64,000 bases of DNA from positions 335,808-399,807 of the forward strand of contig JAOZIH010000001.1 of the NCBI GenBank assembly GCA_026014545.1, read 5' to 3'. Each line of letters begins with the position of its first letter. Position 1 is the stretch's first letter. The notes below the pieces were generated by a model that worked only from the letters and a program-made list of their open reading frames with translations, had not been told where the DNA came from and searched no databases. This DNA is from Candidatus Bathyarchaeota archaeon. Lineage in GTDB: Archaea > Thermoproteota > Bathyarchaeia > Bathyarchaeales > Bathycorpusculaceae. The position numbers were made by a program, and so were the translations under genes. Below, one piece after another: positions 1-64,000 of the stretch.

Positions 1-768
1 CAAGTCCACAGCCGAGATAACCGCGGCCTTCAAGCCATATTTCTCTCTGAACAGGGGCAAGCTTGGCTTTTTACCGCCGCCCCAAGGCCAAATCATGTTA
101 GCCGCGTTTTTTCCTTCTAGCTGGCGCGCTACATTGACTGGGTGCGCTTCCAGTATAGTCTTCGATTTTAGCATCGCCTCGCTCAATAAGGCAGCGGCCT
201 TTTGCGCAGCTTGCAGCTTGGCTTTAGGCAAAACCTTTGAAACTTCTGTGCCCACAACATCATGCGGTGGCGCGCACTCCACATGAAGAGCATACGGCGA
301 GTTTCTCAGAATTAGAAAATGCCTGTAATCTAACCCTGGATAAAACTCGATTTCACCCTGTTTTTCGCAGGCGCTCTTAACGGCTTCGATGAGCGGCACA
401 GCATCCTTGCTTGTTATGTGCCCCGCTGAGTAATCAGCTAGCACACCATCTTTTTCAGTTACTAAATTGCACCTGAACGCTACATCTTCCTCTTCCAGCT
501 TGATGCCGCGTGCAGCCGCTTCAAGAGCGCCTCTGCCCGTGTAGCACTGCTCAGGGTTGAAACCCAGCGCGGAAAGGATAGCTACATCCGAGCCTGAACT
601 CAAGCCATCAGGCACTGTTCTGAGAAGACCGCTTCTGCCCTTTGCCGCTATAGCGTCCATGTTTGGTTTACGTGCTACTTGAAGCGGCGTCATGTTCCCC
701 AATTCAGGAATGGGGTAATCCGCCATTCCGTCCCCTACAACAACCACGTATTTCATGTGTTTACTCAT
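1..768 (-). CDS. apgM: 2,3-bisphosphoglycerate-independent phosphoglycerate mutase, archaeal type (3' end off the window)
   Basis: Interconverts 3- and 2-phosphoglycerate in glycolysis and gluconeogenesis. The first 256 codons are present and the gene runs off the left edge. Reading from ATG 768, the protein begins MSKHMKYVVVVGDGMADYP, the metal-binding N-terminal motif of the alkaline-phosphatase-like archaeal iPGM family. It is followed by LSSGSDVAILSALGFNP, where the serine of GSDVA is the expected nucleophile, and then YTGRGALEAAARG. An in-frame ATG at 756 is an alternative start. A TATA-like stretch on this strand near 855-863 could drive it. Family assignment is secure; the catalytic C-terminal half is not visible. 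Confidence 0.93.
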   Translation of the reverse strand, partial: MSKHMKYVVVVGDGMADYPIPELGNMTPLQVARKPNMDAIAAKGRSGLLRTVPDGLSSGSDVAILSALGFNPEQCYTGRGALEAAARGIKLEEEDVAFRCNLVTEKDGVLADYSAGHITSKDAVPLIEAVKSACEKQGEIEFYPGLDYRHFLILRNSPYALHVECAPPHDVVGTEVSKVLPKAKLQAAQKAAALLSEAMLKSKTILEAHPVNVARQLEGKNAANMIWPWGGGKKPSLPLFREKYGLKAAVISAVDL

Positions 769-1007
769 CTTAAGTGGCTTCCTTGATTGCGTGCAGCAAT
801 TTAGCTCTGAAATTGCCGCATGCTTTTGTTTCAAGAGGTATCTGTAACACACATATTTAACTTTCATTTGCCCGTTCTTCCCGTTTCTAACGGCAAATGC
901 ATCAAAAGCAGTGGACTATAAGCAAGCATAAACCCCTTGCCCAAGCTTCATATGAACGTATTTATAAAGGGACTATAAGCATCGCCGTGCACAACAATCC
1001 CAAAGCT

Positions 1008-2294
1008 CTATTCAAGTTTGCCCATAAGATAGGTGGAAAAGGCTTTCACAACCCTAACCCGCAATGTCTTGCCAAGCAGGTTTTCTGGGCTTTTAATAAC
1101 CACAGGTTTATAGGCGAAGTTTCTGCCAATCCAAGAGCCAGGAATCTTTCCACGTTCATCCACGAGAACCTCGCCAGTCCAGCCAATCCAACGCTTATTC
1201 CTCTCCAAAGCAACGCGTTTAGCCAGCTTAGCCGCTTCAGCGCTTCGCCGCTTAACCTCCGCGGCATCCACAAAGGCATCTTGCATCGCAGCCGCTGCCG
1301 TTTGCGGTCTAGGGAAAAACTTCGAAACATTAACAATGTCAGGCTTCACGGCTTCAATCAGCTTAAGCGTGTTTTCAAAAGCCTCACGTGTTTCGCCAGG
1401 AAAACCGCATATAACATCCGTAGCCAAGTTAATCTCTGGAATCGCAGCCCTAAACGCAGCCACTATCTCTTTAAAATCTTTGGCAGTGTAAAATCGCCGC
1501 ATCCGCCTCAGAACATCATCATCACCGCTCTGCACCGGCAGATGCACAAACTTGAATACTTTTGGATTTTTGAAAGCCTCAATTAACTCGCTTAAGATGT
1601 CAGTAACCATATTCGGCGTCATCATGCCGACACGCACTCGAAAATCTCCGTCCACCTCACATAGCGCTTTAAGCAACGCTGCAAGATTCGCGCCAACATC
1701 CCTTCCATAACAAGCCGCATCCTGAGATGTAACCCAAAACTCCTTCATACCAGCAGCCACATCCCGCCGCACTCTCGCGACAAGCTCATCAACAGGGTAG
1801 CTTCTCAAACGGCCCCGCGCAAAAACAACACAGCAATAAGTGCACGCGCCCAAGCAGCCATAATTAATAGGCAAGATGCTTATCACATTGCTCGACTTCA
1901 CCCGTGGTAGATCCAGCGCTGGCATAGCCTCTGAAGCATCGATTAACACGACGCCTTTTTCACCTCTCAAAACACGCTCCACCGCCTCAACAATCTTCTT
2001 GCCTGCAGCAGGCCCAACCACGCCATCAAAACGCACTTCACGCTGCAGCCTCTCGAAATTGATAAGCGGCAAACAACCTGCGACAATCACTTTCTTCCCA
2101 GCGGTAACACGGCGCAAAGCCTCAATCATACGGTTCTCCGTAGGTGCCTTAACAGCACAAGTATTGTAGACAACCACATCCGCCTCCGAGATAGAACCCG
2201 TCAGCTTGTATCCAGCATCCGCTAAGCAACCCGCCAGAACCTCGCCGTCAGCCAAGTTCGACGAGCAACCGAAACTTTTCACGAAAACACGCAT
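1008..2294 (-). CDS. MiaB-like tRNA methylthiotransferase (archaeal e-MtaB/CDKAL1 type)
   Basis: Predicted radical SAM enzyme that adds a methylthio group to t6A at position 37 of tRNA. The N-terminal UPF0004 domain carries the cluster-binding cysteines (FGCSSNLADGE, NTCAVKAPTE, AGCLPL). The radical SAM motif GCLGACTYC (CxxxCxxC) lies near residue 150. A C-terminal TRAM-like domain begins near GWTGEVLVDERGKIPG. I place the start at ATG 2294 because the protein then opens MRVFVKSFGC as family members do; the open frame extends upstream to 2327 without support. A T/A-rich promoter-like stretch (2328-2340) precedes it. Function is family knowledge; the target tRNA set is not visible. Confidence 0.92.
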   Translation of the reverse strand: MRVFVKSFGCSSNLADGEVLAGCLADAGYKLTGSISEADVVVYNTCAVKAPTENRMIEALRRVTAGKKVIVAGCLPLINFERLQREVRFDGVVGPAAGKKIVEAVERVLRGEKGVVLIDASEAMPALDLPRVKSSNVISILPINYGCLGACTYCCVVFARGRLRSYPVDELVARVRRDVAAGMKEFWVTSQDAACYGRDVGANLAALLKALCEVDGDFRVRVGMMTPNMVTDILSELIEAFKNPKVFKFVHLPVQSGDDDVLRRMRRFYTAKDFKEIVAAFRAAIPEINLATDVICGFPGETREAFENTLKLIEAVKPDIVNVSKFFPRPQTAAAAMQDAFVDAAEVKRRSAEAAKLAKRVALERNKRWIGWTGEVLVDERGKIPGSWIGRNFAYKPVVIKSPENLLGKTLRVRVVKAFSTYLMGKLE

Positions 2295-2501
2295 CTTCAC
2301 ATCGCAATACCTTAGATGCTTTAACAATAAATAAAAACATAGAGGTCTCTTTCAAACAGAATTTACATGAAACTGCAACATGCCCTGTAGAATATTTATA
2401 AGCTAAGTAACAAACATAATTAAAACATATTTAATCCATAATATATAGAAGTATAACCAAAAAACACGATTTGATACCTCACCAAAGGGAGAGGAAACCA
2501 G

Positions 2502-2657
2502 ATGAAACTAATCACTCTATATCTACCTGAAACTTACATAAAAGCTTTAGACCAACTCGTGGATGAAAGATTCTACCCAAACAGAGCAGAAGCCATCCGT
2601 GTTGCCATCCGCGATTTAATTAGCGCTGAAGTTTGGCGGAGGAAATCCGTTGACTAG
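2502..2657 (+). CDS. small ribbon-helix-helix DNA-binding protein, CdrS-like
   Basis: A 51-residue protein beginning MKLITLYLPETYIKALD, with the RHH pattern: a beta strand, then two helices including PNRAEAIRVAIRDLI. Proteins of this length and pattern include the haloarchaeal CdrS regulators of cell division, but RHH proteins are numerous and the match is only by pattern. A strong Shine-Dalgarno (GGGAGAGG, 2487-2494) precedes ATG 2502, and A/T-rich TATA-like sequence lies at 2420-2455. Its stop codon overlaps the start of the next gene by 8 bases, so the two are probably translated together. Too short to appear in a long-ORF scan. Confidence 0.75.
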   Translation: MKLITLYLPETYIKALDQLVDERFYPNRAEAIRVAIRDLISAEVWRRKSVD

Positions 2658-2949
2658 ACATCCACCTGATGAAATTGCCCCGAAATGCCCCGTTGACTTA
2701 GAGGAAGCGTACAAAGTGCGAGCCGGTGCGGTGGAATTGCTGGAGAAAAATACTCTTGCCATCTGCGGCGCAGATCCTGCAGTTGTCGCTAAGGCGGATG
2801 TTGCAGCCGTTGTGGTTCAAGAAAAAACTGAGCAGAGTGAACTGGAGAAAATTATGTCTGAACTTTATGATTTGGAGGACTGCGCCGCGCAGGAGAAACC
2901 GTTAAAGATCGATTTGGATCTGAATCTCTACCAGATGGAGACGCCTTAG
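2650..2949 (+). CDS. acidic hypothetical protein coupled to the RHH gene
   Basis: A 99-residue protein starting at TTG 2650, inside the end of the RHH gene. It is acidic, with many Glu/Asp and few aromatic residues, and contains Asp/Glu-rich segments (SELYDLEDCAAQE, KIDLDLNLYQME) and an Ala/Val-rich middle. I recognise no domain. The 8-base overlap with the upstream DNA-binding protein suggests translational coupling and a shared job, perhaps as a binding partner of the regulator, but this is inference from position only. No signal peptide or membrane segment is visible. Confidence 0.6.
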   Translation: MTRHPPDEIAPKCPVDLEEAYKVRAGAVELLEKNTLAICGADPAVVAKADVAAVVVQEKTEQSELEKIMSELYDLEDCAAQEKPLKIDLDLNLYQMETP

Positions 2950-3002
2950 GCTCCCTTTTTTCTTTTTCATTTGTTATTTTTTGAGGAAAGTATTATTTTT
3001 CT

Positions 3003-3734
3003 GTGCTAGATTATAAGCTGCTTATGAGCCGGCTTGCAGCGGAAATTAGGGAAGAGTTAAAGGCTATAGCGGATGAGGAAACTCGGCGTAGTTTTCAGCG
3101 TTTCTTCAAAGAAGAAGTTGCGTGTTATGGAGTAAAAGCCGATGAGGTCCACAGAATCGCAAGGAAATATTGGAGAAAAGTAAAAGTCCTCGGTAAGGCA
3201 GAGATTTTCGCGCTTTGCGAAGAGTTGCTGCGTTCGGACTGCACTGAAGAAGCCTTCGTGGCCTGTTATTGGTTACCAAATCTCATTGCAGCGCTTGAGC
3301 CAGCTGATTTAGCAGTTTTCGAGGGCTGGATTGAAAAATACCTTAACAATTGGGCTAAATGTGATAGCTTCTGCACGCGCACCATTGGCAGCCTAATACA
3401 GAAGCATCCAAGCGCCATAGGCGAATTGAAAAAGTGGGCTAAGTCTAATAACCGATGGCTTAAACGTGCAGCGGCCGTGTCACTTATATATCCAGCACGA
3501 AAAGGCGAATTCTTAAACGTGGTTTTTGAAATAAGCGGCATACTTTTGGAGGATGGGGATGACATGGTGCAGAAAGGCTACGGCTGGCTGCTCAAAGAAG
3601 CAAGCAGAAAGCATCAAAAGGAAGTCTTCAACTACGTGCTGAAAAACAAGGCGCGGATGCCGCGGACAGCTTTGCGTTACGCCATTGAATTTATGCCGAA
3701 AGAGCTTAAGGCAGAAGCCATGAAGCGAGATTGA
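3003..3734 (+). CDS. AlkD-like DNA alkylation repair protein (HEAT-like repeats)
   Basis: A 243-residue all-helical protein of the AlkD family, whose members excise alkylated bases such as 3-methyladenine or 7-methylguanine. Family-type features visible are the N-terminal FKEEVACYGVKADEVHRIARKYW segment (shown here in part), WEIYxx-like blocks around NNWAKCDSFCTRTIG, SNNRWLKRAAAVSLIYPAR, and a C-terminal KKGYGWLLKEAS-like stretch (MVQKGYGWLLKEAS). Start taken at GTG 3003; an ATG at 3024 is possible. It ends just before an intergenic region containing a copy of a dispersed 55-bp repeat. Family assignment good; substrate inferred. Confidence 0.85.
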   Translation: MLDYKLLMSRLAAEIREELKAIADEETRRSFQRFFKEEVACYGVKADEVHRIARKYWRKVKVLGKAEIFALCEELLRSDCTEEAFVACYWLPNLIAALEPADLAVFEGWIEKYLNNWAKCDSFCTRTIGSLIQKHPSAIGELKKWAKSNNRWLKRAAAVSLIYPARKGEFLNVVFEISGILLEDGDDMVQKGYGWLLKEASRKHQKEVFNYVLKNKARMPRTALRYAIEFMPKELKAEAMKRD

Positions 3735-3795
3735 TTTGCACTGTTGCATATGCGATTTAAAATTCATGTTTTAGTTGCAGAAAGCTACGATGGCG

Positions 3796-3850
3796 ATAGA
3801 CCCTCTATAGGTTTCTGCAATGAACCACTAATATGCGCCAAATATGAAGG
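3796..3850. repeat. dispersed 55-bp repeat, copy 1
   Basis: A 55-base sequence beginning ATAGACCCTCTATAGG and ending GCGCCAAATATGAAGG. It matches 34940-34994 on the same strand with two mismatches. It lies between the converging AlkD-like gene and PHP gene. It contains the palindrome CTATAG and an imperfect stem (AGACC with GGTTTCT). No open frame or terminal inverted repeat is seen. Confidence 0.9.
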
Positions 3851-3967
3851 CACAGTTTTATGATAGCCCAGCTACTGCCTGGACTATTAGGCTTGAACAG
3901 CAATGTAAAAGCCTGCGGCATCGAAGGAAAAAATTTTAGGTTATAAGCGTGGCTGCTTCGTTTCTAT

Positions 3968-4627
3968 TTAGTTTGATTTAGAACCTACCTTCTTTTCTTT
4001 AAAGTAGTGATAGTACATTTCAAGTTTCAGCCGAAGCGGTACAGACGCGCCAAAAGGTTGACAACGCCCAGCTACAATCGCCTTCATAACCGCGTCAACA
4101 TCAAGCTGCGCGTCAACAAGCGTGTAGGCGTAGCCGATTGCCGGCGCGTAGTGCGCATCGGTTCCAGCAACGCGTGGAAGCTTTAGCTCCGCGGCGATTT
4201 CCTCAGCCTTCCGCACGCTACGCTTGAACGGCGCTGCAGAGGCATTAATGGTTTCGACGGCGTCAAACGTGTCTGAAACATGTTTGCCTAAGCTGCCTTT
4301 AAAGAGTGCAAAGGGATGGCATGCAACTGCTAATCCGCCTGCGCTGTGGATTCGGTCAACTGTTTCTTCTGCGCTTAAGCCTTTTGGCATGGGTTCTTGC
4401 ACGTTAAGGGCGATTATGTGGCCGTTGCGGCTTGAAACTTCCACGCCGGGAATAATGAGCAGGTCTGTTTCTTTGGCTAGTTTCAATGCGCCTTCAACCG
4501 TGTTGTGGTCTGTTATGGCTACTGCGGTTAATCCGCGTTTCTTAGCGTAAAAAACAAGGTCTTTAGCCGTAATTAATGAGTCGCGGGAGTAAATTGTGTG
4601 GACATGAAGGTCGGCTTTAACTTGCAT
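3968..4627 (-). CDS. PHP-domain metal-dependent phosphoesterase
   Basis: A 219-residue PHP-superfamily protein. The start reads MQVKADLHVHTIYSRDS, with the metal-binding HVH motif and the following serine/aspartate. Further ligands are visible in ITDHNTVEG, IPGVEVSS, a His in VACHPFALF, and GTDAHYAPAIG. Family members hydrolyse small phosphoesters such as histidinol phosphate or nucleotide bis-phosphates; this stand-alone short type has no assigned substrate. It is followed downstream by the first repeat copy and lies 24 bases downstream of metG, so the two may share a transcript (metG end 4652, this start 4627). Confidence 0.88.
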   Translation of the reverse strand: MQVKADLHVHTIYSRDSLITAKDLVFYAKKRGLTAVAITDHNTVEGALKLAKETDLLIIPGVEVSSRNGHIIALNVQEPMPKGLSAEETVDRIHSAGGLAVACHPFALFKGSLGKHVSDTFDAVETINASAAPFKRSVRKAEEIAAELKLPRVAGTDAHYAPAIGYAYTLVDAQLDVDAVMKAIVAGRCQPFGASVPLRLKLEMYYHYFKEKKVGSKSN

Positions 4628-4651
4628 TGCCTGTTAATCACTGATCCCTTT

Positions 4652-6385
4652 TTAGAGTGGCTTAGCCGGTTTCTCGCGGATCTTTGCCAGCATCTCGTCA
4701 AGTTTCTTCTCGTCCGCATCTATTTTTCTGAAGAGCGGTGTTGCCTTAGCTATTTTATGTCCAGCAGCCAGCGGCTTTAATGCTTCTTCCCAAATGCTCT
4801 TGTGAACGCTTCCAGAAAGGTTCAGTGTTTGCCAGAGCTGCTCGGCTGTCGATGGCATGAACGGCGCTGAAACCACTGCGATTGCCTTTACGATTTGTGC
4901 GGCTACATACAGGATGGCTGCTGCTCGCTCCTTGTCTGTTTTGATCAGGTTCCACGGCTCCTTCTCATTTAAATATTGGTTCCCAATGCGGCCTATGCTT
5001 ATCAGCATGTTTGCAGCAGATTGCAGTTTGGCATCTTCGAACTCTCGAGCGGCTTCCTCCACTTTCTCTTTAACTGTCTGCATAACTGCCTCGTCGTCAG
5101 GTGTTAGTTTCTGCGGCTGCGGAATTTCACTGTTGAATCGAGCGTTTATGAAGCTTAAGGTTCTGTGAATGAAATTGCCCAAGGTGTCGTTCAAATCTGC
5201 ATTTATTTTTTCAAGGAAGAAATCCCATGAAAAGTTGGTGTCCTTAGTTTCTGGACGCGTGACCATCAGGAAGAAGCGCCAGTAATCCGCGGGAAACAGC
5301 TCGAGCGCCTCGTCTATCCATATGCCAATTCTCTGGCTTTTGGATGCTTTTTCGCCTTTGAACTGGAGGAACTCGGTGGCTGAAACGTTCCATGGAAGAT
5401 TATAGTCTTCTCCAGTGGCCAGCAGCAGCGCAGGAAGAATTATGGTGTGAAACGGAATATTGTCTTTTCCAACGAAATACAATGTCTTAGCGGACTTGTC
5501 AAACCAGAATTCACGCCACTTTTCAGGTTCGCCAATGCGCCTGCAATACTCTATGGTTGCGGAAACATAGCCTAAGACGGCGTCAACCCACACGTAAATG
5601 GTTTTGCCTTCTGCTCCTGGAAAAGGCGCTGGGATTCCCCACTCCACATCCCGCGTAACCGCACGAGGCTTCAAGCCTTCCTTTATCCAGTTTAAGCTAA
5701 AGTTCTTGGCGTTTGCTGGAAGCTGCTGATTATTCTTGATGTACGTGGTAAGTGGCTCTGCGAACTTTGAGAGGTCAATGTACCAGTGCCGAGTGGTCTT
5801 AACCGTGGGTGCGTTGCCGCAGATGACGCAGCGCGGCTCTATTAGGAAAGTGGTTTCCAGAAGCCTGCCGCACATGTCGCATTGGTCGCCGCGAGCTCGC
5901 TCATAACCGCAGTATGGGCATTTGCCCTCCACGAACCTGTCGGGCAAAAAGCGCTGGTCATGCTCACAGTAAAGCATCTGCGTTTCCTGGCTAAAGATAT
6001 ACCCATTCCGATAGATTTTCATCAGCGTTTCCTGCACGAATTCTTTGTGCACTGGGCTTTCGGTGCGCGTATAATTATCAAAGGAAATACCCCAACGCTG
6101 GAATAGCTCGGCTACACGCGCGTGGTTTCTATCAGTCAAAGCTTTCGGCGTTATTCCCTGCCTGAGCGCTTCGACTTCGATGGGCGTGCCATGCTCATCT
6201 GAGCCACTTACTAATAGCACCTCGTCCCCGCGCAGTCGATAATAACGGGCGGCTACGTCTGCGGATAAAATTGAGCCTACAAGATTGCCCAGATGCGGGA
6301 TTACATTAATGTAAGGCCAAGCGGATGTGACTAGAACTTTTCCTAATTTAACGGCACTCTCCAAGTGATTGCGTCTATCGTGCAA
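4652..6385 (-). CDS. metG: methionyl-tRNA synthetase
   Basis: Class I aminoacyl-tRNA synthetase charging tRNA-Met. The HIGH-equivalent motif is in PYINVIPHLGN. A zinc-binding insert with knuckles CPYCGYERARGDQCDMCG and RCVICGN follows. WYIDLSKF and YVWVDAVLGY are typical family blocks, and the KMSKS equivalent is EKASKSQRIG. A C-terminal anticodon-binding helical domain is present, but there is no EMAP/Trbp111-like tRNA-binding domain at 577 residues. The start is TTG 6385; the conserved core begins at KVLVTSAWPY about 15 codons in, so an internal start is possible. The PHP gene follows closely on the same strand. Confidence 0.95.
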   Translation of the reverse strand: MHDRRNHLESAVKLGKVLVTSAWPYINVIPHLGNLVGSILSADVAARYYRLRGDEVLLVSGSDEHGTPIEVEALRQGITPKALTDRNHARVAELFQRWGISFDNYTRTESPVHKEFVQETLMKIYRNGYIFSQETQMLYCEHDQRFLPDRFVEGKCPYCGYERARGDQCDMCGRLLETTFLIEPRCVICGNAPTVKTTRHWYIDLSKFAEPLTTYIKNNQQLPANAKNFSLNWIKEGLKPRAVTRDVEWGIPAPFPGAEGKTIYVWVDAVLGYVSATIEYCRRIGEPEKWREFWFDKSAKTLYFVGKDNIPFHTIILPALLLATGEDYNLPWNVSATEFLQFKGEKASKSQRIGIWIDEALELFPADYWRFFLMVTRPETKDTNFSWDFFLEKINADLNDTLGNFIHRTLSFINARFNSEIPQPQKLTPDDEAVMQTVKEKVEEAAREFEDAKLQSAANMLISIGRIGNQYLNEKEPWNLIKTDKERAAAILYVAAQIVKAIAVVSAPFMPSTAEQLWQTLNLSGSVHKSIWEEALKPLAAGHKIAKATPLFRKIDADEKKLDEMLAKIREKPAKPL

Positions 6386-6437
6386 TGAAATGTAACAACT
6401 ATTACTTAATTATGACGCTGGAGGCCATCTAAAAGTT

Positions 6438-6971
6438 TCAAGTTACTTTTACCACTATGGTCTGTGAGAGATAATTGAACGCCCGCTGCCGACTTTTCGG
6501 ATAAAGCACCCAGCCTAAAATGCAGTCTAGCGGAAGCAAGAAAGCTTTGCCCACGCTTTCCAAGGCAGCATTGCTAAACCCGATTGCGCCGCCATCCAAA
6601 CGCACCACCTTTATCTGCATGATCATCTTTCCCAGCGATTGCCCATAAATGCCCTCCATGAGCACCCAATACAGGAAGTATAAGACGCCGCCTGCGTTAA
6701 AGAAGGGAATCCAGTTAGGCCAGCCTGCCAGCGAAAAGCCAGCAAGCAGATTGAACAGGTTTAGTATGCCTATTGCTACGCCTATTATTATGACGTCTAT
6801 TAACCATGCAACAAACCGCTCTCCCCAAAACGCCAACTTCAACCCCGACGCGATAACTTGTGACTTCGCTGGTGGTACCGCAGAGGCTGCCGCTGTCACT
6901 ACGGCTCCGCAAGCTGGGCAGTATTTTGCTCCTTCAGGAAGAGCACTTCCACATTTGATACAATGAGTCAT
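6438..6971 (-). CDS. zinc-ribbon plus RDD-family membrane protein
   Basis: A 177-residue protein with an N-terminal zinc ribbon (CIKCG...CPACG, residues 4-22) and then an RDD domain. The RDD arginine and aspartates appear in WGERFVAWLIDVIIIG. About three hydrophobic helices follow, then the family-typical GQSLGKMIMQIKVVRLDG. RDD proteins are integral membrane proteins, some with a transport role; no substrate can be assigned here. It lies upstream of metG on the same strand with a 52-base gap. Confidence 0.8.
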   Translation of the reverse strand: MTHCIKCGSALPEGAKYCPACGAVVTAAASAVPPAKSQVIASGLKLAFWGERFVAWLIDVIIIGVAIGILNLFNLLAGFSLAGWPNWIPFFNAGGVLYFLYWVLMEGIYGQSLGKMIMQIKVVRLDGGAIGFSNAALESVGKAFLLPLDCILGWVLYPKSRQRAFNYLSQTIVVKVT

Positions 6972-7151
6972 GATTATGGCTCCTAACTCAGCATAAGAGG
7001 GTTAAAGATATATTTCCTTTTTCACTCCTCAATGCCTACGCGTGCGTTAAAAATTATCCTCACAAAATGGTGCAATGCGCTTTGCATGAGCGCTTCGCTA
7101 ACATTGAGATATAACCGTTATTGCCCAAGCCAGCTTGACCACGCGGTTTTC

Positions 7152-7742
7152 TCATGCTTGCGCTGTAATAACGTAGTGATTGCGCCCAATGTCTCTTATG
7201 CTTTCAATCTTGAAGCCTGCTGCTTCTATGAGGCTGGCAGCCTGCTCTTCGTTAAACCGTATCCACACGGGCGGACCAAACACGGTGGGCTTCTTCTTCC
7301 AGTCTACATTAACAAGCTTGCCGCCGTGCTTAAGCATCTGCTTAGCGTTGCGTAAAACCTTCGCTGGATCCTTAAAATCATGAAGTACCGTGCTGTAGAA
7401 AATAATGTCCGCGCATTCATTGCAGAAAACAGTATCCTCAGCCGCGCCAACTACCGCGTAAATGTTTTTCAAGCCTTCTTGTGAGGCTTTACGTTTTAAG
7501 CGTTCAATAGCCGCCGCGTCCACATCTACAGCGTAAACTTTGCCTGTTTCACCCACGATTCTGGCGGCTGGCAACGTGAAGAAACCGTCGCCGCAGCCTA
7601 TATCCATAAACACCATGCCAGCAGCTAAGCCTATGCTCTCCAAATTAAGCTTCGGGCGACGCCACTTTCGCAGCACGCCTTCGCCACAGTGGATGTGCTC
7701 ACCCATATAGTTTACCTTTTCAGGTGTTTTATTCTTCTTCAT
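7152..7742 (-). CDS. class I SAM-dependent methyltransferase
   Basis: A 196-residue methyltransferase. SAM-binding motif I reads MVFMDIGCGDGFFTLPA, the acidic ribose-binding residue is in VYAVDVDAAAIERL, and motif IV is DIIFYSTVLHDFKDP. The substrate is not identifiable. The ATG at 7742 lies inside the end of the upstream 46-residue gene (14-base overlap), and that gene abuts another small protein, so these three form a tight operon. A conserved-looking N-terminal VNYMGEHIHCGEGVLRKWRR precedes the SAM core and may be a substrate or lid element. Confidence 0.82.
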   Translation of the reverse strand: MKKNKTPEKVNYMGEHIHCGEGVLRKWRRPKLNLESIGLAAGMVFMDIGCGDGFFTLPAARIVGETGKVYAVDVDAAAIERLKRKASQEGLKNIYAVVGAAEDTVFCNECADIIFYSTVLHDFKDPAKVLRNAKQMLKHGGKLVNVDWKKKPTVFGPPVWIRFNEEQAASLIEAAGFKIESIRDIGRNHYVITAQA

Positions 7743-7869
7743 GGCGCTTCATAACCTTAGGCATCTTCCACTGCATCTTCGACATTGCTTCCTTCATCAT
7801 ATCCATCAGCGCCTCGTTAACTTCCATCTCTATCGTCACTTTTACGCGGCCCTTCTTTTCCTCAGACAC
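7729..7869 (-). CDS. 46-residue charged hypothetical protein
   Basis: A short gene reading MSEEKKGRVKVTIEMEV, then a Met-rich helix (ALMDMMKEAMSKMQWKMPK) and a charged end. GTG 7869 is chosen because a very strong Shine-Dalgarno (GGGAGGTGAT, matching the 16S anti-SD) sits seven bases upstream; TTG 7872 is too close to it. The SD overlaps the stop of the preceding gene and its own stop overlaps the methyltransferase start, so the operon is translationally coupled. Function unknown. The methionine-rich amphipathic helix suggests a binding or partner role, which is inference. Confidence 0.65.
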   Translation of the reverse strand: MSEEKKGRVKVTIEMEVNEALMDMMKEAMSKMQWKMPKVMKRHEEE

Positions 7870-7873
7870 CAAA

Positions 7874-8146
7874 TCACCTCCCTTCCCTTCTCAGTTTATT
7901 AAGCAATAAATCATCAAGCACGCGTGCCGCTTGCTTATGGGTCAATTCCAAATTAATTTCCATTTTATAGTGAAATTTGCCGAGCCGGCGCGTTTTTGCA
8001 TGAAAATTCGAAATCCGCCCTTCGTTTTCCAACTCCTGAAGCTGCCGAGCCAAATAATACGAGATTACACGCGGCGCCAGCAGCTCAAAAATGAAAGCGC
8101 CTTTTATCAGTAGACTGAAAAATCTCTGCCGCACCCGAGTTGACAT
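7874..8146 (-). CDS. 90-residue basic hypothetical protein
   Basis: Start chosen at ATG 8146 because GGAG lies 8 bases before it; the frame extends upstream to 8188 but without a site. The protein begins MSTRVRQRFFSLLIKG and contains a hydrophobic stretch (AFIFELLAPRVISYYLARQL), then a basic KTRRLGKFHYKME segment and a charged helical end. I recognise no family. It is the first gene of a three-gene operon with the 46-residue protein and the methyltransferase. The hydrophobic stretch is short for a membrane span, so a soluble helical protein is more likely. Confidence 0.65.
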   Translation of the reverse strand: MSTRVRQRFFSLLIKGAFIFELLAPRVISYYLARQLQELENEGRISNFHAKTRRLGKFHYKMEINLELTHKQAARVLDDLLLNKLRREGR

Positions 8147-8266
8147 GTGCTTCTCCTTCTCCAAGCTTAATCTAAAACAAATTCGCAATTACACCTTGTT
8201 TAATAGTACGTAAATCGATTTTAAGCTTGTGCATACGTACATAGCAGCATCGAAGGGTGAGCAGCA

Positions 8267-8773
8267 TTGAGCATAGAGCAACTAAATGAGCAAATCCGAA
8301 ATTGCCGAAGATGCCCGCTGTGGCAGGGCGCAACACAAGCGGTTCCCGGCGAAGGCCCAATCGACGCTAAAGTGATGCTGGTGGGACAGAATCCCGGTGC
8401 AGAGGAAGACAAGGCAGGCAGACCGTTCGTTGGAAGGGCAGGAAAGTTCTTGACTAAAACGTTAGCGGAGAACGGCATAAACCGCGCAGAATTATTCATA
8501 ACCAACATTGTCAAGCACATAACACCTGGAAACCGTAAACCCTCTGCTGATGAAATAGCAGCATGCATACCCTATTTACTTGCGCAAATTGCTATAGTCA
8601 AGCCGAAAGTAATTGTGCTTTTAGGCGCAACGGCAAAGGAAACACCACGCCTAGAGGGCATAGAGTACATGGAAATAATTCACCCGTCGGCAGCAATGCG
8701 CTTCAAGAACATGCGAGAGAAGTTCGAGAAGCAAATCGCCGAGTTAGCATTGCGTCTGCAGCGGTTAGCTTAA
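8267..8773 (+). CDS. uracil-DNA glycosylase, family 4-like, with an altered Fe-S ligand
   Basis: Removes uracil from deaminated DNA. Visible are the N-terminal cysteine pair CRRCPLW, the active-site loop VGQNPGAEEDKAGRPFVGRAG, TNIVKH, AACIPYL, LGATAKE and the uracil/leucine-loop motif HPSAAMRF. In thermophilic family 4 enzymes the third cluster ligand is the cysteine in a VKC motif; here it is His (IVKH). The motif-A Glu of GEGPG is Gln in GQNPG. At 168 residues it is shorter than typical (about 190-200) because the loop before HPS is reduced. TTG 8267 start. It may be a UdgX-related or divergent branch rather than a standard family 4 enzyme. Confidence 0.83.
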   Translation: MSIEQLNEQIRNCRRCPLWQGATQAVPGEGPIDAKVMLVGQNPGAEEDKAGRPFVGRAGKFLTKTLAENGINRAELFITNIVKHITPGNRKPSADEIAACIPYLLAQIAIVKPKVIVLLGATAKETPRLEGIEYMEIIHPSAAMRFKNMREKFEKQIAELALRLQRLA

Positions 8774-8965
8774 CAATCTAACTCGCCATTATGCTTACAC
8801 GCGCGCTCCGGCTGGGATTGCTTTAACATAAAGCTTTAATCTTAATCGTGAATTCATAAGATACTTATTAATTAAATCCATATTAGCCATCAGAATTCAG
8901 AGTTGAAATTAAGAAACACTTAACTGTTAAAGGCGCTTAAATAGAAAAAGACAGAGAGGAGAAAT

Positions 8966-9343
8966 TTGCCGTCTATTGGGCTGTTCCGAAAATCGAAAAA
9001 GGAAGGCGAAGAAAAAACAGAATCGCCTCCTTCTCCAGAAAATAAGGCGAACACTAGCAAAACTTACTTGAAAGCTATGCCTCTCCGCGAATTATCCGAT
9101 TTGGAAACCATTAAAAAAGAGGTAAAAAGCGGGAACGTCCTTATTCTCCGGATTACGCCTCTTGCAAGCAAAAGCATCGAAGATGTGAAGCGCGCCGTGA
9201 ACGAGCTATACGAGTTCGCTGAATCCATAGGTGGAGACATCGCGCGCCTAGGCGAAGAAAGAATCGTCCTCTGCCCGCAGAATATAAAAATCTGGAGAGA
9301 AAAACAGCCGGTTTCAAAGGAAACTGTGCCTACAGCAGCCTGA
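8966..9343 (+). CDS. sepF: archaeal SepF-like cell-division protein
   Basis: Homologue of SepF (DUF552), which anchors FtsZ to the membrane in archaea that divide with FtsZ. An N-terminal amphipathic segment (MPSIGLFRKSKKE) fits a membrane-targeting helix. A charged linker rich in Ser/Pro/Glu follows, then the SepF core, about residues 36-118, with TYLKAMPLRELSDLETIKKEV, GNVLILRITPLA and GGDIARLGEERIVLCP. Length 125. TTG 8966 is preceded by GAGAGGAG, and a TATA-like CTTAAATAG lies at about 8936-8944. Its end overlaps the convergent aCPSF1 gene by 14 bases. Notable because ESCRT-type cdv genes occur 26 kb away. Confidence 0.88.
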   Translation: MPSIGLFRKSKKEGEEKTESPPSPENKANTSKTYLKAMPLRELSDLETIKKEVKSGNVLILRITPLASKSIEDVKRAVNELYEFAESIGGDIARLGEERIVLCPQNIKIWREKQPVSKETVPTAA

Positions 9344-11249
9344 AAGTTTCCATGACTGCTGGAGCAATTGTGGGTATGCCCACCTTGCTGCTGAGATAGT
9401 TAGCTAAACTCATGATTTTCTGTTTTTCTCCGTGGCACACGAAAATTTTCTCAGGCTTAGGCTTAAGATGCGTCAAATAATTGACTAATTGCCGCCTGTC
9501 AGAGTGCCCTGAAAAGCCCTCTATGGACTCTACCCGGATTTTAACCTGAACAACAACCATTTTGCCCTCATTATCTATCATGGTAACCTCATTTACGCCC
9601 TTCTGCACTCGCCTGCCCAAGGTTCCTTCAATCTGATAGCTCACAAAGATTAGGGTGTTCCGTTCGTCTCCAGCCCAGTTTTTGAAGTACTCTATTACCG
9701 GGCCTCCTTCAAGCATGCCGGAAGTCGCGAGCACAATGCATGGTTCACCCTCGATTATGTTCTGCCTAACGCTGGGATGCTCCACAATAGTGAAGTAATC
9801 CGACTGGAACGGGTTAACTTCTTCGTGAAGGATGCTGTGGCGAACTTCCCTGCCCAGATACTCCGGATAAGCGGTGTGAATCGCCGTGGCTTCGGAAATC
9901 ATGCCTTCAATGAATACAGGCGCCTCCTTCATTAAGCCACGCTTCATGTAGCCATCAAGAATAAGCATAATTTCCTGCGCTCTACCCACCGCCGGCACAG
10001 GAATAAGCACTTTGCCTTTGCGCTCTAATGTTTCATTTATAACGCGCGTTAATTTTTCTTCGGCTTCCACTCTGGAAGGCATGAAGTCTTCGTGCCCGCC
10101 GTAAGTGCTTTCGGTTATAACGGTTTCTATACGCGGGAATTCCGCGGCTGCTGCTTCCAGCAGCATAGTCCTTGCAAACTTGTAGTCGCTTGTGTAGACT
10201 ATGTTGTGCAAGCCCTCGCCGATGTGCAGGTGCGCCATGGCAGCGCCGAGGATATGCCCAGAATTGTGCAACGTTAAGCGAATATCGGGCGCTATATCCG
10301 TGACGACGCCGAATTTGAGGGGAATCGTATGCAAAACGCATTCACGAACATCCTTTTGATCGTAGTACGGTGTTATTCCTTGTTTGCTTGCTACATCCAA
10401 GTAATCAAGCTGCAGCATCGTCATCAAGTTTGAAGTAGGCGCAGAACAGTATATTGGGCCGTCATAACCGTACTTGTAGAGAAACGGGGCTAAACCGCAG
10501 TGGTCAAGATGCGCATGAGTTATGACGACGGCGTCCAACTGGTCGATTTGGAACTCTGGCGAATCGAAACGTGGAAACGCCTCAAAAGGCCTTTGCGAGC
10601 CTGGGTTGATGCCGCAGTCCAGCAGGACACTGCTTTCTCGGGTTTTGATGAGGAATGCGGAGCGGCCTACTTCTTGCGCGCCGCCGAGCACTGTCAACCT
10701 CACGTCGCCGACTTCGTAAGCTTTCGGTCGGAAAATTCTTTCGCCAACATTGCGAAGTATCCGCTCGCGTTCTTTGCTTTCTGAATGGAGATAATGGCGC
10801 ATGTGCGTAACAATCTTGGACTTTATCGGCGGGCTTCTCAAGACATGAGGGCGCCACTTGGTTTTCTTTATGATTTCTTGAAGAACCGCGCCGTTTCTGC
10901 CTATAACTAGACCTGGCTTTTTTGTTTCTATTATTATCTCGCCGAGGCTGGGGTCAAAATTTATGTCTGTAATCTCTGCTTCAGGCGCAATTAGTTCCCG
11001 CGCTATCCTCTCAGCTTCAGCTTCAGGAAGCCTAACTGAAGGGTCGGGGCGGACAACTATTCTTTTTCGAATCACGCTGACGATTTCCGCCACTATGTTG
11101 CTTTGGTCAACCAAAACTTCTGGTCTCTTAGTGTAAACTGCAAGCGCTGGGCCTTCATACTCTATTCTGGTAACTTCTGCTTCTCTTGGAACATGCTCAA
11201 GTATATAGTGGCTTATTTCTATCTTGTCTTTATCAGAGTTTCTTGCCAC
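9330..11249 (-). CDS. archaeal CPSF1 / FttA transcription-termination nuclease
   Basis: aCPSF1 (also called FttA) cleaves nascent transcripts at U-rich sites and terminates archaeal transcription. The order is as in the family: two N-terminal KH-like domains (residues about 1-145, with KPGLVIGRNGAVLQEI), then a metallo-beta-lactamase domain with the zinc motif ITHAHLDHCGLAP, and a beta-CASP domain (TESTYGGHEDFMP, VLATSGMLEGGPV), ending HGEKQKIMSLANYL with the last metal-ligand histidine. Full length at 639 residues. It follows psmB by 14 bases on the same strand. Confidence 0.96.
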   Translation of the reverse strand: MARNSDKDKIEISHYILEHVPREAEVTRIEYEGPALAVYTKRPEVLVDQSNIVAEIVSVIRKRIVVRPDPSVRLPEAEAERIARELIAPEAEITDINFDPSLGEIIIETKKPGLVIGRNGAVLQEIIKKTKWRPHVLRSPPIKSKIVTHMRHYLHSESKERERILRNVGERIFRPKAYEVGDVRLTVLGGAQEVGRSAFLIKTRESSVLLDCGINPGSQRPFEAFPRFDSPEFQIDQLDAVVITHAHLDHCGLAPFLYKYGYDGPIYCSAPTSNLMTMLQLDYLDVASKQGITPYYDQKDVRECVLHTIPLKFGVVTDIAPDIRLTLHNSGHILGAAMAHLHIGEGLHNIVYTSDYKFARTMLLEAAAAEFPRIETVITESTYGGHEDFMPSRVEAEEKLTRVINETLERKGKVLIPVPAVGRAQEIMLILDGYMKRGLMKEAPVFIEGMISEATAIHTAYPEYLGREVRHSILHEEVNPFQSDYFTIVEHPSVRQNIIEGEPCIVLATSGMLEGGPVIEYFKNWAGDERNTLIFVSYQIEGTLGRRVQKGVNEVTMIDNEGKMVVVQVKIRVESIEGFSGHSDRRQLVNYLTHLKPKPEKIFVCHGEKQKIMSLANYLSSKVGIPTIAPAVMETFRLL

Positions 11250-11263
11250 GATTCTTTACTTCC

Positions 11264-11902
11264 TCAATTTGACAGAAGCTTGCGCTTCTCTTCGTCTGTT
11301 AATTCGCGGTAACCGTTCTGGTCGATAACCGTGACATTATAGCTGTTGCCGCTTGCGACATCGCGTTTCATGGCAGCGTTAACGGCTTTAACAACAATTG
11401 GCAAAAGCTCATTAACCGACATGCCTTCTCGATAGCCATCTTCTAGTATTCCGTAGGCTATGGGTGAACCTGAACCAGTTGAAACCATTTTTTCCTCCGT
11501 CAAACTGCCAAATGGATCTAAATTGAACACATGAGGCCCCGTGTCATCTATGCCGCCGATTAAGACTTGCGTCGCCAGCGGCACATATCTTGCGGAAAAT
11601 AGTAGATTAGCGGTAAGTCTTGCGGCGGCGCTAACGGGCATGGGTCTATTTATGTTGATTTTGTAAAGCTGCGCATTAGCGATAAGTATGTCGACAACTC
11701 GCTGCGCGTCGGCAACAGTTCCCGCTATGGTCATGCCTAAGTGGTCGTCTATTTTGTAGACTTTCTTTCCAAATTTATGCGCAACATAAAAGCCCATTGT
11801 CACACGTGTGTCTGAGGCTAAGATGACGCCGTCTTTGCAGACAACTCCAAGGGTGGTTGTTCCTTTCAGGACTAATTGGCTAGCTGCGTTGTTCTGTGCC
11901 AT
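11264..11902 (-). CDS. psmB: 20S proteasome beta subunit
   Basis: Catalytic subunit of the 20S proteasome. A 14-residue propeptide ends in KG before TTTLGVVCKDGV; autocleavage between Gly and Thr would expose the nucleophile Thr15. The catalytic Asp (ASDTR) and Lys (HKFGKKVYKI) follow, and the late SGS region reads STGSGSPIAYGILED. At 212 residues it is of normal length. Its promoter probably lies in the A/T-rich stretch at about 11925-11940. It is immediately upstream of aCPSF1 and probably co-transcribed with it. Confidence 0.96.
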   Translation of the reverse strand: MAQNNAASQLVLKGTTTLGVVCKDGVILASDTRVTMGFYVAHKFGKKVYKIDDHLGMTIAGTVADAQRVVDILIANAQLYKININRPMPVSAAARLTANLLFSARYVPLATQVLIGGIDDTGPHVFNLDPFGSLTEEKMVSTGSGSPIAYGILEDGYREGMSVNELLPIVVKAVNAAMKRDVASGNSYNVTVIDQNGYRELTDEEKRKLLSN

Positions 11903-12049
11903 TGCTTTTTTGTTCCCCTTAAAACCTAATTATTTATGACTTCTACTGCTAGGAAGTAGACACATGTAATCTTTCTGTGATATTTATTAATCTTGCGCTC
12001 GCTGAATAAGTCTCTCCCATAGAATGCTTCATTCTTTCTGTGCAAGCGC

Positions 12050-12934
12050 TTAGTAAAGCTTAGCCCACTCATCCACTATCCGGCTCATCTCGGTAAACTC
12101 GTATTTCCTGAGCCATTCACGGAAATCATCATTATTCACGGCGTATCTGCAGATTTGCTTGGCGTTTTCTGCATCATACACAAGCATAAGTACACCCATC
12201 AAGTTGTGTCTACTTAAATAAGCCACAGTCTTTAGCAGTGCATCTGCTTTTTTATCGTTTAGCATTTCTGCGCTAACTTCTACAACAACAGGCTTTTTCA
12301 AGATTTTGACAAAATCCCTTGCCAGCAAGTCCACCCAATAATTCGTCAGGTAATCCCGCGATGACAGCGGAACATGAAAGTAATCCACTAATTCCGCTAT
12401 GCGTTCAAAGTCTATGCCGAACCTTTCTTTAGCAAGCACTGGGTCAGGAAACATCTCCACCGCGAAAGTGCCCTTTACCAAACGTTTTGCCTCTTGAAGG
12501 AAACCCGTTATCTCCTGTGCACGCCATTCTGTCCAATTCAGTCCGCTTTTCCGCCACAGTTCAACGCATCGCGGGCAAACGCAGAACTCTTCTTCAGGAA
12601 AGTGATAAAGATTCAGCGTTACGCCTTCAATGTTTTCTCTGCCAAGTTCTTCAATATAACTCAAAACTTTTGCGCGGTACTCAGGATTTGTAGGGCAAAC
12701 AAAATCAAAGGGCACATTAATTTTCCTATTTCTTCGCAAAGCTGGTCCATTGCTTGAAACTGCAACTATGCTTGGGTTTTCTCTTATAGCTTCAGCGTCA
12801 CAGAAGCATGTGACGTCATTCTGCATTTCTTTCGCGGTGGGAAAAACTGAACCATCAGCGCGTTTTGAATAGTAAACATGCATGTCAAAGCCCTCAACTT
12901 TTTCCGGAGTATACGTGACAAGTCCTATTTTCAT
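12050..12934 (-). CDS. TIM-barrel-like protein with CxCPRC motif, paralogue A
   Basis: Function unknown. Start set at ATG 12934 (GAGGAG upstream), giving MKIGLVTYTPEKVEGFDM, which aligns with the paralogue at 14035. Both share VSSNGPALR/VSADGPAFR, an exactly shared 15-residue block CPRCVELWRKSGLNW, FPDPVLAKERFGID/LPDPVLGKVRFGYD and a Trp-ending C-terminus. The alternation of strands and helices and the position of the Cys-x-Cys-Pro-x-x-Cys segment resemble the (beta/alpha)8 domains of DUF4838-type glycosidase-like proteins, but I would not assign a reaction. The three cysteines could bind a metal. Divergent from the ferredoxin gene. Confidence 0.72.
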   Translation of the reverse strand: MKIGLVTYTPEKVEGFDMHVYYSKRADGSVFPTAKEMQNDVTCFCDAEAIRENPSIVAVSSNGPALRRNRKINVPFDFVCPTNPEYRAKVLSYIEELGRENIEGVTLNLYHFPEEEFCVCPRCVELWRKSGLNWTEWRAQEITGFLQEAKRLVKGTFAVEMFPDPVLAKERFGIDFERIAELVDYFHVPLSSRDYLTNYWVDLLARDFVKILKKPVVVEVSAEMLNDKKADALLKTVAYLSRHNLMGVLMLVYDAENAKQICRYAVNNDDFREWLRKYEFTEMSRIVDEWAKLY

Positions 12935-12997
12935 GGTTGTCTCCTCTTTAGCGCGCAACAGATATATTCAGGCGACTTATTTAATTGTTGACTCAAT

Positions 12998-13213
12998 ATG
13001 GGTAAACACAATCCAATCGCCATCGATTATGCCAAGTGCTCGCCATGCGCCACTCTCATCTGCATTGGTGTTTGCCCATCAGGTGTTTTAGAAAAGGGTG
13101 TGGATGGCAAGCCGCAAATGATTGAGGAGTCCTCCTGCACGCGATGCGGCGTCTGCGCAAGCCTATGCCCCACACAAGCAATTACAATAAATCAAGACAG
13201 CAGAAACAAATGA
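12998..13213 (+). CDS. small 2[4Fe-4S] ferredoxin-type protein
   Basis: A 71-residue electron carrier with two cluster motifs. The first is CSPCATLICIGVCP, spacing CX2CX4CX3CP, so two residues longer than the usual CX2CX2C in the middle. The second is a standard CTRCGVCASLCP. No membrane segment or extra domain. Three bases after its stop the cbiZ gene begins, so the two are co-transcribed, suggesting the ferredoxin serves a redox step connected with cobamide metabolism; this is inference from linkage. Confidence 0.88.
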   Translation: MGKHNPIAIDYAKCSPCATLICIGVCPSGVLEKGVDGKPQMIEESSCTRCGVCASLCPTQAITINQDSRNK

Positions 13214-13216
13214 TAG

Positions 13217-13939
13217 GTGGCTGAATTTACGCGGCAGATAGCGCTTTTAGGCAATTGCGGAAAACTCGTTTTAAAGAATAACGTATTAGCCATATTATCC
13301 GACAATGAACTAACCACGGTTAGTTCAGCCATATATAACGGCGGCTTCAAAAAAGTTAAAGCCATACTAAACGTGCAAGCAACAGAGGACTACAGTGACA
13401 AGCAGCTGCACGCCGACCCGCAGAAGTTCATTTTAGAATCTGCAAGAAAACTTGGGCTTCAAGATAACTTCGTTGGGATGGTAACTGCTGCGGCAGTTGA
13501 CAAGTTTGCTTTAGCTTCAAAAAGCGATGGCACGCTTGCGGTCAGCGTAGTTGCCACGGCAGTAGATGCCAAAGGCGAAACTTGCTCTCATGCTGAAACT
13601 GCTGGGGAACCCATAGAAGTCGAGGAAATAACGGGAACGATAAATATCATGGTGGCCATAGACGGAAATCCAACTGAAAGCTGTCTCGTCAGCACTGTAA
13701 TCACCGCAACCGAGGCTAAATCTGCGGCCATGTGGGAACTGGGCATCAGAAGCCGATACTCCGGCGATTTAGCCACAGGAACCATAACGGACGCTATAAT
13801 AGTGGCGAAAACAGGCCGCGGCGCGCCAATAATCTACGGTGGCCCAGCGTCGAAGCTTGGGCAATTTGTCGGCTACTGCACACGTCGCGCCGTGAAAGAG
13901 GCTTTGATGAAAGCCAATAAATATTGCAATAAAAAATAG
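13217..13939 (+). CDS. cbiZ: adenosylcobinamide amidohydrolase
   Basis: CbiZ cleaves the aminopropanol side chain from adenosylcobinamide so that salvaged corrinoids can re-enter B12 synthesis. Family features are SSAIYNGGF near the N-terminus, the central TGTINIMVAIDGNPTESCL block, and the C-terminal GTITDAIIVAKTGRGAPIIYGGP. 240 residues, GTG start at 13217, three bases after the ferredoxin stop. Two B12-binding radical SAM proteins are encoded nearby at 15037 and 23651, so a supply of corrinoid makes sense in this neighbourhood. Confidence 0.85.
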   Translation: MAEFTRQIALLGNCGKLVLKNNVLAILSDNELTTVSSAIYNGGFKKVKAILNVQATEDYSDKQLHADPQKFILESARKLGLQDNFVGMVTAAAVDKFALASKSDGTLAVSVVATAVDAKGETCSHAETAGEPIEVEEITGTINIMVAIDGNPTESCLVSTVITATEAKSAAMWELGIRSRYSGDLATGTITDAIIVAKTGRGAPIIYGGPASKLGQFVGYCTRRAVKEALMKANKYCNKK

Positions 13940-14034
13940 GTAAAGGCGCTTGTTGCGTGGAAAACTGAAAGCCTTAAATAATTTGCAAGTTATTCCGTCT
14001 ACAAAAATCATTAAGGTAATGGTGTGAGAATCAG

Positions 14035-14934
14035 TTGAAGTTTGCAACCTTTCTTTATCAACCGGAACCTGCTGAAGGTTTCGACATGAACTTTTACCGC
14101 ATTAAACCCGAATCAGGCACAGTAGGCAAGCCGAACCCTCAGATGTACACCAACATTGCAGTTTTCGGCGACAACGCGTTAGCAGCGCAGCATCCGGAAT
14201 GGATTTCCGTAAGCGCAGATGGCCCAGCGTTCCGCTCAAATAAAAAGTTTAATCTGCGCTGGGATGTCCTATGCATGACCAACCCTGAAGTTCGCGAGTA
14301 CAACCTAAAACTAATCGAAGAATGCGCGAGGAAAACGCCTGGGATAAGCATCAGCAGCCAGCACTTTGCTGAACACGCATTCTGCACGTGCCCCAGGTGT
14401 GTGGAGCTCTGGCGGAAAAGCGGACTAAACTGGGTTGATTGGCGAGCCAAAACCGTAATCGAGTTTTTGGCTGAAGTTCGTGAGCGCGTGGTTGGCAAGC
14501 CCTTGTTCGTGAATTGTTTGCCGGATCCTGTTTTGGGTAAAGTGCGATTTGGCTATGACTTTGACGCGATGGCAGAATATGCCGACTACTTTGTTGTTCC
14601 AATGTTCTCGAAAGCTTATCCGACACCGTGGTATTGGGAAACAATCGCCAGAGCTTTTAAGAGTATTCTGAAGAAACCTATGTTCGTTAACTTTTACGTG
14701 CGTGGCCCCGGCGAGACATGGGAAACCGTGGCGCCGCACAGGCAAATTATGACAGTGGCTACTCGCGCAGCAAGGACAGGCATTGATGGCATAATCTTCC
14801 TAGCGGAGAAGGCGCAGTGGATAAGAGAGTTCCAGAAGAAAGTTGTCGAGGACAAGGAATGGCGCAAAGAGCTTGAAGGCTACGGCGGCGACGAAGTGCT
14901 AGAGCTCTTTAGCCGATGGGAAAAACTTTTCTAA
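14035..14934 (+). CDS. TIM-barrel-like protein with CxCPRC motif, paralogue B
   Basis: Paralogue of the product of 12050-12934 along its whole length. Start TTG 14035 gives MKFATFLYQPEPAEGFDMNF. It shares the FCTCPRCVELWRKSGLNW block with paralogue A except for one residue before it, and the LPDPVLG segment. Paralogue B carries more conserved-looking aromatic residues (TPWYWETIARAF, NFYVRGPGETWETV) that could line a ligand pocket. No signal peptide, so it is cytosolic. Function unknown; a sugar- or corrinoid-linked role is only suggested by fold resemblance and by the CbiZ next door. Confidence 0.72.
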   Translation: MKFATFLYQPEPAEGFDMNFYRIKPESGTVGKPNPQMYTNIAVFGDNALAAQHPEWISVSADGPAFRSNKKFNLRWDVLCMTNPEVREYNLKLIEECARKTPGISISSQHFAEHAFCTCPRCVELWRKSGLNWVDWRAKTVIEFLAEVRERVVGKPLFVNCLPDPVLGKVRFGYDFDAMAEYADYFVVPMFSKAYPTPWYWETIARAFKSILKKPMFVNFYVRGPGETWETVAPHRQIMTVATRAARTGIDGIIFLAEKAQWIREFQKKVVEDKEWRKELEGYGGDEVLELFSRWEKLF

Positions 14935-15036
14935 ACGCCCATTTTTTACTCCAGCTTTTCGTAAGTGACCATTCAAAAGCTTAATTGGAACTGCGCAACA
15001 TTAACGAAGGACATTCAAGGTGGCACTAAGCTTTTT

Positions 15037-16422
15037 TTAGCCGATGCCAAGCTTCAATTTCATGTATCCCACAAGATTCACTAGCACAGTCATAGCCGTT
15101 GAGAGCTTGAATATTCTTCTTTTGTCGAGGAAGTAGGCTGGCCGCAGATAGAAGTGATGGAAAGCTTGTAAGCGTAAATTCCTAAGCTCTTTCATGCTTA
15201 ACCAGGGAGTTTCAAAAATCGGTGTTGCCGTGTCATACTTGTCGAAGTCTGTTACTTTTAGCCAACCTTTCTCTTTAACCAAATCGTATAGAGGCGTTCC
15301 AGGAAAAGGCGTGGCTATGTTGTAGAAGCCTAGAACGTCTGGGCTTATTTTCTCCACGAATTTTATGGTTTCCCAAGCTGTTTTCTTGGTTTCCCCCGGA
15401 AAGCCCAAAATTACGTTGGGCACAGGCTTTAACCCTAGTTCGCGCACCCATCCTAAAACTTTGATTGTCTGCTCTGTGGAAATGCCCTTTTTCATGGCGT
15501 CCAGAACATGCTGCGAGCCGGATTCAACGCCGAACCATATGGAGATGCAGCCTGCTTCCTTCATTTTTGCGAGCAACTCTTTTGTGATCATGTCAACGCG
15601 GGTTCCGCAGTTCCATTGAATCTTTAGTTTGCGGTTTATGATTTCGCGGCATAGTGCTTCTGTTCTGGCTTGATCAACGGTGAATGCGTCATCGCAGAAA
15701 GTGAACTTGCTTACGCCGTAAGTTTTGTTAAGAAACTCTAGCTCGTCAACTATGTTTTTTGGACTGCGCATTCGAAACTTGCGGCCATGCATACGCACAG
15801 TGGCGCAGAATTCGCACCAGAAAGTGCAACCGCGGCTTGCCGCCAAATAGAGAACATCCTCATACTCGCGCAGGCGTTCCATTGGCCATAGATGGCGCGC
15901 TGGAAAAGGCAGCGAATCCAAATCCTCTATGTAGGGTCTGTCTGGGTTTCGCACTATTTGCCCGTTTTTTCGGTAAGTTATGCCTAGCACGTCATGGAAG
16001 CTCTTGCCTGCTTCTATCCGCTGTGTCAGCTCCAGCAGGGTGATTTCGCCTTCTCTTCTCACGATGACGTCCAGTTCTGGGCATTCTTGCAGCGCCTTGT
16101 CATCCCAGAAAGTGACATGCGGGCCGCCCATAATTGTTAGGCAGTTTGGGTTGACTTCTTTGGCTATCTTTGCCATTTGCAGTCCAGATTTGTATGTGAG
16201 TGTTGTGGAGGTGATGCCGACTATGTCGGGCTTGCGCTTCTCGATTTCACTTTTGAAACCGTCAGTTGAAAGTTTAAGCACTTGGCAATCAACTATATCC
16301 ACTTCATAGTGATTTTTTTCCAAAACGGCTGCCAAATAGCCTAAGCCTAGAAGGGCGAAGGGTAAATGTCCGGTGGATCCGCTTGGTGTGGGCGGATTTA
16401 CGAGGGTTACATGCGGTTTCAT
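15037..16422 (-). CDS. B12-binding radical SAM protein, paralogue 1
   Basis: Start placed at ATG 16422 (MKPHVTLVNPPTPSGSTGH); the open frame extends to 16461 without support. An N-terminal cobalamin-binding Rossmann domain (residues about 1-140, with GLGYLAAVLEKN, GITSTTLTYKSG and MGGPHVTF) lacks the classic DxHxxG cobalt-ligating motif. The radical SAM core follows with ASRGCTFWCEFC (CxxxCxxC). Later blocks are WFGVESGSQHVLD and NVILGFPGETKKTAWET. Members modify lipids, antibiotics or cofactors; the substrate cannot be told. The paralogue at 23651 has the same organisation. Confidence 0.88.
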   Translation of the reverse strand: MKPHVTLVNPPTPSGSTGHLPFALLGLGYLAAVLEKNHYEVDIVDCQVLKLSTDGFKSEIEKRKPDIVGITSTTLTYKSGLQMAKIAKEVNPNCLTIMGGPHVTFWDDKALQECPELDVIVRREGEITLLELTQRIEAGKSFHDVLGITYRKNGQIVRNPDRPYIEDLDSLPFPARHLWPMERLREYEDVLYLAASRGCTFWCEFCATVRMHGRKFRMRSPKNIVDELEFLNKTYGVSKFTFCDDAFTVDQARTEALCREIINRKLKIQWNCGTRVDMITKELLAKMKEAGCISIWFGVESGSQHVLDAMKKGISTEQTIKVLGWVRELGLKPVPNVILGFPGETKKTAWETIKFVEKISPDVLGFYNIATPFPGTPLYDLVKEKGWLKVTDFDKYDTATPIFETPWLSMKELRNLRLQAFHHFYLRPAYFLDKRRIFKLSTAMTVLVNLVGYMKLKLGIG

Positions 16423-16707
16423 CTTCTCTTCACTGAATGCGGCGTTCTTTCCAGAATACAAGGTACCTGAGGCTTAAATGTTTCGCGTATATTTTCAGGT
16501 ATGTTGCGGTAGAAAAGGGTTACTAATAGAGTGCTTGCGGAAAAAAACATTTGACAAGGGCGAGAATGATGGAAGTGTTATTTGTGTTACCATGTTGTAG
16601 CCACTTAAAATTTCGCCTTTATGGATTTTTACTGGCTCGATTGCTGGTAACAGAAGCTTTAATAGTCGTCTTCTGCTCTAACAATTTTCAAGCTTGGATG
16701 TGGTTTA

Positions 16708-17415
16708 GTGAAGCTTGTCATTCACTGGAGCGGCGGTAAAGAGTGCTGCTTGGCGCTTCATAAGATGATCAAGCAGGGTCATGAAGTTGCCTATTTGCTC
16801 TCGTACATTTATACGGAGCCATACATTTTTCACAGCGTTCCCTTGATGGAGTTGCAGTCTAAGACTTTAGGTATCCCACACGTGAAGGTTAAAATTAAAC
16901 GTGCCTACGAGGATATTCTCGCGACGCTTGCGCGGCTTAACAAGGAGGAAGGCGTTGAAGGCTTTGTCACCGGCGACATTGTAGGCGCCGGCTGCGCGCA
17001 AGTTCATCAGACCTACTATGATGCTATGTGCGAGCAGCTGGGCATGAAGCTAATTATGCCTAACGAGAATCCATCCAGAAACACTTACGACGTGTTGGCT
17101 GAAGAGATTGCCGCGGGAATAAGGCCTCTGATGAACTGTATCAATTTGGATCACTTTGGCGAAGAATGGCTGGGCCGTGTGCTTGATGAATCTGCCATTA
17201 AAGAGTTGAAGGCGCTGGCGGACAAGCAGGGAATAGATGTTTGCAGTGAGGATGGCAGAGGCTTCCACACCATGGTGCTGGATGCACCGCTTTTTAGGGA
17301 ACGCATAGAAATCGGCAAGTTCAAGAAGAAGAAATTTAAGGAGAAGGCGAAGCACTGGAAAAGAAACTGGCTTTACATGGACATTAAAGAGGCATTTCTA
17401 AAGCCCAAGAAGTAG
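16708..17415 (+). CDS. Dph6-like diphthine--ammonia ligase (ATP-PPase family)
   Basis: ATP-pyrophosphatase-type protein of the family that includes Dph6, which amidates diphthine on EF-2 as the last step of diphthamide formation. The P-loop is HWSGGKECCLALHKM (SGGK; the usual following Asp is Glu). The family block EGFVTGDIVGAGCAQVHQTYYDAMCEQLG and the conserved EDGRGFHTMVLDAPLF follow in part. GTG 16708 start, 235 residues. It matters here because an EF-2 paralogue lacking the target histidine is encoded at 42468. Other COG2102 members have unassigned substrates, so the exact role is not proven. Confidence 0.82.
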   Translation: MKLVIHWSGGKECCLALHKMIKQGHEVAYLLSYIYTEPYIFHSVPLMELQSKTLGIPHVKVKIKRAYEDILATLARLNKEEGVEGFVTGDIVGAGCAQVHQTYYDAMCEQLGMKLIMPNENPSRNTYDVLAEEIAAGIRPLMNCINLDHFGEEWLGRVLDESAIKELKALADKQGIDVCSEDGRGFHTMVLDAPLFRERIEIGKFKKKKFKEKAKHWKRNWLYMDIKEAFLKPKK

Positions 17416-17758
17416 CGCGGTTGTCCCTTTCACCAAGTTTCTCGTAGTAGATAAGACTGTGGCTGAATGAATAGGCGGGTTTGCTGGGGTTTTGGAAACC
17501 AAATTAAAGGAGAATAGAAGAATTGCAATCTGCTGTTGCTGCAGTTGAATTTAATTCCAAAGCCCTTTCAGCCTCTTTCTCTGCAGTAGCACGGTTCTTG
17601 TGTTTTTTATGTTCTCCTTGTTATGTGGATGAACCAGCCATCTATATAAACTTTGAGCAGATAAACTCATTATTTTATAGTGGATAAATGACTAAGCCGA
17701 GCTTAGTATACTGAAGGCATGTATATATTTGGATGGCGGAGATTTCTTCACAAGCAAG
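17416..17758. other. 343-bp convergent intergenic region, no gene found
   Basis: Lies between the converging Dph6-like gene and the amidohydrolase. It holds A/T-rich TATA-like stretches (ATCTATATAAAC near 17639-17650 and GTATATATTTGG near 17719-17731) but no convincing open frame, tRNA or terminator hairpin. Confidence 0.5.
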
Positions 17759-19333
17759 TCATGTAATTTTAGAGCAGATAATTTTTCCGCCTACAATAGT
17801 CATCTGCACGGCGATATTAGCGATTGCCGTTGGATGTACCCTTCTTGGGTCATGCGAGAGAACTGTAAGGTCTGCTAATTTGCCCGTTTCAATTGAGCCC
17901 TTAAAGTTTTCCTCGCCTGCCGCATATGCCGCGTCAACCGTGTACATGCGCAGAGCTTCCTCAACCGTTACATTCTCTTCAGGGAAAACCTCTCGTAACA
18001 CAGCGGCTTGAATGCCCATCAAGGGATTCAACGGCTCCATAGGGCAATCTGAGCCGCCGATAACACGTATGCCATTTTCAAGCAGCGTCTTAAGCGGATA
18101 AAGCCACCGTGCACGTTCAACACCTAAATTCTCAAGAGCAGACCACGCTGAAAATTCAGAGGCGATAACAAGCGGCTGCACAGAAACGACGACGCCCAGC
18201 TTTTTCATGCGGTCAATTAATTCCTTGTTAAGCACTGCAGCATGCTCAATACGGATTCGCTCAAGTTTCCGCAAAGGTTCCTCGGACATTTGTTCGATGG
18301 CAGTTAAAGCCGCGTCTACAGCCCTGTCGCCCATGGCATGCAGGACCGGTTGAAGATTCATTTTGAGAATTCTGGAAGCCACAGTTACTATTTCATCTCT
18401 TGTACAGAGCATGATCCCGCTTTCGGAGCCATTATTGTAGGGTTGAAACAGTGCCGCTGTTTTTGATGCTAAATAGCCATCTACAGTAATCATTACGCCG
18501 CCAATTCTTAACGATAAGTTATCGTTCACTTTGAAATCTGCTACGTTATCTATGAAAGTCGCTGGAATTATCAAGTAAACTCGCATTGGTAGCTTGTTTT
18601 GCGCGAGAAGCCGCTGCATGACTGCAAGCTCTGCGGCGGATAAGACTATCCAATGTACGCTGGTAATGCCTACTTTCACTATTTTCCCGCATGCTAGCGC
18701 TACCGCTTCTGCAAGCTCTTCTTCGCTGGGTTCTGGAATCGCCTTCCACACGAGGTTCATGGCGGTTCCTTGCAGAATTCCTGTAAGCTCGCCTGTGGCA
18801 GTATCTTTGGCGATGCTGCCCTCTGCCGGCTTGGTTGTCTGCTTTGTTACGCCCGCTAATTCCAGCGCTTTACTGTTTACAACACACATTTGTCCCAGTT
18901 TGTGGTAGAAGATTACTGGGTTCTCTGGAGAAGCCACATCAAGGTCGAAGCGCGTGGGAAGCCGCTGCTCCGCAAAACGCGTTTGATCCCAACCTTTGCC
19001 TATTATCCATTTCCCCTTAGGTGTGCTCTCCACACGCTTTTTTAGAGTAAGCTGCATTTCTTGGATAGATGCCATAGCAGCCAAGTCCAGCCAGCCCAAA
19101 AGTCTTCCGAAGTCTGCAACATGGATGTGCGCGTCTATGAAGCCTGGAACAACCGTTTTCCCCTTCAAATGGATTATTTTCGTGTTTTCTCCAATAAGCT
19201 GGCTGACCGCATCGTTCGTGCCTACTTTGAGGATTCTGCCGTCTTTAATGGCAACGGCTTCCGCGTAAGGCTGAGAAGCATTCATAGTCAGAATGTTTCC
19301 GTCCATCAGAGCCAAATCCGCCGACGTTACCAT
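17759..19333 (-). CDS. amidohydrolase family protein (YtcJ/amidohydrolase_3 type)
   Basis: A 524-residue metal-dependent amidohydrolase. The N-terminal beta-sandwich opens DLALMDGNILTMNASQPYAEAV, and the first metal motif is VVPGFIDAHIHVADFG. Later features are HAMGDRAVD, RIEHAAVLN and GGSDCPMEPLNPLMGIQAAV, where His and Asp ligands are expected, and the sandwich returns at SIETGKLADLTVLSHDP. Substrates of this family vary (amides, ureas, carbamates) and none is implied by the neighbours. The PQQ-propeller gene lies 17 bases upstream on the same strand and may share its transcript. Confidence 0.88.
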   Translation of the reverse strand: MVTSADLALMDGNILTMNASQPYAEAVAIKDGRILKVGTNDAVSQLIGENTKIIHLKGKTVVPGFIDAHIHVADFGRLLGWLDLAAMASIQEMQLTLKKRVESTPKGKWIIGKGWDQTRFAEQRLPTRFDLDVASPENPVIFYHKLGQMCVVNSKALELAGVTKQTTKPAEGSIAKDTATGELTGILQGTAMNLVWKAIPEPSEEELAEAVALACGKIVKVGITSVHWIVLSAAELAVMQRLLAQNKLPMRVYLIIPATFIDNVADFKVNDNLSLRIGGVMITVDGYLASKTAALFQPYNNGSESGIMLCTRDEIVTVASRILKMNLQPVLHAMGDRAVDAALTAIEQMSEEPLRKLERIRIEHAAVLNKELIDRMKKLGVVVSVQPLVIASEFSAWSALENLGVERARWLYPLKTLLENGIRVIGGSDCPMEPLNPLMGIQAAVLREVFPEENVTVEEALRMYTVDAAYAAGEENFKGSIETGKLADLTVLSHDPRRVHPTAIANIAVQMTIVGGKIICSKIT

Positions 19334-19350
19334 TCACCCTCTTGCATTGC

Positions 19351-22158
19351 TCACGCTTCACTTGGCGAGTTAAGAGCGGTCATTTTTTTGGGCCTTCGAG
19401 TGTAAGCATACACGATTGAGGCTGCTGCCACCAATGCCACGGCGGCTACGGCAACGTAGAGGATCTCCAAGCGCAGTGCGCCTTTAGGCGCCTCTGTTAC
19501 CTCTATGGAAACAGCCTCGCTGTAAGCAGAAGTGTAATAGCTCTTGCCTGACTGCCACTGGGCAAAAACAGTCCAGGTTCCAGCCGCATCGGGAACGCAA
19601 GTAAAGTTAAACAGGCCCTTTTCAGATGTCACCACATCCAGCTCTGTTACAGTTCCGTCTGGCTTAACAAGGGAAACCTTTACAGAGGCGTTAGGATAAG
19701 CAGGGAAAAGCTGGCCCTTGCAATCCACTGACTCGCCAGCCGTAACCTGCGTTTTAGAAGCTTCAAGGGTTATGGCGCTGTTTATGGCTGGCTGATCCGC
19801 TAAGCAATAAACGTTCCAATCGTTGCTTCCCACGTACACTCTTCCTTCGTATATGGTTGGCGAGCACCAACTATTTGACTCGGTGTTGAAGACGCTAATT
19901 TTCTCGCCGTTCGTGGCGTTTAGCACGTAGACTGAACGCTGATCCGTCACCACGTACAGTTTTCCATCAGCGTAACTTGGAGAAACGTAAAGCTCCTCGC
20001 CCAAGTAAGTGCTCCAGACGGCGCCTCCGGTTTTAGCGTCAATGCATACTATGGAGAAATGGTCAACTATGAAGAGTTTTCCATCATGGTAAACGGACGT
20101 GCAGATTATGAATTCGCCTGCTGTGGCCGTTCGGTACGTCCATTCAACATTGCCGGTCTCAGCGTTTATTCCGTAGTAATCTTTCACATTGGAAGAGGCG
20201 AAGACCATGCCAGCCGCGACTGTTGGAGAAGCATGCATATCCGTGCCACCAGTAAGTATCGTCTCGTATGGAAGCTCTCTTTTCCAGATGAAGCTGCCAT
20301 CCGCCGCGTTCAACTTATAAAGAGCGCCTGCGCTGGGCTCCTCTGCAACAATGTAAACTGCGCCGTCAACAACAGCCGGCGAAGACGTAATGTAACCCTT
20401 CGTCTCGTATGTCCAGAGAACCTTGCCGTCTCCGGCGTCTAAGCAATAAACCTTCTTGTCCAATGAGCCCACGTACACTCGGCCATTAACCACGGTGGGC
20501 GATGATCTCAGCGCAGGCGCAGCGCCGAAGTTAACTTGAATGGGGCCGCCAGCATACGCTGACCATATGAGGCTGCCGTTGTATGCGTCAAGACAGTAGA
20601 TGTAGCCGTCGTCTGGGCCTATGTAGACTCTGCCTCCGGAGACGGCAGGTGAAGACTTGACGCGTTCGTTGGTGCTGAACTTCCAGATGAGGCTGCCAGT
20701 CCGCGCGTTGAGACAGTACACGTCCTTGTCATGTGAGCCCACGTAGACTCGGCCGTACGCGACGCTGGGCGAAGACACGACTGCGCCGCCCGTTGTGAAC
20801 TTCCACCTTAAAGTTAAATTTGCTGGGCCAGATTGGCCGACGCCGCTGTGTGCAGGGTCATGCCGATACATGGGCCAGTCTCTGGTGCCTATCGCCCAAA
20901 CTTGATTGAACGTGGCGTATTCCTCGCCTGACTCTACATCCACCAGCGTAGTCACATCACCCGGAATCAGATACAGGTTGCCGTATGCGATGGCTACTGA
21001 CTCCCGTGGTGCATGAGCTTCTATCGGCAACTTCCATATGAGTTGCCCCGTAAAAGCGTCGAGACACGCGAATTCGGATTCGCTTTCTTGCCCCGTGTAA
21101 GACGCTCTCTGGCCTGTTGTAGCGTAGATTTTGCCGTCAGCAACCACAGGGTTTCCAGGAAACATCAATGGCCCTGGCCCCTTATACTTCCAGATTAACT
21201 CTCCAGTGTCGATGTCAAGGGCGTAAAGGTGCCCATCCTTGTTAAGCGAGTAGACCATGCCATACGCAACGGCTGGGCCAATGCAGAAATAACCGTCCGG
21301 CGTCTGCGGGTTAAACGTCCAGATGATTTCTCCCGTGGTAGCGTTGAAGCAGTACAGCGTATTATCATGTGTGCCGCCTCTGAAGAATCTTCCCTGATAA
21401 TAAGCGCCGGAAAAGACCATCGGCGTTTTTGTCTCAGTATCCCAGAGCACCGCGCCAGTTTTAGCGTCAAGCGCCATCTGATGCGGATCATACGCGCCAG
21501 GAAAAACTTTGCCATCGCCATATGTCACGCCAGAGCCAACTAGGCCGCCGCCGGGAACGTAGGTTTCCCACTTCAGCTTGGGCGGCTCATCTGGATTCGA
21601 GAAGTCCCAGCCTTGAACATACGAACCGTTCTTGACGTAGAACATTTTTTCCTCCGGGCTGTAGACGTTGGCAACGAAAAATGGCGCTGGGTTAGCAGAA
21701 AACACGGTGCTTGTCCATAAAATGCTGCCGGTTTCTATGTCAAGGCAGCTACTGCCCACAACAAGGTGGGCCTCATCAATTTTGTATACCGCCGGCCAAG
21801 CGCCGGGCGCAGGAACCGTGGTGCTCCACAAGATGGCGCCTGTTTCCCTGTCCAGCGCATACACAGCGGTTTTCGTGGTTACAAACACCTTGCCATTAAA
21901 CGCGGTTACATAGCTCTGTATACCAGTTATATTCGTCTTCCATAAAACGTCAGGAGCCTCTGGCGCTGGTCCATCGGAGAAACGCGTAAAAGATGGGTCT
22001 CCCTGAAGCTGCGGCCACTCATATCGAAGCAAGGGGTCACTGCTGCTCGATTCAGTGCCTGACTTAGGGAGACTTAGATACCATTCTCTGACATAAAGCG
22101 AGACAATTAAAAGCGCAACAAGCGCAATCGCGGCAAGCAAAAGTATCTTGTACTTCAA
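19351..22158 (-). CDS. cell-surface PQQ-type beta-propeller protein
   Basis: A 935-residue exported protein. Residues 1-27 form a signal or membrane anchor (YKILLLAAIALVALLIVSLY). Many repeats of the PQQ/BamB-like type follow, each with a core such as VYALDRETGAILW or VYCLDAGDGKVLWTY, enough for two propellers split near GTRDWPMYRHDPAHSG (about residue 440). Near residues 790-890 lies an Ig-like domain (VTAGESVDCKGQL), and the end is a transmembrane helix with a basic tail. Such proteins act as surface scaffolds or enzymes; no quinone-enzyme residues can be singled out. Confidence 0.87.
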   Translation of the reverse strand: MKYKILLLAAIALVALLIVSLYVREWYLSLPKSGTESSSSDPLLRYEWPQLQGDPSFTRFSDGPAPEAPDVLWKTNITGIQSYVTAFNGKVFVTTKTAVYALDRETGAILWSTTVPAPGAWPAVYKIDEAHLVVGSSCLDIETGSILWTSTVFSANPAPFFVANVYSPEEKMFYVKNGSYVQGWDFSNPDEPPKLKWETYVPGGGLVGSGVTYGDGKVFPGAYDPHQMALDAKTGAVLWDTETKTPMVFSGAYYQGRFFRGGTHDNTLYCFNATTGEIIWTFNPQTPDGYFCIGPAVAYGMVYSLNKDGHLYALDIDTGELIWKYKGPGPLMFPGNPVVADGKIYATTGQRASYTGQESESEFACLDAFTGQLIWKLPIEAHAPRESVAIAYGNLYLIPGDVTTLVDVESGEEYATFNQVWAIGTRDWPMYRHDPAHSGVGQSGPANLTLRWKFTTGGAVVSSPSVAYGRVYVGSHDKDVYCLNARTGSLIWKFSTNERVKSSPAVSGGRVYIGPDDGYIYCLDAYNGSLIWSAYAGGPIQVNFGAAPALRSSPTVVNGRVYVGSLDKKVYCLDAGDGKVLWTYETKGYITSSPAVVDGAVYIVAEEPSAGALYKLNAADGSFIWKRELPYETILTGGTDMHASPTVAAGMVFASSNVKDYYGINAETGNVEWTYRTATAGEFIICTSVYHDGKLFIVDHFSIVCIDAKTGGAVWSTYLGEELYVSPSYADGKLYVVTDQRSVYVLNATNGEKISVFNTESNSWCSPTIYEGRVYVGSNDWNVYCLADQPAINSAITLEASKTQVTAGESVDCKGQLFPAYPNASVKVSLVKPDGTVTELDVVTSEKGLFNFTCVPDAAGTWTVFAQWQSGKSYYTSAYSEAVSIEVTEAPKGALRLEILYVAVAAVALVAAASIVYAYTRRPKKMTALNSPSEA

Positions 22159-22373
22159 CTTTTTCCCCCATAATTAGTGGTAAGATTCAATTTAACTATA
22201 AAGCTTATGGAGCAGCACCTTATTAGCCTGTTCCCACGCACTCATCCCGTCATGGCGCTGCTGCGCAGTTACATAAACTGCGAATTGGGAGAAAACACAT
22301 AATCTTTTTTAGGGCGTTAGAATTTTAAGGTGAATAATGAATTACCAAAATAGCATTGGGAGAGGGTTTTAGT

Positions 22374-23447
22374 TTGACAAATAAGGGTCCTTTACTTATG
22401 ACTTCTTGGAGGGCCACGGGCGCCTGCAACGCATGTTGCAGATACTGCAATGTTAACGCCACAGCAGCGCATGCTCCAAGAGAATTAAGCACGAAAGAAG
22501 CGCTGCACTTGGTTGACGAAGTTTACAATTTCGGCGTCAAATGGTTCGGCATAAAGGGCGGCGAGCCGCTGCTGAGGAAGGATATATTTGAAATTGTTGG
22601 TTACGCGAAAAGCCTCGGCCTTAACGTTTGCTTACTAACTAACGGCCACTTTGTTGATGGAAAAATCTACGACAACCTCGTTAAAAATGAGGTCTGGACT
22701 TCCGTAAGCATAGATGGCCCTGAAGAAATAAACGATCAGCTACGCGGAAAAGGCTCATACAAGAAGGCGCTGCTGGCTATTCAGAAGCTGTCGAAGGGCA
22801 GAATCTTGAATGGGCTGGCTGCGGCGATAACCTCCATAAACTATCAGCACTTGGATCACGTGGCCGAGTTAGCTGAAACCTACCACGCCAACTTTGTCTG
22901 GTTCAATCATCTCGTGCCAAGCGGCAGAGCGAAGGAGACCATGGAATTAACGCCTTCTCCTGAGCAGTATGAGTGGACGCTTAATCACATATGGGATTTA
23001 ACCTTAAAGTACGACGGGAAATTTGATATTCACGTGCACTGTCCACATTTTGCGCGGGTGGTTAAGCAGCGTAATCCACCGAACTTTCAGGAATGGTACG
23101 ATCACAAATTCCATGGGAAATGCACTTACTTCGCGTTTGGCGGATACATAAGCGTAACTGAAAACGGCGATCTGATACCTTGCTTCTACACGGATCTGCA
23201 GCCATCGGAGCCCATGATGCTTGGGAACATACGAGAAAAAAGCCTTAAGGACACTTGGGCGGAAATTCAAAAATCCGCTTATTACAACAGCTTCAGAGAC
23301 AGAAGCATCCTGAAAGGCAAGTGCGGCGTCTGCGAGTACCGCGAAATCTGCGGAGGCTGCCGAAACAGAGCCTATGCTTACACAGGCGACATATACGAGT
23401 CAGATCCAGCGTGCGCCTACATACCGGAAAGCTTGCGGAAGCAGTAA
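22374..23447 (+). CDS. radical SAM/SPASM protein, NirJ/Ahb-like
   Basis: Start chosen at TTG 22374, eight bases after GAGAGGG; an upstream TTG at 22356 overlaps that site. The radical SAM motif is ACNACCRYC. The fold continues with FGIKGGEPLLRKDIFEI, LLTNGHFVDG and SVSIDGPEEIND. The C-terminal SPASM domain has cysteines in CFYTDLQP, GKCGVCEYREICGGCRNR and SDPACAY, a spacing like that of the heme-synthesis enzymes NirJ/AhbC/AhbD. Those remove or oxidise side chains on siroheme derivatives, but no heme gene adjoins it here, so a peptide or other substrate remains possible. Confidence 0.87.
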   Translation: MTNKGPLLMTSWRATGACNACCRYCNVNATAAHAPRELSTKEALHLVDEVYNFGVKWFGIKGGEPLLRKDIFEIVGYAKSLGLNVCLLTNGHFVDGKIYDNLVKNEVWTSVSIDGPEEINDQLRGKGSYKKALLAIQKLSKGRILNGLAAAITSINYQHLDHVAELAETYHANFVWFNHLVPSGRAKETMELTPSPEQYEWTLNHIWDLTLKYDGKFDIHVHCPHFARVVKQRNPPNFQEWYDHKFHGKCTYFAFGGYISVTENGDLIPCFYTDLQPSEPMMLGNIREKSLKDTWAEIQKSAYYNSFRDRSILKGKCGVCEYREICGGCRNRAYAYTGDIYESDPACAYIPESLRKQ

Positions 23448-23592
23448 GCACTGCCGAGCCAAGTGAAACATTATTTTTAATTTACCCTGCCAGATATTCT
23501 GCAACTTAACCTGAAAATCCCGGAAAAATGCAGAGCCTAATCAAAGCTTATTAATAACGCCAATGTTTAAGTTAGTCAACAAAATTGACAAC

Positions 23593-23614
23593 TTCCCAAG
23601 TTTACACGTGGGAA
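23593..23614. promoter_or_regulatory. inverted repeat TTCCCA-TGGGAA upstream of the B12-radical SAM gene
   Basis: Perfect 6-bp arms TTCCCA (23593-23598) and TGGGAA (23609-23614) with an inner GT/AC pair. It lies 37 bases before ATG 23651. It may be an operator or an mRNA hairpin; no regulator is known. Confidence 0.4.
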
Positions 23615-23650
23615 ACCGAGGCCTTCGACAACTTTAAACAGGTATAATCT

Positions 23651-25057
23651 ATGGCAAAAGTGAATAAAGCAAAGGTGGCTTTGGTAAATTCGCCCCTTAT
23701 TGAGGAAACTTATCAACACCCGCTCTTTCCGCCTCTTGGCTTGGCATACTTAGCCGCTGTACTTGAACAGAACAATTTTGAAGTAACCATAATAGACTGC
23801 CCAGCATGCAAAATGGACCATGAAAAGCTAAGAGCCGAGCTATCCGCCATGCAGCCCGCGTTGGTCGGCATAGCCTCGATGACTCCTACTATTCCTTCAG
23901 CGCTTAAATCCGCGCAGGCAGCAAAAGAAGCGTGCCCAGACGCCAAGGTGGTTATAGGCGGTCCTCATGCCACTTTCGCGGATGTGGAGATTCTGAGGGA
24001 AGAGCCGGCGGTCGATATAATAGTGCGCGGCGAAGGCGAGGCAACACTCCTGGAGCTTGCGCAAAACCTACCTGAACTGAAGAATCTAGGCAGAATAAAG
24101 GGTATAACCTTCAAGCATGGAGACCAAATCATCAAGACGCCAGATCGGCCTTTCATAGAGAATCTTGATGAGTTGCCGCGTCCCTCATACAAGAGCATTC
24201 CGATAGAACGATACCGGATTTGTGGAAAGAAGTTTCTGCCAATCATGTCAAGCAGAGGCTGCCCCTTTCAGTGCGCTTTCTGCGTAGCCTCGCAGATGTT
24301 CGGCGCCAAGTTCAGAGCGAGGAGCCCCAAGAACGTGGTAGACGAGATGGAATGGCTGATAAACAAGTATGGCGCGGAAGGCATCTCCTTCCATGATGAC
24401 ACGCTGACGCTTGATAAAAAAAGAATGTTTGCCATCTGCGACGAAATAATAAACCGGAAACTAAAAATCGCTTGGGGTTGCCAAACAAGAGTTGACCAGG
24501 TTTCCAGAGAAGTTTTGGCTAAAATGCGGCGCGCAGGCTGCAACGAAGTCTCCTTCGGTGTGGAATCCGGTTGCCAAAGAATTTTGGATGCTGTGAAAAA
24601 GAAAGTTTCAACAGAGCAAAGCGCAAAAGCAGTTAGAATCGCAAAGGAAGAGGGCTTGTTCGTTGCGGTATCCACGATAATTGGGTATCCTGGAGAAACA
24701 AGAGAATCGCTGAAGCAAACATTGGATTTCATACATACCTTGGAGCCTGATGATGTATGGTTATGCTTGGCCACGCCGTATCCTGGAACGGAACTTCGCG
24801 CTTTAATTGAGCGCATGGGCTGGAAAATGGTTACTGACTGGACATTATACAACACGATGAATCCGATATTTGAGAATCCTGATTTGCCTTCTGAAGAGAT
24901 TAGCATGATGCGGAAGCAGTTTTACGACAAGTTCTATTCTCCGCGGTATGTGCTTCGCCAAATGATTAAGGGCTACGTGAAAGGTAACTTTTACAGTAAA
25001 ATAATGGCGCGGACATCCGCAAACTACCTGCTTTGGCGAATCAAATCCCGCATGTAA
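23651..25057 (+). CDS. B12-binding radical SAM protein, paralogue 2
   Basis: A 468-residue paralogue of the product of 15037-16422. An N-terminal cobalamin-binding domain (LVNSPLIEETYQHPLFPPLG, GGPHATFADVE, VRGEGEATLLELAQ) is followed by the radical SAM motif SRGCPFQCAFC, SFGVESGCQRILDAV and IGYPGETRESLKQTLDF. The C-terminal helical tail (MRKQFYDKFYSPRYVLRQM) is of the BchE/P-methylase type, where it helps bind substrate. Substrate unknown. The upstream region carries the TTCCCA/TGGGAA inverted repeat. The two paralogues lie on opposite strands about 7 kb apart, so they are not a tandem pair. Confidence 0.88.
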   Translation: MAKVNKAKVALVNSPLIEETYQHPLFPPLGLAYLAAVLEQNNFEVTIIDCPACKMDHEKLRAELSAMQPALVGIASMTPTIPSALKSAQAAKEACPDAKVVIGGPHATFADVEILREEPAVDIIVRGEGEATLLELAQNLPELKNLGRIKGITFKHGDQIIKTPDRPFIENLDELPRPSYKSIPIERYRICGKKFLPIMSSRGCPFQCAFCVASQMFGAKFRARSPKNVVDEMEWLINKYGAEGISFHDDTLTLDKKRMFAICDEIINRKLKIAWGCQTRVDQVSREVLAKMRRAGCNEVSFGVESGCQRILDAVKKKVSTEQSAKAVRIAKEEGLFVAVSTIIGYPGETRESLKQTLDFIHTLEPDDVWLCLATPYPGTELRALIERMGWKMVTDWTLYNTMNPIFENPDLPSEEISMMRKQFYDKFYSPRYVLRQMIKGYVKGNFYSKIMARTSANYLLWRIKSRM

Positions 25058-25175
25058 ACGCTGAACAGTAGCGCTATGCGCTACAAGCAATAGCGTTCAT
25101 TGAAAGCTAGAGTTTCAAAGCTACCTGTTCGCTGCCTGCATAATAAAAATTTTTAGAAAATGTTTTAAGTTAACA

Positions 25176-25574
25176 ATGGAGTTTTCACATCTTGCTTTTA
25201 AAGGACATGTTACATCATATATTTTTGCAGAATCAAGTTATCTTTCCCTCAAATCTCATTGGCGCTTTCTTACTAGGTTTTGTCAAACCTTTACGACAGC
25301 AAAACTGAATAAGGAATTCCAAAAAACAATTAACAAACCAAAAGGCACTAAAATAAGGAGAGCAGCTAAAAAGAGGAAGATAGACAAGTTAATAGTGTCC
25401 GGAATTGATATAGTTGGAAGGAAATCCCTTAAGCTTTTTAGGTTTTCTTTTGCAACTTGGGAGCGATGGCGTGTTAATTGTTACTTCAACCGGCGAGCGC
25501 TTGACTTAGAAAAGCTTGCAGACCTAGTTATGACAACCGTCAAAGCAATTGGGCTGAATAGGAAAATGAGTTAA
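25176..25574 (+). CDS. orphan basic hypothetical protein in an A/T-rich gap
   Basis: A 132-residue open frame from ATG 25176 to TAA 25574 (MEFSHLAFKGHVTSYIFAES...), rich in Lys/Arg/Phe, with codon use more A/T-rich than its neighbours. I recognise no domain; the middle KGTKIRRAAKKRKIDK is strongly basic. No Shine-Dalgarno is visible and no neighbour shares its strand closely. It could be a real lineage-specific gene, a decayed mobile-element gene or chance. The flanking 25058-25175 is short and holds nothing recognised. Confidence 0.3.
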   Translation: MEFSHLAFKGHVTSYIFAESSYLSLKSHWRFLTRFCQTFTTAKLNKEFQKTINKPKGTKIRRAAKKRKIDKLIVSGIDIVGRKSLKLFRFSFATWERWRVNCYFNRRALDLEKLADLVMTTVKAIGLNRKMS

Positions 25575-25940
25575 AGAGGTTTATGCGCTGCGTTCCAATG
25601 TGTAAGCTTTCAGGAATGAGATATGGAACTTATCTGGCCCGCCAGAATTTTGGACGGCACTCCATGGGCTACGGTTTTTAATTCATTTTTCTATGGCACT
25701 TTAAGGCAATTACTTTTAAGTGTGGAAAACTGCGTTAAATCGAATTGGTTCTCTTGTAAGTGATGGCAGAAGTTCGAATTTAAAGGCGCATTGAAAATAG
25801 GTGAATATAAGGTCCATGCTCAAGGACTTGACATGCACAAACGGATAAAGCGATACGTGGAAGTTGATTTTAGCGTTTTATATGTTAACAATCTTTTTTA
25901 TGCTTAAATAAGAGAAGTGAGTTGGCAGGTGACGATTGGG
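25575..25940. other. A/T-rich intergenic region before nurA, with promoter
   Basis: No gene is seen in the 366 bases before the chosen nurA start. TATA-like elements occur at about 25876-25884 (TTTTATATG) and 25902-25908 (CTTAAAT), suitable for nurA transcription. The imperfect hairpin AAGGTCC/GGACTT (about 25810-25830) is weak. Confidence 0.45.
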
Positions 25941-27854
25941 ATGTCGGTGCCTCCGCTGAGCGACGCGGTAAAGCAAACGTGCAATGCGCTGAAGCAAAGC
26001 GCGACTAAGCAGATCTCTGAGTATGAGCAGCGTTTTGCCTCGCTGAAAAACCTGTATAGCGAGTTACTGGCTGACTTGATTAGGGCGGGTTTCAGTCCAA
26101 GCGAGGCTTGGCGCACTGCAGAGGAATTCTTCGGTCAAACAAGCGTTCGCTTCGCCGGCGTAGACGGCACCATGTACTCGCGGCCAATGTTTGACATGGT
26201 TATCTTCTTCGGCGGCGCATACGCGGCGACGGGAATCGTGACTTTCTCGGAAAATACAGCGCCGCAAGTTAGGTATGACAAGAAGACGCTACAGCAGAGC
26301 ATGGGAATATCCAGCGTGGTGCCCATGTACATTAACGAAATCCCAGAAGTGGATCAGGCGTTCTTTGCTCAGGAGCAGCCCGGAGAAGTGAGCCCGAGTA
26401 AAGTACTTACAGACGAGGGCATAATAAGTAATGCTACAATCGCTAATTCCATAATGACCTTTTCAGAGTATTACCTTGCCTTCAAGCTTGCAACAGATCC
26501 AAAACAAGAAACGCGCATAATCCTGCTTGACAGGAGCTTATCGGTGGAACGGGCAAGCTTGCTTTATGACACGTCTAAAATGGAGTTCTGGACTGCCAAA
26601 TGCAGCATTCTCGGCTGCAGAGTGGACGATGTCGCGGTGGACGTTAATGATTTAGCTTTAGCGCGGCATCTTGTCTGCAATGATGGCTTAGGCTTGCCGC
26701 CGCCCAGAGCGGATTACCTTCGCTACGCAATGGTAAACTTCGCCAGAAAACGAGGCAAAGTAACTTTTGAGCAGATTAAAGCAGAATTCGGCGTTACAGA
26801 TGAGAAAAGAGCCCGTAGAATCGAACGGGCCCTCAAAAACCTCGTTAAAAAGGGAATATTACTCGAGGAAGATGGCGTTTACAAGCTAAACGAAAAGTAC
26901 GCTTCCAGCTGGGAACGCATAAAAAAGCTCACCGTTAATATTGGAGACAACTTGTTCTTCGCAAAACCGCTTGGAAAAGAATCCGCAGGCGCCATGAAAA
27001 TTGTGAAAGACGGCAAGGAACAGTGGTTGACAACGCTTGACATAGCGTTTCTCACGCTTTTTACGCTGCATATGCTCATGGAGGAATGCTGGAAGAGGCG
27101 CATACTGCTTATAGGCGTCACAAAGGATACTGCAGCACGTGACTTCAAGCGGCAGCTAGTCCCCATAATGCATCAGGAAGGCTTATTGAAAATACAGCTT
27201 AAGCTGGAAGCGCTGCAGGATTTGCCTAATACGGATCGCATGATACTCCAGTCAGCCAGCATCTTTAACTCGGAGCAGATTCAGCCGCCATGGAGCCTCA
27301 TCGAGTATGATTCTGCATTTAGAACCATGCTGCCGGATAGGCAAAAGCGCAAGGGCTGCGTTGTAGGCGCCATAAAAAACAAAATCGGCCTTGAAAAGGC
27401 TTTCTTGAAGACCTATGTGCAGCTGAGCCAGGCGAAGACGAATCCAATGTTGCGGAGCAATGTGCTGCTGGTTGATCGTTTGGCATATCCGGAATATGAT
27501 TGCAAGCCTGAAAGCCTTGTGCGGTTCTGTAATGAGCTAAGCGACGGCACGCTGGAGCCTGTGGAGACCATACTGTTTAGGGATAAGGATGTGCCTGACA
27601 AGCTGCAGAATTTAGTCATGAGCATTCTGGTGGCTATGGCGCCCGCTAATATTCCGGAAGCCTTCGGGCATAACAAGGCGCTGTTTATAGCGGATAAGGT
27701 GGCTAAGTGGAATTACAGCCAATTTAAATGTGTCGTGGATACGACGGCTGCGTGGATTTTGAATAATCATAAATTGCGCAAGTTCATATTTTACATGAGC
27801 ACTTTCCGAGAGAGGCGAGCAAGCATTGAACAGGCAAGAAGAGAAAGTCATTAA
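25941..27854 (+). CDS. nurA: NurA-type nuclease, unusually long
   Basis: NurA is the 5'-3' nuclease that works with the HerA helicase in resecting DNA ends for archaeal recombination. Start chosen at ATG 25941, eight bases after AGGTGA; the frame also opens at GTG 25917. NurA-core motifs are FAGVDGTMYSRP near residue 80 (catalytic Asp) and ILLDRSLSVER near 205. Around residues 265-330 is a winged-helix-like insert (KVTFEQIKAEFGVTDEKRARRI, RALKNLVKKGILLEEDGVYKL in part). At about 637 residues it is well beyond the usual 330-450. Its end overlaps herA by 29 bases, so the pair is coupled. Mre11 and Rad50 are not adjacent. Confidence 0.82.
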   Translation: MSVPPLSDAVKQTCNALKQSATKQISEYEQRFASLKNLYSELLADLIRAGFSPSEAWRTAEEFFGQTSVRFAGVDGTMYSRPMFDMVIFFGGAYAATGIVTFSENTAPQVRYDKKTLQQSMGISSVVPMYINEIPEVDQAFFAQEQPGEVSPSKVLTDEGIISNATIANSIMTFSEYYLAFKLATDPKQETRIILLDRSLSVERASLLYDTSKMEFWTAKCSILGCRVDDVAVDVNDLALARHLVCNDGLGLPPPRADYLRYAMVNFARKRGKVTFEQIKAEFGVTDEKRARRIERALKNLVKKGILLEEDGVYKLNEKYASSWERIKKLTVNIGDNLFFAKPLGKESAGAMKIVKDGKEQWLTTLDIAFLTLFTLHMLMEECWKRRILLIGVTKDTAARDFKRQLVPIMHQEGLLKIQLKLEALQDLPNTDRMILQSASIFNSEQIQPPWSLIEYDSAFRTMLPDRQKRKGCVVGAIKNKIGLEKAFLKTYVQLSQAKTNPMLRSNVLLVDRLAYPEYDCKPESLVRFCNELSDGTLEPVETILFRDKDVPDKLQNLVMSILVAMAPANIPEAFGHNKALFIADKVAKWNYSQFKCVVDTTAAWILNNHKLRKFIFYMSTFRERRASIEQARRESH

Positions 27855-29709
27855 CAGCCGTTGCTTCACGGATTTTGACGGCAAGTTCCGCGGCCGCTTA
27901 GCAGCGGTTATTCCACGCTACTTCGGCGGTGGAGAAGAGGCTAAGGTTACGGGCACAGGCGCCCGCTACCAATGCCGCGTCAAAATTGAGTATCAGAAGG
28001 ACTTGATGGGGTTGCTTGAGGAGGGCATGCTGCTTGCGGTGCGGAATTTTAAGCGGGCAAGCGAGGGCTCAACGCGTTATACTTTGATGGAGATTAGCCG
28101 TGTGTGGCCTGAGCATTTTGGTTTGCGTGGCTTAGGTGATCATGGCTATTACCCTATGCAGTTTGAAATCATCGAGCAGAGCGAGGAGGACTGGCAGACA
28201 GATGACACTTCAACGATGATGATTCAGATAGATGCCATCCCGATAAATTATGATTTGATTGTTAACCGGGAATGCGAGTTCGAGTTTGTCAAGGGCTTTT
28301 CGTATCCCATAGTGGGCAGCTCCGTTTACGTTTTGAATGGCGAAATGATAAATCGCATGTATAACCAGAAAATCGCCGCCTCGCTTGGAGTTGACCCGAC
28401 AAAGACTGTGGAGGATGCGCGGCTTGACCCGAGGCTTGGCTTGATAAAAATGTTTGAAGCCAGCAACGCGGCGATACCGATTTACGTGGACTTTGAAAAG
28501 CTTATCCGGTATCATTTCGGAGTTTTCGCTTTCACCGGCGGCGGGAAAAGCAATTTAATGTCTAACATTCTCAGGCGCATATTGCTGCACACAACTGAAG
28601 AGAATACCAAGATGGTTATTTTTGATATAAGCTGCGAATACACGTTTCTACTGTTAGATGTGCTGGCAGATCCGAACATAAAAGCGAAGGTTATTCTGGA
28701 GCATCGTATTGACTCGCTTGAGCAGTTTTTCAACTCGGTGGTTAAGCCGCGCGAGTACGAGACTGATCAGCGAACAAAGAAAGGGCTGCAAGCGATAATT
28801 GATCAGGGCAAGCTTTCTTATTACACTAAGCCGAAGCAGAAGATCCCCACTTACGCCGCGTTTTTGGAAGAGCTCGATGATCAGCGGAAGGACGCCATCG
28901 GCAAGCCGCACTATCAGAACGCTGTGGACGCCATTCACGATGCCGTGCTGGAGTTCGTGGAGAAACATGGCTTAAGCGAAAGCCAAGAAGTTAGTGAAGA
29001 GTTTGTTAGCTACATCGATGGCGTCGCACAGGACACTGTTGAACGATTCAAAGTTCACGATAAGAGCGGATTATATGCTTGGGCCACCACGCGAAACACG
29101 ATTTTAGACCTATTCAAGAGGCGAAACGAGAAAGAAGACAAGGCCGCGGCGGGCTTGACGGTTGAGGGCATCCGCGAGTTACTGGAGGATAAGTCAACGC
29201 GGCTGGTTGTGATTTCAATAAGCGACCCATTCACCATCAAGGAGCTTGCCATAAGCTTAACACAGGATTTGCTGGTGAGGCGGAAAAGAAGGTTCACGGT
29301 TAAACCCTACATACTTGTCGTGTTCGATGAGGCGCAGGAGTTCGTCAGCAGCAAAGAAAGCGGAATAGAAGGCAAGTGCTCTCAGCATGTGGAAACGCTT
29401 CTACGGCAAGGCCGCAAATACGGCTTAGGCGTATGCATAGCCACCCAGCGCATCGCATACCTGAACACAAATGCGCTACAGCAGCTGCACACCTACTTTG
29501 TGGGCACGCTACCACGACCATACGATAGGACTCTGGTGAGCGATACGTTCATGATTGACAAAGGAATTCTCGAAAAGACATTGGAGTTTGCACCGGGCGA
29601 ATGGCTGCTCAGTAGCTATATTGCCACAGGCATCGAGAACGTGCCAATCTTCATCAAGGCGGACAATGCGGAAAAAGAAATAGAAAAATACCTTCAAAGG
29701 AAAGCGTAA
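27826..29709 (+). CDS. herA: HerA-type DNA-translocating ATPase
   Basis: Hexameric HerA/FtsK-like ATPase that pumps DNA for the NurA nuclease. An N-terminal HAS-barrel-like region (residues about 1-200) precedes Walker A at about 235-243 (AFTGGGKSN, Ala where the P-loop usually has its first Gly) and a KMVIFDISCEYTF block. Walker B reads LVVFDEAQEFV, the sensor is ATQRIAYLN, and the arginine-finger region is RPYDRTLVSDTF. The middle portion (residues about 280-430) is a long helical insert. Starts at TTG 27826 inside the end of nurA after GAGAGGCGAG. Full length, no disrupted motif. Confidence 0.85.
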   Translation: MNRQEEKVINSRCFTDFDGKFRGRLAAVIPRYFGGGEEAKVTGTGARYQCRVKIEYQKDLMGLLEEGMLLAVRNFKRASEGSTRYTLMEISRVWPEHFGLRGLGDHGYYPMQFEIIEQSEEDWQTDDTSTMMIQIDAIPINYDLIVNRECEFEFVKGFSYPIVGSSVYVLNGEMINRMYNQKIAASLGVDPTKTVEDARLDPRLGLIKMFEASNAAIPIYVDFEKLIRYHFGVFAFTGGGKSNLMSNILRRILLHTTEENTKMVIFDISCEYTFLLLDVLADPNIKAKVILEHRIDSLEQFFNSVVKPREYETDQRTKKGLQAIIDQGKLSYYTKPKQKIPTYAAFLEELDDQRKDAIGKPHYQNAVDAIHDAVLEFVEKHGLSESQEVSEEFVSYIDGVAQDTVERFKVHDKSGLYAWATTRNTILDLFKRRNEKEDKAAAGLTVEGIRELLEDKSTRLVVISISDPFTIKELAISLTQDLLVRRKRRFTVKPYILVVFDEAQEFVSSKESGIEGKCSQHVETLLRQGRKYGLGVCIATQRIAYLNTNALQQLHTYFVGTLPRPYDRTLVSDTFMIDKGILEKTLEFAPGEWLLSSYIATGIENVPIFIKADNAEKEIEKYLQRKA

Positions 29710-29841
29710 AATAAGGAAGCACTTTTTGCGACAGAATCCGCTGATTTATAGTGTGCCAGAAAAGATTGCTTTAGCTCTGCATTTTAGGACGCTACTTTTT
29801 AATGAAGCTTGCAGAATAGAAAAAGGAGGGAAGTGATTGGG

Positions 29842-30930
29842 TTATTTGTTTCTTTTCTTTTTGAGGAGTACTGTTGTGATAGTGGCTGCTGCAATTACTG
29901 CCAAAGTTGCCGCGGCTATTAAGCGCATATCCGTTGCCGGCGATGTGGGCGTTGTAGGAGTAGGTGTGTCTTCAGGTGGGGCGGCGCCGCCGTAGCTTAG
30001 TGCTTCGATGTATCTAACTTCGCCTGTGTCAGCCCAGACGCCGACTATGATGCCTATAACGCCGCCAGGATACGCCTTATCAAGGTATAGGGTTACGCGC
30101 CAGAAAGGATACAAAGTTAACGGCTCCCGCGCTTGCATGCTAAGCTCCGCTTTGACAGGCGTTTCCAGTATTGTGAAGTCTTTTACTTCAGTTGCATCAG
30201 CGTCTAAACCTACTTTCCACGAGAAGTTCTTCGCCTGCTCCCTCGCAATGCTAATGGCCTCTTCCTGAGAGACTTTTATGGTGGTATTACCCACTTTGAA
30301 GATGCCATATATGTCGCCGAAACTCCAGATGTCGCCGTCGCGGAAACTAACGTCCATTCCAGGTTGTTCAAAGCCATCGTACGAATATGCCCACTGGAAA
30401 GATGCGAAACTTCCTTCGACTAACATGGTCAGTTTCACATTGCCCAGCGTCACTGTTGTACTTTCAACCTTGCTGACCATGTCCAGTATATCTTTTAGTT
30501 CTTGATACCGGGGGGACCCAGCCCACTTTTGATACCTATCAAGGAAACCCTTAACTTTGTCAATGAGGTTAGCAGGTTGCGCTTGAGTGTAAAATGGTGG
30601 TCTTGATCGTTCAAGAGCGTCTATAAGGCAATATGCCAAAGCATTGTTTCTATACACGGCAGTAGCATCCAGTTTACTTCCATTGGCTTCAAGTTTATAG
30701 CGCACTTCCTCTTCAGCAATACCGCCATATTCTGCAGGATAAGATACTTGGTCGTACAGCAAAGTCACGTTGTACTTTGCCAAGTCGAGCATAATGACAT
30801 CAGTCAGAAGTGACAATGTTTTCTTCTGGGCAACTGATTCAGCAGCACACGTAGAACCTTGGACAAGTGAAAAGGCTAGAACAAATGTAAGAACCAAAGC
30901 CACGTAAATCCGTTTTATAGACATATCCAT
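29842..30930 (-). CDS. secreted, membrane-anchored PepSY-like protein
   Basis: A 362-residue exported protein: signal peptide about residues 5-29 (IYVALVLTFVLAFSLVQG), a long globular ectodomain, a Pro/Thr linker (PEDTPTPTTPTSPATD) and a C-terminal transmembrane helix with a KKKRNK tail. The ectodomain has two stretches resembling PepSY repeats: VSQEEAISIAREQAKNFSW, and PFWRVTLYLDKAY followed by WADTGEVRYIEAL. PepSY domains are often protease inhibitors. The gene lies 14 bases downstream of a candidate secreted peptidase on the same strand, which fits a regulator/peptidase pair. The family match is moderate. Confidence 0.65.
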   Translation of the reverse strand: MDMSIKRIYVALVLTFVLAFSLVQGSTCAAESVAQKKTLSLLTDVIMLDLAKYNVTLLYDQVSYPAEYGGIAEEEVRYKLEANGSKLDATAVYRNNALAYCLIDALERSRPPFYTQAQPANLIDKVKGFLDRYQKWAGSPRYQELKDILDMVSKVESTTVTLGNVKLTMLVEGSFASFQWAYSYDGFEQPGMDVSFRDGDIWSFGDIYGIFKVGNTTIKVSQEEAISIAREQAKNFSWKVGLDADATEVKDFTILETPVKAELSMQAREPLTLYPFWRVTLYLDKAYPGGVIGIIVGVWADTGEVRYIEALSYGGAAPPEDTPTPTTPTSPATDMRLIAAATLAVIAAATITTVLLKKKRNK

Positions 30931-30944
30931 TTACCATCCGCTCC

Positions 30945-31838
30945 TTACGGTAGGCTCATGCTTCCGTCGCCCCAGACTCTAATTTTGCAGAGAAGGGTAA
31001 CGTTTTGTTCAGGAAAATATTCCCACCACCCTTGATAGATTGTGCTGTTCACGAAAGGACAACCAAGGTAATTCCTAGATGCTCTATCCAAGGCGCCATT
31101 TATTGTGTAGCCGCCGTAGGTGGCGTAGTAGTAGAACATTGATGCAAAAATCTGGTATGTATAGGACAGATAGCCTGTGGATTGAGAGAACGGCTTTGAG
31201 GCGTATTGCCAGCCTATGAAACAGTGGCGGCTTCCATCAGGCGTAGTGTAACCGGTAAGGTTTAGGTTTGTTCGTTTAAGCCACGAAGCAGCCATTCCCC
31301 ATGTGTGAGTCCCGTTGATGCCGCCTATTTGGGCCTCGTTTGCCGTGCCGCAGCTCCATAGGAACACGAAATCATGCCTATGGTTAACTGTGCGTAATCC
31401 AATTTCCTTGTCCCAGATGAGGTCGGTGTCAGCGCCGCCGTCATTGTCATAAAGCACCGTGTGATTATGCACGCAGGGATTTAAGCGACTATTTGGCGGG
31501 AGATATGTGGAGTGGCCTTTATAGAAGGCTGTTGCGAAATCATAAGGATAGGTTTCCAAGTAGTTTGCGACGCTGTAGACATAGTAATTCTGTGTATTAG
31601 CTCCGCAATAGTTTTCTAAATAGGCGTAGCGCCCAGTGAGGAAGAAGTAGTATCTTATGGCTGCGCAGCCGTCGATGGTTGCTTGTGCTTCTGTAGCGTC
31701 CATTTGGGCGGGTATGCCGTAAATCACGCTTCCGTTAAGTACTGCGCTAGCAGTCATTATGCCGCTTTGCGGTGAGGCAGAGAAGGCGAGCATGCCCAGA
31801 AGCAGCAGCACACCAGCTGCTTTGATTTCCTGCTTCAT
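30945..31838 (-). CDS. secreted protein, possible clan CD (caspase-like) cysteine peptidase
   Basis: Start set at ATG 31838 (GGAG 9 bases upstream), giving MKQEIKAAGVLLLLGMLAF, a clear signal peptide. The mature part is rich in Tyr and Asn-glycosylation-like sites. The pair AFYKGHSTYLPP and, about 60 residues on, DFVFLWSCGTANEA matches the His and Cys blocks of clan CD peptidases (a hydrophobic strand ending in a catalytic Cys-Gly, with a Gly-His-Ser before it). No C-terminal anchor, so it is released or bound by a partner. The assignment is by motif only; it could be an unrelated disulfide-containing surface protein. Confidence 0.5.
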   Translation of the reverse strand: MKQEIKAAGVLLLLGMLAFSASPQSGIMTASAVLNGSVIYGIPAQMDATEAQATIDGCAAIRYYFFLTGRYAYLENYCGANTQNYYVYSVANYLETYPYDFATAFYKGHSTYLPPNSRLNPCVHNHTVLYDNDGGADTDLIWDKEIGLRTVNHRHDFVFLWSCGTANEAQIGGINGTHTWGMAASWLKRTNLNLTGYTTPDGSRHCFIGWQYASKPFSQSTGYLSYTYQIFASMFYYYATYGGYTINGALDRASRNYLGCPFVNSTIYQGWWEYFPEQNVTLLCKIRVWGDGSMSLP

Positions 31839-31970
31839 GCTTCTCGTCTCCGCCAAGACTGTTTGTCTTGCAACAGTATTATTAGTAGAACCTGATATTT
31901 AATTCTACATTTTAGAACAATTGTACTAAACTATAGAACACCACTAATTTAATTGCGTTTGTAATAGGCT

Positions 31971-32040
31971 ACTTATAAGCAAGGCCCAAGCGCTGTGGGC
32001 GTATGCAGCAGCCATTGCTGTATCGCTATTTTGTTTTGAG
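31971..32040 (+). promoter_or_regulatory. TATA element and two hairpins in the alaS upstream region
   Basis: A TATA-like ACTTATAAG at about 31971-31979 is followed by two inverted repeats: GCCCA (31984-31988)/TGGGC (31996-32000), and ATGCAGCA (32003-32010)/TGCTGTAT (32016-32023, one G-U). A T-rich stretch follows at about 32027-32037. Together they could be a structured alaS leader or a short RNA gene. No homologue recognised. Confidence 0.4.
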
Positions 32041-32119
32041 GCGAAATGGTTTAAATCGTTGAACTCCGTAACCCCTTTAAAATAGGTAGCCCCAATCGTA
32101 AGCGGAGTGTCGTAGAGGT

Positions 32120-34915
32120 TTGAAGAGGTTTCCAGCAGAGGAATATGCGCTTAAGTTCTTTAAGGAAGAAGGGTTCATTAGAAAGCTTTGTCCCGGTTGC
32201 GGGGAATATTTTTGGACGCAGAATGCTGAGCAGGAGACTTGTGGCGAATCATCTTCTGATGGATGCGCTTGCTACACGTTTCTGAAGAATCCGCCGACGA
32301 GGAAAAGCTACAGTCTCCCAGAGATGCGGGAGGCGTTTCTCTCCTTCTTTGAGAAGCACAATCACATGCGCATTAGGCATTACCCGGTTGTGGCGAGGTG
32401 GCGAAACGACATTTACTTGACACACGCCAGCATAATTGACTTTCAACCATACGTAACCGAGGGCATCGCGCCGCCGCCTGCTAACCCACTGGTTATCGCG
32501 CAACCATGCATCAGGCTGGTGGACATTGGAAACACTGGACCAACGTTCGGCAGGCACCTGACCATTTTTGAGATGGGCGGCGCCCACGCGTTTAATTATC
32601 CTGATTTGGAGGTTTACTGGAAAGACGCCACAGTGCGCTATCACCACGAGTTTGTCACGGAGGTTTTAGGCGTCAAATCAGAGGATGTCACGTACAAGGA
32701 GGATGTTTGGGTCGGCGGCGGAAACGCCGGTCCAGACGTGGAGTGTATAATCGGCGGCTTAGAGGTTGCAACGCTTGTTTTCATGCAGTATAAAGTCGTT
32801 AACGGCGAGTTCATCAAGCTGCCCATACGCACCGTAGACACCGGTTATGGGCTTGACCGGTTCGCGTGGCTCTCGCAGGGTGTGCCAAGCTGCTTCCACG
32901 CCGTTTACGGTAGCGTGCTCGATAAGATCTTCGCTATGGCAGGGTTAAAGCCTGATAATGAGTTGCTGTTTTCCGTGGCGAAGTACTCTGGCTTGGTGAG
33001 CATTGATAAAACTGCGAATAGATTGAACGCGCGACGCCAAGTGGCCAAACTCGTCGGCTTAGACGTGGACGAGTTGGATAAGGTGCTGGTGCCCATCGAG
33101 AACGCCTTTGCAGTTGCAGATCACACCAAGTGCCTAAGCTTTATGCTTTCTGAAGGCATTGTGCCATCAAATATTCATGAAGGCTATCTGGCGCGGCTTC
33201 TGTTCCGCCGAGTTTATCGTCTGCTAAAGATGCTTGGCATTTCGGATAGGCTTTATGACATAGTAGATTTGCAGGTTGACTATTGGTCTAAGGATTACCC
33301 GCACATCAAAGCCATGCGCAACGAGATAATGGAGCTTTTGAAGGCAGAGGAGGAAAAGTTCACTGAGACGCTGAAGAGAGGCGAAGGTATGGTGAAGCGG
33401 ATCGCCGCGGAGCTTAAAGCCAAGCGCGTTAACCACTTGTCAGAGGCCACGCTTTCCGAGCTTTATGATTCGCATGGACTTCCACCGGAAATTGTTAAAG
33501 AAGTGGCAGAGGCTGAGGGCATAGCCGTGGAGGTTCCTGAAGACTTCTACACTTTAATCGCGAAGAGGCACATGCAGGCGGAGAAGCCCACGGAAGAGGA
33601 AGAAGTGAAAGTGGAAGCCGACTTGGAAGCGGCTGTGGCAGATTTGCCGCCAACCGAGCAGATGTATTATGCCGATGCCTATGTGAGAGAGTTCGAAGCA
33701 AAAATTCTCAAAATAATCAATGGACAACATGTTGTCTTGGACCGCACTTACTTTTATCCTGAAGGCGGAGGCCAGCCTGCAGACGAGGGATTCCTGCTAC
33801 TCGACGACGCCAAGGTAGAGGTTGTGGATGTGCAGAAGGTTGGCAGAGTCATCCTGCACCGGGTTAAAGATGCATCTGCGCTTAAAGCGGGTACAGTTGT
33901 CAAGGGCGTGATTGACTGGGAAAAGCGCTATGCGCTCATGAAGGCGCATACGGCTACGCACTTGGTTAATGGCGCGGCAAGGCGCGTGTTAGGCGAGCAT
34001 GTTTGGCAGCATGGCACCCAGAAGGGAGTGGAGAGCACGCGGCTGGACATTTCGCATTACCGCCGCTTAACGCCTGAAGAGATACATAAAATTGAAACTC
34101 TCGCAAACCAGGCGGTTTTGGCTGATATGCCCGTTACGACTGCGTGGATGCCTAGAAGCCAGGCGGAAGCGCAGTATGGTTTCAGGCTTTATCAGGGCGG
34201 CGCTGTGCCTGGAAAGGATATCCGCGTGGTGAAAACTGGAGACTGGGATGTGGAAGCTTGCGCTGGAACGCACTTGAAGCGGACAGGCGAGATAGGCTTC
34301 CTAAAGATTCTCTACACAGAGCGCATCCAGGACGGCGTGGAGCGGCTTGTGTACGCGGTTGGACTTTACGCGTTGAAGGCCGTGCAGCAGCAGGAGCGAC
34401 TGCTGTGGAAGGTTTCGGAGATTTTGAGTGCGCCGCTGGAGAAGCTTGATAAAACCGCTGAAAAGCTCGTGAAAGAGCTGAAGGAAGCCAACGCGGAGAA
34501 TCGGAGACTAATCAAGGAGTTAGCAGCAAGAGACAGCGCAGCGCTGGAGCAACCGAAAGCAGCAGAGCAAACCGAGGAAATCGGTGGGGTAACAATTGTT
34601 GAACGTTGCTTCCAAGAAGTGGACGTCAACCGCATAGTGCAAACTGCGAATGAAATAGTAAAACGAAACGAGGCGGCGGTTGCACTGCTTTTTGCGGCAG
34701 ACGAGAAAAACGCACGCGTCCTTGTGATGGCTGGGAAAGTCGCCGTGGAGAAGGGCATTAACGCTGGTGAAATAGTTAGAGCTGCTGCGTCCATAATTGG
34801 CGGTGGCGGCGGGGGGAAACCCAACTTTGCCCAAGGCGGCGGAACCCAACCAGAAAAACTGCAGGAAGCTGTGAAAACCGCAAAAGAAATCATCAAGAAG
34901 CAACTAAAATGTTGA
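32120..34915 (+). CDS. alaS: alanyl-tRNA synthetase, archaeal type
   Basis: Charges tRNA-Ala. At 931 residues it has the archaeal layout: N-terminal KFFKEEGFIRKLCPGCGEYFWT with a Cys-rich element, the class II core (HYPVVARWRNDIYLTHASI, VFMQYKVVNGEFIKLPIRTVD in parts, GLDRFAWLSQG), the editing domain with zinc-binding motifs HTATHLVNGAARR and CAGTHLKRTGEIG, and the C-terminal oligomerisation/DHHA1 domain with IIGGGGGGKPNFAQGGG. TTG 32120 start. A TATA element and two hairpins lie upstream (31971-32040). The gene is followed by copy 2 of the dispersed repeat. Confidence 0.97.
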   Translation: MKRFPAEEYALKFFKEEGFIRKLCPGCGEYFWTQNAEQETCGESSSDGCACYTFLKNPPTRKSYSLPEMREAFLSFFEKHNHMRIRHYPVVARWRNDIYLTHASIIDFQPYVTEGIAPPPANPLVIAQPCIRLVDIGNTGPTFGRHLTIFEMGGAHAFNYPDLEVYWKDATVRYHHEFVTEVLGVKSEDVTYKEDVWVGGGNAGPDVECIIGGLEVATLVFMQYKVVNGEFIKLPIRTVDTGYGLDRFAWLSQGVPSCFHAVYGSVLDKIFAMAGLKPDNELLFSVAKYSGLVSIDKTANRLNARRQVAKLVGLDVDELDKVLVPIENAFAVADHTKCLSFMLSEGIVPSNIHEGYLARLLFRRVYRLLKMLGISDRLYDIVDLQVDYWSKDYPHIKAMRNEIMELLKAEEEKFTETLKRGEGMVKRIAAELKAKRVNHLSEATLSELYDSHGLPPEIVKEVAEAEGIAVEVPEDFYTLIAKRHMQAEKPTEEEEVKVEADLEAAVADLPPTEQMYYADAYVREFEAKILKIINGQHVVLDRTYFYPEGGGQPADEGFLLLDDAKVEVVDVQKVGRVILHRVKDASALKAGTVVKGVIDWEKRYALMKAHTATHLVNGAARRVLGEHVWQHGTQKGVESTRLDISHYRRLTPEEIHKIETLANQAVLADMPVTTAWMPRSQAEAQYGFRLYQGGAVPGKDIRVVKTGDWDVEACAGTHLKRTGEIGFLKILYTERIQDGVERLVYAVGLYALKAVQQQERLLWKVSEILSAPLEKLDKTAEKLVKELKEANAENRRLIKELAARDSAALEQPKAAEQTEEIGGVTIVERCFQEVDVNRIVQTANEIVKRNEAAVALLFAADEKNARVLVMAGKVAVEKGINAGEIVRAAASIIGGGGGGKPNFAQGGGTQPEKLQEAVKTAKEIIKKQLKC

Positions 34916-34939
34916 ACTCGCTACCGTAGTAGAGCTCGA

Positions 34940-34994
34940 ATAGACCCTCTATAGGTTTCTGCAATGAATCTCTAATATGCGCCAAATATGAAGG
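34940..34994. repeat. dispersed 55-bp repeat, copy 2
   Basis: Matches 3796-3850 on the same strand with two mismatches (both in the CCACTA/TCTCTA segment at the middle). It lies 25 bases after the alaS stop, in the gap between the converging alaS and cdvC genes. Flanking bases differ between the two copies beyond a few letters. Confidence 0.9.
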
Positions 34995-35164
34995 TGTAGC
35001 GTGGTTTATTTTTTGCTAAAAATTGGTGTAGTTTGTTGGGTTGTGGGGTTTGGAGAAATGGTTTGAGGGGGAGAAGGGAGAGCGTGCAAAAATTAGGGGT
35101 TATCTCCAAACCTTTCCACCCAACTTTTTTACGGTTTTGTGCTTTTTCCCTCCATTCCCTTTTT

Positions 35165-36346
35165 TTACAGCGCCTTGAAGGCTTCGAACCAGCGGTTATA
35201 CATTGCCAGCATGTCCAATGAGACGCTTGGCTTACGCTCTTCCAGTATCTGCTTAAAGTCGTTCATTGTTATGGGCCGTGGCTTAGCTGCCTTGTCCATG
35301 GCTTTTCCTGACTCGAAGAATTCGCCTATTATCTTCAGTTGTGCTGATTGGCACACGTCGCGTATGTCGCTGCCTGAAAAGCCCTCGGAAAGCCTTGCCA
35401 GTTCGTGCAGATCCACATCTGGGGCTATTTGGAGATTGGCGGTGTAGAGCTTAAGCATCATCAATCTGGTATGGTGGTCAGGTAGCGGCACGAGAATTCT
35501 TTTTTGGAAGCGCCGTATAAACGCCCAGTCCAAGTCCCATGGCTTGTTGGTGGCGCCGATAACGTAGACGTGTAGGTTCTTGCCTTTGTCCACAATGCCA
35601 TCCATTTCTTTGAGGAACTGGTTGCGGACGCGGATTTCGCCGCCGACCTCGTTTTGATGCTGCCCCATCAGCGAGTCCAGCTCGTCAACGAAGACGATGG
35701 CAGGTTTGCCTTCATTTGAGGACTTGCGTGCTGAATTGAAAAGTTTAGCAACATTCTGCTCTGCTTCGCCAAGCCACTTGGACATAATCGACGCTGCGTC
35801 TATGGAGTAGAAGTTAGCGTCTATTTCTGTGGCAACGGCGGCGGCAAGCAGTGTCTTACCGCATCCAGGCGGCCCGAAAAGCAGAATGCCCCTAGGCCAG
35901 CCGAGCGGAAACAGGTCTGGTCTTTGCACGGGGTAGACTATGGCTTCTTTGACGGCTTTTTTAGCCATGTCCAAACCCACCACTTCAGACCAGTTTACTT
36001 TGGGCTTTTCGGTGACAACAAGCTCCTCGCCTTGTTTTCCTCCGCTTGGGCCTCCGCCTTCGGTGGCTGTTTCTCCGCCTTCGCCGCCATTGTTAGATTC
36101 AGCCCGCAGTTCGCTAGGCGAAACCGAGCCTTGCAAGACTTTGATTCTCTCCTGATACGCGATGGCTCTCTGAACGTAAACTTTGTTCAGGCTGTAATCA
36201 GGATAGAGCTGCACAAGCTGCAGTAGGCTCTCTATGGCCTTTTGATACATAGTTATAGCTCTTCCTTTTGCGCCCTGCTTGTCCAAGCGAACCGCGTCTA
36301 ACGCGTAAGCGGTCGCGGCCTTTTCAAGTTCATGCGAAGCACTCAT
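35165..36346 (-). CDS. cdvC: CdvC / Vps4-like AAA ATPase
   Basis: Disassembles ESCRT-III (CdvB) polymers during archaeal cell division. An N-terminal MIT domain (residues about 1-75, AKGRAITMYQKAIESLLQLV) binds CdvB tails; a Ser/Gly-rich linker follows. The AAA core has Walker A GPPGCGKTLLAAA, Walker B IVFVDELDSL, the sensor ATNKPWDLD with arginine RRFQKRI, and a Vps4-type C-terminal helix (LDMLAMYNRWFEAF). ATG 36346 is preceded by AAAGGTG. It is the last gene of the cdv operon and 16 bases from cdvB. Confidence 0.95.
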   Translation of the reverse strand: MSASHELEKAATAYALDAVRLDKQGAKGRAITMYQKAIESLLQLVQLYPDYSLNKVYVQRAIAYQERIKVLQGSVSPSELRAESNNGGEGGETATEGGGPSGGKQGEELVVTEKPKVNWSEVVGLDMAKKAVKEAIVYPVQRPDLFPLGWPRGILLFGPPGCGKTLLAAAVATEIDANFYSIDAASIMSKWLGEAEQNVAKLFNSARKSSNEGKPAIVFVDELDSLMGQHQNEVGGEIRVRNQFLKEMDGIVDKGKNLHVYVIGATNKPWDLDWAFIRRFQKRILVPLPDHHTRLMMLKLYTANLQIAPDVDLHELARLSEGFSGSDIRDVCQSAQLKIIGEFFESGKAMDKAAKPRPITMNDFKQILEERKPSVSLDMLAMYNRWFEAFKAL

Positions 36347-36361
36347 GCGCTTTCACCTTTC

Positions 36362-37258
36362 TCACTCAGGAGATTTTATTTCGATTTTTATTTTCCCTTG
36401 GTTCCCAAGGTTTTCAAGAGCTTTCTCTATTTCTTCATAGGAAGTTTTCAAATCAACTGAGCAACGGGTTAAATCTATCTCGCCATTGCTCTTCCGCACG
36501 TACTCGAGAAGCGCATCCTCAAGGGAGGGCTTCTCAACCTTCAACGAGATTTCTTTAATCTCGGATTTCTTGTAAGAAATCAGGGTTTCTGAAGAATTGA
36601 AACCAAGCTCATCAGCAGCCTTACGCCCAATTATCTGCGAAGAAGTCGCTGAAAGCGCAACCATCTCCTTTATCGGCGCAGCCTTCTCTTCGGATGGAAG
36701 CGAAGTAGCTGGCGGTTCGGGAAGGGTCTCTGAAAGCTTGCGCTCAAGGAAGCTGGATACTTCACTTAGTATTTCCTCGCCTGCTTCGGTCTTTTTACCT
36801 ACAGTTATAAGCGACTCGTCGGCTGTGATCTTTGTGGCGTAAAGCGTTTCATGTATTGCTTCATTAACATTGTTAAGTTCTTTTGAAACTTCAGGTAGAA
36901 CTTGGAATAGTTCTGCTGAAACATTTTGGAGAAGCTTCAAAGCTGGCTTTAAATCAACAACAATGTCGCTTAGTTCCTTTATCGTTTCAAGCCGGAGAAT
37001 GACTCGTTCAATTGCCAGCTGCACATTATAAAGAAACTTGATTAACTTCCTAATCTCAGCAATCTCGTTGGCGCAGATTGCCGCTTTTTCCTTGTTATTC
37101 TTTTTTAAGGCATTCATGCAGGATTCAAAAAGTATGCGGTCTCTTTCCTTTAACCTGTAGCTTGCCTGCTCCAGCTTGTTCTGCTGAACTCGAAGGGTAA
37201 GTATTGATTTGGTGGCAACTTCCCGTATCGGTGGAGGGGTTGAATGGATTATACCCAT
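36362..37258 (-). CDS. cdvB: CdvB, long ESCRT-III protein with winged helix
   Basis: ESCRT-III-type Snf7 protein that forms the division ring. The Snf7 helical core spans residues about 15-165 (QQNKLEQASYRLKERDRILF, NVQLAIERVILRLET). A Pro-rich segment (LPEPPATSLP) resembles the MIM2 element bound by the MIT domain of CdvC. The C-terminal LLEYVRKSNGEIDLTRCSVDL and following helix fit the winged helix that binds the tail of CdvA. ATG 37258, preceded by GGAGGG. Lies 41 bases after cdvA. This is the canonical CdvB of the two in this operon. Confidence 0.9.
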   Translation of the reverse strand: MGIIHSTPPPIREVATKSILTLRVQQNKLEQASYRLKERDRILFESCMNALKKNNKEKAAICANEIAEIRKLIKFLYNVQLAIERVILRLETIKELSDIVVDLKPALKLLQNVSAELFQVLPEVSKELNNVNEAIHETLYATKITADESLITVGKKTEAGEEILSEVSSFLERKLSETLPEPPATSLPSEEKAAPIKEMVALSATSSQIIGRKAADELGFNSSETLISYKKSEIKEISLKVEKPSLEDALLEYVRKSNGEIDLTRCSVDLKTSYEEIEKALENLGNQGKIKIEIKSPE

Positions 37259-37298
37259 GACGCCCTTTTGCCCTCCGCCCGCTACTTCATTCTGTAGG

Positions 37299-38048
37299 CT
37301 AGATACCTGCCTTTCCGACTTCTTTCACGTAGACAACTACTGGCGGCTCTGGAAGCTCAGTCGTTACAATAGTCGCTTCGTTAGTTGCTGGTTTTTTGGC
37401 AGGTGGCTCGGTGTGAGTTGCAGTTGGCTTTGGTTCTATCTGCTTGGAATCGCCTAGGAGTATGTTTGAAAGCTTGCTTTTGACAAGTTCGAGGTCGCTT
37501 TTTTCTTTGTGGACGCGCTTGAGATTTTCTTGAAGCATGTTGAAAGCTGATTTGTAAGCTTCATCATCAATTTGGCCTATCTCGTGCTCCAGTTCTAAGT
37601 TGACAACGGCGTAGCCCAGCGTTTTAATCTCCTGGTCGCAGCGTGCAATTTCTTTTGCAGTGGTGTCAATAAGCGTTTGCGCATCCTTCTTCAGCTGGCT
37701 CAATATGCTATCAAAGTTGTTGTGAAGTTCCTGGTAAAGGTCAGGTGAAATCTTGCGTTTTTCAGCCAAGTCTTTAAGGGCTTGGTCTTTGCGCCATATG
37801 AGGGGAATCTGGTCGCAGAGAACGCTTGCTTGCGACTTGACGGTTGAGAGGAATGTGACTTCAGCGCCATTAAATTGCAGGTACTCCATCGGTACCTTCG
37901 AGAATTTTCCATCATTATACTCGATGAATACGCTGTCGAATTTTCCGCTTGGCGTCAGCGCAAAAGAGGCAACTCTGCCTACTGCGCGGCCATATTCGTC
38001 TTTTATTGGTTTACCAATAGAAAGAAAAAGATTGGATTCGTTTGACAT
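37299..38048 (-). CDS. cdvA: CdvA, membrane-recruiting division protein
   Basis: CdvA attaches to membrane and recruits CdvB at the division site. The N-terminal PRC-barrel-like domain (residues about 5-75: LFLSIGKPIKDEYGRAVGRV) is followed by a coiled coil (about 85-190), a Pro/Lys/Thr linker and a C-terminal peptide PEPPVVVYVKEVGKAGI. This matches the E3B peptide that binds the CdvB winged helix in Sulfolobus. ATG 38048. The order is cdvB(short)-cdvA-cdvB(long)-cdvC, all on one strand. Length 249 is normal. Confidence 0.9.
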   Translation of the reverse strand: MSNESNLFLSIGKPIKDEYGRAVGRVASFALTPSGKFDSVFIEYNDGKFSKVPMEYLQFNGAEVTFLSTVKSQASVLCDQIPLIWRKDQALKDLAEKRKISPDLYQELHNNFDSILSQLKKDAQTLIDTTAKEIARCDQEIKTLGYAVVNLELEHEIGQIDDEAYKSAFNMLQENLKRVHKEKSDLELVKSKLSNILLGDSKQIEPKPTATHTEPPAKKPATNEATIVTTELPEPPVVVYVKEVGKAGI

Positions 38049-38065
38049 ATTCTTCCTCCTTTAGT

Positions 38066-38731
38066 TTAGAAGCTCTCCGAAGTTTTCTCTGTCTGCGACG
38101 TGGCAATTGAGGGCATGCCTGGCGGCAGCTCTGGGAACTTGTCTTTAACCTTCTGCTCAGCAACTGTTGCTGCTTCTGCAAGGATTTTCTGCGCATCTTC
38201 GTTTACGGTGTCGAAGTTTAGTGTCATGCCTGAGCTTTGTCCTGCTTCGATCATGATTCCACTTAGTAGGTTGCCGATTTCGCCTAGTTCGGTTTCTGCT
38301 TCAGGGAAAACGCTTACTAGCCCTGCGCGGACGCTGCGTAGAACGCCTACAGCTGGTCCTAGGGTGGATACGACATCTCCAAGTTCGGATACTGTGCGTA
38401 ACCTTAATACTATTTGTTCAAGTGCGAGTCTGGCGTTTATGATGAGTTTCTCCATTTTGCGGACTTCGGCTAGCTCGTTGGCGAAAACGTTTGCGCGTGC
38501 AGTATCATGCTTCGTGTAAGCGTCAACTATTCTTGCAAAGATTGCCTTATCGCGTTGTGAGAATCTCTCAGCGGCTTGGTCAAGCTTCTGCACTTGAAGT
38601 TCAATGCGTCTGACGGCAAAGTCAAGCCTCGGCTTCAAGGGTCCTGGCGGCGAGACAGCATCTTTGATGCGTTCCGTGAACGGCTGGGTATCTCGTTTAG
38701 TCTCCCATTTTTTTGCGAATCTCTCTGACAA
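38066..38731 (-). CDS. short CdvB paralogue (ESCRT-III)
   Basis: Second ESCRT-III protein, first gene of the operon. Start chosen at TTG 38731 because GGAGGT (38738-38743) lies six bases upstream; the open frame from 38752 would start before this site. The Snf7 core runs from PPGPLKPRLDFAVRRIELQVQ to about residue 165. A C-terminal KDKFPELPPGMPSI resembles a MIM2-type element for CdvC binding. Unlike the 36362 gene it ends without a winged helix, like the CdvB1-CdvB3 paralogues that constrict and abscise in Sulfolobus. The role of the pair is inferred. Confidence 0.88.
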   Translation of the reverse strand: MSERFAKKWETKRDTQPFTERIKDAVSPPGPLKPRLDFAVRRIELQVQKLDQAAERFSQRDKAIFARIVDAYTKHDTARANVFANELAEVRKMEKLIINARLALEQIVLRLRTVSELGDVVSTLGPAVGVLRSVRAGLVSVFPEAETELGEIGNLLSGIMIEAGQSSGMTLNFDTVNEDAQKILAEAATVAEQKVKDKFPELPPGMPSIATSQTEKTSESF

Positions 38732-38769
38732 ATTGATACCTCCAAGCACCAAAAGGATGTGTTGAAAAT

Positions 38770-38812
38770 CTTATACATTGTTAATATGTTGAAAATATGC
38801 ACGTATATACGT
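38770..38812 (-). promoter_or_regulatory. putative cdv operon promoter with upstream palindrome
   Basis: On the minus strand TGTATAAG (38770-38777) is a TATA-like element placed about 25 bases before a leader containing GGAGGT. Upstream lies the perfect 12-bp palindrome ACGTATATACGT (38801-38812), a candidate operator. The elements are read from sequence; activity is inferred. Confidence 0.5.
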
Positions 38813-38835
38813 AGGAGTATACATGGGGGCGAAAC

Positions 38836-38934
38836 GTGTTTTTGGCTTTAATTGGAAAATTAAAAGGTAAGGTAGCTACTGCTGCGGTAATAGACAAAAA
38901 TATGTTAGTTAGACTAAAAAGAGGCTTAATCTAA
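38836..38934 (+). CDS. possible 32-residue peptide
   Basis: GTG 38836 to TAA 38934 reads MFLALIGKLKGKVATAAVIDKNM and a basic end. GGGGG lies 7-8 bases upstream. It sits divergent from the cdv operon and 27 bases before the two-helix membrane protein. No homologue is recognised and the length is small, so chance is a real possibility. Confidence 0.2.
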   Translation: MFLALIGKLKGKVATAAVIDKNMLVRLKRGLI

Positions 38935-38960
38935 TGCTTAAGCAAAAAAGGTGAAGATGG

Positions 38961-39176
38961 ATGGGTGAAAGGTTAAAAGTATTCGCAGTAATAGCGCTCT
39001 TAGGATTCATGGCTGGAGTAATAGCGCAGCTGACAGCAGACTACGTGATCCCATGGCTTCTAACAGTGTTGCCAGCGCTTATCAACATTAAATGGGTAGT
39101 CTCAGGGTTCGCCGGTGCTTGCCTGACACTTGTGCTGATAACGGCATGGGCATACATGACCAGAAAAGAACGGTAA
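38961..39176 (+). CDS. small two-helix membrane protein divergent from the cdv operon
   Basis: A 71-residue protein with two membrane helices (VFAVIALLGFMAGVIAQL and VVSGFAGACLTLVLITAWAYM) and basic residues at both ends, suggesting both termini are cytosolic. ATG 38961 is preceded by AAGGTGAAG. It diverges from the cdv operon across a 229-base region containing the palindrome, so it could be co-regulated with cell division, though this is inference. No family recognised. A small hairpin (GGGATAATCCC, 39182-39192) followed by T-rich sequence just after the stop may terminate transcription. Confidence 0.6.
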   Translation: MGERLKVFAVIALLGFMAGVIAQLTADYVIPWLLTVLPALINIKWVVSGFAGACLTLVLITAWAYMTRKER

Positions 39177-39581
39177 GCCAAGGGATAATCCCAGTCTCCT
39201 TTCTTTTGTTCACCGAGCAGACGTGCCCTAAGGCGCGTAGCGCTAGTTAACTTCCCATTTGTAAACAGGCACAAATCCTGGTTTTGTGTGGACTCAGAAG
39301 CGGAAAAAGCTTTCATCCGCAGATGCGTCTTCGTACCTCGATTTCCTCATCGTCCAATACTATAGGAAAACCGTGCAGCCTAATTTGTATTTCCAAAAAA
39401 GTGCGCAGAACTAGTGGGAAATTTTAAACTTATACCCTTCCTATGAATAGCTTCAATTTTATCCGTAAAAACCTATGCGTTTGTCGCTCTCTGCTGATTA
39501 TTTTCTTTTGTTTTTGTGCGATGTGTTTATGTTTTACCCTTAAGGTTACTTAACTGAAAAAAGGAAAGCAGGCGACGGGTA
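39177..39581. other. 405-bp intergenic region before hypE
   Basis: No gene seen. It holds the GGGATAATCCC hairpin and T-rich run (39182-39210), a second hairpin CACAAA/TTTGTG (39270-39288) and A/T-rich promoter-like sequence near 39420-39435 (AAATTTTAAACTTATACC). No tRNA or conserved element was found. Confidence 0.45.
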
Positions 39582-40646
39582 ATGGGCAGTAAAGATGCGG
39601 TTACGATGCTGCATGGCGCAGGCGGCACCGTCATGCACGCTTTAGTTAGGGATTACATTGTGAAGTACTTCAGCGGTTTAAGCAACGCTGACGTGCCGCT
39701 TGAAGCCTTAGATGACGCCGCAGCAATAGGCGACATAGTGCTCAAAAGCGACTCGCACGCAGTTAAGCCAATATTCTTTCCAGGCGGCGACATCGGACGC
39801 TTAGCCATCTCCGGCACCGTCAACGACATCTCGTGCTTGGGCGCCGAGCCTTACGCTTTGGCGTGCGGATTGGTTTTGGAGGAAGGCCTGCCGCTTTCGG
39901 ACTTGGAGAGGATTTTGGCGAGTATGCGGCAGACCTGCATAGAGGCAGGTGTGGGCGTGGTGACTGGCGACACGAAGGTTGTTGAAAAAGGTAGCCTCGG
40001 CGGCTGCGTCATGAACGTTTCAGGCATAGGACGCCGAACCAAAGCGCTCGAGAGCAATCTAGAAGTGGTCCGACAGCACCGCCGCGGCTTCGCGGCTCGT
40101 TGGGTGTTAGACGCCAACCTCAGCGTAGGCGACAAAATAATCTTGTCTGGCACCATTGGCGACCACGGGTTGGCTGTGCTTTCAGCGCAGCAGGGGCTAA
40201 ATTTTGGAAGCGAAATAAAAAGCGATGTTAAACCACTTAACCGCCTTATTCAGCGCTTGCTCGGAGAAGTCGGCGGCGTCGTCACCATGAAAGACCCTAC
40301 AAGAGGCGGCTTAGCTGACGCTTTGAATGAGCTTAGCGAAAAATCTAAGATAGGCATACTAATCTACGAGGATAAGATTCCGGTGCGGCGTGATGTGCGC
40401 GCTGCTTGTGAAATGCTGGGTTTAGACCCGCTTGAGGTTGGCAATGAGGGAAAAGTGATTGTAGGCGTAGTACCCGCGAAGGCGGAGCAGGCGCTGGATT
40501 TTCTAAAGAAAACCGAGGAGGGCAGAAACGCGGAAATCATCGGCGAAGTCACAAGGGATTTTACGGGCGTGGCTATGCAGACGGTGGTCGGCGGCAAACG
40601 GATAATCACGAGGCCTGTAGGCGACCCTGTGCCGAGAATCTGCTGA
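39582..40646 (+). CDS. hypE: hydrogenase maturation protein HypE
   Basis: HypE makes the cyanide ligand of the [NiFe]-hydrogenase iron by dehydrating a thiocarbamate on its own C-terminal cysteine. The sequence starts VTMLHGAGGTVMHALVRD, has AIGDIVLKSDSHAV and GTVNDISCLGAEPYALACGL, the ATP-binding region VTGDTKVVEKGSLGG, and ends in PVPRIC with the required C-terminal Cys. 354 residues, full length. No other hyp gene is next to it, so the hydrogenase genes must lie elsewhere if present. ATG 39582 with GGCGACGGG upstream. Confidence 0.96.
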   Translation: MGSKDAVTMLHGAGGTVMHALVRDYIVKYFSGLSNADVPLEALDDAAAIGDIVLKSDSHAVKPIFFPGGDIGRLAISGTVNDISCLGAEPYALACGLVLEEGLPLSDLERILASMRQTCIEAGVGVVTGDTKVVEKGSLGGCVMNVSGIGRRTKALESNLEVVRQHRRGFAARWVLDANLSVGDKIILSGTIGDHGLAVLSAQQGLNFGSEIKSDVKPLNRLIQRLLGEVGGVVTMKDPTRGGLADALNELSEKSKIGILIYEDKIPVRRDVRAACEMLGLDPLEVGNEGKVIVGVVPAKAEQALDFLKKTEEGRNAEIIGEVTRDFTGVAMQTVVGGKRIITRPVGDPVPRIC

Positions 40647-40731
40647 AAACGCGCCAAGCACAGGCAGCCTTAGCGGTTAGGGCAAACTTAAAAGGCTCGC
40701 TTGCATTATTATCTTATTGAAGGTGTTGTTT

Positions 40732-41292
40732 TTGGAACACAGACCAGCAGTCATAATTATTGATATGCTTAATGATTTTGTCACTGGAAAACTGGCAGCC
40801 AAAAGAGCAGAGCACATAATTCCAAACCTCAAGCGGCTCATAGAAGAAGCACGCAAACATGACGTGCCAGTAATCTACAGCAACGACGCGCATTATCCGC
40901 AGGACGTGGAAGTCACCAGAAAATGGGGAAGCCACGCCGTAAAAGGCACAAAAGGCGCCGAAGTCATCCCCGAGCTTCAGCCATTGGCAAAGGACTACAT
41001 TGTGGAGAAACGCACGTACAGCGGCTTCTACGAGACAGGCTTAGACCCGCTTCTACGCAGCCTATACAAGGGCGAAGGCGCCAAAACAGTCATCTTAGGC
41101 GGGCTGCACACTAACATATGTATTAGGCACACAGCTGCCGACGCCTTCTTCCGCGGCTACAACATCATAATCGCCAAAGACGGCGTCGAAGCCTTTACGC
41201 AGGAAGACCACGAGCAGGGCTTAAAGTATCTCGAATACGTTTACAACGCAAAAATAATGACCGTTGACGAAATAATCCGAGAATTCAAGTAA
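40732..41292 (+). CDS. isochorismatase-family cysteine hydrolase (nicotinamidase-like)
   Basis: A 186-residue member of the isochorismatase/nicotinamidase fold. The triad residues are visible: Asp in AVIIIDMLNDFVTG, Lys in VEKRTYSGFYE, and nucleophile Cys in GGLHTNICIRHTAADA. A metal-binding pattern for true nicotinamidase (DxH) is not evident, though SNDAHYPQDVE supplies Asp-Ala-His at a suitable place. Start chosen at TTG 40732 (AAGGTG upstream); the frame also opens at 40717. Substrate uncertain: nicotinamide for NAD salvage is one option. Confidence 0.82.
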   Translation: MEHRPAVIIIDMLNDFVTGKLAAKRAEHIIPNLKRLIEEARKHDVPVIYSNDAHYPQDVEVTRKWGSHAVKGTKGAEVIPELQPLAKDYIVEKRTYSGFYETGLDPLLRSLYKGEGAKTVILGGLHTNICIRHTAADAFFRGYNIIIAKDGVEAFTQEDHEQGLKYLEYVYNAKIMTVDEIIREFK

Positions 41293-41385
41293 AACAGCAA
41301 CCGCACACTTGCTAAAGCTTTGAACTGCGAAGTAAGAAAAATCTCAGCAAACTCGATTAACCGAAAACGCGGCGTCTTTCGCAAG

Positions 41386-41463
41386 TGGTGGGCCCGGCCG
41401 GATTCGAACCGGCGACCAACAGGTTATGAGCCTGGCGCTCTAACCTGGCTGAGCTACGGGCCC
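41386..41463 (-). tRNA. tRNA with CAU anticodon (Met, or possibly Ile2), CCA encoded
   Basis: Folds as a 75-nt tRNA plus an encoded CCA. The acceptor GGGCCCG pairs with CGGGCCC, the D-stem is GCTC/GAGC, the anticodon loop is CTCATAA (anticodon CAT), and the T-arm GCCGG TTCGAAT CCGGC is perfect. The base pair 27-43 is C-T, a mismatch. The features do not fit the archaeal initiator, so it is an elongator Met tRNA or an Ile2 tRNA whose C34 is modified. A TATA-like TTAAAAATAG lies about 30 bases upstream (41489-41500). Confidence 0.93.
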
Positions 41464-41586
41464 GCATGCTCTTATGCTTCGCTTACTATTGCTATTTTTA
41501 ATGGGATTTAAACGTTTTCCGATCACTAGCCTGCAGAAGACCGCTGTCACGTGCCGCCACATATTTCGCTTGAGTTCAGAGCATAG

Positions 41587-42471
41587 TCACACGCCGATTT
41601 TGCAGCCCGCAGCATTCATGCGTTCGTAATGGTACAGGTACTCCTGCGCGTAACCAGCATACTGGCCGAAGTATTCTCTGCCGAAGGCATTAAGCCTCAT
41701 GTATTCGGCGCTGCTTAAACACTCTTTTCCCAAAAGTTTCTTTGCAAGCTCGCGCGGCAACATATGCCCATAGTGGTTCACTATTACACGCGCAATCCAC
41801 CTGTCCACTGGAAAAGCTTCCAGTTTATCCAGCGAAAACAGCAAGACACAGTCAGCCACTTTCGGGCCGACGCCGGGCAAAGTGCAAAGCTGCTTCTTCG
41901 CTTGCTCGTAGGGCAGCTGCCGCAGACTTTCCAGCATGAATCTGCCTTCGAAAATCTGCTTTGAAGTTTCCAGCACAAAGCGTGCGCGGTAGCCCAAGCC
42001 ACACTCGGCCAACTGCTGCACCCTGGCGCTCGCAAGCGTTTCAGGTGTTGGAAAAGTGAAGAACTCCATGCCGTCCAGAGTCGTTTTTTCTCCGAACTTT
42101 CGCGAGAGATTCAACAGCATGCGCTTGATTGCGGGGATACTCTTGTATGTTGCGCAGATGTAGGAGATGAGGCATTCCCATGGGTCCTGCCGAATTATGC
42201 GCATGCCCCAAAACTCCCGAAGCGCCGCCCGAATGTAGTCATCCTTGCCTATTTCAGCGCTGATCTTTGGTAAGTCGTCGCCTAAGCCGAAATAACGCTT
42301 AATGAACTGTTCACTCGCATTTGTAAACTCCAGCATATCACCGATTTGCCGTATCTTGAAAGCTCGGTCGCCTGTGACGCCATACCACCAGCCGCGAACC
42401 TTTTCCCAGCGGAACACTTGCCCGCAGCAGAGCGTAGCATCCAAGTTGAAAGGAGTATCGCCAAGCTTCAA
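41587..42471 (-). CDS. 8-oxoguanine DNA glycosylase, OGG1-like
   Basis: Bifunctional glycosylase/AP lyase that removes 8-oxoguanine. N-terminal OGG1-type domain (LDATLCCGQVFRWEKVRGWW), then the helix-hairpin-helix LPGVGPKVADCVLLFSLDK with the catalytic Lys in PKVADC, and the catalytic Asp in FPVDRW. This is the layout of OGG1 rather than the shorter AGOG type. 294 residues. Its start overlaps the stop of the EF-2 paralogue by 4 bases, so the two are co-transcribed, an odd pairing of DNA repair with a translation factor. Confidence 0.9.
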   Translation of the reverse strand: MKLGDTPFNLDATLCCGQVFRWEKVRGWWYGVTGDRAFKIRQIGDMLEFTNASEQFIKRYFGLGDDLPKISAEIGKDDYIRAALREFWGMRIIRQDPWECLISYICATYKSIPAIKRMLLNLSRKFGEKTTLDGMEFFTFPTPETLASARVQQLAECGLGYRARFVLETSKQIFEGRFMLESLRQLPYEQAKKQLCTLPGVGPKVADCVLLFSLDKLEAFPVDRWIARVIVNHYGHMLPRELAKKLLGKECLSSAEYMRLNAFGREYFGQYAGYAQEYLYHYERMNAAGCKIGV

Positions 42472-44627
42472 GGAGTCTCCTCCAAGAACCGCTCGGGCTT
42501 AGGCACATTTGGCGGCAGCCCTTTCCGTCTCCGAATTTCAGCTATGACCCGCGTCTCCAGCTTTTCAGGCAACCTTTCCCAGTGGCTGAAAATGTACTGC
42601 CAAAAAGCGCGGCCTGAAGTTGCGCCACGCAATTCCTCGGAGAGGCCGAAGGTTTCTGCAACTGGAATATAGCCCGATATAACCGTGGAAGCGCCTTTCT
42701 GCTCGAAGCAGGAGATTTTCCCGCGCCGGCTGCTGATTATACGTGAGCATTCGCCAGCCAACTCTGCGGGAACCGTTATGACCGTGCTGTAAACAGGCTC
42801 AAGCAGCATAGGTGTCGCCGTCAAAAAGGAGCTGAAAATTGCTTTGCCCACTCCACGCATAACTTCAGCGGGATCACGCTGCGCCGCGTTCTCGCTGAGC
42901 TGAACGCCCATTAGCTTAACTTGGACGCCGCGCATGGGCTCCCCGCAAAGCGGCCCCGCCTTGCAAGCAAAATCGAAGCCAGAAATTATGGGATTTAGAA
43001 CCTCTTGTAGGCGTTGAGGGCTTTCTGTGCAGTTCAATAGCAGGTTCTGGTTATCGTCAACTGCAAGCACACCCCACATGCGCTCTACGCTGGCTTTGTC
43101 CTGCTCAATCTGCCGCACAAGCGCCTCCGGCAAGGGCGATACCTGTACGGCAAAGCGGTTCTGCTTGTTAGGGCTTCTTGCCACGGCGATTATGCCTTCT
43201 TTGGCGGCAGTTTCACGGTAAACAACTCTCGGTGAAGAAGCAGCGATTTCTATGCCGCCGACGCGTTCCTTCAACAGTTTCAACGCCACCTCAAGATGCA
43301 ACGCGCCCACGCCGCTTAGGAGGTACTCGCCTGTCTCAGCGCTCACAGAAAGCGCAAGGTTAGGATCTTCCACCGCAAGTTTGCGCATAGCCTCAAAAAG
43401 CACGGGCAAATCCAGCGGGTTTTTAGGCTCAACAGCCACTGTAACCACGGGCTCCGCCACGTAGCGAATGCGCTCAAACGGCACAATGCCCTCTCGGTGC
43501 TCAGCTGCAATTATGGTTTCGCCTGCCTTAGCCAGCTGCAGCCCAGAGAAGGCAGCAATGTTGCCCGCTGATACCTGCGCCACGGGCTCTCTAAAGGCGC
43601 CCATGTAGATGTAAACTTGCTGGATGACGCATTCGGCCTGCGCGTTGACGAGATAGAAGCGGCTGCCACTTTTAACCATGCCCGAAAACACGCGGCAAGT
43701 GGCAATTAAGCCCGCAGCTGAGTCCTCTTGAACGCTTGTTACGCAGGCAACTGCTGGGCCGTTGTCGTCGCATTCAGCCATGGCTCGTCCAACCGCGGAG
43801 CCCACGTCGCCCTTCCATATTTTCGGTATGCGGTACTTCTGCGCTTCCAGAGGGCTTGGAAGATGCCTTACAGCCATGCCTAATATTGCCTTATGAAGCG
43901 GAAGCGTTTCAGCCAGTGTCTCGTGCGCCGCGCGATTATGCGCCGCCATTATGGCGCTGAAGTTTACATTCTGCTGGCGCGCCATGCCTATGGTGAAGCC
44001 CCATTTATGCAGAGCTGAGCCAAAGGCGACGTTGCCGCTGGCGGGATCAGCTTTCCATTTTTCTTTGAATTCCGGTTCTCCATAGAGGTCGATTAAATCG
44101 TTAAAACCGCGTATTATACGCGCAAACCTTTCCCGAATCTGGTTTTCCGTTAATTTCAGTTCAGTTATTAGGCGGTCTACTTTATTTATGAAGAGCACGG
44201 GGCGAACTCTTTCCTCAAGCGCTTGGCGCAGGACCACTTCTGTCTGTGGCATGATTTCCTCTACGGCGTCGATTACCACGATGGCTCCGTCTATGCTGCG
44301 CAGGGCGCGGGTAACTTTGCCTGTGAAATCCACATGCCCAGGCGTGTCCACCAAATTTATGATAAAGGCGCCGCTATCAGCGGCTTTGTATAGCAGGGAG
44401 ATGTTGGCGGTTTTCATGGTTATGCCGCGCTTCTGTTCCTCCTCGAGATAGTCGAGAACTCTGGCTGAGCCTGCGGCTTTTAGCGGCAGCAGCCCTGTAC
44501 CCGCCAGTAATGCATCTGTTAGTGTGGTTTTTCCATGGTCGATGTGAGCGATTATCCCCAAATTGCGAATAAGCGCTTTATTCGCCATCAAGATTAGAAT
44601 GTGGGGAATTTGTCTGAATTTCGGCAT
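42468..44627 (-). CDS. EF-2 paralogue lacking the diphthamide histidine
   Basis: Translocase-type GTPase of the EF-2 family. ATG 44627 gives MPKFRQIPHILILM, aligning with crenarchaeal EF-2; the frame extends to 44672 but includes the promoter. All G motifs are intact: AHIDHGKTTLTD, EEQKRGIT, DTPGHVDF and FINKVD. Domain IV should carry the diphthamide His in a HRGPAQI-like loop; here the loop reads ENAAQRDPAEVMRG, with Gln (codon 42879-42881) at that place. So it cannot be diphthamide-modified. It resembles the aEF-2p paralogues described in some archaea. ogg1 overlaps its end, and a kinase gene diverges from a shared dyad promoter. Confidence 0.9.
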   Translation of the reverse strand: MPKFRQIPHILILMANKALIRNLGIIAHIDHGKTTLTDALLAGTGLLPLKAAGSARVLDYLEEEQKRGITMKTANISLLYKAADSGAFIINLVDTPGHVDFTGKVTRALRSIDGAIVVIDAVEEIMPQTEVVLRQALEERVRPVLFINKVDRLITELKLTENQIRERFARIIRGFNDLIDLYGEPEFKEKWKADPASGNVAFGSALHKWGFTIGMARQQNVNFSAIMAAHNRAAHETLAETLPLHKAILGMAVRHLPSPLEAQKYRIPKIWKGDVGSAVGRAMAECDDNGPAVACVTSVQEDSAAGLIATCRVFSGMVKSGSRFYLVNAQAECVIQQVYIYMGAFREPVAQVSAGNIAAFSGLQLAKAGETIIAAEHREGIVPFERIRYVAEPVVTVAVEPKNPLDLPVLFEAMRKLAVEDPNLALSVSAETGEYLLSGVGALHLEVALKLLKERVGGIEIAASSPRVVYRETAAKEGIIAVARSPNKQNRFAVQVSPLPEALVRQIEQDKASVERMWGVLAVDDNQNLLLNCTESPQRLQEVLNPIISGFDFACKAGPLCGEPMRGVQVKLMGVQLSENAAQRDPAEVMRGVGKAIFSSFLTATPMLLEPVYSTVITVPAELAGECSRIISSRRGKISCFEQKGASTVISGYIPVAETFGLSEELRGATSGRAFWQYIFSHWERLPEKLETRVIAEIRRRKGLPPNVPKPERFLEETP

Positions 44628-44670
44628 GGCTTTACACGCTTGCGTGTGGGATTTTAGTTGACTGGTGCTC

Positions 44671-44697
44671 ATATAAATGTATGAGATGCATACATTT
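44671..44697. promoter_or_regulatory. shared divergent promoter with a perfect 9-bp inverted repeat
   Basis: AAATGTATG (44675-44683) and CATACATTT (44689-44697) form a perfect dyad with a 5-base spacer. The TATA-like ATATAAATG (44671-44679) overlaps the left arm and lies at the right distance for the kinase ATG (44705) and, on the other strand, for the EF-2 paralogue ATG (44627). A regulator binding here would control both. Confidence 0.6.
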
Positions 44698-44704
44698 TAC
44701 TCTG

Positions 44705-45487
44705 ATGTCTGGAAAAGAGGAAAGATCGGCGAAAACAATCAGGGTTCATATTGAAAAGCTTAGTGAAGAACCCTACGCAGCTATTCTCTGCTACCCAAGA
44801 GCAAGCTACTTGGAACTGCGGAGCCGCATAGCGGAGCTCCGTGAACACGGCGTTAACGAGGTAGAATTTGCTGGAAGCACAGTAATTTCGAATGTGCCCG
44901 TGCTGGGAAAGGGGTTTGTAGGCGTCGTCATAGCCGCTTACTTGAATGGTCAGAAAGTGGCGTTGAAAATTCGCAGGGTGGACGCTGATCGGGCTAGTTT
45001 GCAGCAGGAAGCAGAGTTGCTTGCTAAGGCTAATGCCGTGCAGGTTGGGCCGCGATTAATAGGCGTAAGCAGGAACTTTCTTCTGATGCAGTACATCGAG
45101 GGCAAAGCACTGTTTGAGTGGCTGGCTACGCATAGAGAGAAAACGCTGGTAAGTGAAGTTTTAACTGACATTCTGGAGCAGTGCTGGCGTCTGGACCGCA
45201 TCGGCTTAGACCATGGTGAACTTAGTAATGCGCCGAAGCATCTTCTCATTGACACTGAGGCTAAGCCGTGGATTGTTGATTTTGAAACTGCAAGCTTAAG
45301 CCGAAGACCTGCGAATGTCACATCAGTTTGCCAGTTTCTTTTCACAAGCCACAGCGCAGTGGCGAGAGCAGTGGCAGAGGTGCTTGGCGAAAGAAACCGC
45401 GAAGCAATCATTGATGCGCTGAGACTTTATAAAAATGAGCGAACAAGGGAGAACTTTAGCCGCGTGATACAAGCGTGCCTTGCTTAA
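44705..45487 (+). CDS. predicted serine/threonine kinase (COG2112-like)
   Basis: A 260-residue atypical protein kinase of the archaeal family related to RIO/Bud32 kinases. A helical N-terminal region is followed by a Gly-rich loop (VLGKGFVGVVIAAYL), the ATP-binding Lys (QKVALKIRRVD), a catalytic loop LDHGELSNAPKH, and a metal motif IVDFETASLS replacing DFG. The start is ATG 44705, about 30 bases after the TATA element; an upstream ATG at 44681 would be too near. Divergent from the EF-2 paralogue, so it may phosphorylate a translation component; this is inference. Confidence 0.78.
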   Translation: MSGKEERSAKTIRVHIEKLSEEPYAAILCYPRASYLELRSRIAELREHGVNEVEFAGSTVISNVPVLGKGFVGVVIAAYLNGQKVALKIRRVDADRASLQQEAELLAKANAVQVGPRLIGVSRNFLLMQYIEGKALFEWLATHREKTLVSEVLTDILEQCWRLDRIGLDHGELSNAPKHLLIDTEAKPWIVDFETASLSRRPANVTSVCQFLFTSHSAVARAVAEVLGERNREAIIDALRLYKNERTRENFSRVIQACLA

Positions 45488-45491
45488 ATTG

Positions 45492-45677
45492 TCAGACTAC
45501 GTAACTTGCCGCGCCGCCATTTTGTTCTTCTGAAATAAGCGCGTCTATTTCTCTCGTAAGCTGGTAAAGGTTAAGCCAGTGTTCTATTTTGCTCTGGCGC
45601 TCGATTTTCTTCTCCTCATAGAGTAGCGGAATTGTATTCACGAATAGCCAACTGTAGATTTCTTTCTCTGCTGCCAA
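45492..45677 (-). CDS. 61-residue helical hypothetical protein
   Basis: Starts at TTG 45677 (MAAEKEIYSWLFVNTIPLLYEEK), seven bases after GAGGAGAAAGGG, a strong site. Largely helical and charged, with a Trp/Leu-rich centre (IEHWLNLYQLTREIDALI). No known domain. It converges with the kinase gene, four bases apart. It lies 79 bases downstream of purP on the same strand, so it may be the last gene of the purine operon, though the gap is larger than between the others. Confidence 0.6.
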   Translation of the reverse strand: MAAEKEIYSWLFVNTIPLLYEEKKIERQSKIEHWLNLYQLTREIDALISEEQNGGAASYVV

Positions 45678-45756
45678 CCCTTTCTCCTCACTGAGAGGAG
45701 AGGCGGCATGCGCTTTTATTTTCTATGGAAAAAAGTTATAGAAGATAGCTCTATGC

Positions 45757-46842
45757 CTAAGCCAAAACTTCCTGCAGCCGCCCTTGCTCACGGGCTTCCT
45801 TCAGCTCAAGCGCTATGCGGCGCCCCATGTACATGTTTGGGCCATAGCGCAGGTAAGCGTATGGCGAGGTGCCGATGCCAACGTTTGTTCCAGCTACGAT
45901 GCGCGCTGAAATCTCGAACGTGTAAATTTTCAAGTCATCTGTCACCACCGTTTCCAAGCAGAAGGGCCCGATTATTCCTGGCGGCGCCAGCTCCCTAGCC
46001 TTTCTGTGCACGTTTTCGCCCATGCGCAGAAATTCAGGCAGCAACGACTCGCGCAGCACTATTGGGAAGTTGCCTACTATAGTGTACGTGGGATTCACGT
46101 CGATTTCCAGCTGCTCGCCCGCGGGAATTTTGCCTATCGCGTCCACTGCTGACTCGTACCGTCTATCCACTGCCAGAAGCTCCACATCATCCTTAATTAT
46201 CGAGCTGAAGTAGCTGGGGTAGACGTTAACGCCTAAGGCATATTCCTGCAAGTGAATTTTGCCGACGTCTTCTTCCCGGAGGAGCCCGCGCTTAACCATT
46301 TCACCAAACTTCTTGTAGAACGACTCCGGCGAGTTAGCTAAGAAGTAGCCTCTGCCGCCCTTCGCGCCAGGCAATTTAGCTATTACCAGCCGGTCTATGT
46401 CGTCGGGCGTTTTGAATGTCTCCGGCAAACGGAGGCCCGCTTGGCGCAACCACTCCTCTTGCGATTTGCGGTTAGCTTCCCAGTGGAGTAGCTGGCGGTT
46501 TCCGAACATGGGCACATAAAGGCTGTCGGTTAACTGCTCAGTGCTCAGGTAAGCTGTGAACGAGCCATGCGGGATCAGCACAGTATTTAATATGCGAAGT
46601 TTTTCCTGAAGCGCAGGATTCAGCAGCTCGGTAAAGTCTTTAACGATGATTAGCTCGTCGGCTAGGGGAAATTTCTTGTAGAGTATGGTGTCCTGCTCTT
46701 TGCAGATGCAAACGGTGCGGAAGCCCTCTTCTTTGGCGCCCTTAAAGATGTTCAGGGAAGAATGCGAGCCTAAAGTGCCTATTGCCAGCTTATCCAGATT
46801 ATACTTGCCGAGTATTTCAGCTATGTCTTTGCCGGTTATCAC
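45757..46842 (-). CDS. purP: PurP, formate-dependent FAICAR synthetase, copy 1
   Basis: PurP uses ATP and formate to make FAICAR from AICAR in archaeal purine synthesis. The ATP-grasp fold starts LAIGTLGSHSSLNIFKGAKEEGF, with VPMFGNRQLLHWE, IAKLPGAKGGRGYFLANSP, the substrate loop LQEYALGVNVYPSYF and PPGIIGPFCLETVV/FEISARIVAGTNVG. 361 residues. A 4-base overlap joins it to copy 2. Two adjacent PurP paralogues are encoded; copy 1 has the ATP-binding GAKGGRGY, copy 2 a variant. Confidence 0.93.
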   Translation of the reverse strand: MITGKDIAEILGKYNLDKLAIGTLGSHSSLNIFKGAKEEGFRTVCICKEQDTILYKKFPLADELIIVKDFTELLNPALQEKLRILNTVLIPHGSFTAYLSTEQLTDSLYVPMFGNRQLLHWEANRKSQEEWLRQAGLRLPETFKTPDDIDRLVIAKLPGAKGGRGYFLANSPESFYKKFGEMVKRGLLREEDVGKIHLQEYALGVNVYPSYFSSIIKDDVELLAVDRRYESAVDAIGKIPAGEQLEIDVNPTYTIVGNFPIVLRESLLPEFLRMGENVHRKARELAPPGIIGPFCLETVVTDDLKIYTFEISARIVAGTNVGIGTSPYAYLRYGPNMYMGRRIALELKEAREQGRLQEVLA

Positions 46843-47936
46843 GTTACCACTTCCGCAAGTCTTCCCGCTTTTACGGCTTGCTTTATCTCCATGGCTACGC
46901 GTCTACCCGGACCGACTTCGAAGCCGTACTTGTACTTCATGTAAGGCGACGTGGGCTCGACACAGGGGCAGCCGGGCACACGCGGACTCACATCGAAAAC
47001 GTAGAACTCCAAGTCCTTGGTTACGGCGCCCTGCAAAGCGAACAGGCCAATCATGCCTGGCGGATACTCCTTCTTGCATATTTCCACGAAACGTTCAGCG
47101 GCGGTGAAAACCTTCTCCAGCTGGCTTTCCCGCATGGTCGCGCCCATGTGGCCGATCTCGATGTTCTGTGTTGGTATATTCAGCTCCAGCTGCTCGCTAG
47201 CTGGCAGGTCAAGCACGCCGTCAAGGTCTGTTTGCACTCGGCGGTCAAACCCTAAAAGGTCTATCTCATCAGTTAGGGGCGACCAGAAAAAGTTGGCGTT
47301 GAACTTGGCGCCTATAACGTACTCCTCTATAACCGCGTGCCGTAAGGCTTCTTCACTGATTATTCCCTTGCTTATACGCTCCGCCGCCTTTTTCTCATAC
47401 TCCTCAGGCGATGAAGCATAAAAGAAGGCCCGCTCTATGGCGCGCTCCTTCTCAGGAACCTTGACTATTACTAAGCGGTCAATTTCGCTGGGCGACCGGA
47501 AAATTTTAGGCGTGGCTATGCCGGCCTTCTGAAGCAGATACTGCTGGTTCCGCGGCGTATTGCGCTCTTCCGTTCTGAGCATGTACCGGTTTCCCATTAG
47601 CGGCACAGCGAATTCTTCTTCTATGCTCTCGTAGCCCGCGTACACCGAAAAAGAACGGTTTGGAACGAAAATAGTGCATAGGTCTGTTAATTTTTTCACG
47701 TTGCCTTCGCTTGTTATATCCGAAAACTTGTCTAAGAGTATGATGTGATCGAAGAGATTGCGGTAGTATTTGGTGTAAGTTTTATCTCTGCCCTTTTGGC
47801 AGACCACAACTGTTTCGAAGCCTTCCTGCTTGGCACCGGAAGCTATCTCAAGCGCCGAGTGCGAACCTAAAACGCCGATGCGAATTCGATGCGGATCATA
47901 ACTTTCTATTACTTCTCGTATTTTTTTGTCCATCAT
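46839..47936 (-). CDS. PurP paralogue, copy 2
   Basis: A 365-residue paralogue of copy 1 with the same fold: IRIGVLGSHSALEIASGAKQEGF, VPLMGNRYMLRTE, the ATP-binding segment VKVPEKERAIERAFFYASSP where copy 1 has the glycine-rich KGGRGYF, IEEYVIGAKFNANFFWSP and FDVSPRVPGCPCVEPTSPY. The loss of glycines near the ATP loop and the distinct end suggest altered catalysis or a partner subunit. Starts at ATG 47936 or 47933, overlapping the purC stop. Similar paired PurPs occur in other archaea. Confidence 0.85.
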   Translation of the reverse strand: MMDKKIREVIESYDPHRIRIGVLGSHSALEIASGAKQEGFETVVVCQKGRDKTYTKYYRNLFDHIILLDKFSDITSEGNVKKLTDLCTIFVPNRSFSVYAGYESIEEEFAVPLMGNRYMLRTEERNTPRNQQYLLQKAGIATPKIFRSPSEIDRLVIVKVPEKERAIERAFFYASSPEEYEKKAAERISKGIISEEALRHAVIEEYVIGAKFNANFFWSPLTDEIDLLGFDRRVQTDLDGVLDLPASEQLELNIPTQNIEIGHMGATMRESQLEKVFTAAERFVEICKKEYPPGMIGLFALQGAVTKDLEFYVFDVSPRVPGCPCVEPTSPYMKYKYGFEVGPGRRVAMEIKQAVKAGRLAEVVT

Positions 47937-48991
47937 TTCTTGTCGCCTATATACTCGCGGTATTTCTTTATTACTTCTGCAAGCCGCGGCGCGTCAAATA
48001 ACTTGCGGTCAGTCAGCTCGTTAGCCGCAGCCATATACATTTCACTGATGATGGTTTTAAGTTGCGCATCAAGCCTCGGCGGCTGCGTCTTGCATAGCGA
48101 CTTCCAATCCTTCACGCCTTGCTTTTCAGCGGTTCGCTTTGCCTCCTCCACATCACTGTACCAGCTTGTTTTCTTGTAAAACTGCCTCGCAACCTCTTTG
48201 CTTACGTGTATGCCGTCGTAGGTGAAGCGGCACTCATCCAGCGTGCCAACCACGTCAACAACCATAAGGCGCCTTTCACTGTCGAACGCCAGCTCGATTT
48301 TGCCATCCTCGTTCTCCAGCCCAGCGTGAGACGCAATGCGGCTTATCGCATCGTTCACTTTTGAGAGGACAGCCCTAACCGCTGTTACCTCTTGGTCAGT
48401 TAAGCCCGCAATTTTTTGGGCTTCCTTCCACGTCACGTAACGATCAGTCTCCTCGAGTTTGGTGCTGACGTCGAAAATAGGCTTTGCAAGACGCTCGCCA
48501 GGCCGCGGATAATGATCCAGCCCCAAGTCTTCAATCGAGATTTTTCCCTGCTCTAGGCGCTTGAACACCGAGGAGCCTTCTGGAAGCCCATTTCTATATA
48601 TTATTTCAAGCGGTATCAGGAAGTTCTTCAGATTCGGCGTGTAAACGCTGTAATCATATTCGAGTTTCCCGCGTACCACACGAGTTTCTGGCCTGTAAAC
48701 GTTAACTAAGCTAACCTCCATGATACTGGTGAGCGCATCGAGTTCATCGAAAGTAACGAGTTTCCCGTTCCTGTCAACTAAACCTCTATAATGCGTTTCA
48801 ACGCCTTCGCTTTCCAGCCATTCAAAACAGTAGGCGCCCATCAAGCAGAGCGCAGCGCCTTTTCCGCCTATGTGATCAGGCATTTCGCCCCAGTCGAAAA
48901 CCGAATAGCGATCTGAAAAGTGAAATCTGCCTATGCCCATTGCATCGCGTGTCGGCTTCTGGAGCACTTCTAGGTCCTTTACGCTGCCCAT
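47933..48991 (-). CDS. purC: SAICAR synthetase, long type
   Basis: Joins aspartate to CAIR in purine synthesis. The sequence IGRFHFSDRYSVFDWGEMPDHIGGKG is the substrate-binding start of the family, followed by ETHYRGLVDRNGK, VVRGKLEYDYSVY (long-type divergence), PLEIIYRNGLPEGSSVFKRL and IFDVSTKLEETDRYVTW. At 352 residues it is longer than the usual 240, with a helical C-terminal extension, a form known in TACK archaea. ATG 48991. Overlaps purP copy 2 by 4 bases. Confidence 0.9.
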   Translation of the reverse strand: MGSVKDLEVLQKPTRDAMGIGRFHFSDRYSVFDWGEMPDHIGGKGAALCLMGAYCFEWLESEGVETHYRGLVDRNGKLVTFDELDALTSIMEVSLVNVYRPETRVVRGKLEYDYSVYTPNLKNFLIPLEIIYRNGLPEGSSVFKRLEQGKISIEDLGLDHYPRPGERLAKPIFDVSTKLEETDRYVTWKEAQKIAGLTDQEVTAVRAVLSKVNDAISRIASHAGLENEDGKIELAFDSERRLMVVDVVGTLDECRFTYDGIHVSKEVARQFYKKTSWYSDVEEAKRTAEKQGVKDWKSLCKTQPPRLDAQLKTIISEMYMAAANELTDRKLFDAPRLAEVIKKYREYIGDKK

Positions 48992-49063
48992 AATCTAGCC
49001 GCCCTTCACTTTCACATTGCAGTTCCGCTTGAGTATTATCCCTTCTCGGTTTATATTGCTTTT

Positions 49064-50650
49064 TTAGCCGAGGCAGCGTCTCAGCTTGGCCGCCTCAAGA
49101 AGCGCCTTTTTAGCTTCCTCATCCTCACGCTCCAAGTAGGAGATTAGGAAGTTATTTGTGAAGTTTTCATGCTTCCTCTGCAGCAGTGTCCTCGGACCGA
49201 GCTTAATGCCTAGTGTTTCTTCGACACCTTGGAGGTCTTCCATAACTTTTGCTAACGCAGTTCGCAATTGTTCGGCGCTCATGCCTGCTCTTTTAGCAGT
49301 TTTCTCTGGTATATCCATTAGCATGTTTACGTTTTCCCAAGAAACATAGCCGCCCACGAAGCCCAAGTCATGCGGCAGCTTCACGTAGTACTTCTTCAGC
49401 AGCGTCCACTCTTTATCGCTGAGCAAGCTCAGAGTTTTCATTCCTATAAATTCCGGCGGTAACCCAATGCTGTAAAGCGCCGCGGAAAAAGTGATCGCAC
49501 GGGGTAGACACACGCCTGCCACACATCGGCTGTAACCGAAAAGGCCTATGTGCAGTTTCCTTGCTCTTCGCGGCGGCACATAAGCTGCGACGCTGTTCAC
49601 AAACGGCGCCAAAGCCTCAATTGTACTCTCGTATTGCCGCCTAAATTTCTGAAGAACGCCCTTTAGAATTTCCTCTTCATGCGGCTCAATGATGGTGGCT
49701 TCGCCGTTTGGGAGTTTTTCGTTAAGACTTTTTATGCAGGCTTTTACCTGCTCAAGCGGATAATCATAGCGCAGTGCAGATTGAATTGTAACTGTTGCTA
49801 AGCCGCGGTATTCTTCCAAGAAATTCCCAAGATTCTCAGGAGACAAATGCCCTCGGAAAGGCTTTGAGCCCACACCAATGATTGGATTAATTTTTACATC
49901 CAGCTCCTGCGCTACAGTGCTCAGCTTTGAAAGCGCTATCTTGGCCAGTAATACTGCGCATACAAGCCCGTAATTAAGCGCTGGATCTGACCGGGCGATG
50001 AAGACTCTGAAGCGGCGCGGTTTTACAGCGCGGAGATATGGCTTGATTATGCGGTCGATGGTTAAGAGGCTGTCGAAATCTTCCACGAGGGGAATCACGC
50101 TTATGCTTTTAGGCTGGAAGGCGCCAACCCAATCCGCCACTTTCGTTGAGGCATCAAGCATTATCTCGCCGTCGGCGGCTATGGACTTTTTGTAGTAGTT
50201 GTGGAGAAGGAGGAGTTCTTTGCTGTCGGTTGTTAAGGGCAGAATCACCTCGAATATGGGCGCAACCTCTTTATTATAGAAGGAAGAGGCTACGTCGTAG
50301 GCTACGGTTATGTTCTGGAGTGTTTCAACCACAATTTTACGCTCCACCACCTCAAGCTTCGGATTAGGAATTCTGTAGGTTAAGAAAACATCTTCGCCGA
50401 GGGTGTGGTCGCGGAAAAAATCCATATGCCTATTTAACAGCTTTCTAACAACGCGGATGTCAACATCTTTGCCTTCAGAGTCCCACATCACTTCTTGGCA
50501 GCCCAGAGAGGCATAGGCAAAAAAGGCCTCGTAGACTTCCGCCTCTCCATCAATTACTTCGCTGGTGCACCATTCGGGAACATTCACGTTGTCAGGATGC
50601 TGCGTTGCCATAGTATGCGGTATCTTTTGGTCTTCAAACTCTTCGCTCAT
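49064..50650 (-). CDS. ppcA: PEP carboxylase, archaeal type
   Basis: Carboxylates phosphoenolpyruvate to oxaloacetate, feeding aspartate for the purine and pyrimidine pathways. Start at ATG 50650 (MSEEFEDQKIPHTMATQHPDNV); the MATQHPDN block is diagnostic of archaeal PpcA. Other signatures are ESEGKDV-like WDSEGKDVDIR, EVILPLTTD and the C-terminal VGGYVSWENVNMLMDIP. 528 residues, the usual archaeal size. It sits inside the purine operon between purE and purC, with 55 and 72-base gaps, suggesting shared expression. Confidence 0.95.
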   Translation of the reverse strand: MSEEFEDQKIPHTMATQHPDNVNVPEWCTSEVIDGEAEVYEAFFAYASLGCQEVMWDSEGKDVDIRVVRKLLNRHMDFFRDHTLGEDVFLTYRIPNPKLEVVERKIVVETLQNITVAYDVASSFYNKEVAPIFEVILPLTTDSKELLLLHNYYKKSIAADGEIMLDASTKVADWVGAFQPKSISVIPLVEDFDSLLTIDRIIKPYLRAVKPRRFRVFIARSDPALNYGLVCAVLLAKIALSKLSTVAQELDVKINPIIGVGSKPFRGHLSPENLGNFLEEYRGLATVTIQSALRYDYPLEQVKACIKSLNEKLPNGEATIIEPHEEEILKGVLQKFRRQYESTIEALAPFVNSVAAYVPPRRARKLHIGLFGYSRCVAGVCLPRAITFSAALYSIGLPPEFIGMKTLSLLSDKEWTLLKKYYVKLPHDLGFVGGYVSWENVNMLMDIPEKTAKRAGMSAEQLRTALAKVMEDLQGVEETLGIKLGPRTLLQRKHENFTNNFLISYLEREDEEAKKALLEAAKLRRCLG

Positions 50651-50704
50651 TGATAACGCTCCAAACACAAATTACGTAGAACTAACATGCAATTGGCTTA
50701 AGGG

Positions 50705-51193
50705 TTATTTTAGGTTTCTAACCTTCTCGTCTACCCGCTCAAGTTCCTTCTTCTTTTCCGCTTGATAGTTCACAACTTGTTTCTCCAAGTTTTCATCAGT
50801 AAGCGCCAAAATTTTTGCGGCTGCAATCGCCGCGCCCTCAGCCTCAACCGTAACAAGCGAGCCTATCCCGCTTGGAACTCGAAGCGACGAGAAAATGTCT
50901 GCGCCGCCGAACTTTTCCGAGTATGGCGGACAAGCGATAACAGGCTTGGATGTGTGTGCATCCACAAAAGCGCTCAGCGCATTGGAGCGGCCTGCAACGG
51001 TTATGTAAACGATTTTCTCCTTTTCATACTCCCTGAGAATTTCCATCACCTTTTCAGGTGTCTTGTGCGCCGAGGCAACGCGAAATTCGTAGTCTACTTT
51101 CAAAATTTTCAGAAACTTGGCTATTTCTCGGCAAAACTCTAAATCCCTTTCTGAACCCATCAGTATTACGGCTTTCCCGTTCACGCTTTTCAC
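50705..51193 (-). CDS. purE: PurE, AIR carboxylase class II-like
   Basis: Converts AIR to CAIR. 162 residues with VILMGSERDLEFCREIAKFL, VASAHKTPEKVMEIL, AGRSNALSAFVDAHT and VIACPPYSEKFGGADIFSSL. The AGRSNxL and CPP segments are the markers of class II PurE, which takes CO2 directly and does not need PurK; no purK is next to it. First gene of the purine operon. ATG 51193. The class assignment rests on motifs, not tests. Confidence 0.92.
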   Translation of the reverse strand: MKSVNGKAVILMGSERDLEFCREIAKFLKILKVDYEFRVASAHKTPEKVMEILREYEKEKIVYITVAGRSNALSAFVDAHTSKPVIACPPYSEKFGGADIFSSLRVPSGIGSLVTVEAEGAAIAAAKILALTDENLEKQVVNYQAEKKKELERVDEKVRNLK

Positions 51194-51274
51194 ACCGAAC
51201 CTTGTTATGGCGCACGTCGGTAATTAATTTTTAGTGTTCAACTCAATTTAATGGCGGCATGCGCTAATTCAGGT

Positions 51275-51508
51275 TTATTCCAATTTCTTGCCTTTCATCT
51301 TTGTAAGAATAATAACCGCTGCCACATGGGAGCATCTTGCCTTTTTCAAGAAGCCTTCGCAGTTGCAACTAAGCTTTCCAGTATGGTCTTCAACCACTGT
51401 GTAAGTGCCATGGTCGCCAATAACGTTGTAGATTCCTGCTCCGATAGGTTCAACTCTGCGGCTTTCCACAAGCCGCTTAGCCTTCTCATAGAGCTTATCA
51501 ACAGGCAT
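51275..51508 (-). CDS. SWIM zinc-finger protein
   Basis: A 77-residue protein whose C-terminal half is a SWIM zinc finger: CNCEGFLKKARCSHVAAV (CxC...CxH). The N-terminal part (RRVEPIGAGIYNVIGDHGTYTVV) forms the usual small beta unit preceding SWIM. Such proteins bind DNA or proteins, and some archaeal ones partner with RadA paralogues. The start is uncertain: ATG 51508 is used; 51520 is possible and the open frame reaches 51559. Confidence 0.8.
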   Translation of the reverse strand: MPVDKLYEKAKRLVESRRVEPIGAGIYNVIGDHGTYTVVEDHTGKLSCNCEGFLKKARCSHVAAVIILTKMKGKKLE

Positions 51509-51631
51509 TTGACCACGCATCCAGTTTATGGAAACAAACGCAAACAGGATACCCAACAAATAAGTAATGCCGCAACAGCCTAATTAAGCGATGCATTCAG
51601 CCTTAAATAAAAATCTGTCCGGATACCCATG

Positions 51632-52093
51632 CTACTTCTGAGTTTTATACTTCTCAAGGTACCGCTCAACAGTGGGGAAAAGCTCGCTTACGCGTCTTAA
51701 ACGTTTCTTCGCGTTAATTTTCTCCGCAAGCTTCACAAACGCGCGTGGCTTACTGAAACGTTCTGTAGTGCCGTCTTCTCGTTTTCTCTCAATTTTTATG
51801 CAGTCGTCAACCATGCAGCTGAGCACGCATGCACCACAGTAAACGCATAAGTCATCTGTGATGCCGACTTCTCCAGTCTTCCAGTACAACGCGTTGGTTG
51901 GGCATGCCTTGATGCATAGCTTGCATTCCACGCCCCAGCATGTCCGCTTGTCAATGCTTATGCTTCCTTCTGGGAAAAATTCTTTTATGCCTAAAGAAGA
52001 CAAAAGTTCGGTTCTCTGCTTCTTTTTCGCTTTTTCTCCGCTTTCAGATAAGAGAAGGAATATGTCAAAATTTGAGGAGCTTTTTTCAGGCAT
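51632..52093 (-). CDS. 4Fe-4S dicluster ferredoxin-like protein
   Basis: A 153-residue protein with two cluster motifs: CWGVECKLCIKACP (CX4CX2CX3CP, longer first gap) and CVYCGACVLSCM. A charged N-terminal region of about 45 residues (SGEKAKKKQRTELLSSLGI) and a C-terminal basic helix (KINAKKRLRRVSELF) flank them. Probably an electron carrier or an iron-sulfur subunit for an unidentified oxidoreductase. ATG 52093. It stands alone. Confidence 0.85.
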   Translation of the reverse strand: MPEKSSSNFDIFLLLSESGEKAKKKQRTELLSSLGIKEFFPEGSISIDKRTCWGVECKLCIKACPTNALYWKTGEVGITDDLCVYCGACVLSCMVDDCIKIERKREDGTTERFSKPRAFVKLAEKINAKKRLRRVSELFPTVERYLEKYKTQK

Positions 52094-52247
52094 TTGAAGG
52101 TCATCATCAACTCATTTGTAGTTTACAGTTTATAATGCTCATGAATTATAATTACTTATCTGGATTCAAAGGCTTAAATCACCGTGCAATACCACTGAAC
52201 AAAGTGCTTATAACCAAGAGATGTGCTTTACCAGTTTGTGAATAAAA

Positions 52248-52430
52248 ATGTGCGAATTTAATGTTATCTTGAATGGGAAAACCCTTTTCAAAGACGTGGT
52301 CTACGCCAAAGCTGAAGGCACAACTGTCACTGTAAAAAGTGTGCTGGGCGAAACGAAAGAATTCAAAAACTGTAAAATCGTTGAAGTCGACGTGAACTCG
52401 ACAAGGCTGGTTCTGGCAAGTTTTAGCTGA
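52248..52430 (+). CDS. CooT-like small nickel-binding protein
   Basis: 60 residues starting MCEFNVILNGKTLFKDVVYA, with the Met-Cys N-terminus that in CooT binds nickel. The rest forms an SH3-like beta unit (VTVKSVLGETKEFKNCKIVEVDV). CooT helps deliver Ni to carbon-monoxide dehydrogenase. A TATA-like GCTTATAACC (52205-52214) lies about 35 bases before ATG 52248. With hypE at 39582 this points to nickel enzymes in the organism, although none is encoded here. Confidence 0.8.
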   Translation: MCEFNVILNGKTLFKDVVYAKAEGTTVTVKSVLGETKEFKNCKIVEVDVNSTRLVLASFS

Positions 52431-52564
52431 AGCGCCATGAGCGCGTGTCATCTTTTTACGCTGGTAAGCTTCAATGCGCTGTTGCTCGCTGATTGGCGAA
52501 TGTGTTAAATTGGTTCTGCAATACTTAGTTTAGCATGCTGTCAAAGTTTAGCTGAGTGAGAGAT

Positions 52565-52777
52565 ATGCAGAAACTCGTAAGGCTTAGCATTGCGATAGGT
52601 GGCTTCCTCATGGTATCAGGCTTAATTTTGACAGGCGCAATTTTCCTCGTTTTGTTGGGCATAATAGACGTAACCGCCTTTACAAACCAGGCAACAGAGG
52701 CTTTGCTGGCTATGCTGTTCCTTGCAATTGGTATAGCAGACTTGACCGCGGGGCTGATTCTTCTACTACGGAGATGA
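52565..52777 (+). CDS. small two-helix membrane protein
   Basis: 70 residues from ATG 52565 (the frame extends to GTG 52556), with two long hydrophobic helices (IAIGGFLMVSGLILTGAIFLVLL and LAMLFLAIGIADLTAGLILLL) and a basic end. No family recognised. It is followed after 7 bases by another two-helix protein and then the APC permease, so it may be an accessory of the transporter. Resembles the 54577 product in organisation. Confidence 0.65.
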   Translation: MQKLVRLSIAIGGFLMVSGLILTGAIFLVLLGIIDVTAFTNQATEALLAMLFLAIGIADLTAGLILLLRR

Positions 52778-52784
52778 GTAAAGA

Positions 52785-53000
52785 ATGGATAAGAGGAAAA
52801 TCTCGAAAGTGGTTGGCTTGGCACAAGCCAGCGTAGGCGTCGCAGCGATAATTTTTGCCTTCATTTTTTTCTATAACATTTTTGGTTTGCAGGGAGTTTT
52901 AGATGCTTCTGAAACTCACGTTAGACTCTACCTGTGGGTGCTCATCATCTTTGGCTTATTATCTATCATAAGTGGTCTGCTTCTTTTCTATGAACAATAA
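52785..53000 (+). CDS. second small two-helix membrane protein
   Basis: 71 residues from ATG 52785 (MDKRKISKVVGLAQASVGVAA), two helices (GVAAIIFAFIFFYNIF and LWVLIIFGLLSIISGLLLF). It follows the preceding small gene by 7 bases and overlaps the permease start region. The pattern of a basic N-terminus, helix, short charged loop and helix is the same as in its upstream neighbour, so they may be duplicates that have diverged. Confidence 0.65.
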   Translation: MDKRKISKVVGLAQASVGVAAIIFAFIFFYNIFGLQGVLDASETHVRLYLWVLIIFGLLSIISGLLLFYEQ

Positions 53001-54489
53001 GCAAGAGTTGAAATGCATGACCGAACCGCACTTGAAAAGGAACCTTGGGCTTATCCGCACAACAATGCTCGGCGTAGGCGGCTCGCTTAGCGCCGCGAAC
53101 TTTGTGATAATAGGCGAAGCCGCGGGAATGGCAGGCTACGCCATCATCCCCATCGTCATTGTCTGCGGCATTATAAGCCTCTTAACAATGTTCAGCTACG
53201 CTGAGTTGGGCACGGCAATTCCGCTGGCAGGTGGCGAATACACGTTTTCCAAAGTAGCCTACGGCGGCTTCATAAGCTTTCTCACAGGCTGGTTTGAATG
53301 GCTCAGTAACATGTTTTACACTGCGTTGTCAGCCATAGGCTTCGCTTACGTGGTTTCTTACCTTTTTCCACAGATTAATATACCGTTAACTGCGGTAGTA
53401 GTAGTAGCAGTCTTCACTATCATCAATTTGATGGGCACAAAAGAAACCGCAACCGCAGAAACCATCATAACCCTAATGGTTCTCGCCATATTAGGCATAT
53501 TCGTAGTAGGCGGCTGGTCCTTTATGCAAGGCGCCCCTACAGAGCAGTCCGCATCGCCTATAGGCTTACTTGGCATCTTCGCCGCCACCGCATACCTATT
53601 CGAGCTGTACTTGGGCGCGGAGGCTGTTGCAGCAGCGCAGGCCGAAGTGAAAAATCCAGGAAAAAACATCCCACGTGCAATAGTGTTGTCAGCGGTGATT
53701 TTGATGGCGCTTTACACGAGCGTGGTAGTTGTCGCAGTAGGCATTGCTCCGCCAGAAGTTCTAAGTCATCAAGCGTCGCCAATTGCGTATGTTGCGGAAC
53801 AAGCCATGGGGCCGTCTGGCGCAGTTTTGGTTACAATAGGCTTGGCGATTACAGGTTTGGCGGCGACCAACGAGGCGATTATGGCGCAGTCGCGTGTGCT
53901 CTACGCCATGAGCAGAGACGGCTATTTGCCTAAGGGGCTTTGCAAAGTGCATAAGCGCTATTGCACACCTTATGTTGCCATCATGATAAGTGCAATTTTC
54001 ACCGCGATTTTTGCAGCAACGGGATTAGTGAACTTTGTGGTTTACGCCGTTAACCTCGGCTTCATAATCGGCTTCTCCATTGTTAATCTGGCGGTGATTA
54101 GGCTTAGAAAAATGGCGCCGCATTTGAAAAGACCATTCAAGGCGCCACTTTATCCGCTAACACCCATAGCGGGGATAACTGCCTCAATTTTTTTGGCGCT
54201 TTTCATAGAGCCTTCCGTGTTAATTTTAGGCTTTGAAGTCATCATTGTTGCACTCGTGGTCTACTACATCAGAATGGTTGGCTATCACCGCATTCGAATA
54301 GCATTTGGAGGAATAAGCTTGGGGTTAGGCGTTTGTGTATGTTTCACAGCGTACTTATTGGCCGCAGGCACAATCGTTCTGCAGGGTGCTCCGCGAGGAT
54401 TGACAACTCTAGCTTTCGCTGTGCTCTCAATTGTAGGCGCAATTCAAATTATAGCTGGCGTATTAAACCTGCTTGCACCAGATCATTAA
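52990..54489 (+). CDS. APC-family amino acid permease
   Basis: About 12 membrane helices with the family start NLGLIRTTMLGVGGSLSAANFVIIGEAAG (quoted in parts) and the conserved YAELGTAIPLAGGEYTFSKVAYGGFISFL region. Sodium- or proton-coupled amino acid uptake is likely, the substrate unknown. ATG 52990 overlaps the preceding gene by 11 bases; ATG 53017 (MTEPHLKRNLGL) is an alternative. The last two helices (residues about 430-490) extend past the classical core. Confidence 0.88.
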   Translation: MNNKQELKCMTEPHLKRNLGLIRTTMLGVGGSLSAANFVIIGEAAGMAGYAIIPIVIVCGIISLLTMFSYAELGTAIPLAGGEYTFSKVAYGGFISFLTGWFEWLSNMFYTALSAIGFAYVVSYLFPQINIPLTAVVVVAVFTIINLMGTKETATAETIITLMVLAILGIFVVGGWSFMQGAPTEQSASPIGLLGIFAATAYLFELYLGAEAVAAAQAEVKNPGKNIPRAIVLSAVILMALYTSVVVVAVGIAPPEVLSHQASPIAYVAEQAMGPSGAVLVTIGLAITGLAATNEAIMAQSRVLYAMSRDGYLPKGLCKVHKRYCTPYVAIMISAIFTAIFAATGLVNFVVYAVNLGFIIGFSIVNLAVIRLRKMAPHLKRPFKAPLYPLTPIAGITASIFLALFIEPSVLILGFEVIIVALVVYYIRMVGYHRIRIAFGGISLGLGVCVCFTAYLLAAGTIVLQGAPRGLTTLAFAVLSIVGAIQIIAGVLNLLAPDH

Positions 54490-54576
54490 AGGAGTAACGG
54501 CGCTCGATGGCGGCAGTAAATTTCGGTTTCAGCAAACTTTAATATAACTAATGGCACCCTACTGTTTTGGGATTGC

Positions 54577-54879
54577 ATGAGGCGCAAACGTAAGAAATCT
54601 TATATTAACTGTGAACCGCCAACAATTGATGTAGATAACTTGGTTATTGATACTACTCGTAAGGAGCGCTTTCAAATTTTTGAAGCCTTGGCTTCGATTC
54701 GAAAACACCTTAGCGCCTTATTGCTTTTATCAGGGACACTAGCAACAGTCTTTTTTGTGCAATACTTGATGAAAATTCAAGTGTTTTCTTCTCCGTTAAG
54801 CCCTATTGTGCTGGTCGTTATCGTTGTCTTAGGCGTGATTAACATTATTGGCGGCTTACTTTTGCTTGGTTCAGAATAG
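54577..54879 (+). CDS. small membrane protein with basic cytosolic start
   Basis: 100 residues: a basic N-terminus (MRRKRKKSYINC), a soluble stretch of about 35 residues and two hydrophobic helices (LSALLLLSGTLATVFFVQYL, PIVLVVIVVLGVINIIGGLLL). A TATA element TTTAATATAAC lies at about 54538-54548, about 30 bases before ATG 54577, so the transcript may start close to the initiation codon. Unknown function. Similar in design to the two small proteins at 52565 and 52785. Confidence 0.6.
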   Translation: MRRKRKKSYINCEPPTIDVDNLVIDTTRKERFQIFEALASIRKHLSALLLLSGTLATVFFVQYLMKIQVFSSPLSPIVLVVIVVLGVINIIGGLLLLGSE

Positions 54880-55418
54880 TATTTCTGCTTTTTCAACAAA
54901 CATAAGAGCAATGGTTGACTAGTTTATTAATGCAAAACTGAAGTGTTAAGGCGCTAAAAGAGGTTCGATTGCTAAGTTGAGTCTAAGCCCGAACGCACAG
55001 CATTGCCCAACTGACTTCTAACTAACTGCCCTCATCCCCTGCATTTGATGTAATCGCTTGTAAGGGACGTGAACAGCCAGTTGATGCGTCAGCTGTTCTT
55101 TGCCGATGCGCTCCAGCCTGCTCCCCAACTTAGCAATTATAGTAAAGCGCTTTTATCCCATATAAAGTTGTTTGAACAAAAGCGCACCAAATTTAATTTT
55201 ATGCGGCATGATTTTTTGACAAAAACGCAGAAACTGTTGAATGATGTTTTAAATTAGCTAATTAGAATGATGGAGCATATTTAAATTCTGAAAAGGGGAA
55301 ACAGCGCGCTGCTTATGGTGCTGAGCGCTTTTTGGGTTTATATATCGTAACAGCTAAACATATTGTCTGAATTCCAAAGTAAATGCGGCATCCACAGCAA
55401 TTGGTAAGGAAGCGGCAG
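54880..55418. other. 539-bp intergenic region, one doubtful frame
   Basis: Only a 62-codon GTG frame (55069-55257) is open, without a recognised domain, so I do not call it. TATA-like GTTTATATATCG (about 55336-55347) is placed for the gene starting at 55383/55419. No tRNA or strong hairpin seen. Confidence 0.45.
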
Positions 55419-56084
55419 ATGAATAATAAGGAAAGATTCGAACAGGATTTGAACGTACTGCTATCTCGCCTAATAGTTGGCGTTGAGAAAGAAGTGGCAG
55501 ATAAGCTCACAGCGCTTAAGGATTGGCTGGTAAAGCTGCAAATGGAGAATGTTGTTAAGATTAACCATTCGGTGATGGAGCTTGTATGCGCCAAACACCT
55601 CATTCTGAAGGGCTATGAGGTGCAGCTTGAACATCGGCTTAGCGACATCTTAACATGCGACTTGTACTCCGTGAAAGGCTACGGCAACCTCATAGTGGAG
55701 ATAGAAACAGGCTTTATCCCGCCGGAATATGCGCTGTGCCCTTTAACCTACACTTCAGCGCGCTTAGCCAGCAAGATAATCAGGTATAGTAGTTTCGCAG
55801 GCAAATTTGCGCTGGGCATGCCGCCTCATTATGTTTTGCCGTTTCCACGTACATTAGCTAAGCCGCCGAGACACAGAACGGCGGAGGAAATAGCCGCGAT
55901 AAAAAAGCTCTGTGACATGTATTACCAGAATCCTCCAGTTACAGAAGAGGAGATATGCAATGCACGCATACAGGAAATTTACATTATCGACGTTGATGGA
56001 GCAGAAGCTTACGAGATTGACCCGCAGGCTTATATGCGCCGCGCGTTAAGTCGCGGGCTCATCTTTGATTATTCGCAAATTTAG
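55419..56084 (+). CDS. conserved-looking protein with nuclease-like pattern
   Basis: About 221 residues from ATG 55419; ATG 55383 is also possible given the TATA at 55336-55347. A helical N-terminus is followed by a block (VMELVCAKHLILKGYEVQLE, then CDLYSVKGYGNLIVEIETGF in parts) with the order Glu ... Asp ... Glu-x-Glu seen in PD-(D/E)xK nucleases. The rest (ALCPLTYTSARLASKI, PPRHRTAEEIAAIKKL) is not recognised. It may be a restriction-like or repair nuclease; the evidence is a pattern only. Followed by a GIY-YIG gene after 22 bases. Confidence 0.5.
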   Translation: MNNKERFEQDLNVLLSRLIVGVEKEVADKLTALKDWLVKLQMENVVKINHSVMELVCAKHLILKGYEVQLEHRLSDILTCDLYSVKGYGNLIVEIETGFIPPEYALCPLTYTSARLASKIIRYSSFAGKFALGMPPHYVLPFPRTLAKPPRHRTAEEIAAIKKLCDMYYQNPPVTEEEICNARIQEIYIIDVDGAEAYEIDPQAYMRRALSRGLIFDYSQI

Positions 56085-56106
56085 CCGCTTAGGAAAAGGG
56101 ACCGCC

Positions 56107-56373
56107 GTGCCGTTTTACGTTTACATACTTCTATGCGAGGATGGTAGCTTCTACACGGGTTACACCAAAAACATAGATATGCGAATAGAGCTTCATGCAA
56201 GGGGCAAAGGCGCTCGATATACGAGGATGCATAGGCCTGAACGCATTGCTTACGTTGAAGTTTTTGATTCGCGAGCAGAAGCCATGCGACGCGAAAGGGA
56301 GATAAAGAAGATGACGCGCCAGCAGAAGCTTGACTTGATTAATTCGCGAAATCCAGATGCGCAGCGTGCTTAA
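56107..56373 (+). CDS. GIY-YIG endonuclease-like protein (UPF0213 type)
   Basis: About 88 residues. Start chosen at GTG 56107, after AGGAAAAGGGAC, giving a protein starting VPFYVYILLCEDGSFYTGYT, the YVYIL...YTGYT form of the GIY-YIG motif. The catalytic Arg is in MRIELHARGKGARYTR and the Glu in DSRAEAMRREREIKKM. A single-domain stand-alone GIY-YIG protein of this size belongs to UPF0213, with a proposed but unproven DNA repair role. The frame opens earlier at 56065. Confidence 0.85.
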   Translation: MPFYVYILLCEDGSFYTGYTKNIDMRIELHARGKGARYTRMHRPERIAYVEVFDSRAEAMRREREIKKMTRQQKLDLINSRNPDAQRA

Positions 56374-56423
56374 GGGAAAGCTTGATTACACTGCTGCTAC
56401 TAATTAGGTTTTGGCATGAGATT

Positions 56424-56903
56424 TTGAGGGCGAAAAAGAAAAAGACATGGGTAGAAAAGCTGAATGATAGCAAGGGGCTTCCCAAAGTTGAGAAAATCAC
56501 CGAAAAAATGAGTAAACGCTGGGGCACAGGCACGTTGGTTATTCCCGCGCCAATTGAAGTGGATGAGCTAATGAGAAAAGTGCCTTTGGGGAAACTTGTA
56601 ACAATTAATGAGATTCGTGCGGCGCTCGCGAGGAGGCACGGCGCCACCATCGGTTGCCCATTGACAACGGGCATATTTGCGTGGGTTGCTGCACACGCCG
56701 CGGAGGAGCGCGCGCAAAGAGGCGAGAAGGATATTACGCCTTATTGGCGCACTTTGAAGGCTGGTGGAGTTTTGAATGAGAAATATCCTGGTGGCGTTGA
56801 AGCGCAGAAGCAATATTTGGAAAGTGAGGGGCATACGGTAATTAGGAAGGGTAAAAATTTTGTAGTTTTGAATTTTGAAAAGTCGTTAGCTCAAATTGTT
56901 TGA
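56424..56903 (+). CDS. MGMT/ATL-like DNA-binding protein
   Basis: About 159 residues, with a core resembling the DNA-binding domain of O6-alkylguanine methyltransferases (VPLGKLVTINEIRAALARRHGATIGCPLTTG, quoted in part). The alkyl-accepting PCHRV site is replaced by a GCPLTTGIFAW segment, so alkyl transfer is doubtful. Such proteins are annotated as MGMT-like in archaea. Start uncertain: TTG 56424 gives LRAKKKKTWVEKLNDSKG, whereas the frame opens at 56382. GIY-YIG gene lies just upstream. Confidence 0.68.
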   Translation: MRAKKKKTWVEKLNDSKGLPKVEKITEKMSKRWGTGTLVIPAPIEVDELMRKVPLGKLVTINEIRAALARRHGATIGCPLTTGIFAWVAAHAAEERAQRGEKDITPYWRTLKAGGVLNEKYPGGVEAQKQYLESEGHTVIRKGKNFVVLNFEKSLAQIV

Positions 56904-57074
56904 GTGTAAATTGGCGGTGTGGATGCAGGGGTTTTGTATTTGTGTTGAACGGGTAAACAACAATATTTATTAAGACGTAATATTCCAGATGAAATTGGAA
57001 GATTACCTCTTGTAACCAAACCCGTCACTACATAATCGCCACTAAAAATACACAAGAGATTAAAGGTGTTTAGA

Positions 57075-57236
57075 ATGGTGGAGTACGTTAGGGGAAGTCA
57101 AATGGACAAATGGCACTGGTGCAAAAACTGCACACAATACCCCTTATACATTTATCAGAAAACAACCAAAGAGCCGCCTTCTAACCTCTGCGAACAATGC
57201 AAAACAAAAGAATACAATAGAACATGCAAATGTTAG
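57075..57236 (+). CDS. 53-residue zinc-ribbon protein
   Basis: ATG 57075 with AGGTG seven bases upstream. Reads MVEYVRGSQMDKWHWCKNC, with Cys pairs CKNC and CEQC and a final CKC (CX2C...CX2C...CXC), enough for a zinc site. A TATA-like stretch lies at about 56963-56975 (ATATTTATTAAG). It is 52 bases from the convergent HAD-kinase fusion stop. Unknown role; probably a small nucleic-acid or protein adaptor. Confidence 0.6.
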   Translation: MVEYVRGSQMDKWHWCKNCTQYPLYIYQKTTKEPPSNLCEQCKTKEYNRTCKC

Positions 57237-57288
57237 AAAACAGGTCTCAGAAAAAATTAGCAACAAAAAACAAAGGGGTACGTGTGCT

Positions 57289-58578
57289 TCAAATCGGCAC
57301 AAGCAGCATCAGCGCCAAACCCGTGCATAACGGAATCAAAACGTTATCATTCACCGGTAAGGGCAGACTTTCCACAGCCATAGCAACGAAGGCACCAACA
57401 AACGCCAGCACTGGCGGTACAAAAATAGATCCCGCCAGAAAGGCAAAAAAGAAACCGAAAAGTGAACCCTCCAATGTCTTGCCTTTATTAAACGGTAAAG
57501 GCGTTTTCGAGAGAAGGTTACCGAATAGCGAGGCAGCACTGTCGCCTAACGCGAATATAGCGATGGCGGCGCTACTTACTTGAAGAGGAAACAGCAGCAA
57601 CGCTAATAGTATGCCCATGGCGAAGTATAACGGAGCAGCGGCGAACTCGTGTAACTCCGCTTGTGATACGGCATTCTGTGTTATTGCCCCCACGACGGGC
57701 AGATTTTTTCTATTCAATCGTGCAAGCTCAGAAAGCGCATAAAGCCCGCTCACCGCGCAAATCAGCAATACAACAGGAAAAACGCCAAGTAATCCTGCGA
57801 GAACTGGAACAAAAAAACCACAAGCGTGAATAAGCTCGCGGAGCACGTCGTTTTTTGATGGCAACGCTCGCTGCTTCGGAGCACCATCGATTAGCGGCAG
57901 CACACTAGATAGGCTGCCGGTTACAACCTCATCAGCGTTCAAGCGCAATGCAAAGTCTGGGTTATAGCCTATCTTCAGCGTTCCAGAAAGAAACATTGGC
58001 AAGTTGTTCCTATCATCCGCAATCACCGCACAATCTTTCGGGGTGAGCCTCTCTGCGGCAAGTATCTGCGATAGCACGTTGCGTTTTCCATCAACCTCTA
58101 TAACTTCACCCCAAATTTCCCCTGTCAACTTGCCGTCGTTAACGCCGACTTCAATGCCAAAAGCGTAATCTGCACCAAACTTGCTGGCTAATTTCTTAAC
58201 GAGAAACATGGGCAGCCCGGAACTTATCAGCGCGATTTTGCAGTTACGCGCCTTAAGCTGAGAAAAAACAACGTCCACATTGGGCTTCAAGGGGATTTCG
58301 TCAAAAATTTGTGCAAGCTTTTCCACTTCTAAGCCCTGCATGATGCGGAATATACGTTGCAAAGTCGATTTTAAAGTAAGAATCCCTATCTCGTAGAGAA
58401 AACCAATAAAAATCACTTTCAGCAGCTGCGAAACACCCAAGCTTTTGACGGCATCGAAGATAAATCGGTTTTTGGGAACAAGCACGCCTTCAACATCGAA
58501 AACCACGAGCCGCGGTTTGCTATCGGGCAACTTCAGTCTTTGCTCCCATTTCGCTGTGACTTGCGTTATGAACTGCAT
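57289..58578 (-). CDS. HAD phosphatase fused to a dolichol/polyprenol kinase-like membrane domain
   Basis: A 429-residue fusion. The N-terminal HAD domain (residues about 22-225) has motif I VFDVEGVLVPKNRF (second acidic residue Glu rather than Asp), motif II ALISSGLPM and motif IV VIADDRNNLPMF. The C-terminal half (about 245-429) is a five to six-helix membrane domain whose cytosolic block GDSAASLFGNLLSKTPLPF and KTLEGSLFGF matches CTP-dependent dolichol/phytol kinases (SEC59, VTE5, DGK1). It is divergent from a glycosyltransferase cluster, so it may prepare polyprenyl phosphate for sugar transfer; this is inference. Confidence 0.78.
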   Translation of the reverse strand: MQFITQVTAKWEQRLKLPDSKPRLVVFDVEGVLVPKNRFIFDAVKSLGVSQLLKVIFIGFLYEIGILTLKSTLQRIFRIMQGLEVEKLAQIFDEIPLKPNVDVVFSQLKARNCKIALISSGLPMFLVKKLASKFGADYAFGIEVGVNDGKLTGEIWGEVIEVDGKRNVLSQILAAERLTPKDCAVIADDRNNLPMFLSGTLKIGYNPDFALRLNADEVVTGSLSSVLPLIDGAPKQRALPSKNDVLRELIHACGFFVPVLAGLLGVFPVVLLICAVSGLYALSELARLNRKNLPVVGAITQNAVSQAELHEFAAAPLYFAMGILLALLLFPLQVSSAAIAIFALGDSAASLFGNLLSKTPLPFNKGKTLEGSLFGFFFAFLAGSIFVPPVLAFVGAFVAMAVESLPLPVNDNVLIPLCTGLALMLLVPI

Positions 58579-58763
58579 AGAATAATGCTTTATGTCCTAA
58601 AATGAGTTATTGTACTCAAGGCTTAACAGTGCACGCCGCGCTTGGAACAGCATTAAATGCAAGCAAAGTGCGGGCAAAAAGCAATTTTATTTAGCACTTG
58701 TGAGTAAGAAGGGAGAGGGCGATATCCATCGACGTACTGCTCAAAAGGCGTGAAAGCGCCGCC

Positions 58764-60005
58764 TTGGCTGCACTGCTTTTTCTTGCGTTTATGGTTAGAT
58801 TCGCATTTTTCTCTCACCAAGGCTATGCATCAGTGGATACTCGGGATTTTATGGCCTGGTTTCAAACCGCAGCAGAGTATGGGCCGCGAACCTTCTACAC
58901 GAGAACATGGTGCGACTACCCGCCGTTCAACATTTACATTTTCTGGGTTTTCGGCTTACTTGCGAAAAGCCTCTCGCTTTATGGAATCGCCGCTTTCACT
59001 TACGTCATGAAGTTGCCGCCCAACCTCTTCGACATGGCAACGGCAAGCCTGATCTTCTATTTCGTGAGGAAGCGCTTAGACTTCAAAATGGCGCTTTTAG
59101 CCGCGGGACTTTACGCGCTTAATCCCGCCGTAGTCTTTAACGCGGCGGTTTGGGGCCAGTTCGACGCGATTTACACGTTCTTCCTCGTGCTCGCGCTTAT
59201 GCTGTCATTAGCGTCTAAACCTGAGCTTTCGGCTGTAGCGTACTTTCTTGGCGTATTGACGAAGCCACAGAGCATAGCCTTATTGCCGCTTATCGCCTAT
59301 CTTATACTCAGAAAACATAGTTTGCGCCGTTTCTTTACTTCGCTTGCCGCTGCAGCAGCAACAGTCTTCGCGGTGATACTCCCATTCGAATGGAGCAATC
59401 CCGTGACTTTCTTGAGCGGAATTTACTTGGGTGCCTACAGCGGCTACGGCTACACCTCAATAAACGCCTTCAACACTTGGGCTCTAGGCGGCCTATGGGT
59501 GCCAGACGAAGGCTTCTTCATTTTAGGCTGGATACTATTCGGCTGCTTCTCCTCGTTTACCCTGTACGTTCTGCACAAGCGCTTTGGCGAGTCAGGCGAG
59601 TTACTGGCAATTTTTGCGGCCTTCATGCTTTTCTTCGGCTTCTTCATGCTTCCCACAAGAATTCATGAACGCTACTTGTTCCCAGCCATAAGCGCGCTTG
59701 CACTGATGTTTCCGTTCCTGAAAAAGGCACGCCTGTTGTATGCGGTTTTAACGGCGACGCTGCTCGCTAACACGGCTTATGTTCTTTACTGGCTTAATGT
59801 CTACGCTGCCGCAGGCTATCAATACGGTCCAAATCTCACAGGTGACCCTGTGACAGTTACAGTAAGCCTCATTAACGTAGTAACATTCATTTACACGTTA
59901 TTGCTACTGTGGCATGAGCTAAAAGGCGAGGCGTGGCTCAAAATCAGCCCCATAGGAATAGGCAAGCGCGTTGAGGCAGAAGTGGAGGATAATGTACGTG
60001 AATAA
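58764..60005 (+). CDS. GT-C-type membrane glycosyltransferase
   Basis: A 413-residue polytopic protein resembling PIG-M/DUF2029-type mannosyltransferases. Typical parts are ASVDTRDFMAWF after the first helix, NPAVVFNAAVWGQFDAIYTFFL, LTKPQSIALLP and FGFFMLPTRIHERYLFP. Start is given at TTG 58764, yet in-frame sequence with sense codons extends back to about 58722 without ATG, GTG or TTG, and GGGAGAGGG (58711-58719) lies too far upstream of 58764. A noncanonical start is possible. Precedes PMT with a 14-base overlap. Confidence 0.82.
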   Translation: MAALLFLAFMVRFAFFSHQGYASVDTRDFMAWFQTAAEYGPRTFYTRTWCDYPPFNIYIFWVFGLLAKSLSLYGIAAFTYVMKLPPNLFDMATASLIFYFVRKRLDFKMALLAAGLYALNPAVVFNAAVWGQFDAIYTFFLVLALMLSLASKPELSAVAYFLGVLTKPQSIALLPLIAYLILRKHSLRRFFTSLAAAAATVFAVILPFEWSNPVTFLSGIYLGAYSGYGYTSINAFNTWALGGLWVPDEGFFILGWILFGCFSSFTLYVLHKRFGESGELLAIFAAFMLFFGFFMLPTRIHERYLFPAISALALMFPFLKKARLLYAVLTATLLANTAYVLYWLNVYAAAGYQYGPNLTGDPVTVTVSLINVVTFIYTLLLLWHELKGEAWLKISPIGIGKRVEAEVEDNVRE

Positions 60006-61698
60006 GCAGGATTTGCTGTCTATTGCTGCGCTTTGCGTAATTTTCTTTTCCGTTGCAGCATGGAACCTCGGCGAGATGCAGGTGCCGCTTACTGCTTGGC
60101 AAGTAAATGGAAGCCAAACGTTCTATATTGACCTCGGCGAGGCTCAAAGCGTAGGCACTGTTTATATGCTGGTGAAAAACGGCTCTGCAACTGTTCAGGT
60201 TTATACGGGTTCTCCTGGAAGCTGGAGCCTTAGAAGCAACCTTAGCCTCAAGTACCCATTTGCGTATTATGATTGGAATAAAATCGAGGTTAACAGCGAA
60301 ACCAGATATGTGCGCTTCAAATTTGAGCAGGCGTCTGCAGAAATCCTCGAGTTAGCAGTTCTTGGCCAAGCCAATCAGAAGCTCTCTATCGCAGCGATAA
60401 ACGGCGAAGGCGCAATAGACGAGGACTTGCAGAAGCTGGTTGATGAGCAAGCGCTGGTGCAGGTTCCGCCCACGTACATGTCAGAAACCTACTTCGATGA
60501 GGTTTATTTCGCGCGAACCGCGGAGAACTATCTGCGCCTGCAGTATCCGTACGAGTGGACCCATCCGCCTCTTGGCAAACTCATTCAAGCCGCCGGCATC
60601 GCCCTCTTTGGCTATAGCCCGTTCGGCTGGCGGATAATGGGTGTAATCGCGGCTACGTTAATGATACCTGTGCTTTACATGCTGGGAAAGACGCTGTTCG
60701 AAAGCTGGATAGGCGGCTTCGCCGCAGCTTTTTTGCTGACATTCGATTTCATGCATTTCACCATGGCAAGAATGGGAACCGCTGACACCTACGTTGTACT
60801 GTTTTCGCTGGCATCACAGCTTTTCTTTCTAATTTACCTCAAAAACGTACTCAAAAGCGGCTGGAGCACATCGGTTAAGCCGCTGTTTTGGGCGGTTCTA
60901 TTTTTCGCGCTTGGCTTCGCAACAAAGTGGATTGTGCTTTACGGTTTTGCCGCGCAACTGGCAATTCTCGCCGCACTCAGGCTACGGGAAGTGGCAAAAC
61001 TTGACAAGGGATTAACAGGCAAACTTTACGCCTTCACTGACCCGCCATTTGCCACGGTTGTAGCGTTTCTGCTGCTGGCGATTCTAGTTTACTTTTTAAC
61101 CTACATTCCAGACATACTTGCCGGCCGTTCCATAGTAAATGTTCTTGGGGTGCAGGGCGGTATGCTAAATTATCATGCAACGCTGACTGCATCACATCCC
61201 TTCTCGTCTCCATGGTGGACATGGCCACTTCTGCTTAGGCCAGTGTGGCTTTACGTATCATACCTACCGCTAAACGTCAAGTCAACCATTGTGCTTCTTG
61301 GGAACCCAGCGGTCTGGTGGATTGGCTTCGCGTGTATGATCGGCATAGCCATTTTTGCGGTGGACAGGTTCAGAAAAGCGGCTGAAAGGCGAGTCCACGC
61401 GGTAGGCTTGCCTGCCCTGTTTATCTTGGCGTTTTTCTTTTTCCAGTGGCTTCCCTACGTGCTAATCTCCAGAGTTACCTTTCTCTACCACTTCTACGTT
61501 AACGTGCCATTTCTCTGCTTGGCAGCAGCTTATTTCATAAGCACCTACTGGAGTAATAGGTGGGTTAAGGTGGCGACTATGGCGTACTTCGCATGCACAG
61601 TGGCACTGTTCGTGCTATTTTACCCGGTAATTTCTGGAATGCCAGCATCTACTTCATTCATCGACAGCTTAAAGTGGCTTAACGGATGGGTCTTCTAG
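59992..61698 (+). CDS. dolichyl-phosphate-mannose protein mannosyltransferase-like (PMT, GT39)
   Basis: Transfers mannose from dolichyl phosphate to protein hydroxyls in other systems. N-terminal helix, an extracytoplasmic jelly-roll-like part (residues about 30-150, WQVNGSQTFYIDLGEAQSVG), then a GT-C core with ETYFDEVYFARTAENYL (the Asp-Glu catalytic pair) and EWTHPPLGKLIQAAG, followed by several helices. ATG 59992 lies just after GGAGG; GTG 59998 is better spaced. The carbohydrate-binding-like loop is unusual in position. Overlaps the preceding gene. Confidence 0.86.
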   Translation: MYVNKQDLLSIAALCVIFFSVAAWNLGEMQVPLTAWQVNGSQTFYIDLGEAQSVGTVYMLVKNGSATVQVYTGSPGSWSLRSNLSLKYPFAYYDWNKIEVNSETRYVRFKFEQASAEILELAVLGQANQKLSIAAINGEGAIDEDLQKLVDEQALVQVPPTYMSETYFDEVYFARTAENYLRLQYPYEWTHPPLGKLIQAAGIALFGYSPFGWRIMGVIAATLMIPVLYMLGKTLFESWIGGFAAAFLLTFDFMHFTMARMGTADTYVVLFSLASQLFFLIYLKNVLKSGWSTSVKPLFWAVLFFALGFATKWIVLYGFAAQLAILAALRLREVAKLDKGLTGKLYAFTDPPFATVVAFLLLAILVYFLTYIPDILAGRSIVNVLGVQGGMLNYHATLTASHPFSSPWWTWPLLLRPVWLYVSYLPLNVKSTIVLLGNPAVWWIGFACMIGIAIFAVDRFRKAAERRVHAVGLPALFILAFFFFQWLPYVLISRVTFLYHFYVNVPFLCLAAAYFISTYWSNRWVKVATMAYFACTVALFVLFYPVISGMPASTSFIDSLKWLNGWVF

Positions 61699-61700
61699 AA

Positions 61701-62432
61701 ATGAATGCAAGGTCTAGCTCAGTGGAGGTTTCGGTGGTTCTTCCAGCCTACAACGAAGCAGCCACGTTAGAAACTACGGTGGCGAAGGTTGCGAAGGCGC
61801 TCAGCGAGTTTACATGTGCATACGAGATAATTATTGCTGAAGACGGAAGCACAGATGGCACCGATAAGCTTGCAGCAGCGCTTGCTGAGCGGTTCCCCTA
61901 CGTGAAGCATATCCATAGAGAAAAGCGGCTTGGGCGAGGCAACGCGCTAAAGAACGCTTTCAAACAAAGCAGCGGCAAGGTTCTTGTCTACATGGACTTG
62001 GACCTCGCAACTGACCTAAAACACTTGAAGCCGCTGGTTGAGGCAGTCGCGGTTGAAGGCTACGATTTTGCCACTGGGTCGCGCATGCTTCCTGAAAGCG
62101 ATGTTGAACGGGGCTTTACGCGGAATCTGGCTTCTAAAACTTACAATTTTATGGTTCGAACACTGTTAGGCTCCAAAGTCAGGGATCACCAGTGTGGCTT
62201 CAAGGCGTTCCGCAGAGAACCGCTTATGCGGCTGCTTGATGAGGTTGAAGCTGGCCACTGGTTCTGGGACACAGAAATCCTAGTCAGAGCACACTGCAAG
62301 GGCTACAGGATAAAGGAGATTCCCGTGTCGTGGAGGAGCGGCCGCGAAACTAAAGTGCGCTTGCTTAAGGATTCGATGAGCATGTTTAGGCAAGCGTTGA
62401 AGCTCTGGTGGCGTTTGAAGCGGCAGCGGTAG
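61701..62432 (+). CDS. family 2 glycosyltransferase, dolichyl-phosphate mannose synthase-like
   Basis: A 243-residue cytosolic GT2 enzyme. SVVLPAYNEAATLETTV, EDGSTDGTDKLA, the DxD-type YMDLDLATDLKHL and DHQCGFKAFRREPLMRLL are the family's motifs. It makes a polyprenyl-phosphate sugar donor; with the PMT and GT-C next door this closes a small pathway. No C-terminal membrane helices, so it is the soluble or peripheral kind. Start ATG 61701, two bases after the PMT stop; ATG 61686 also opens in frame. Confidence 0.88.
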   Translation: MNARSSSVEVSVVLPAYNEAATLETTVAKVAKALSEFTCAYEIIIAEDGSTDGTDKLAAALAERFPYVKHIHREKRLGRGNALKNAFKQSSGKVLVYMDLDLATDLKHLKPLVEAVAVEGYDFATGSRMLPESDVERGFTRNLASKTYNFMVRTLLGSKVRDHQCGFKAFRREPLMRLLDEVEAGHWFWDTEILVRAHCKGYRIKEIPVSWRSGRETKVRLLKDSMSMFRQALKLWWRLKRQR

Positions 62433-62447
62433 CTTTGGCTTACGCGG

Positions 62448-62945
62448 CTATTTCCTTCTGGGTAGGAGTACTAACGCTCTGGCGAAAAACGACAAACCCA
62501 GCATTATCAGTAATGAAGCCCAAAACATAAACCACTGCGTTAAACTCGGCGCGACGCTGAGATATAGCATTATTAGATACGCAGCGCCGAACCAGAAAAC
62601 AAGGTTTCCCACGGTTTCCGCCGTCTTGGCAACTGGCGAGTGGACAGCAAGCCTAATCATGAGCAGCAGAATTTGCAGGATGCCAAGGCCTAGGCAAAAC
62701 TGGAATGCGGCAGTGTACAAAACGCCGTGAACAGCCGTATTTGCTGGCGCGGGCAAATATATGTCGGTGCCTGGAACCGAGCGGACAGTGAAAGACTTGA
62801 AAAAGTTCACTATACTATCCCATAGGCTATTTGGCTGCGCGAGAACAAAAACTGTTCCAATCAAGATAAGAACGGCGCCCACTGATATCGCGGAAATCAC
62901 GCCTTCGCTTAGCTTATATGCACGCGTCTGCGCGTTTACATTCAT
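62448..62945 (-). CDS. four-helix membrane protein, unknown
   Basis: 165 residues from ATG 62945 with a good site (GGGAGGGCC about 11 bases upstream); the open frame extends to 63005. Four hydrophobic helices (VISAISVGAVLILIGTVFVL, TAAFQFCLGLGILQILLLMI, GNLVFWFGAAYLIMLYLS, FMFWASLLIMLGLSFFAR) and basic ends. No family recognised. Converges with the GT2 gene and diverges from the zinc-ribbon protein. Confidence 0.65.
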   Translation of the reverse strand: MNVNAQTRAYKLSEGVISAISVGAVLILIGTVFVLAQPNSLWDSIVNFFKSFTVRSVPGTDIYLPAPANTAVHGVLYTAAFQFCLGLGILQILLLMIRLAVHSPVAKTAETVGNLVFWFGAAYLIMLYLSVAPSLTQWFMFWASLLIMLGLSFFARALVLLPRRK

Positions 62946-63063
62946 TTTATTCCGGCCCTCCCCCGATGGTATATTGGGTGCAAGAGCACATAAAACTTGC
63001 CCCACTTCTACACGTGGCAGCTGTATATTTTAAATACTAATGCTTACTACAAGAGAGTTGGGG

Positions 63064-63474
63064 ATGAGTGCACAGTTGTATTGTCCTAAATGTGGTAGTC
63101 AAGTTGACGAGTCTATGGCTTTTTGCCCACGATGCGGCGCAGCGTTAAAGCCAACAGCAGCGGCGGCTCCGTCGGCTCCAGCGCCTCAACGAGCGGAAAA
63201 GGCAGAGAAGCAGGAGAAAGGTGAAAAGCAGGAGAAGCAGGAGCCTGAAAAAAGCGAGAAGCAGGAGAAAGGTGAGTACGGCTTCGTTGGCTGGTTGATA
63301 GGTGGCGTTATCCTTATACTCTTAGGGTTCTTTGCGTTGCTTCAAGTTGCAGGCTATCTTCCTCCGGGGTTAGGATGGGCTGTTGTGCTCCTCGCGGCAG
63401 GAATTATTATATTAGTTTCTGCTGTGTACTTCAGCATGAGAGCGCGGAAACGGTTTCCTCCACCGCCGTCTTAG
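63064..63474 (+). CDS. zinc-ribbon protein with charged linker and two membrane helices
   Basis: 136 residues from ATG 63064 (MSAQLYCPKCGSQVDE). Zinc ribbon CPKCG...CPRCG at residues 7-26, an Ala/Pro linker, then a low-complexity Lys/Glu region with repeats of EKQEKGEKQEKQE type (residues about 50-75), and two helices (WLIGGVILILLGFFALLQV, GWAVVLLAAGIIILVSAVYF). A TATA-like TATTTTAAATAC (about 63023-63034) supports this start rather than 63040. A membrane-bound adaptor is likely; its partner is unknown. Confidence 0.65.
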   Translation: MSAQLYCPKCGSQVDESMAFCPRCGAALKPTAAAAPSAPAPQRAEKAEKQEKGEKQEKQEPEKSEKQEKGEYGFVGWLIGGVILILLGFFALLQVAGYLPPGLGWAVVLLAAGIIILVSAVYFSMRARKRFPPPPS

Positions 63475-64000
63475 AGGAGCCAGCCGAGAAATAGCCGATA
63501 CAAGCGATGCTCCAGAAGCGTTAAGGTATTTCGTCTACCAAACACGCGATAATAGTTTTTTCCAGCTGCTTCTATCATATCGCCAATATCGTAGCGCGGG
63601 AGCATACACGAGGAGATTATCAGCTTGCCCCATTCGCCGCGTTTAAGCTCATGCAGCAGCTTTACGCCTCTGCCAGTTTCAACCTCAAAAAGGTAAGCAT
63701 CATAGTTAGGCGTAACATAGGGCAGGTCGTCCAGCTGCTGGGCGAAAACGCCCTCGGTCGCCGTGTACATCTCCACAACAGGCACGGCGCCATAGAATTT
63801 TCTCAGAATCGGCGCGTACTTGGATTGTATCTTGCGCACGCTGGTGCAGAACAGCGCCTGAAACCGCCACAGGTCAGCAGGCTTCTTCCCGTGTTTGCGC
63901 TTGATGTATCTGGCGAAGGCAAGAATCACGGGTGCCACGCCCATTGTGGCGGTTACGTTTTTGCCAAGCGCTTGCTGATAAACCAGCTCGAAGCGTTTTT
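63471..64000 (-). CDS. GH3-family adenylate-forming enzyme, C-terminal part (5' end off the window)
   Basis: The frame stays open to the right edge (KRFELVYQQALGKNVTATMG...), so the start is beyond 64000. It shows the GH3-type core motif YTATEGVFAQQLDD (the A5-like ATEG segment), the ILRKFYGAVPVVEM strand before it, and the hinge YDIGDMIEAAGKNYYRVFGRRN. GH3 proteins adenylate carboxylic acids and couple them to amino acids in plants; prokaryotic substrates are unknown. It overlaps the convergent zinc-ribbon gene by four bases. Confidence 0.75.
   Translation of the reverse strand, partial: KRFELVYQQALGKNVTATMGVAPVILAFARYIKRKHGKKPADLWRFQALFCTSVRKIQSKYAPILRKFYGAVPVVEMYTATEGVFAQQLDDLPYVTPNYDAYLFEVETGRGVKLLHELKRGEWGKLIISSCMLPRYDIGDMIEAAGKNYYRVFGRRNTLTLLEHRLYRLFLGWLL

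Follow-up and report, generated by a model that had tools for sequence, protein, structure and literature searches.

Introduction

EF-2 paralogues without diphthamide (aEF-2p) have been described in archaea that lack dph genes (Narrowe et al., 2018, as reported in PMC10307638 and PMC9887622). As far as these citing papers describe them, they are like the gene presented here in that a second archaeal EF-2 is missing the residues for diphthamide modification. This gene lies in a window of 64,000 nucleotides (the whole stretch of DNA that was analysed) belonging to a Bathyarchaeia MAG of 1.86 Mb, which is 98% complete.

Eukaryotic EFL1/Ria1, which acts in eIF6 release and is without diphthamide, is an EF-2-derived GTPase working on the free large subunit, and the bacterial and mitochondrial EF-G1 and EF-G2 are two translocase paralogues, one of which is specialised away from translocation. 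In archaea, work on the 50S subunit off translating ribosomes is a moonlighting activity of aEF-2, in one case of the unmodified protein: recombinant aEF-2 without diphthamide is a ribosome-dependent GTPase that frees aIF6 from the 50S subunit in a GTP-dependent manner, as studied in Sulfolobus, archaea being without Efl1 (PMC8024482), and aEF-2 together with PurH dimerises 50S subunits in Methanosarcina (PMC12605026). It is in the A site that the diphthamide-bearing tip itself works, against the duplex of codon and anticodon (PMC8789840). In our literature search, no paper describing diphthamide-less EF-2 paralogues in Bathyarchaeia was found, the study of Narrowe et al. (2018) being known to us through the papers that cite it.

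The EF-2 gene of the window

We call A the clade of the window gene, A- those of its members with a degenerate tip, A+ those that keep the His loop, and B the second clade of EF-2 found in these genomes. The features are, in window positions:

41587..42471, minus strand: OGG-type DNA glycosylase, downstream of EF-2 (an ancestral pairing, found also with canonical EF-2)
42468..44627, minus strand: resident EF-2 of 719 aa, clade A, A- type (degenerate domain IV tip)
42852..43235, minus strand: domain IV, approximately residues 465-592, where loss concentrates
42855..42896, minus strand: degenerate diphthamide loop, residues 578-591, SENAAQRDPAEVMR versus HEDPVHRGPAQIMP
42879..42881, minus strand: Gln583 codon at the diphthamide histidine position (44627 - 3 x 582 = 42881)
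43161..43163, minus strand: Gln489 in the second tip loop of domain IV (SPNKHN to SPNKQN)
44175..44186, minus strand: G4 motif NKVD, residues 148-151, intact
44334..44348, minus strand: G3 motif DTPGH, residues 94-98, including the catalytic His, intact
44523..44549, minus strand: G1 motif AHIDHGKTT, residues 27-35, intact
44681..45487, plus strand: Bud32/RIO-like kinase, divergent neighbour of EF-2, marking the ancestral EF-2 locus

The open reading frame at 42468-44627 on the minus strand translates into a full-length EF-2 of 719 residues. Relatives that begin with MPRFKQ..EILKLM support its start at 44627, although a longer ATG-initiated frame extends to 44672. As originally noted, the GTPase motifs AHIDHGKTTL, DTPGH and NKVD are all read intact in this translation. 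With 757.3 bits over residues 6-705, the protein exceeds the curated cut-off (738.45) of the NCBIfam aEF-2 equivalog profile TIGR00490, a full-length match that makes it a member of this family. One feature of aEF-2, the diphthamide histidine of the HRGPAQI loop in domain IV, is replaced by Gln583. In phmmer alignments, ENAAQRDPAEV aligns with the loops EDPAHRGPAQL (PDB 8hl1) and EDNVHRGPAQI (PDB 5h7j) of two solved archaeal EF-2s, and Q583 falls exactly on the diphthamide histidine; the glutamine first read at codon 42879-42881 is thus confirmed both by alignment and by codon arithmetic. As there is no histidine anywhere in residues 573-600, a shifted diphthamide His is excluded and the claim of a loss stands. 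Domain IV is also shortened, about 15-20 aa being missing around residues 505-515.

The AF2 model of the protein has an entire EF-2 fold (pLDDT 85), and EF-2 bound to 50S dimers (PDB 9ou7) is among its best full-length structural matches. In a PDB sequence search, the window EF-2 is nearer to aEF-2 (702 bits) than to EFL1 (297 bits for structure 5anb), and is thus no EFL1/Ria1 by sequence.

A second EF-2 and the diphthamide genes of the host genome

The host genome carries a second EF-2, B (G000:C6:88740-90947), which is 45% identical to the window EF-2, has a loop (DPVHRGPAQI) with a canonical HRGPAQI, and adjoins an apparent ribosomal protein gene. Profile searches of the genome find Dph2 on contig C23 (308 bits) and Dph5 on C15 (296 bits), both above cut-off, and a true Dph6, also above cut-off (275.5 bits) and with the motif GEGGEIE, is present on C6. 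The suggestion that diphthamide might be made on another EF-2 is thereby borne out, and the window gene is not the sole EF-2 of a genome without dph genes. Given a second, His-loop EF-2 and a complete dph set, the role of main translocase very probably does not fall to the window EF-2. The association of an EF-2 gene without the diphthamide site and a canonical one is as for aEF-2p; the absence of dph genes that goes with it (PMC10307638) is not found here, Dph2, Dph5 and Dph6 being present.

The gene originally put forward as evidence for the pathway was the wrong one. The DUF71 gene at 16708-17415 (plus strand), one of five in the host genome, reaches 110.3 bits with the Dph6 profile TIGR03679, whose cut-off is 197.3, and EDGRGFH in its product replaces the EGGE-x-E188 motif of Dph6. 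EGGE-x-E is the Dph6 catalytic motif (PMC3541065), so that the catalytic Glu motif is gone, and the pattern, with His at position 188, is that of non-Dph6 (B12-type) proteins according to the motif given in the same paper. We therefore rejected this gene as a proof of diphthamide.

The ancestral locus and the newcomer

In the window, the genes are ordered purP-purP-kinase, then EF-2 and OGG in divergent orientation to the kinase. The single, His-bearing EF-2 of G006 is flanked by the same purP-kinase and OGG genes in the same order, and in ten relatives (G004, G009, G017, G024, G029, G031, G121-G123 and G130) B is placed between the kinase and A or adjoins A in head-to-head orientation. The EF-2 tree places the window gene inside Bathyarchaeia EF-2: the A- genes are nested within the His-bearing EF-2s of the order, and B forms a single clade outside, strongly supported and with a long stem, which is found only within the order (families f1 and f9; one genome each in f6 and f7). 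Clade A is the usual sole EF-2 in most of the order. From the microsynteny shared with the EF-2 of G006 and the insertion of B on the kinase side, we conclude that the window locus is ancestral and holds the order's resident EF-2, with B as the newcomer. Calling the window gene a paralogue was thus correct in that a second EF-2 exists, but not in that it would be a derived extra copy by descent.

B may have arisen by transfer or by an old duplication. A clear horizontal transfer was considered and not retained: B branches with crenarchaeal EF-2 in the tree, yet monophyly of B and the resident A is not rejected (p-AU 0.20). About 200 genomes of the phylum yielded no close relative of B from outside the order.

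As most of the genomes are MAGs, A- or B could be imagined to come from another organism through faulty binning or assembly. The chance of this is negligible, since A- sits in a 508-kb contig with conserved microsynteny, both copies are present in genomes assembled into one or very few contigs (G129 in one, G007 in two, G114 in three), and the ten relatives mentioned above carry A and B head-to-head on one contig.

The coupling with OGG1 was initially read as a hint of a new role. The 4-base overlap with EF-2 does exist, provided that OGG starts at TTG, but co-transcription was rejected as a functional hint, the pairing being ancestral and common to His-bearing EF-2s such as that of G006.

On the other side of the locus, the two purP genes (archaeal AICAR formyltransferase; 45757-47936, minus strand) stand beside the kinase, EF-2 and OGG in an order that is kept in many relatives, and recall the PurH-aEF2 complex that dimerises 50S subunits in M. 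acetivorans; a genome search gave no match to PurH in the host. Elsewhere in the window (35165-37258, minus strand), a gene for a CdvC-like AAA ATPase lies beside a CdvB-like ESCRT-III gene.

Loss of the loop among relatives

Among relatives, 60 orthologues in 59 genomes carry a degenerate loop, and 63 other clade A genes have a canonical one. In the 131 genomes with EF-2 genes read, with G158, which keeps the His, reassigned by hand to the canonical class, 58 have both A and B, and A is degenerate in 49 of these; 63 have A but no B, and A is canonical in 53 of them. This association may partly reflect shared ancestry, given the few loss events. Two or three loop losses, nested among B-bearing lineages, are needed by the tree, and a phylogeny-corrected comparison of B presence with loop loss has only two independent pairs and no power. 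The loops of B are canonical in every B gene. Nine A genes are still canonical despite B, mostly adjacent to it, and these surviving intermediates with two canonical EF-2s make the order of events readable.

Ten A- draft genomes have no match to B, and assembly gaps explain at least five of them. In four (G050, G056, G059 and G139), the essential ArgRS gene that adjoins B in sister genomes is also missing, and in G138 it is cut by a contig end, so that B has probably fallen into an assembly gap in these five; G059 is also without Dph2 and Dph5 matches, which we attribute to the same gap and do not take as a true loss. We therefore did not retain A- as the sole EF-2 of all ten genomes, the other five being G134 and four g12 genomes. 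The four genomes with the missing ArgRS are MAGs of genus g45, 92-97% complete; in sister genomes this ArgRS adjoins uS19 and B, and the recurrent gap may bias marker-gene surveys.

Some genomes depart from the common pattern. G042 (family f7) has two clade A EF-2 genes, L040 and L041, both with a canonical His loop; G127 has B and two different A- genes, L238 and L239, with a contamination of 8% and maybe two strains. In the same phylum, the EF-2 matches of two genomes of genus g94 (G180:C44 and G201:C17) contain one TGA within the aligned region, which is maybe only the terminal stop.

At the histidine site, A- genes have Q, C, L, Y, M, N, E, D or A, or else deletions of 1-3 residues, and some keep a His inside a ruined loop (ENPEHLDPVE). 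This bears on whether A- could be a backup translocase that still translocates without diphthamide, as a stress- or starvation-specific or a toxin-resistant EF-2. All five domains are predicted to fold in the AF2 model and the GTPase motifs are intact; moreover, dph-less archaea live on unmodified EF-2 (PMC10307638), and Korarchaeum retains the His without dph genes (PMC3541065). We nevertheless consider such a role unlikely, because the changes go beyond the His to each of the two tip loops and to 15-20 aa of domain IV, and because the A- loop is free in both sequence and length, which is unexpected for a loop contacting the codon-anticodon duplex.

Selection on the degenerate copy

Loss is concentrated in domain IV: among the sites that are invariant in A+ and B, 15 of 25 are lost in A- in domain IV, versus 2 of 78 in the G domain (p ~9e-10). 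H583 is kept in 3% of the A- genes, and H489 in 5%, versus 99% of A+ and 100% of B. Domain IV evolves 2.2-fold faster than the G domain in A-, versus 1.4-1.5-fold in A+ and B. Practically every A- gene preserves motifs G1-G4, the catalytic His of DTPGH included. Residues have also been newly fixed in the main A- clade: E588, which stands beside the dead diphthamide loop, is found in 95% of its genes versus 0% in A+, and K595 in 95% versus 8%. The median dN/dS is 0.15 for A- (0.08-0.2), 0.08 for A+ and 0.05 for B; in the G007/G036 pair, it is 0.140 for A- and 0.011 for B.

A- could be a redundant relic, slowly heading for loss and devoid of any specific new function. It evolves faster and under weaker selection than B or A+, and A is gone outright from several B-bearing genomes of high completeness (e.g., G013, 100%; G003 and G005, 95-97%), which implies that the cell can do without the job of A- or leave it to B. 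Decay is all the same improbable, since the 60 A- open reading frames are intact and full-length in two families with dN/dS of 0.08-0.2, the G domain (93% of invariant sites kept) is as conserved as in the functional A+, and new residues have been fixed. From these sequence comparisons, A- shows signs of a changed protein still under selection rather than of a pseudogene. Constraint on A- is relaxed, its dN/dS being roughly threefold that of B, and its function may be minor or decaying.

Discussion

The reading that we favour, and hold to be probable on the comparative evidence, is that of a displaced EF-2: B would be the translocase, and A- a ribosome-dependent GTPase kept for a job on the 50S side. 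The entry of B into the genome would have relieved the resident EF-2 of translocation, B being served by Dph2, Dph5 and Dph6, and the old EF-2 has kept its GTPase and ribosome-binding domains while shedding the domain IV tip that reaches the decoding centre. With this tip lost, A- cannot be modified with diphthamide and would probably be poor in translocation; with its G, III and V domains, it would be expected to retain binding at the factor site and GTP hydrolysis. We thus infer a division of labour between the two copies and a loss of translocase activity in A-.

Which job A- might do on the 50S side is a matter of speculation. Candidates needing the 50S side alone are the release of aIF6, the splitting or recycling of ribosomes, and the holding of idle 50S subunits (hibernation). 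Both the release of aIF6 by unmodified EF-2 and the dimerisation of 50S with PurH would fit a tipless A- acting on this subunit. In these moonlighting cases, a single canonical EF-2 does all, whereas here the roles may be split over two genes. A more specific and rather doubtful possibility is that Bathyarchaeia have independently evolved an EFL1-like GTPase for 50S maturation or recycling, after the acquisition of a new translocase had released the resident EF-2 from work at the decoding centre. The far weaker sequence match to EFL1/Ria1 and the independent origin would make this a functional analogy only. Unlike EF-G1/EF-G2, a bacterial family without diphthamide, the split proposed here comes after the entry of a second, divergent EF-2, and its mark is the loss of the domain IV tip.

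Compared with aEF-2p, as far as it is described in the papers citing its discovery, this case differs in that Dph2, Dph5 and Dph6 are kept together with a canonical EF-2, that it is the resident gene which has degenerated, and that intermediates with two canonical EF-2s survive. As the window gene nests in Bathyarchaeia EF-2, a common origin with the aEF-2p of Asgard archaea, korarchaea and Geoarchaea is unlikely.

As a rule, EF-2 is universal and present in a single copy, and it serves as a phylogenetic marker; in the genomes studied here, the resident gene seems to have been displaced from its main job, and the EF-2 taken as first match from these genomes may be the wrong copy for marker trees and diphthamide surveys. 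The tipless old copy persists in about sixty sampled genomes, whose cells still carry the diphthamide pathway. These genes form a natural separation-of-function series, indicating which parts of EF-2 serve work other than translocation, and A- lets the claims of aIF6 release and 50S parking be tested on a protein that keeps perhaps only those functions.
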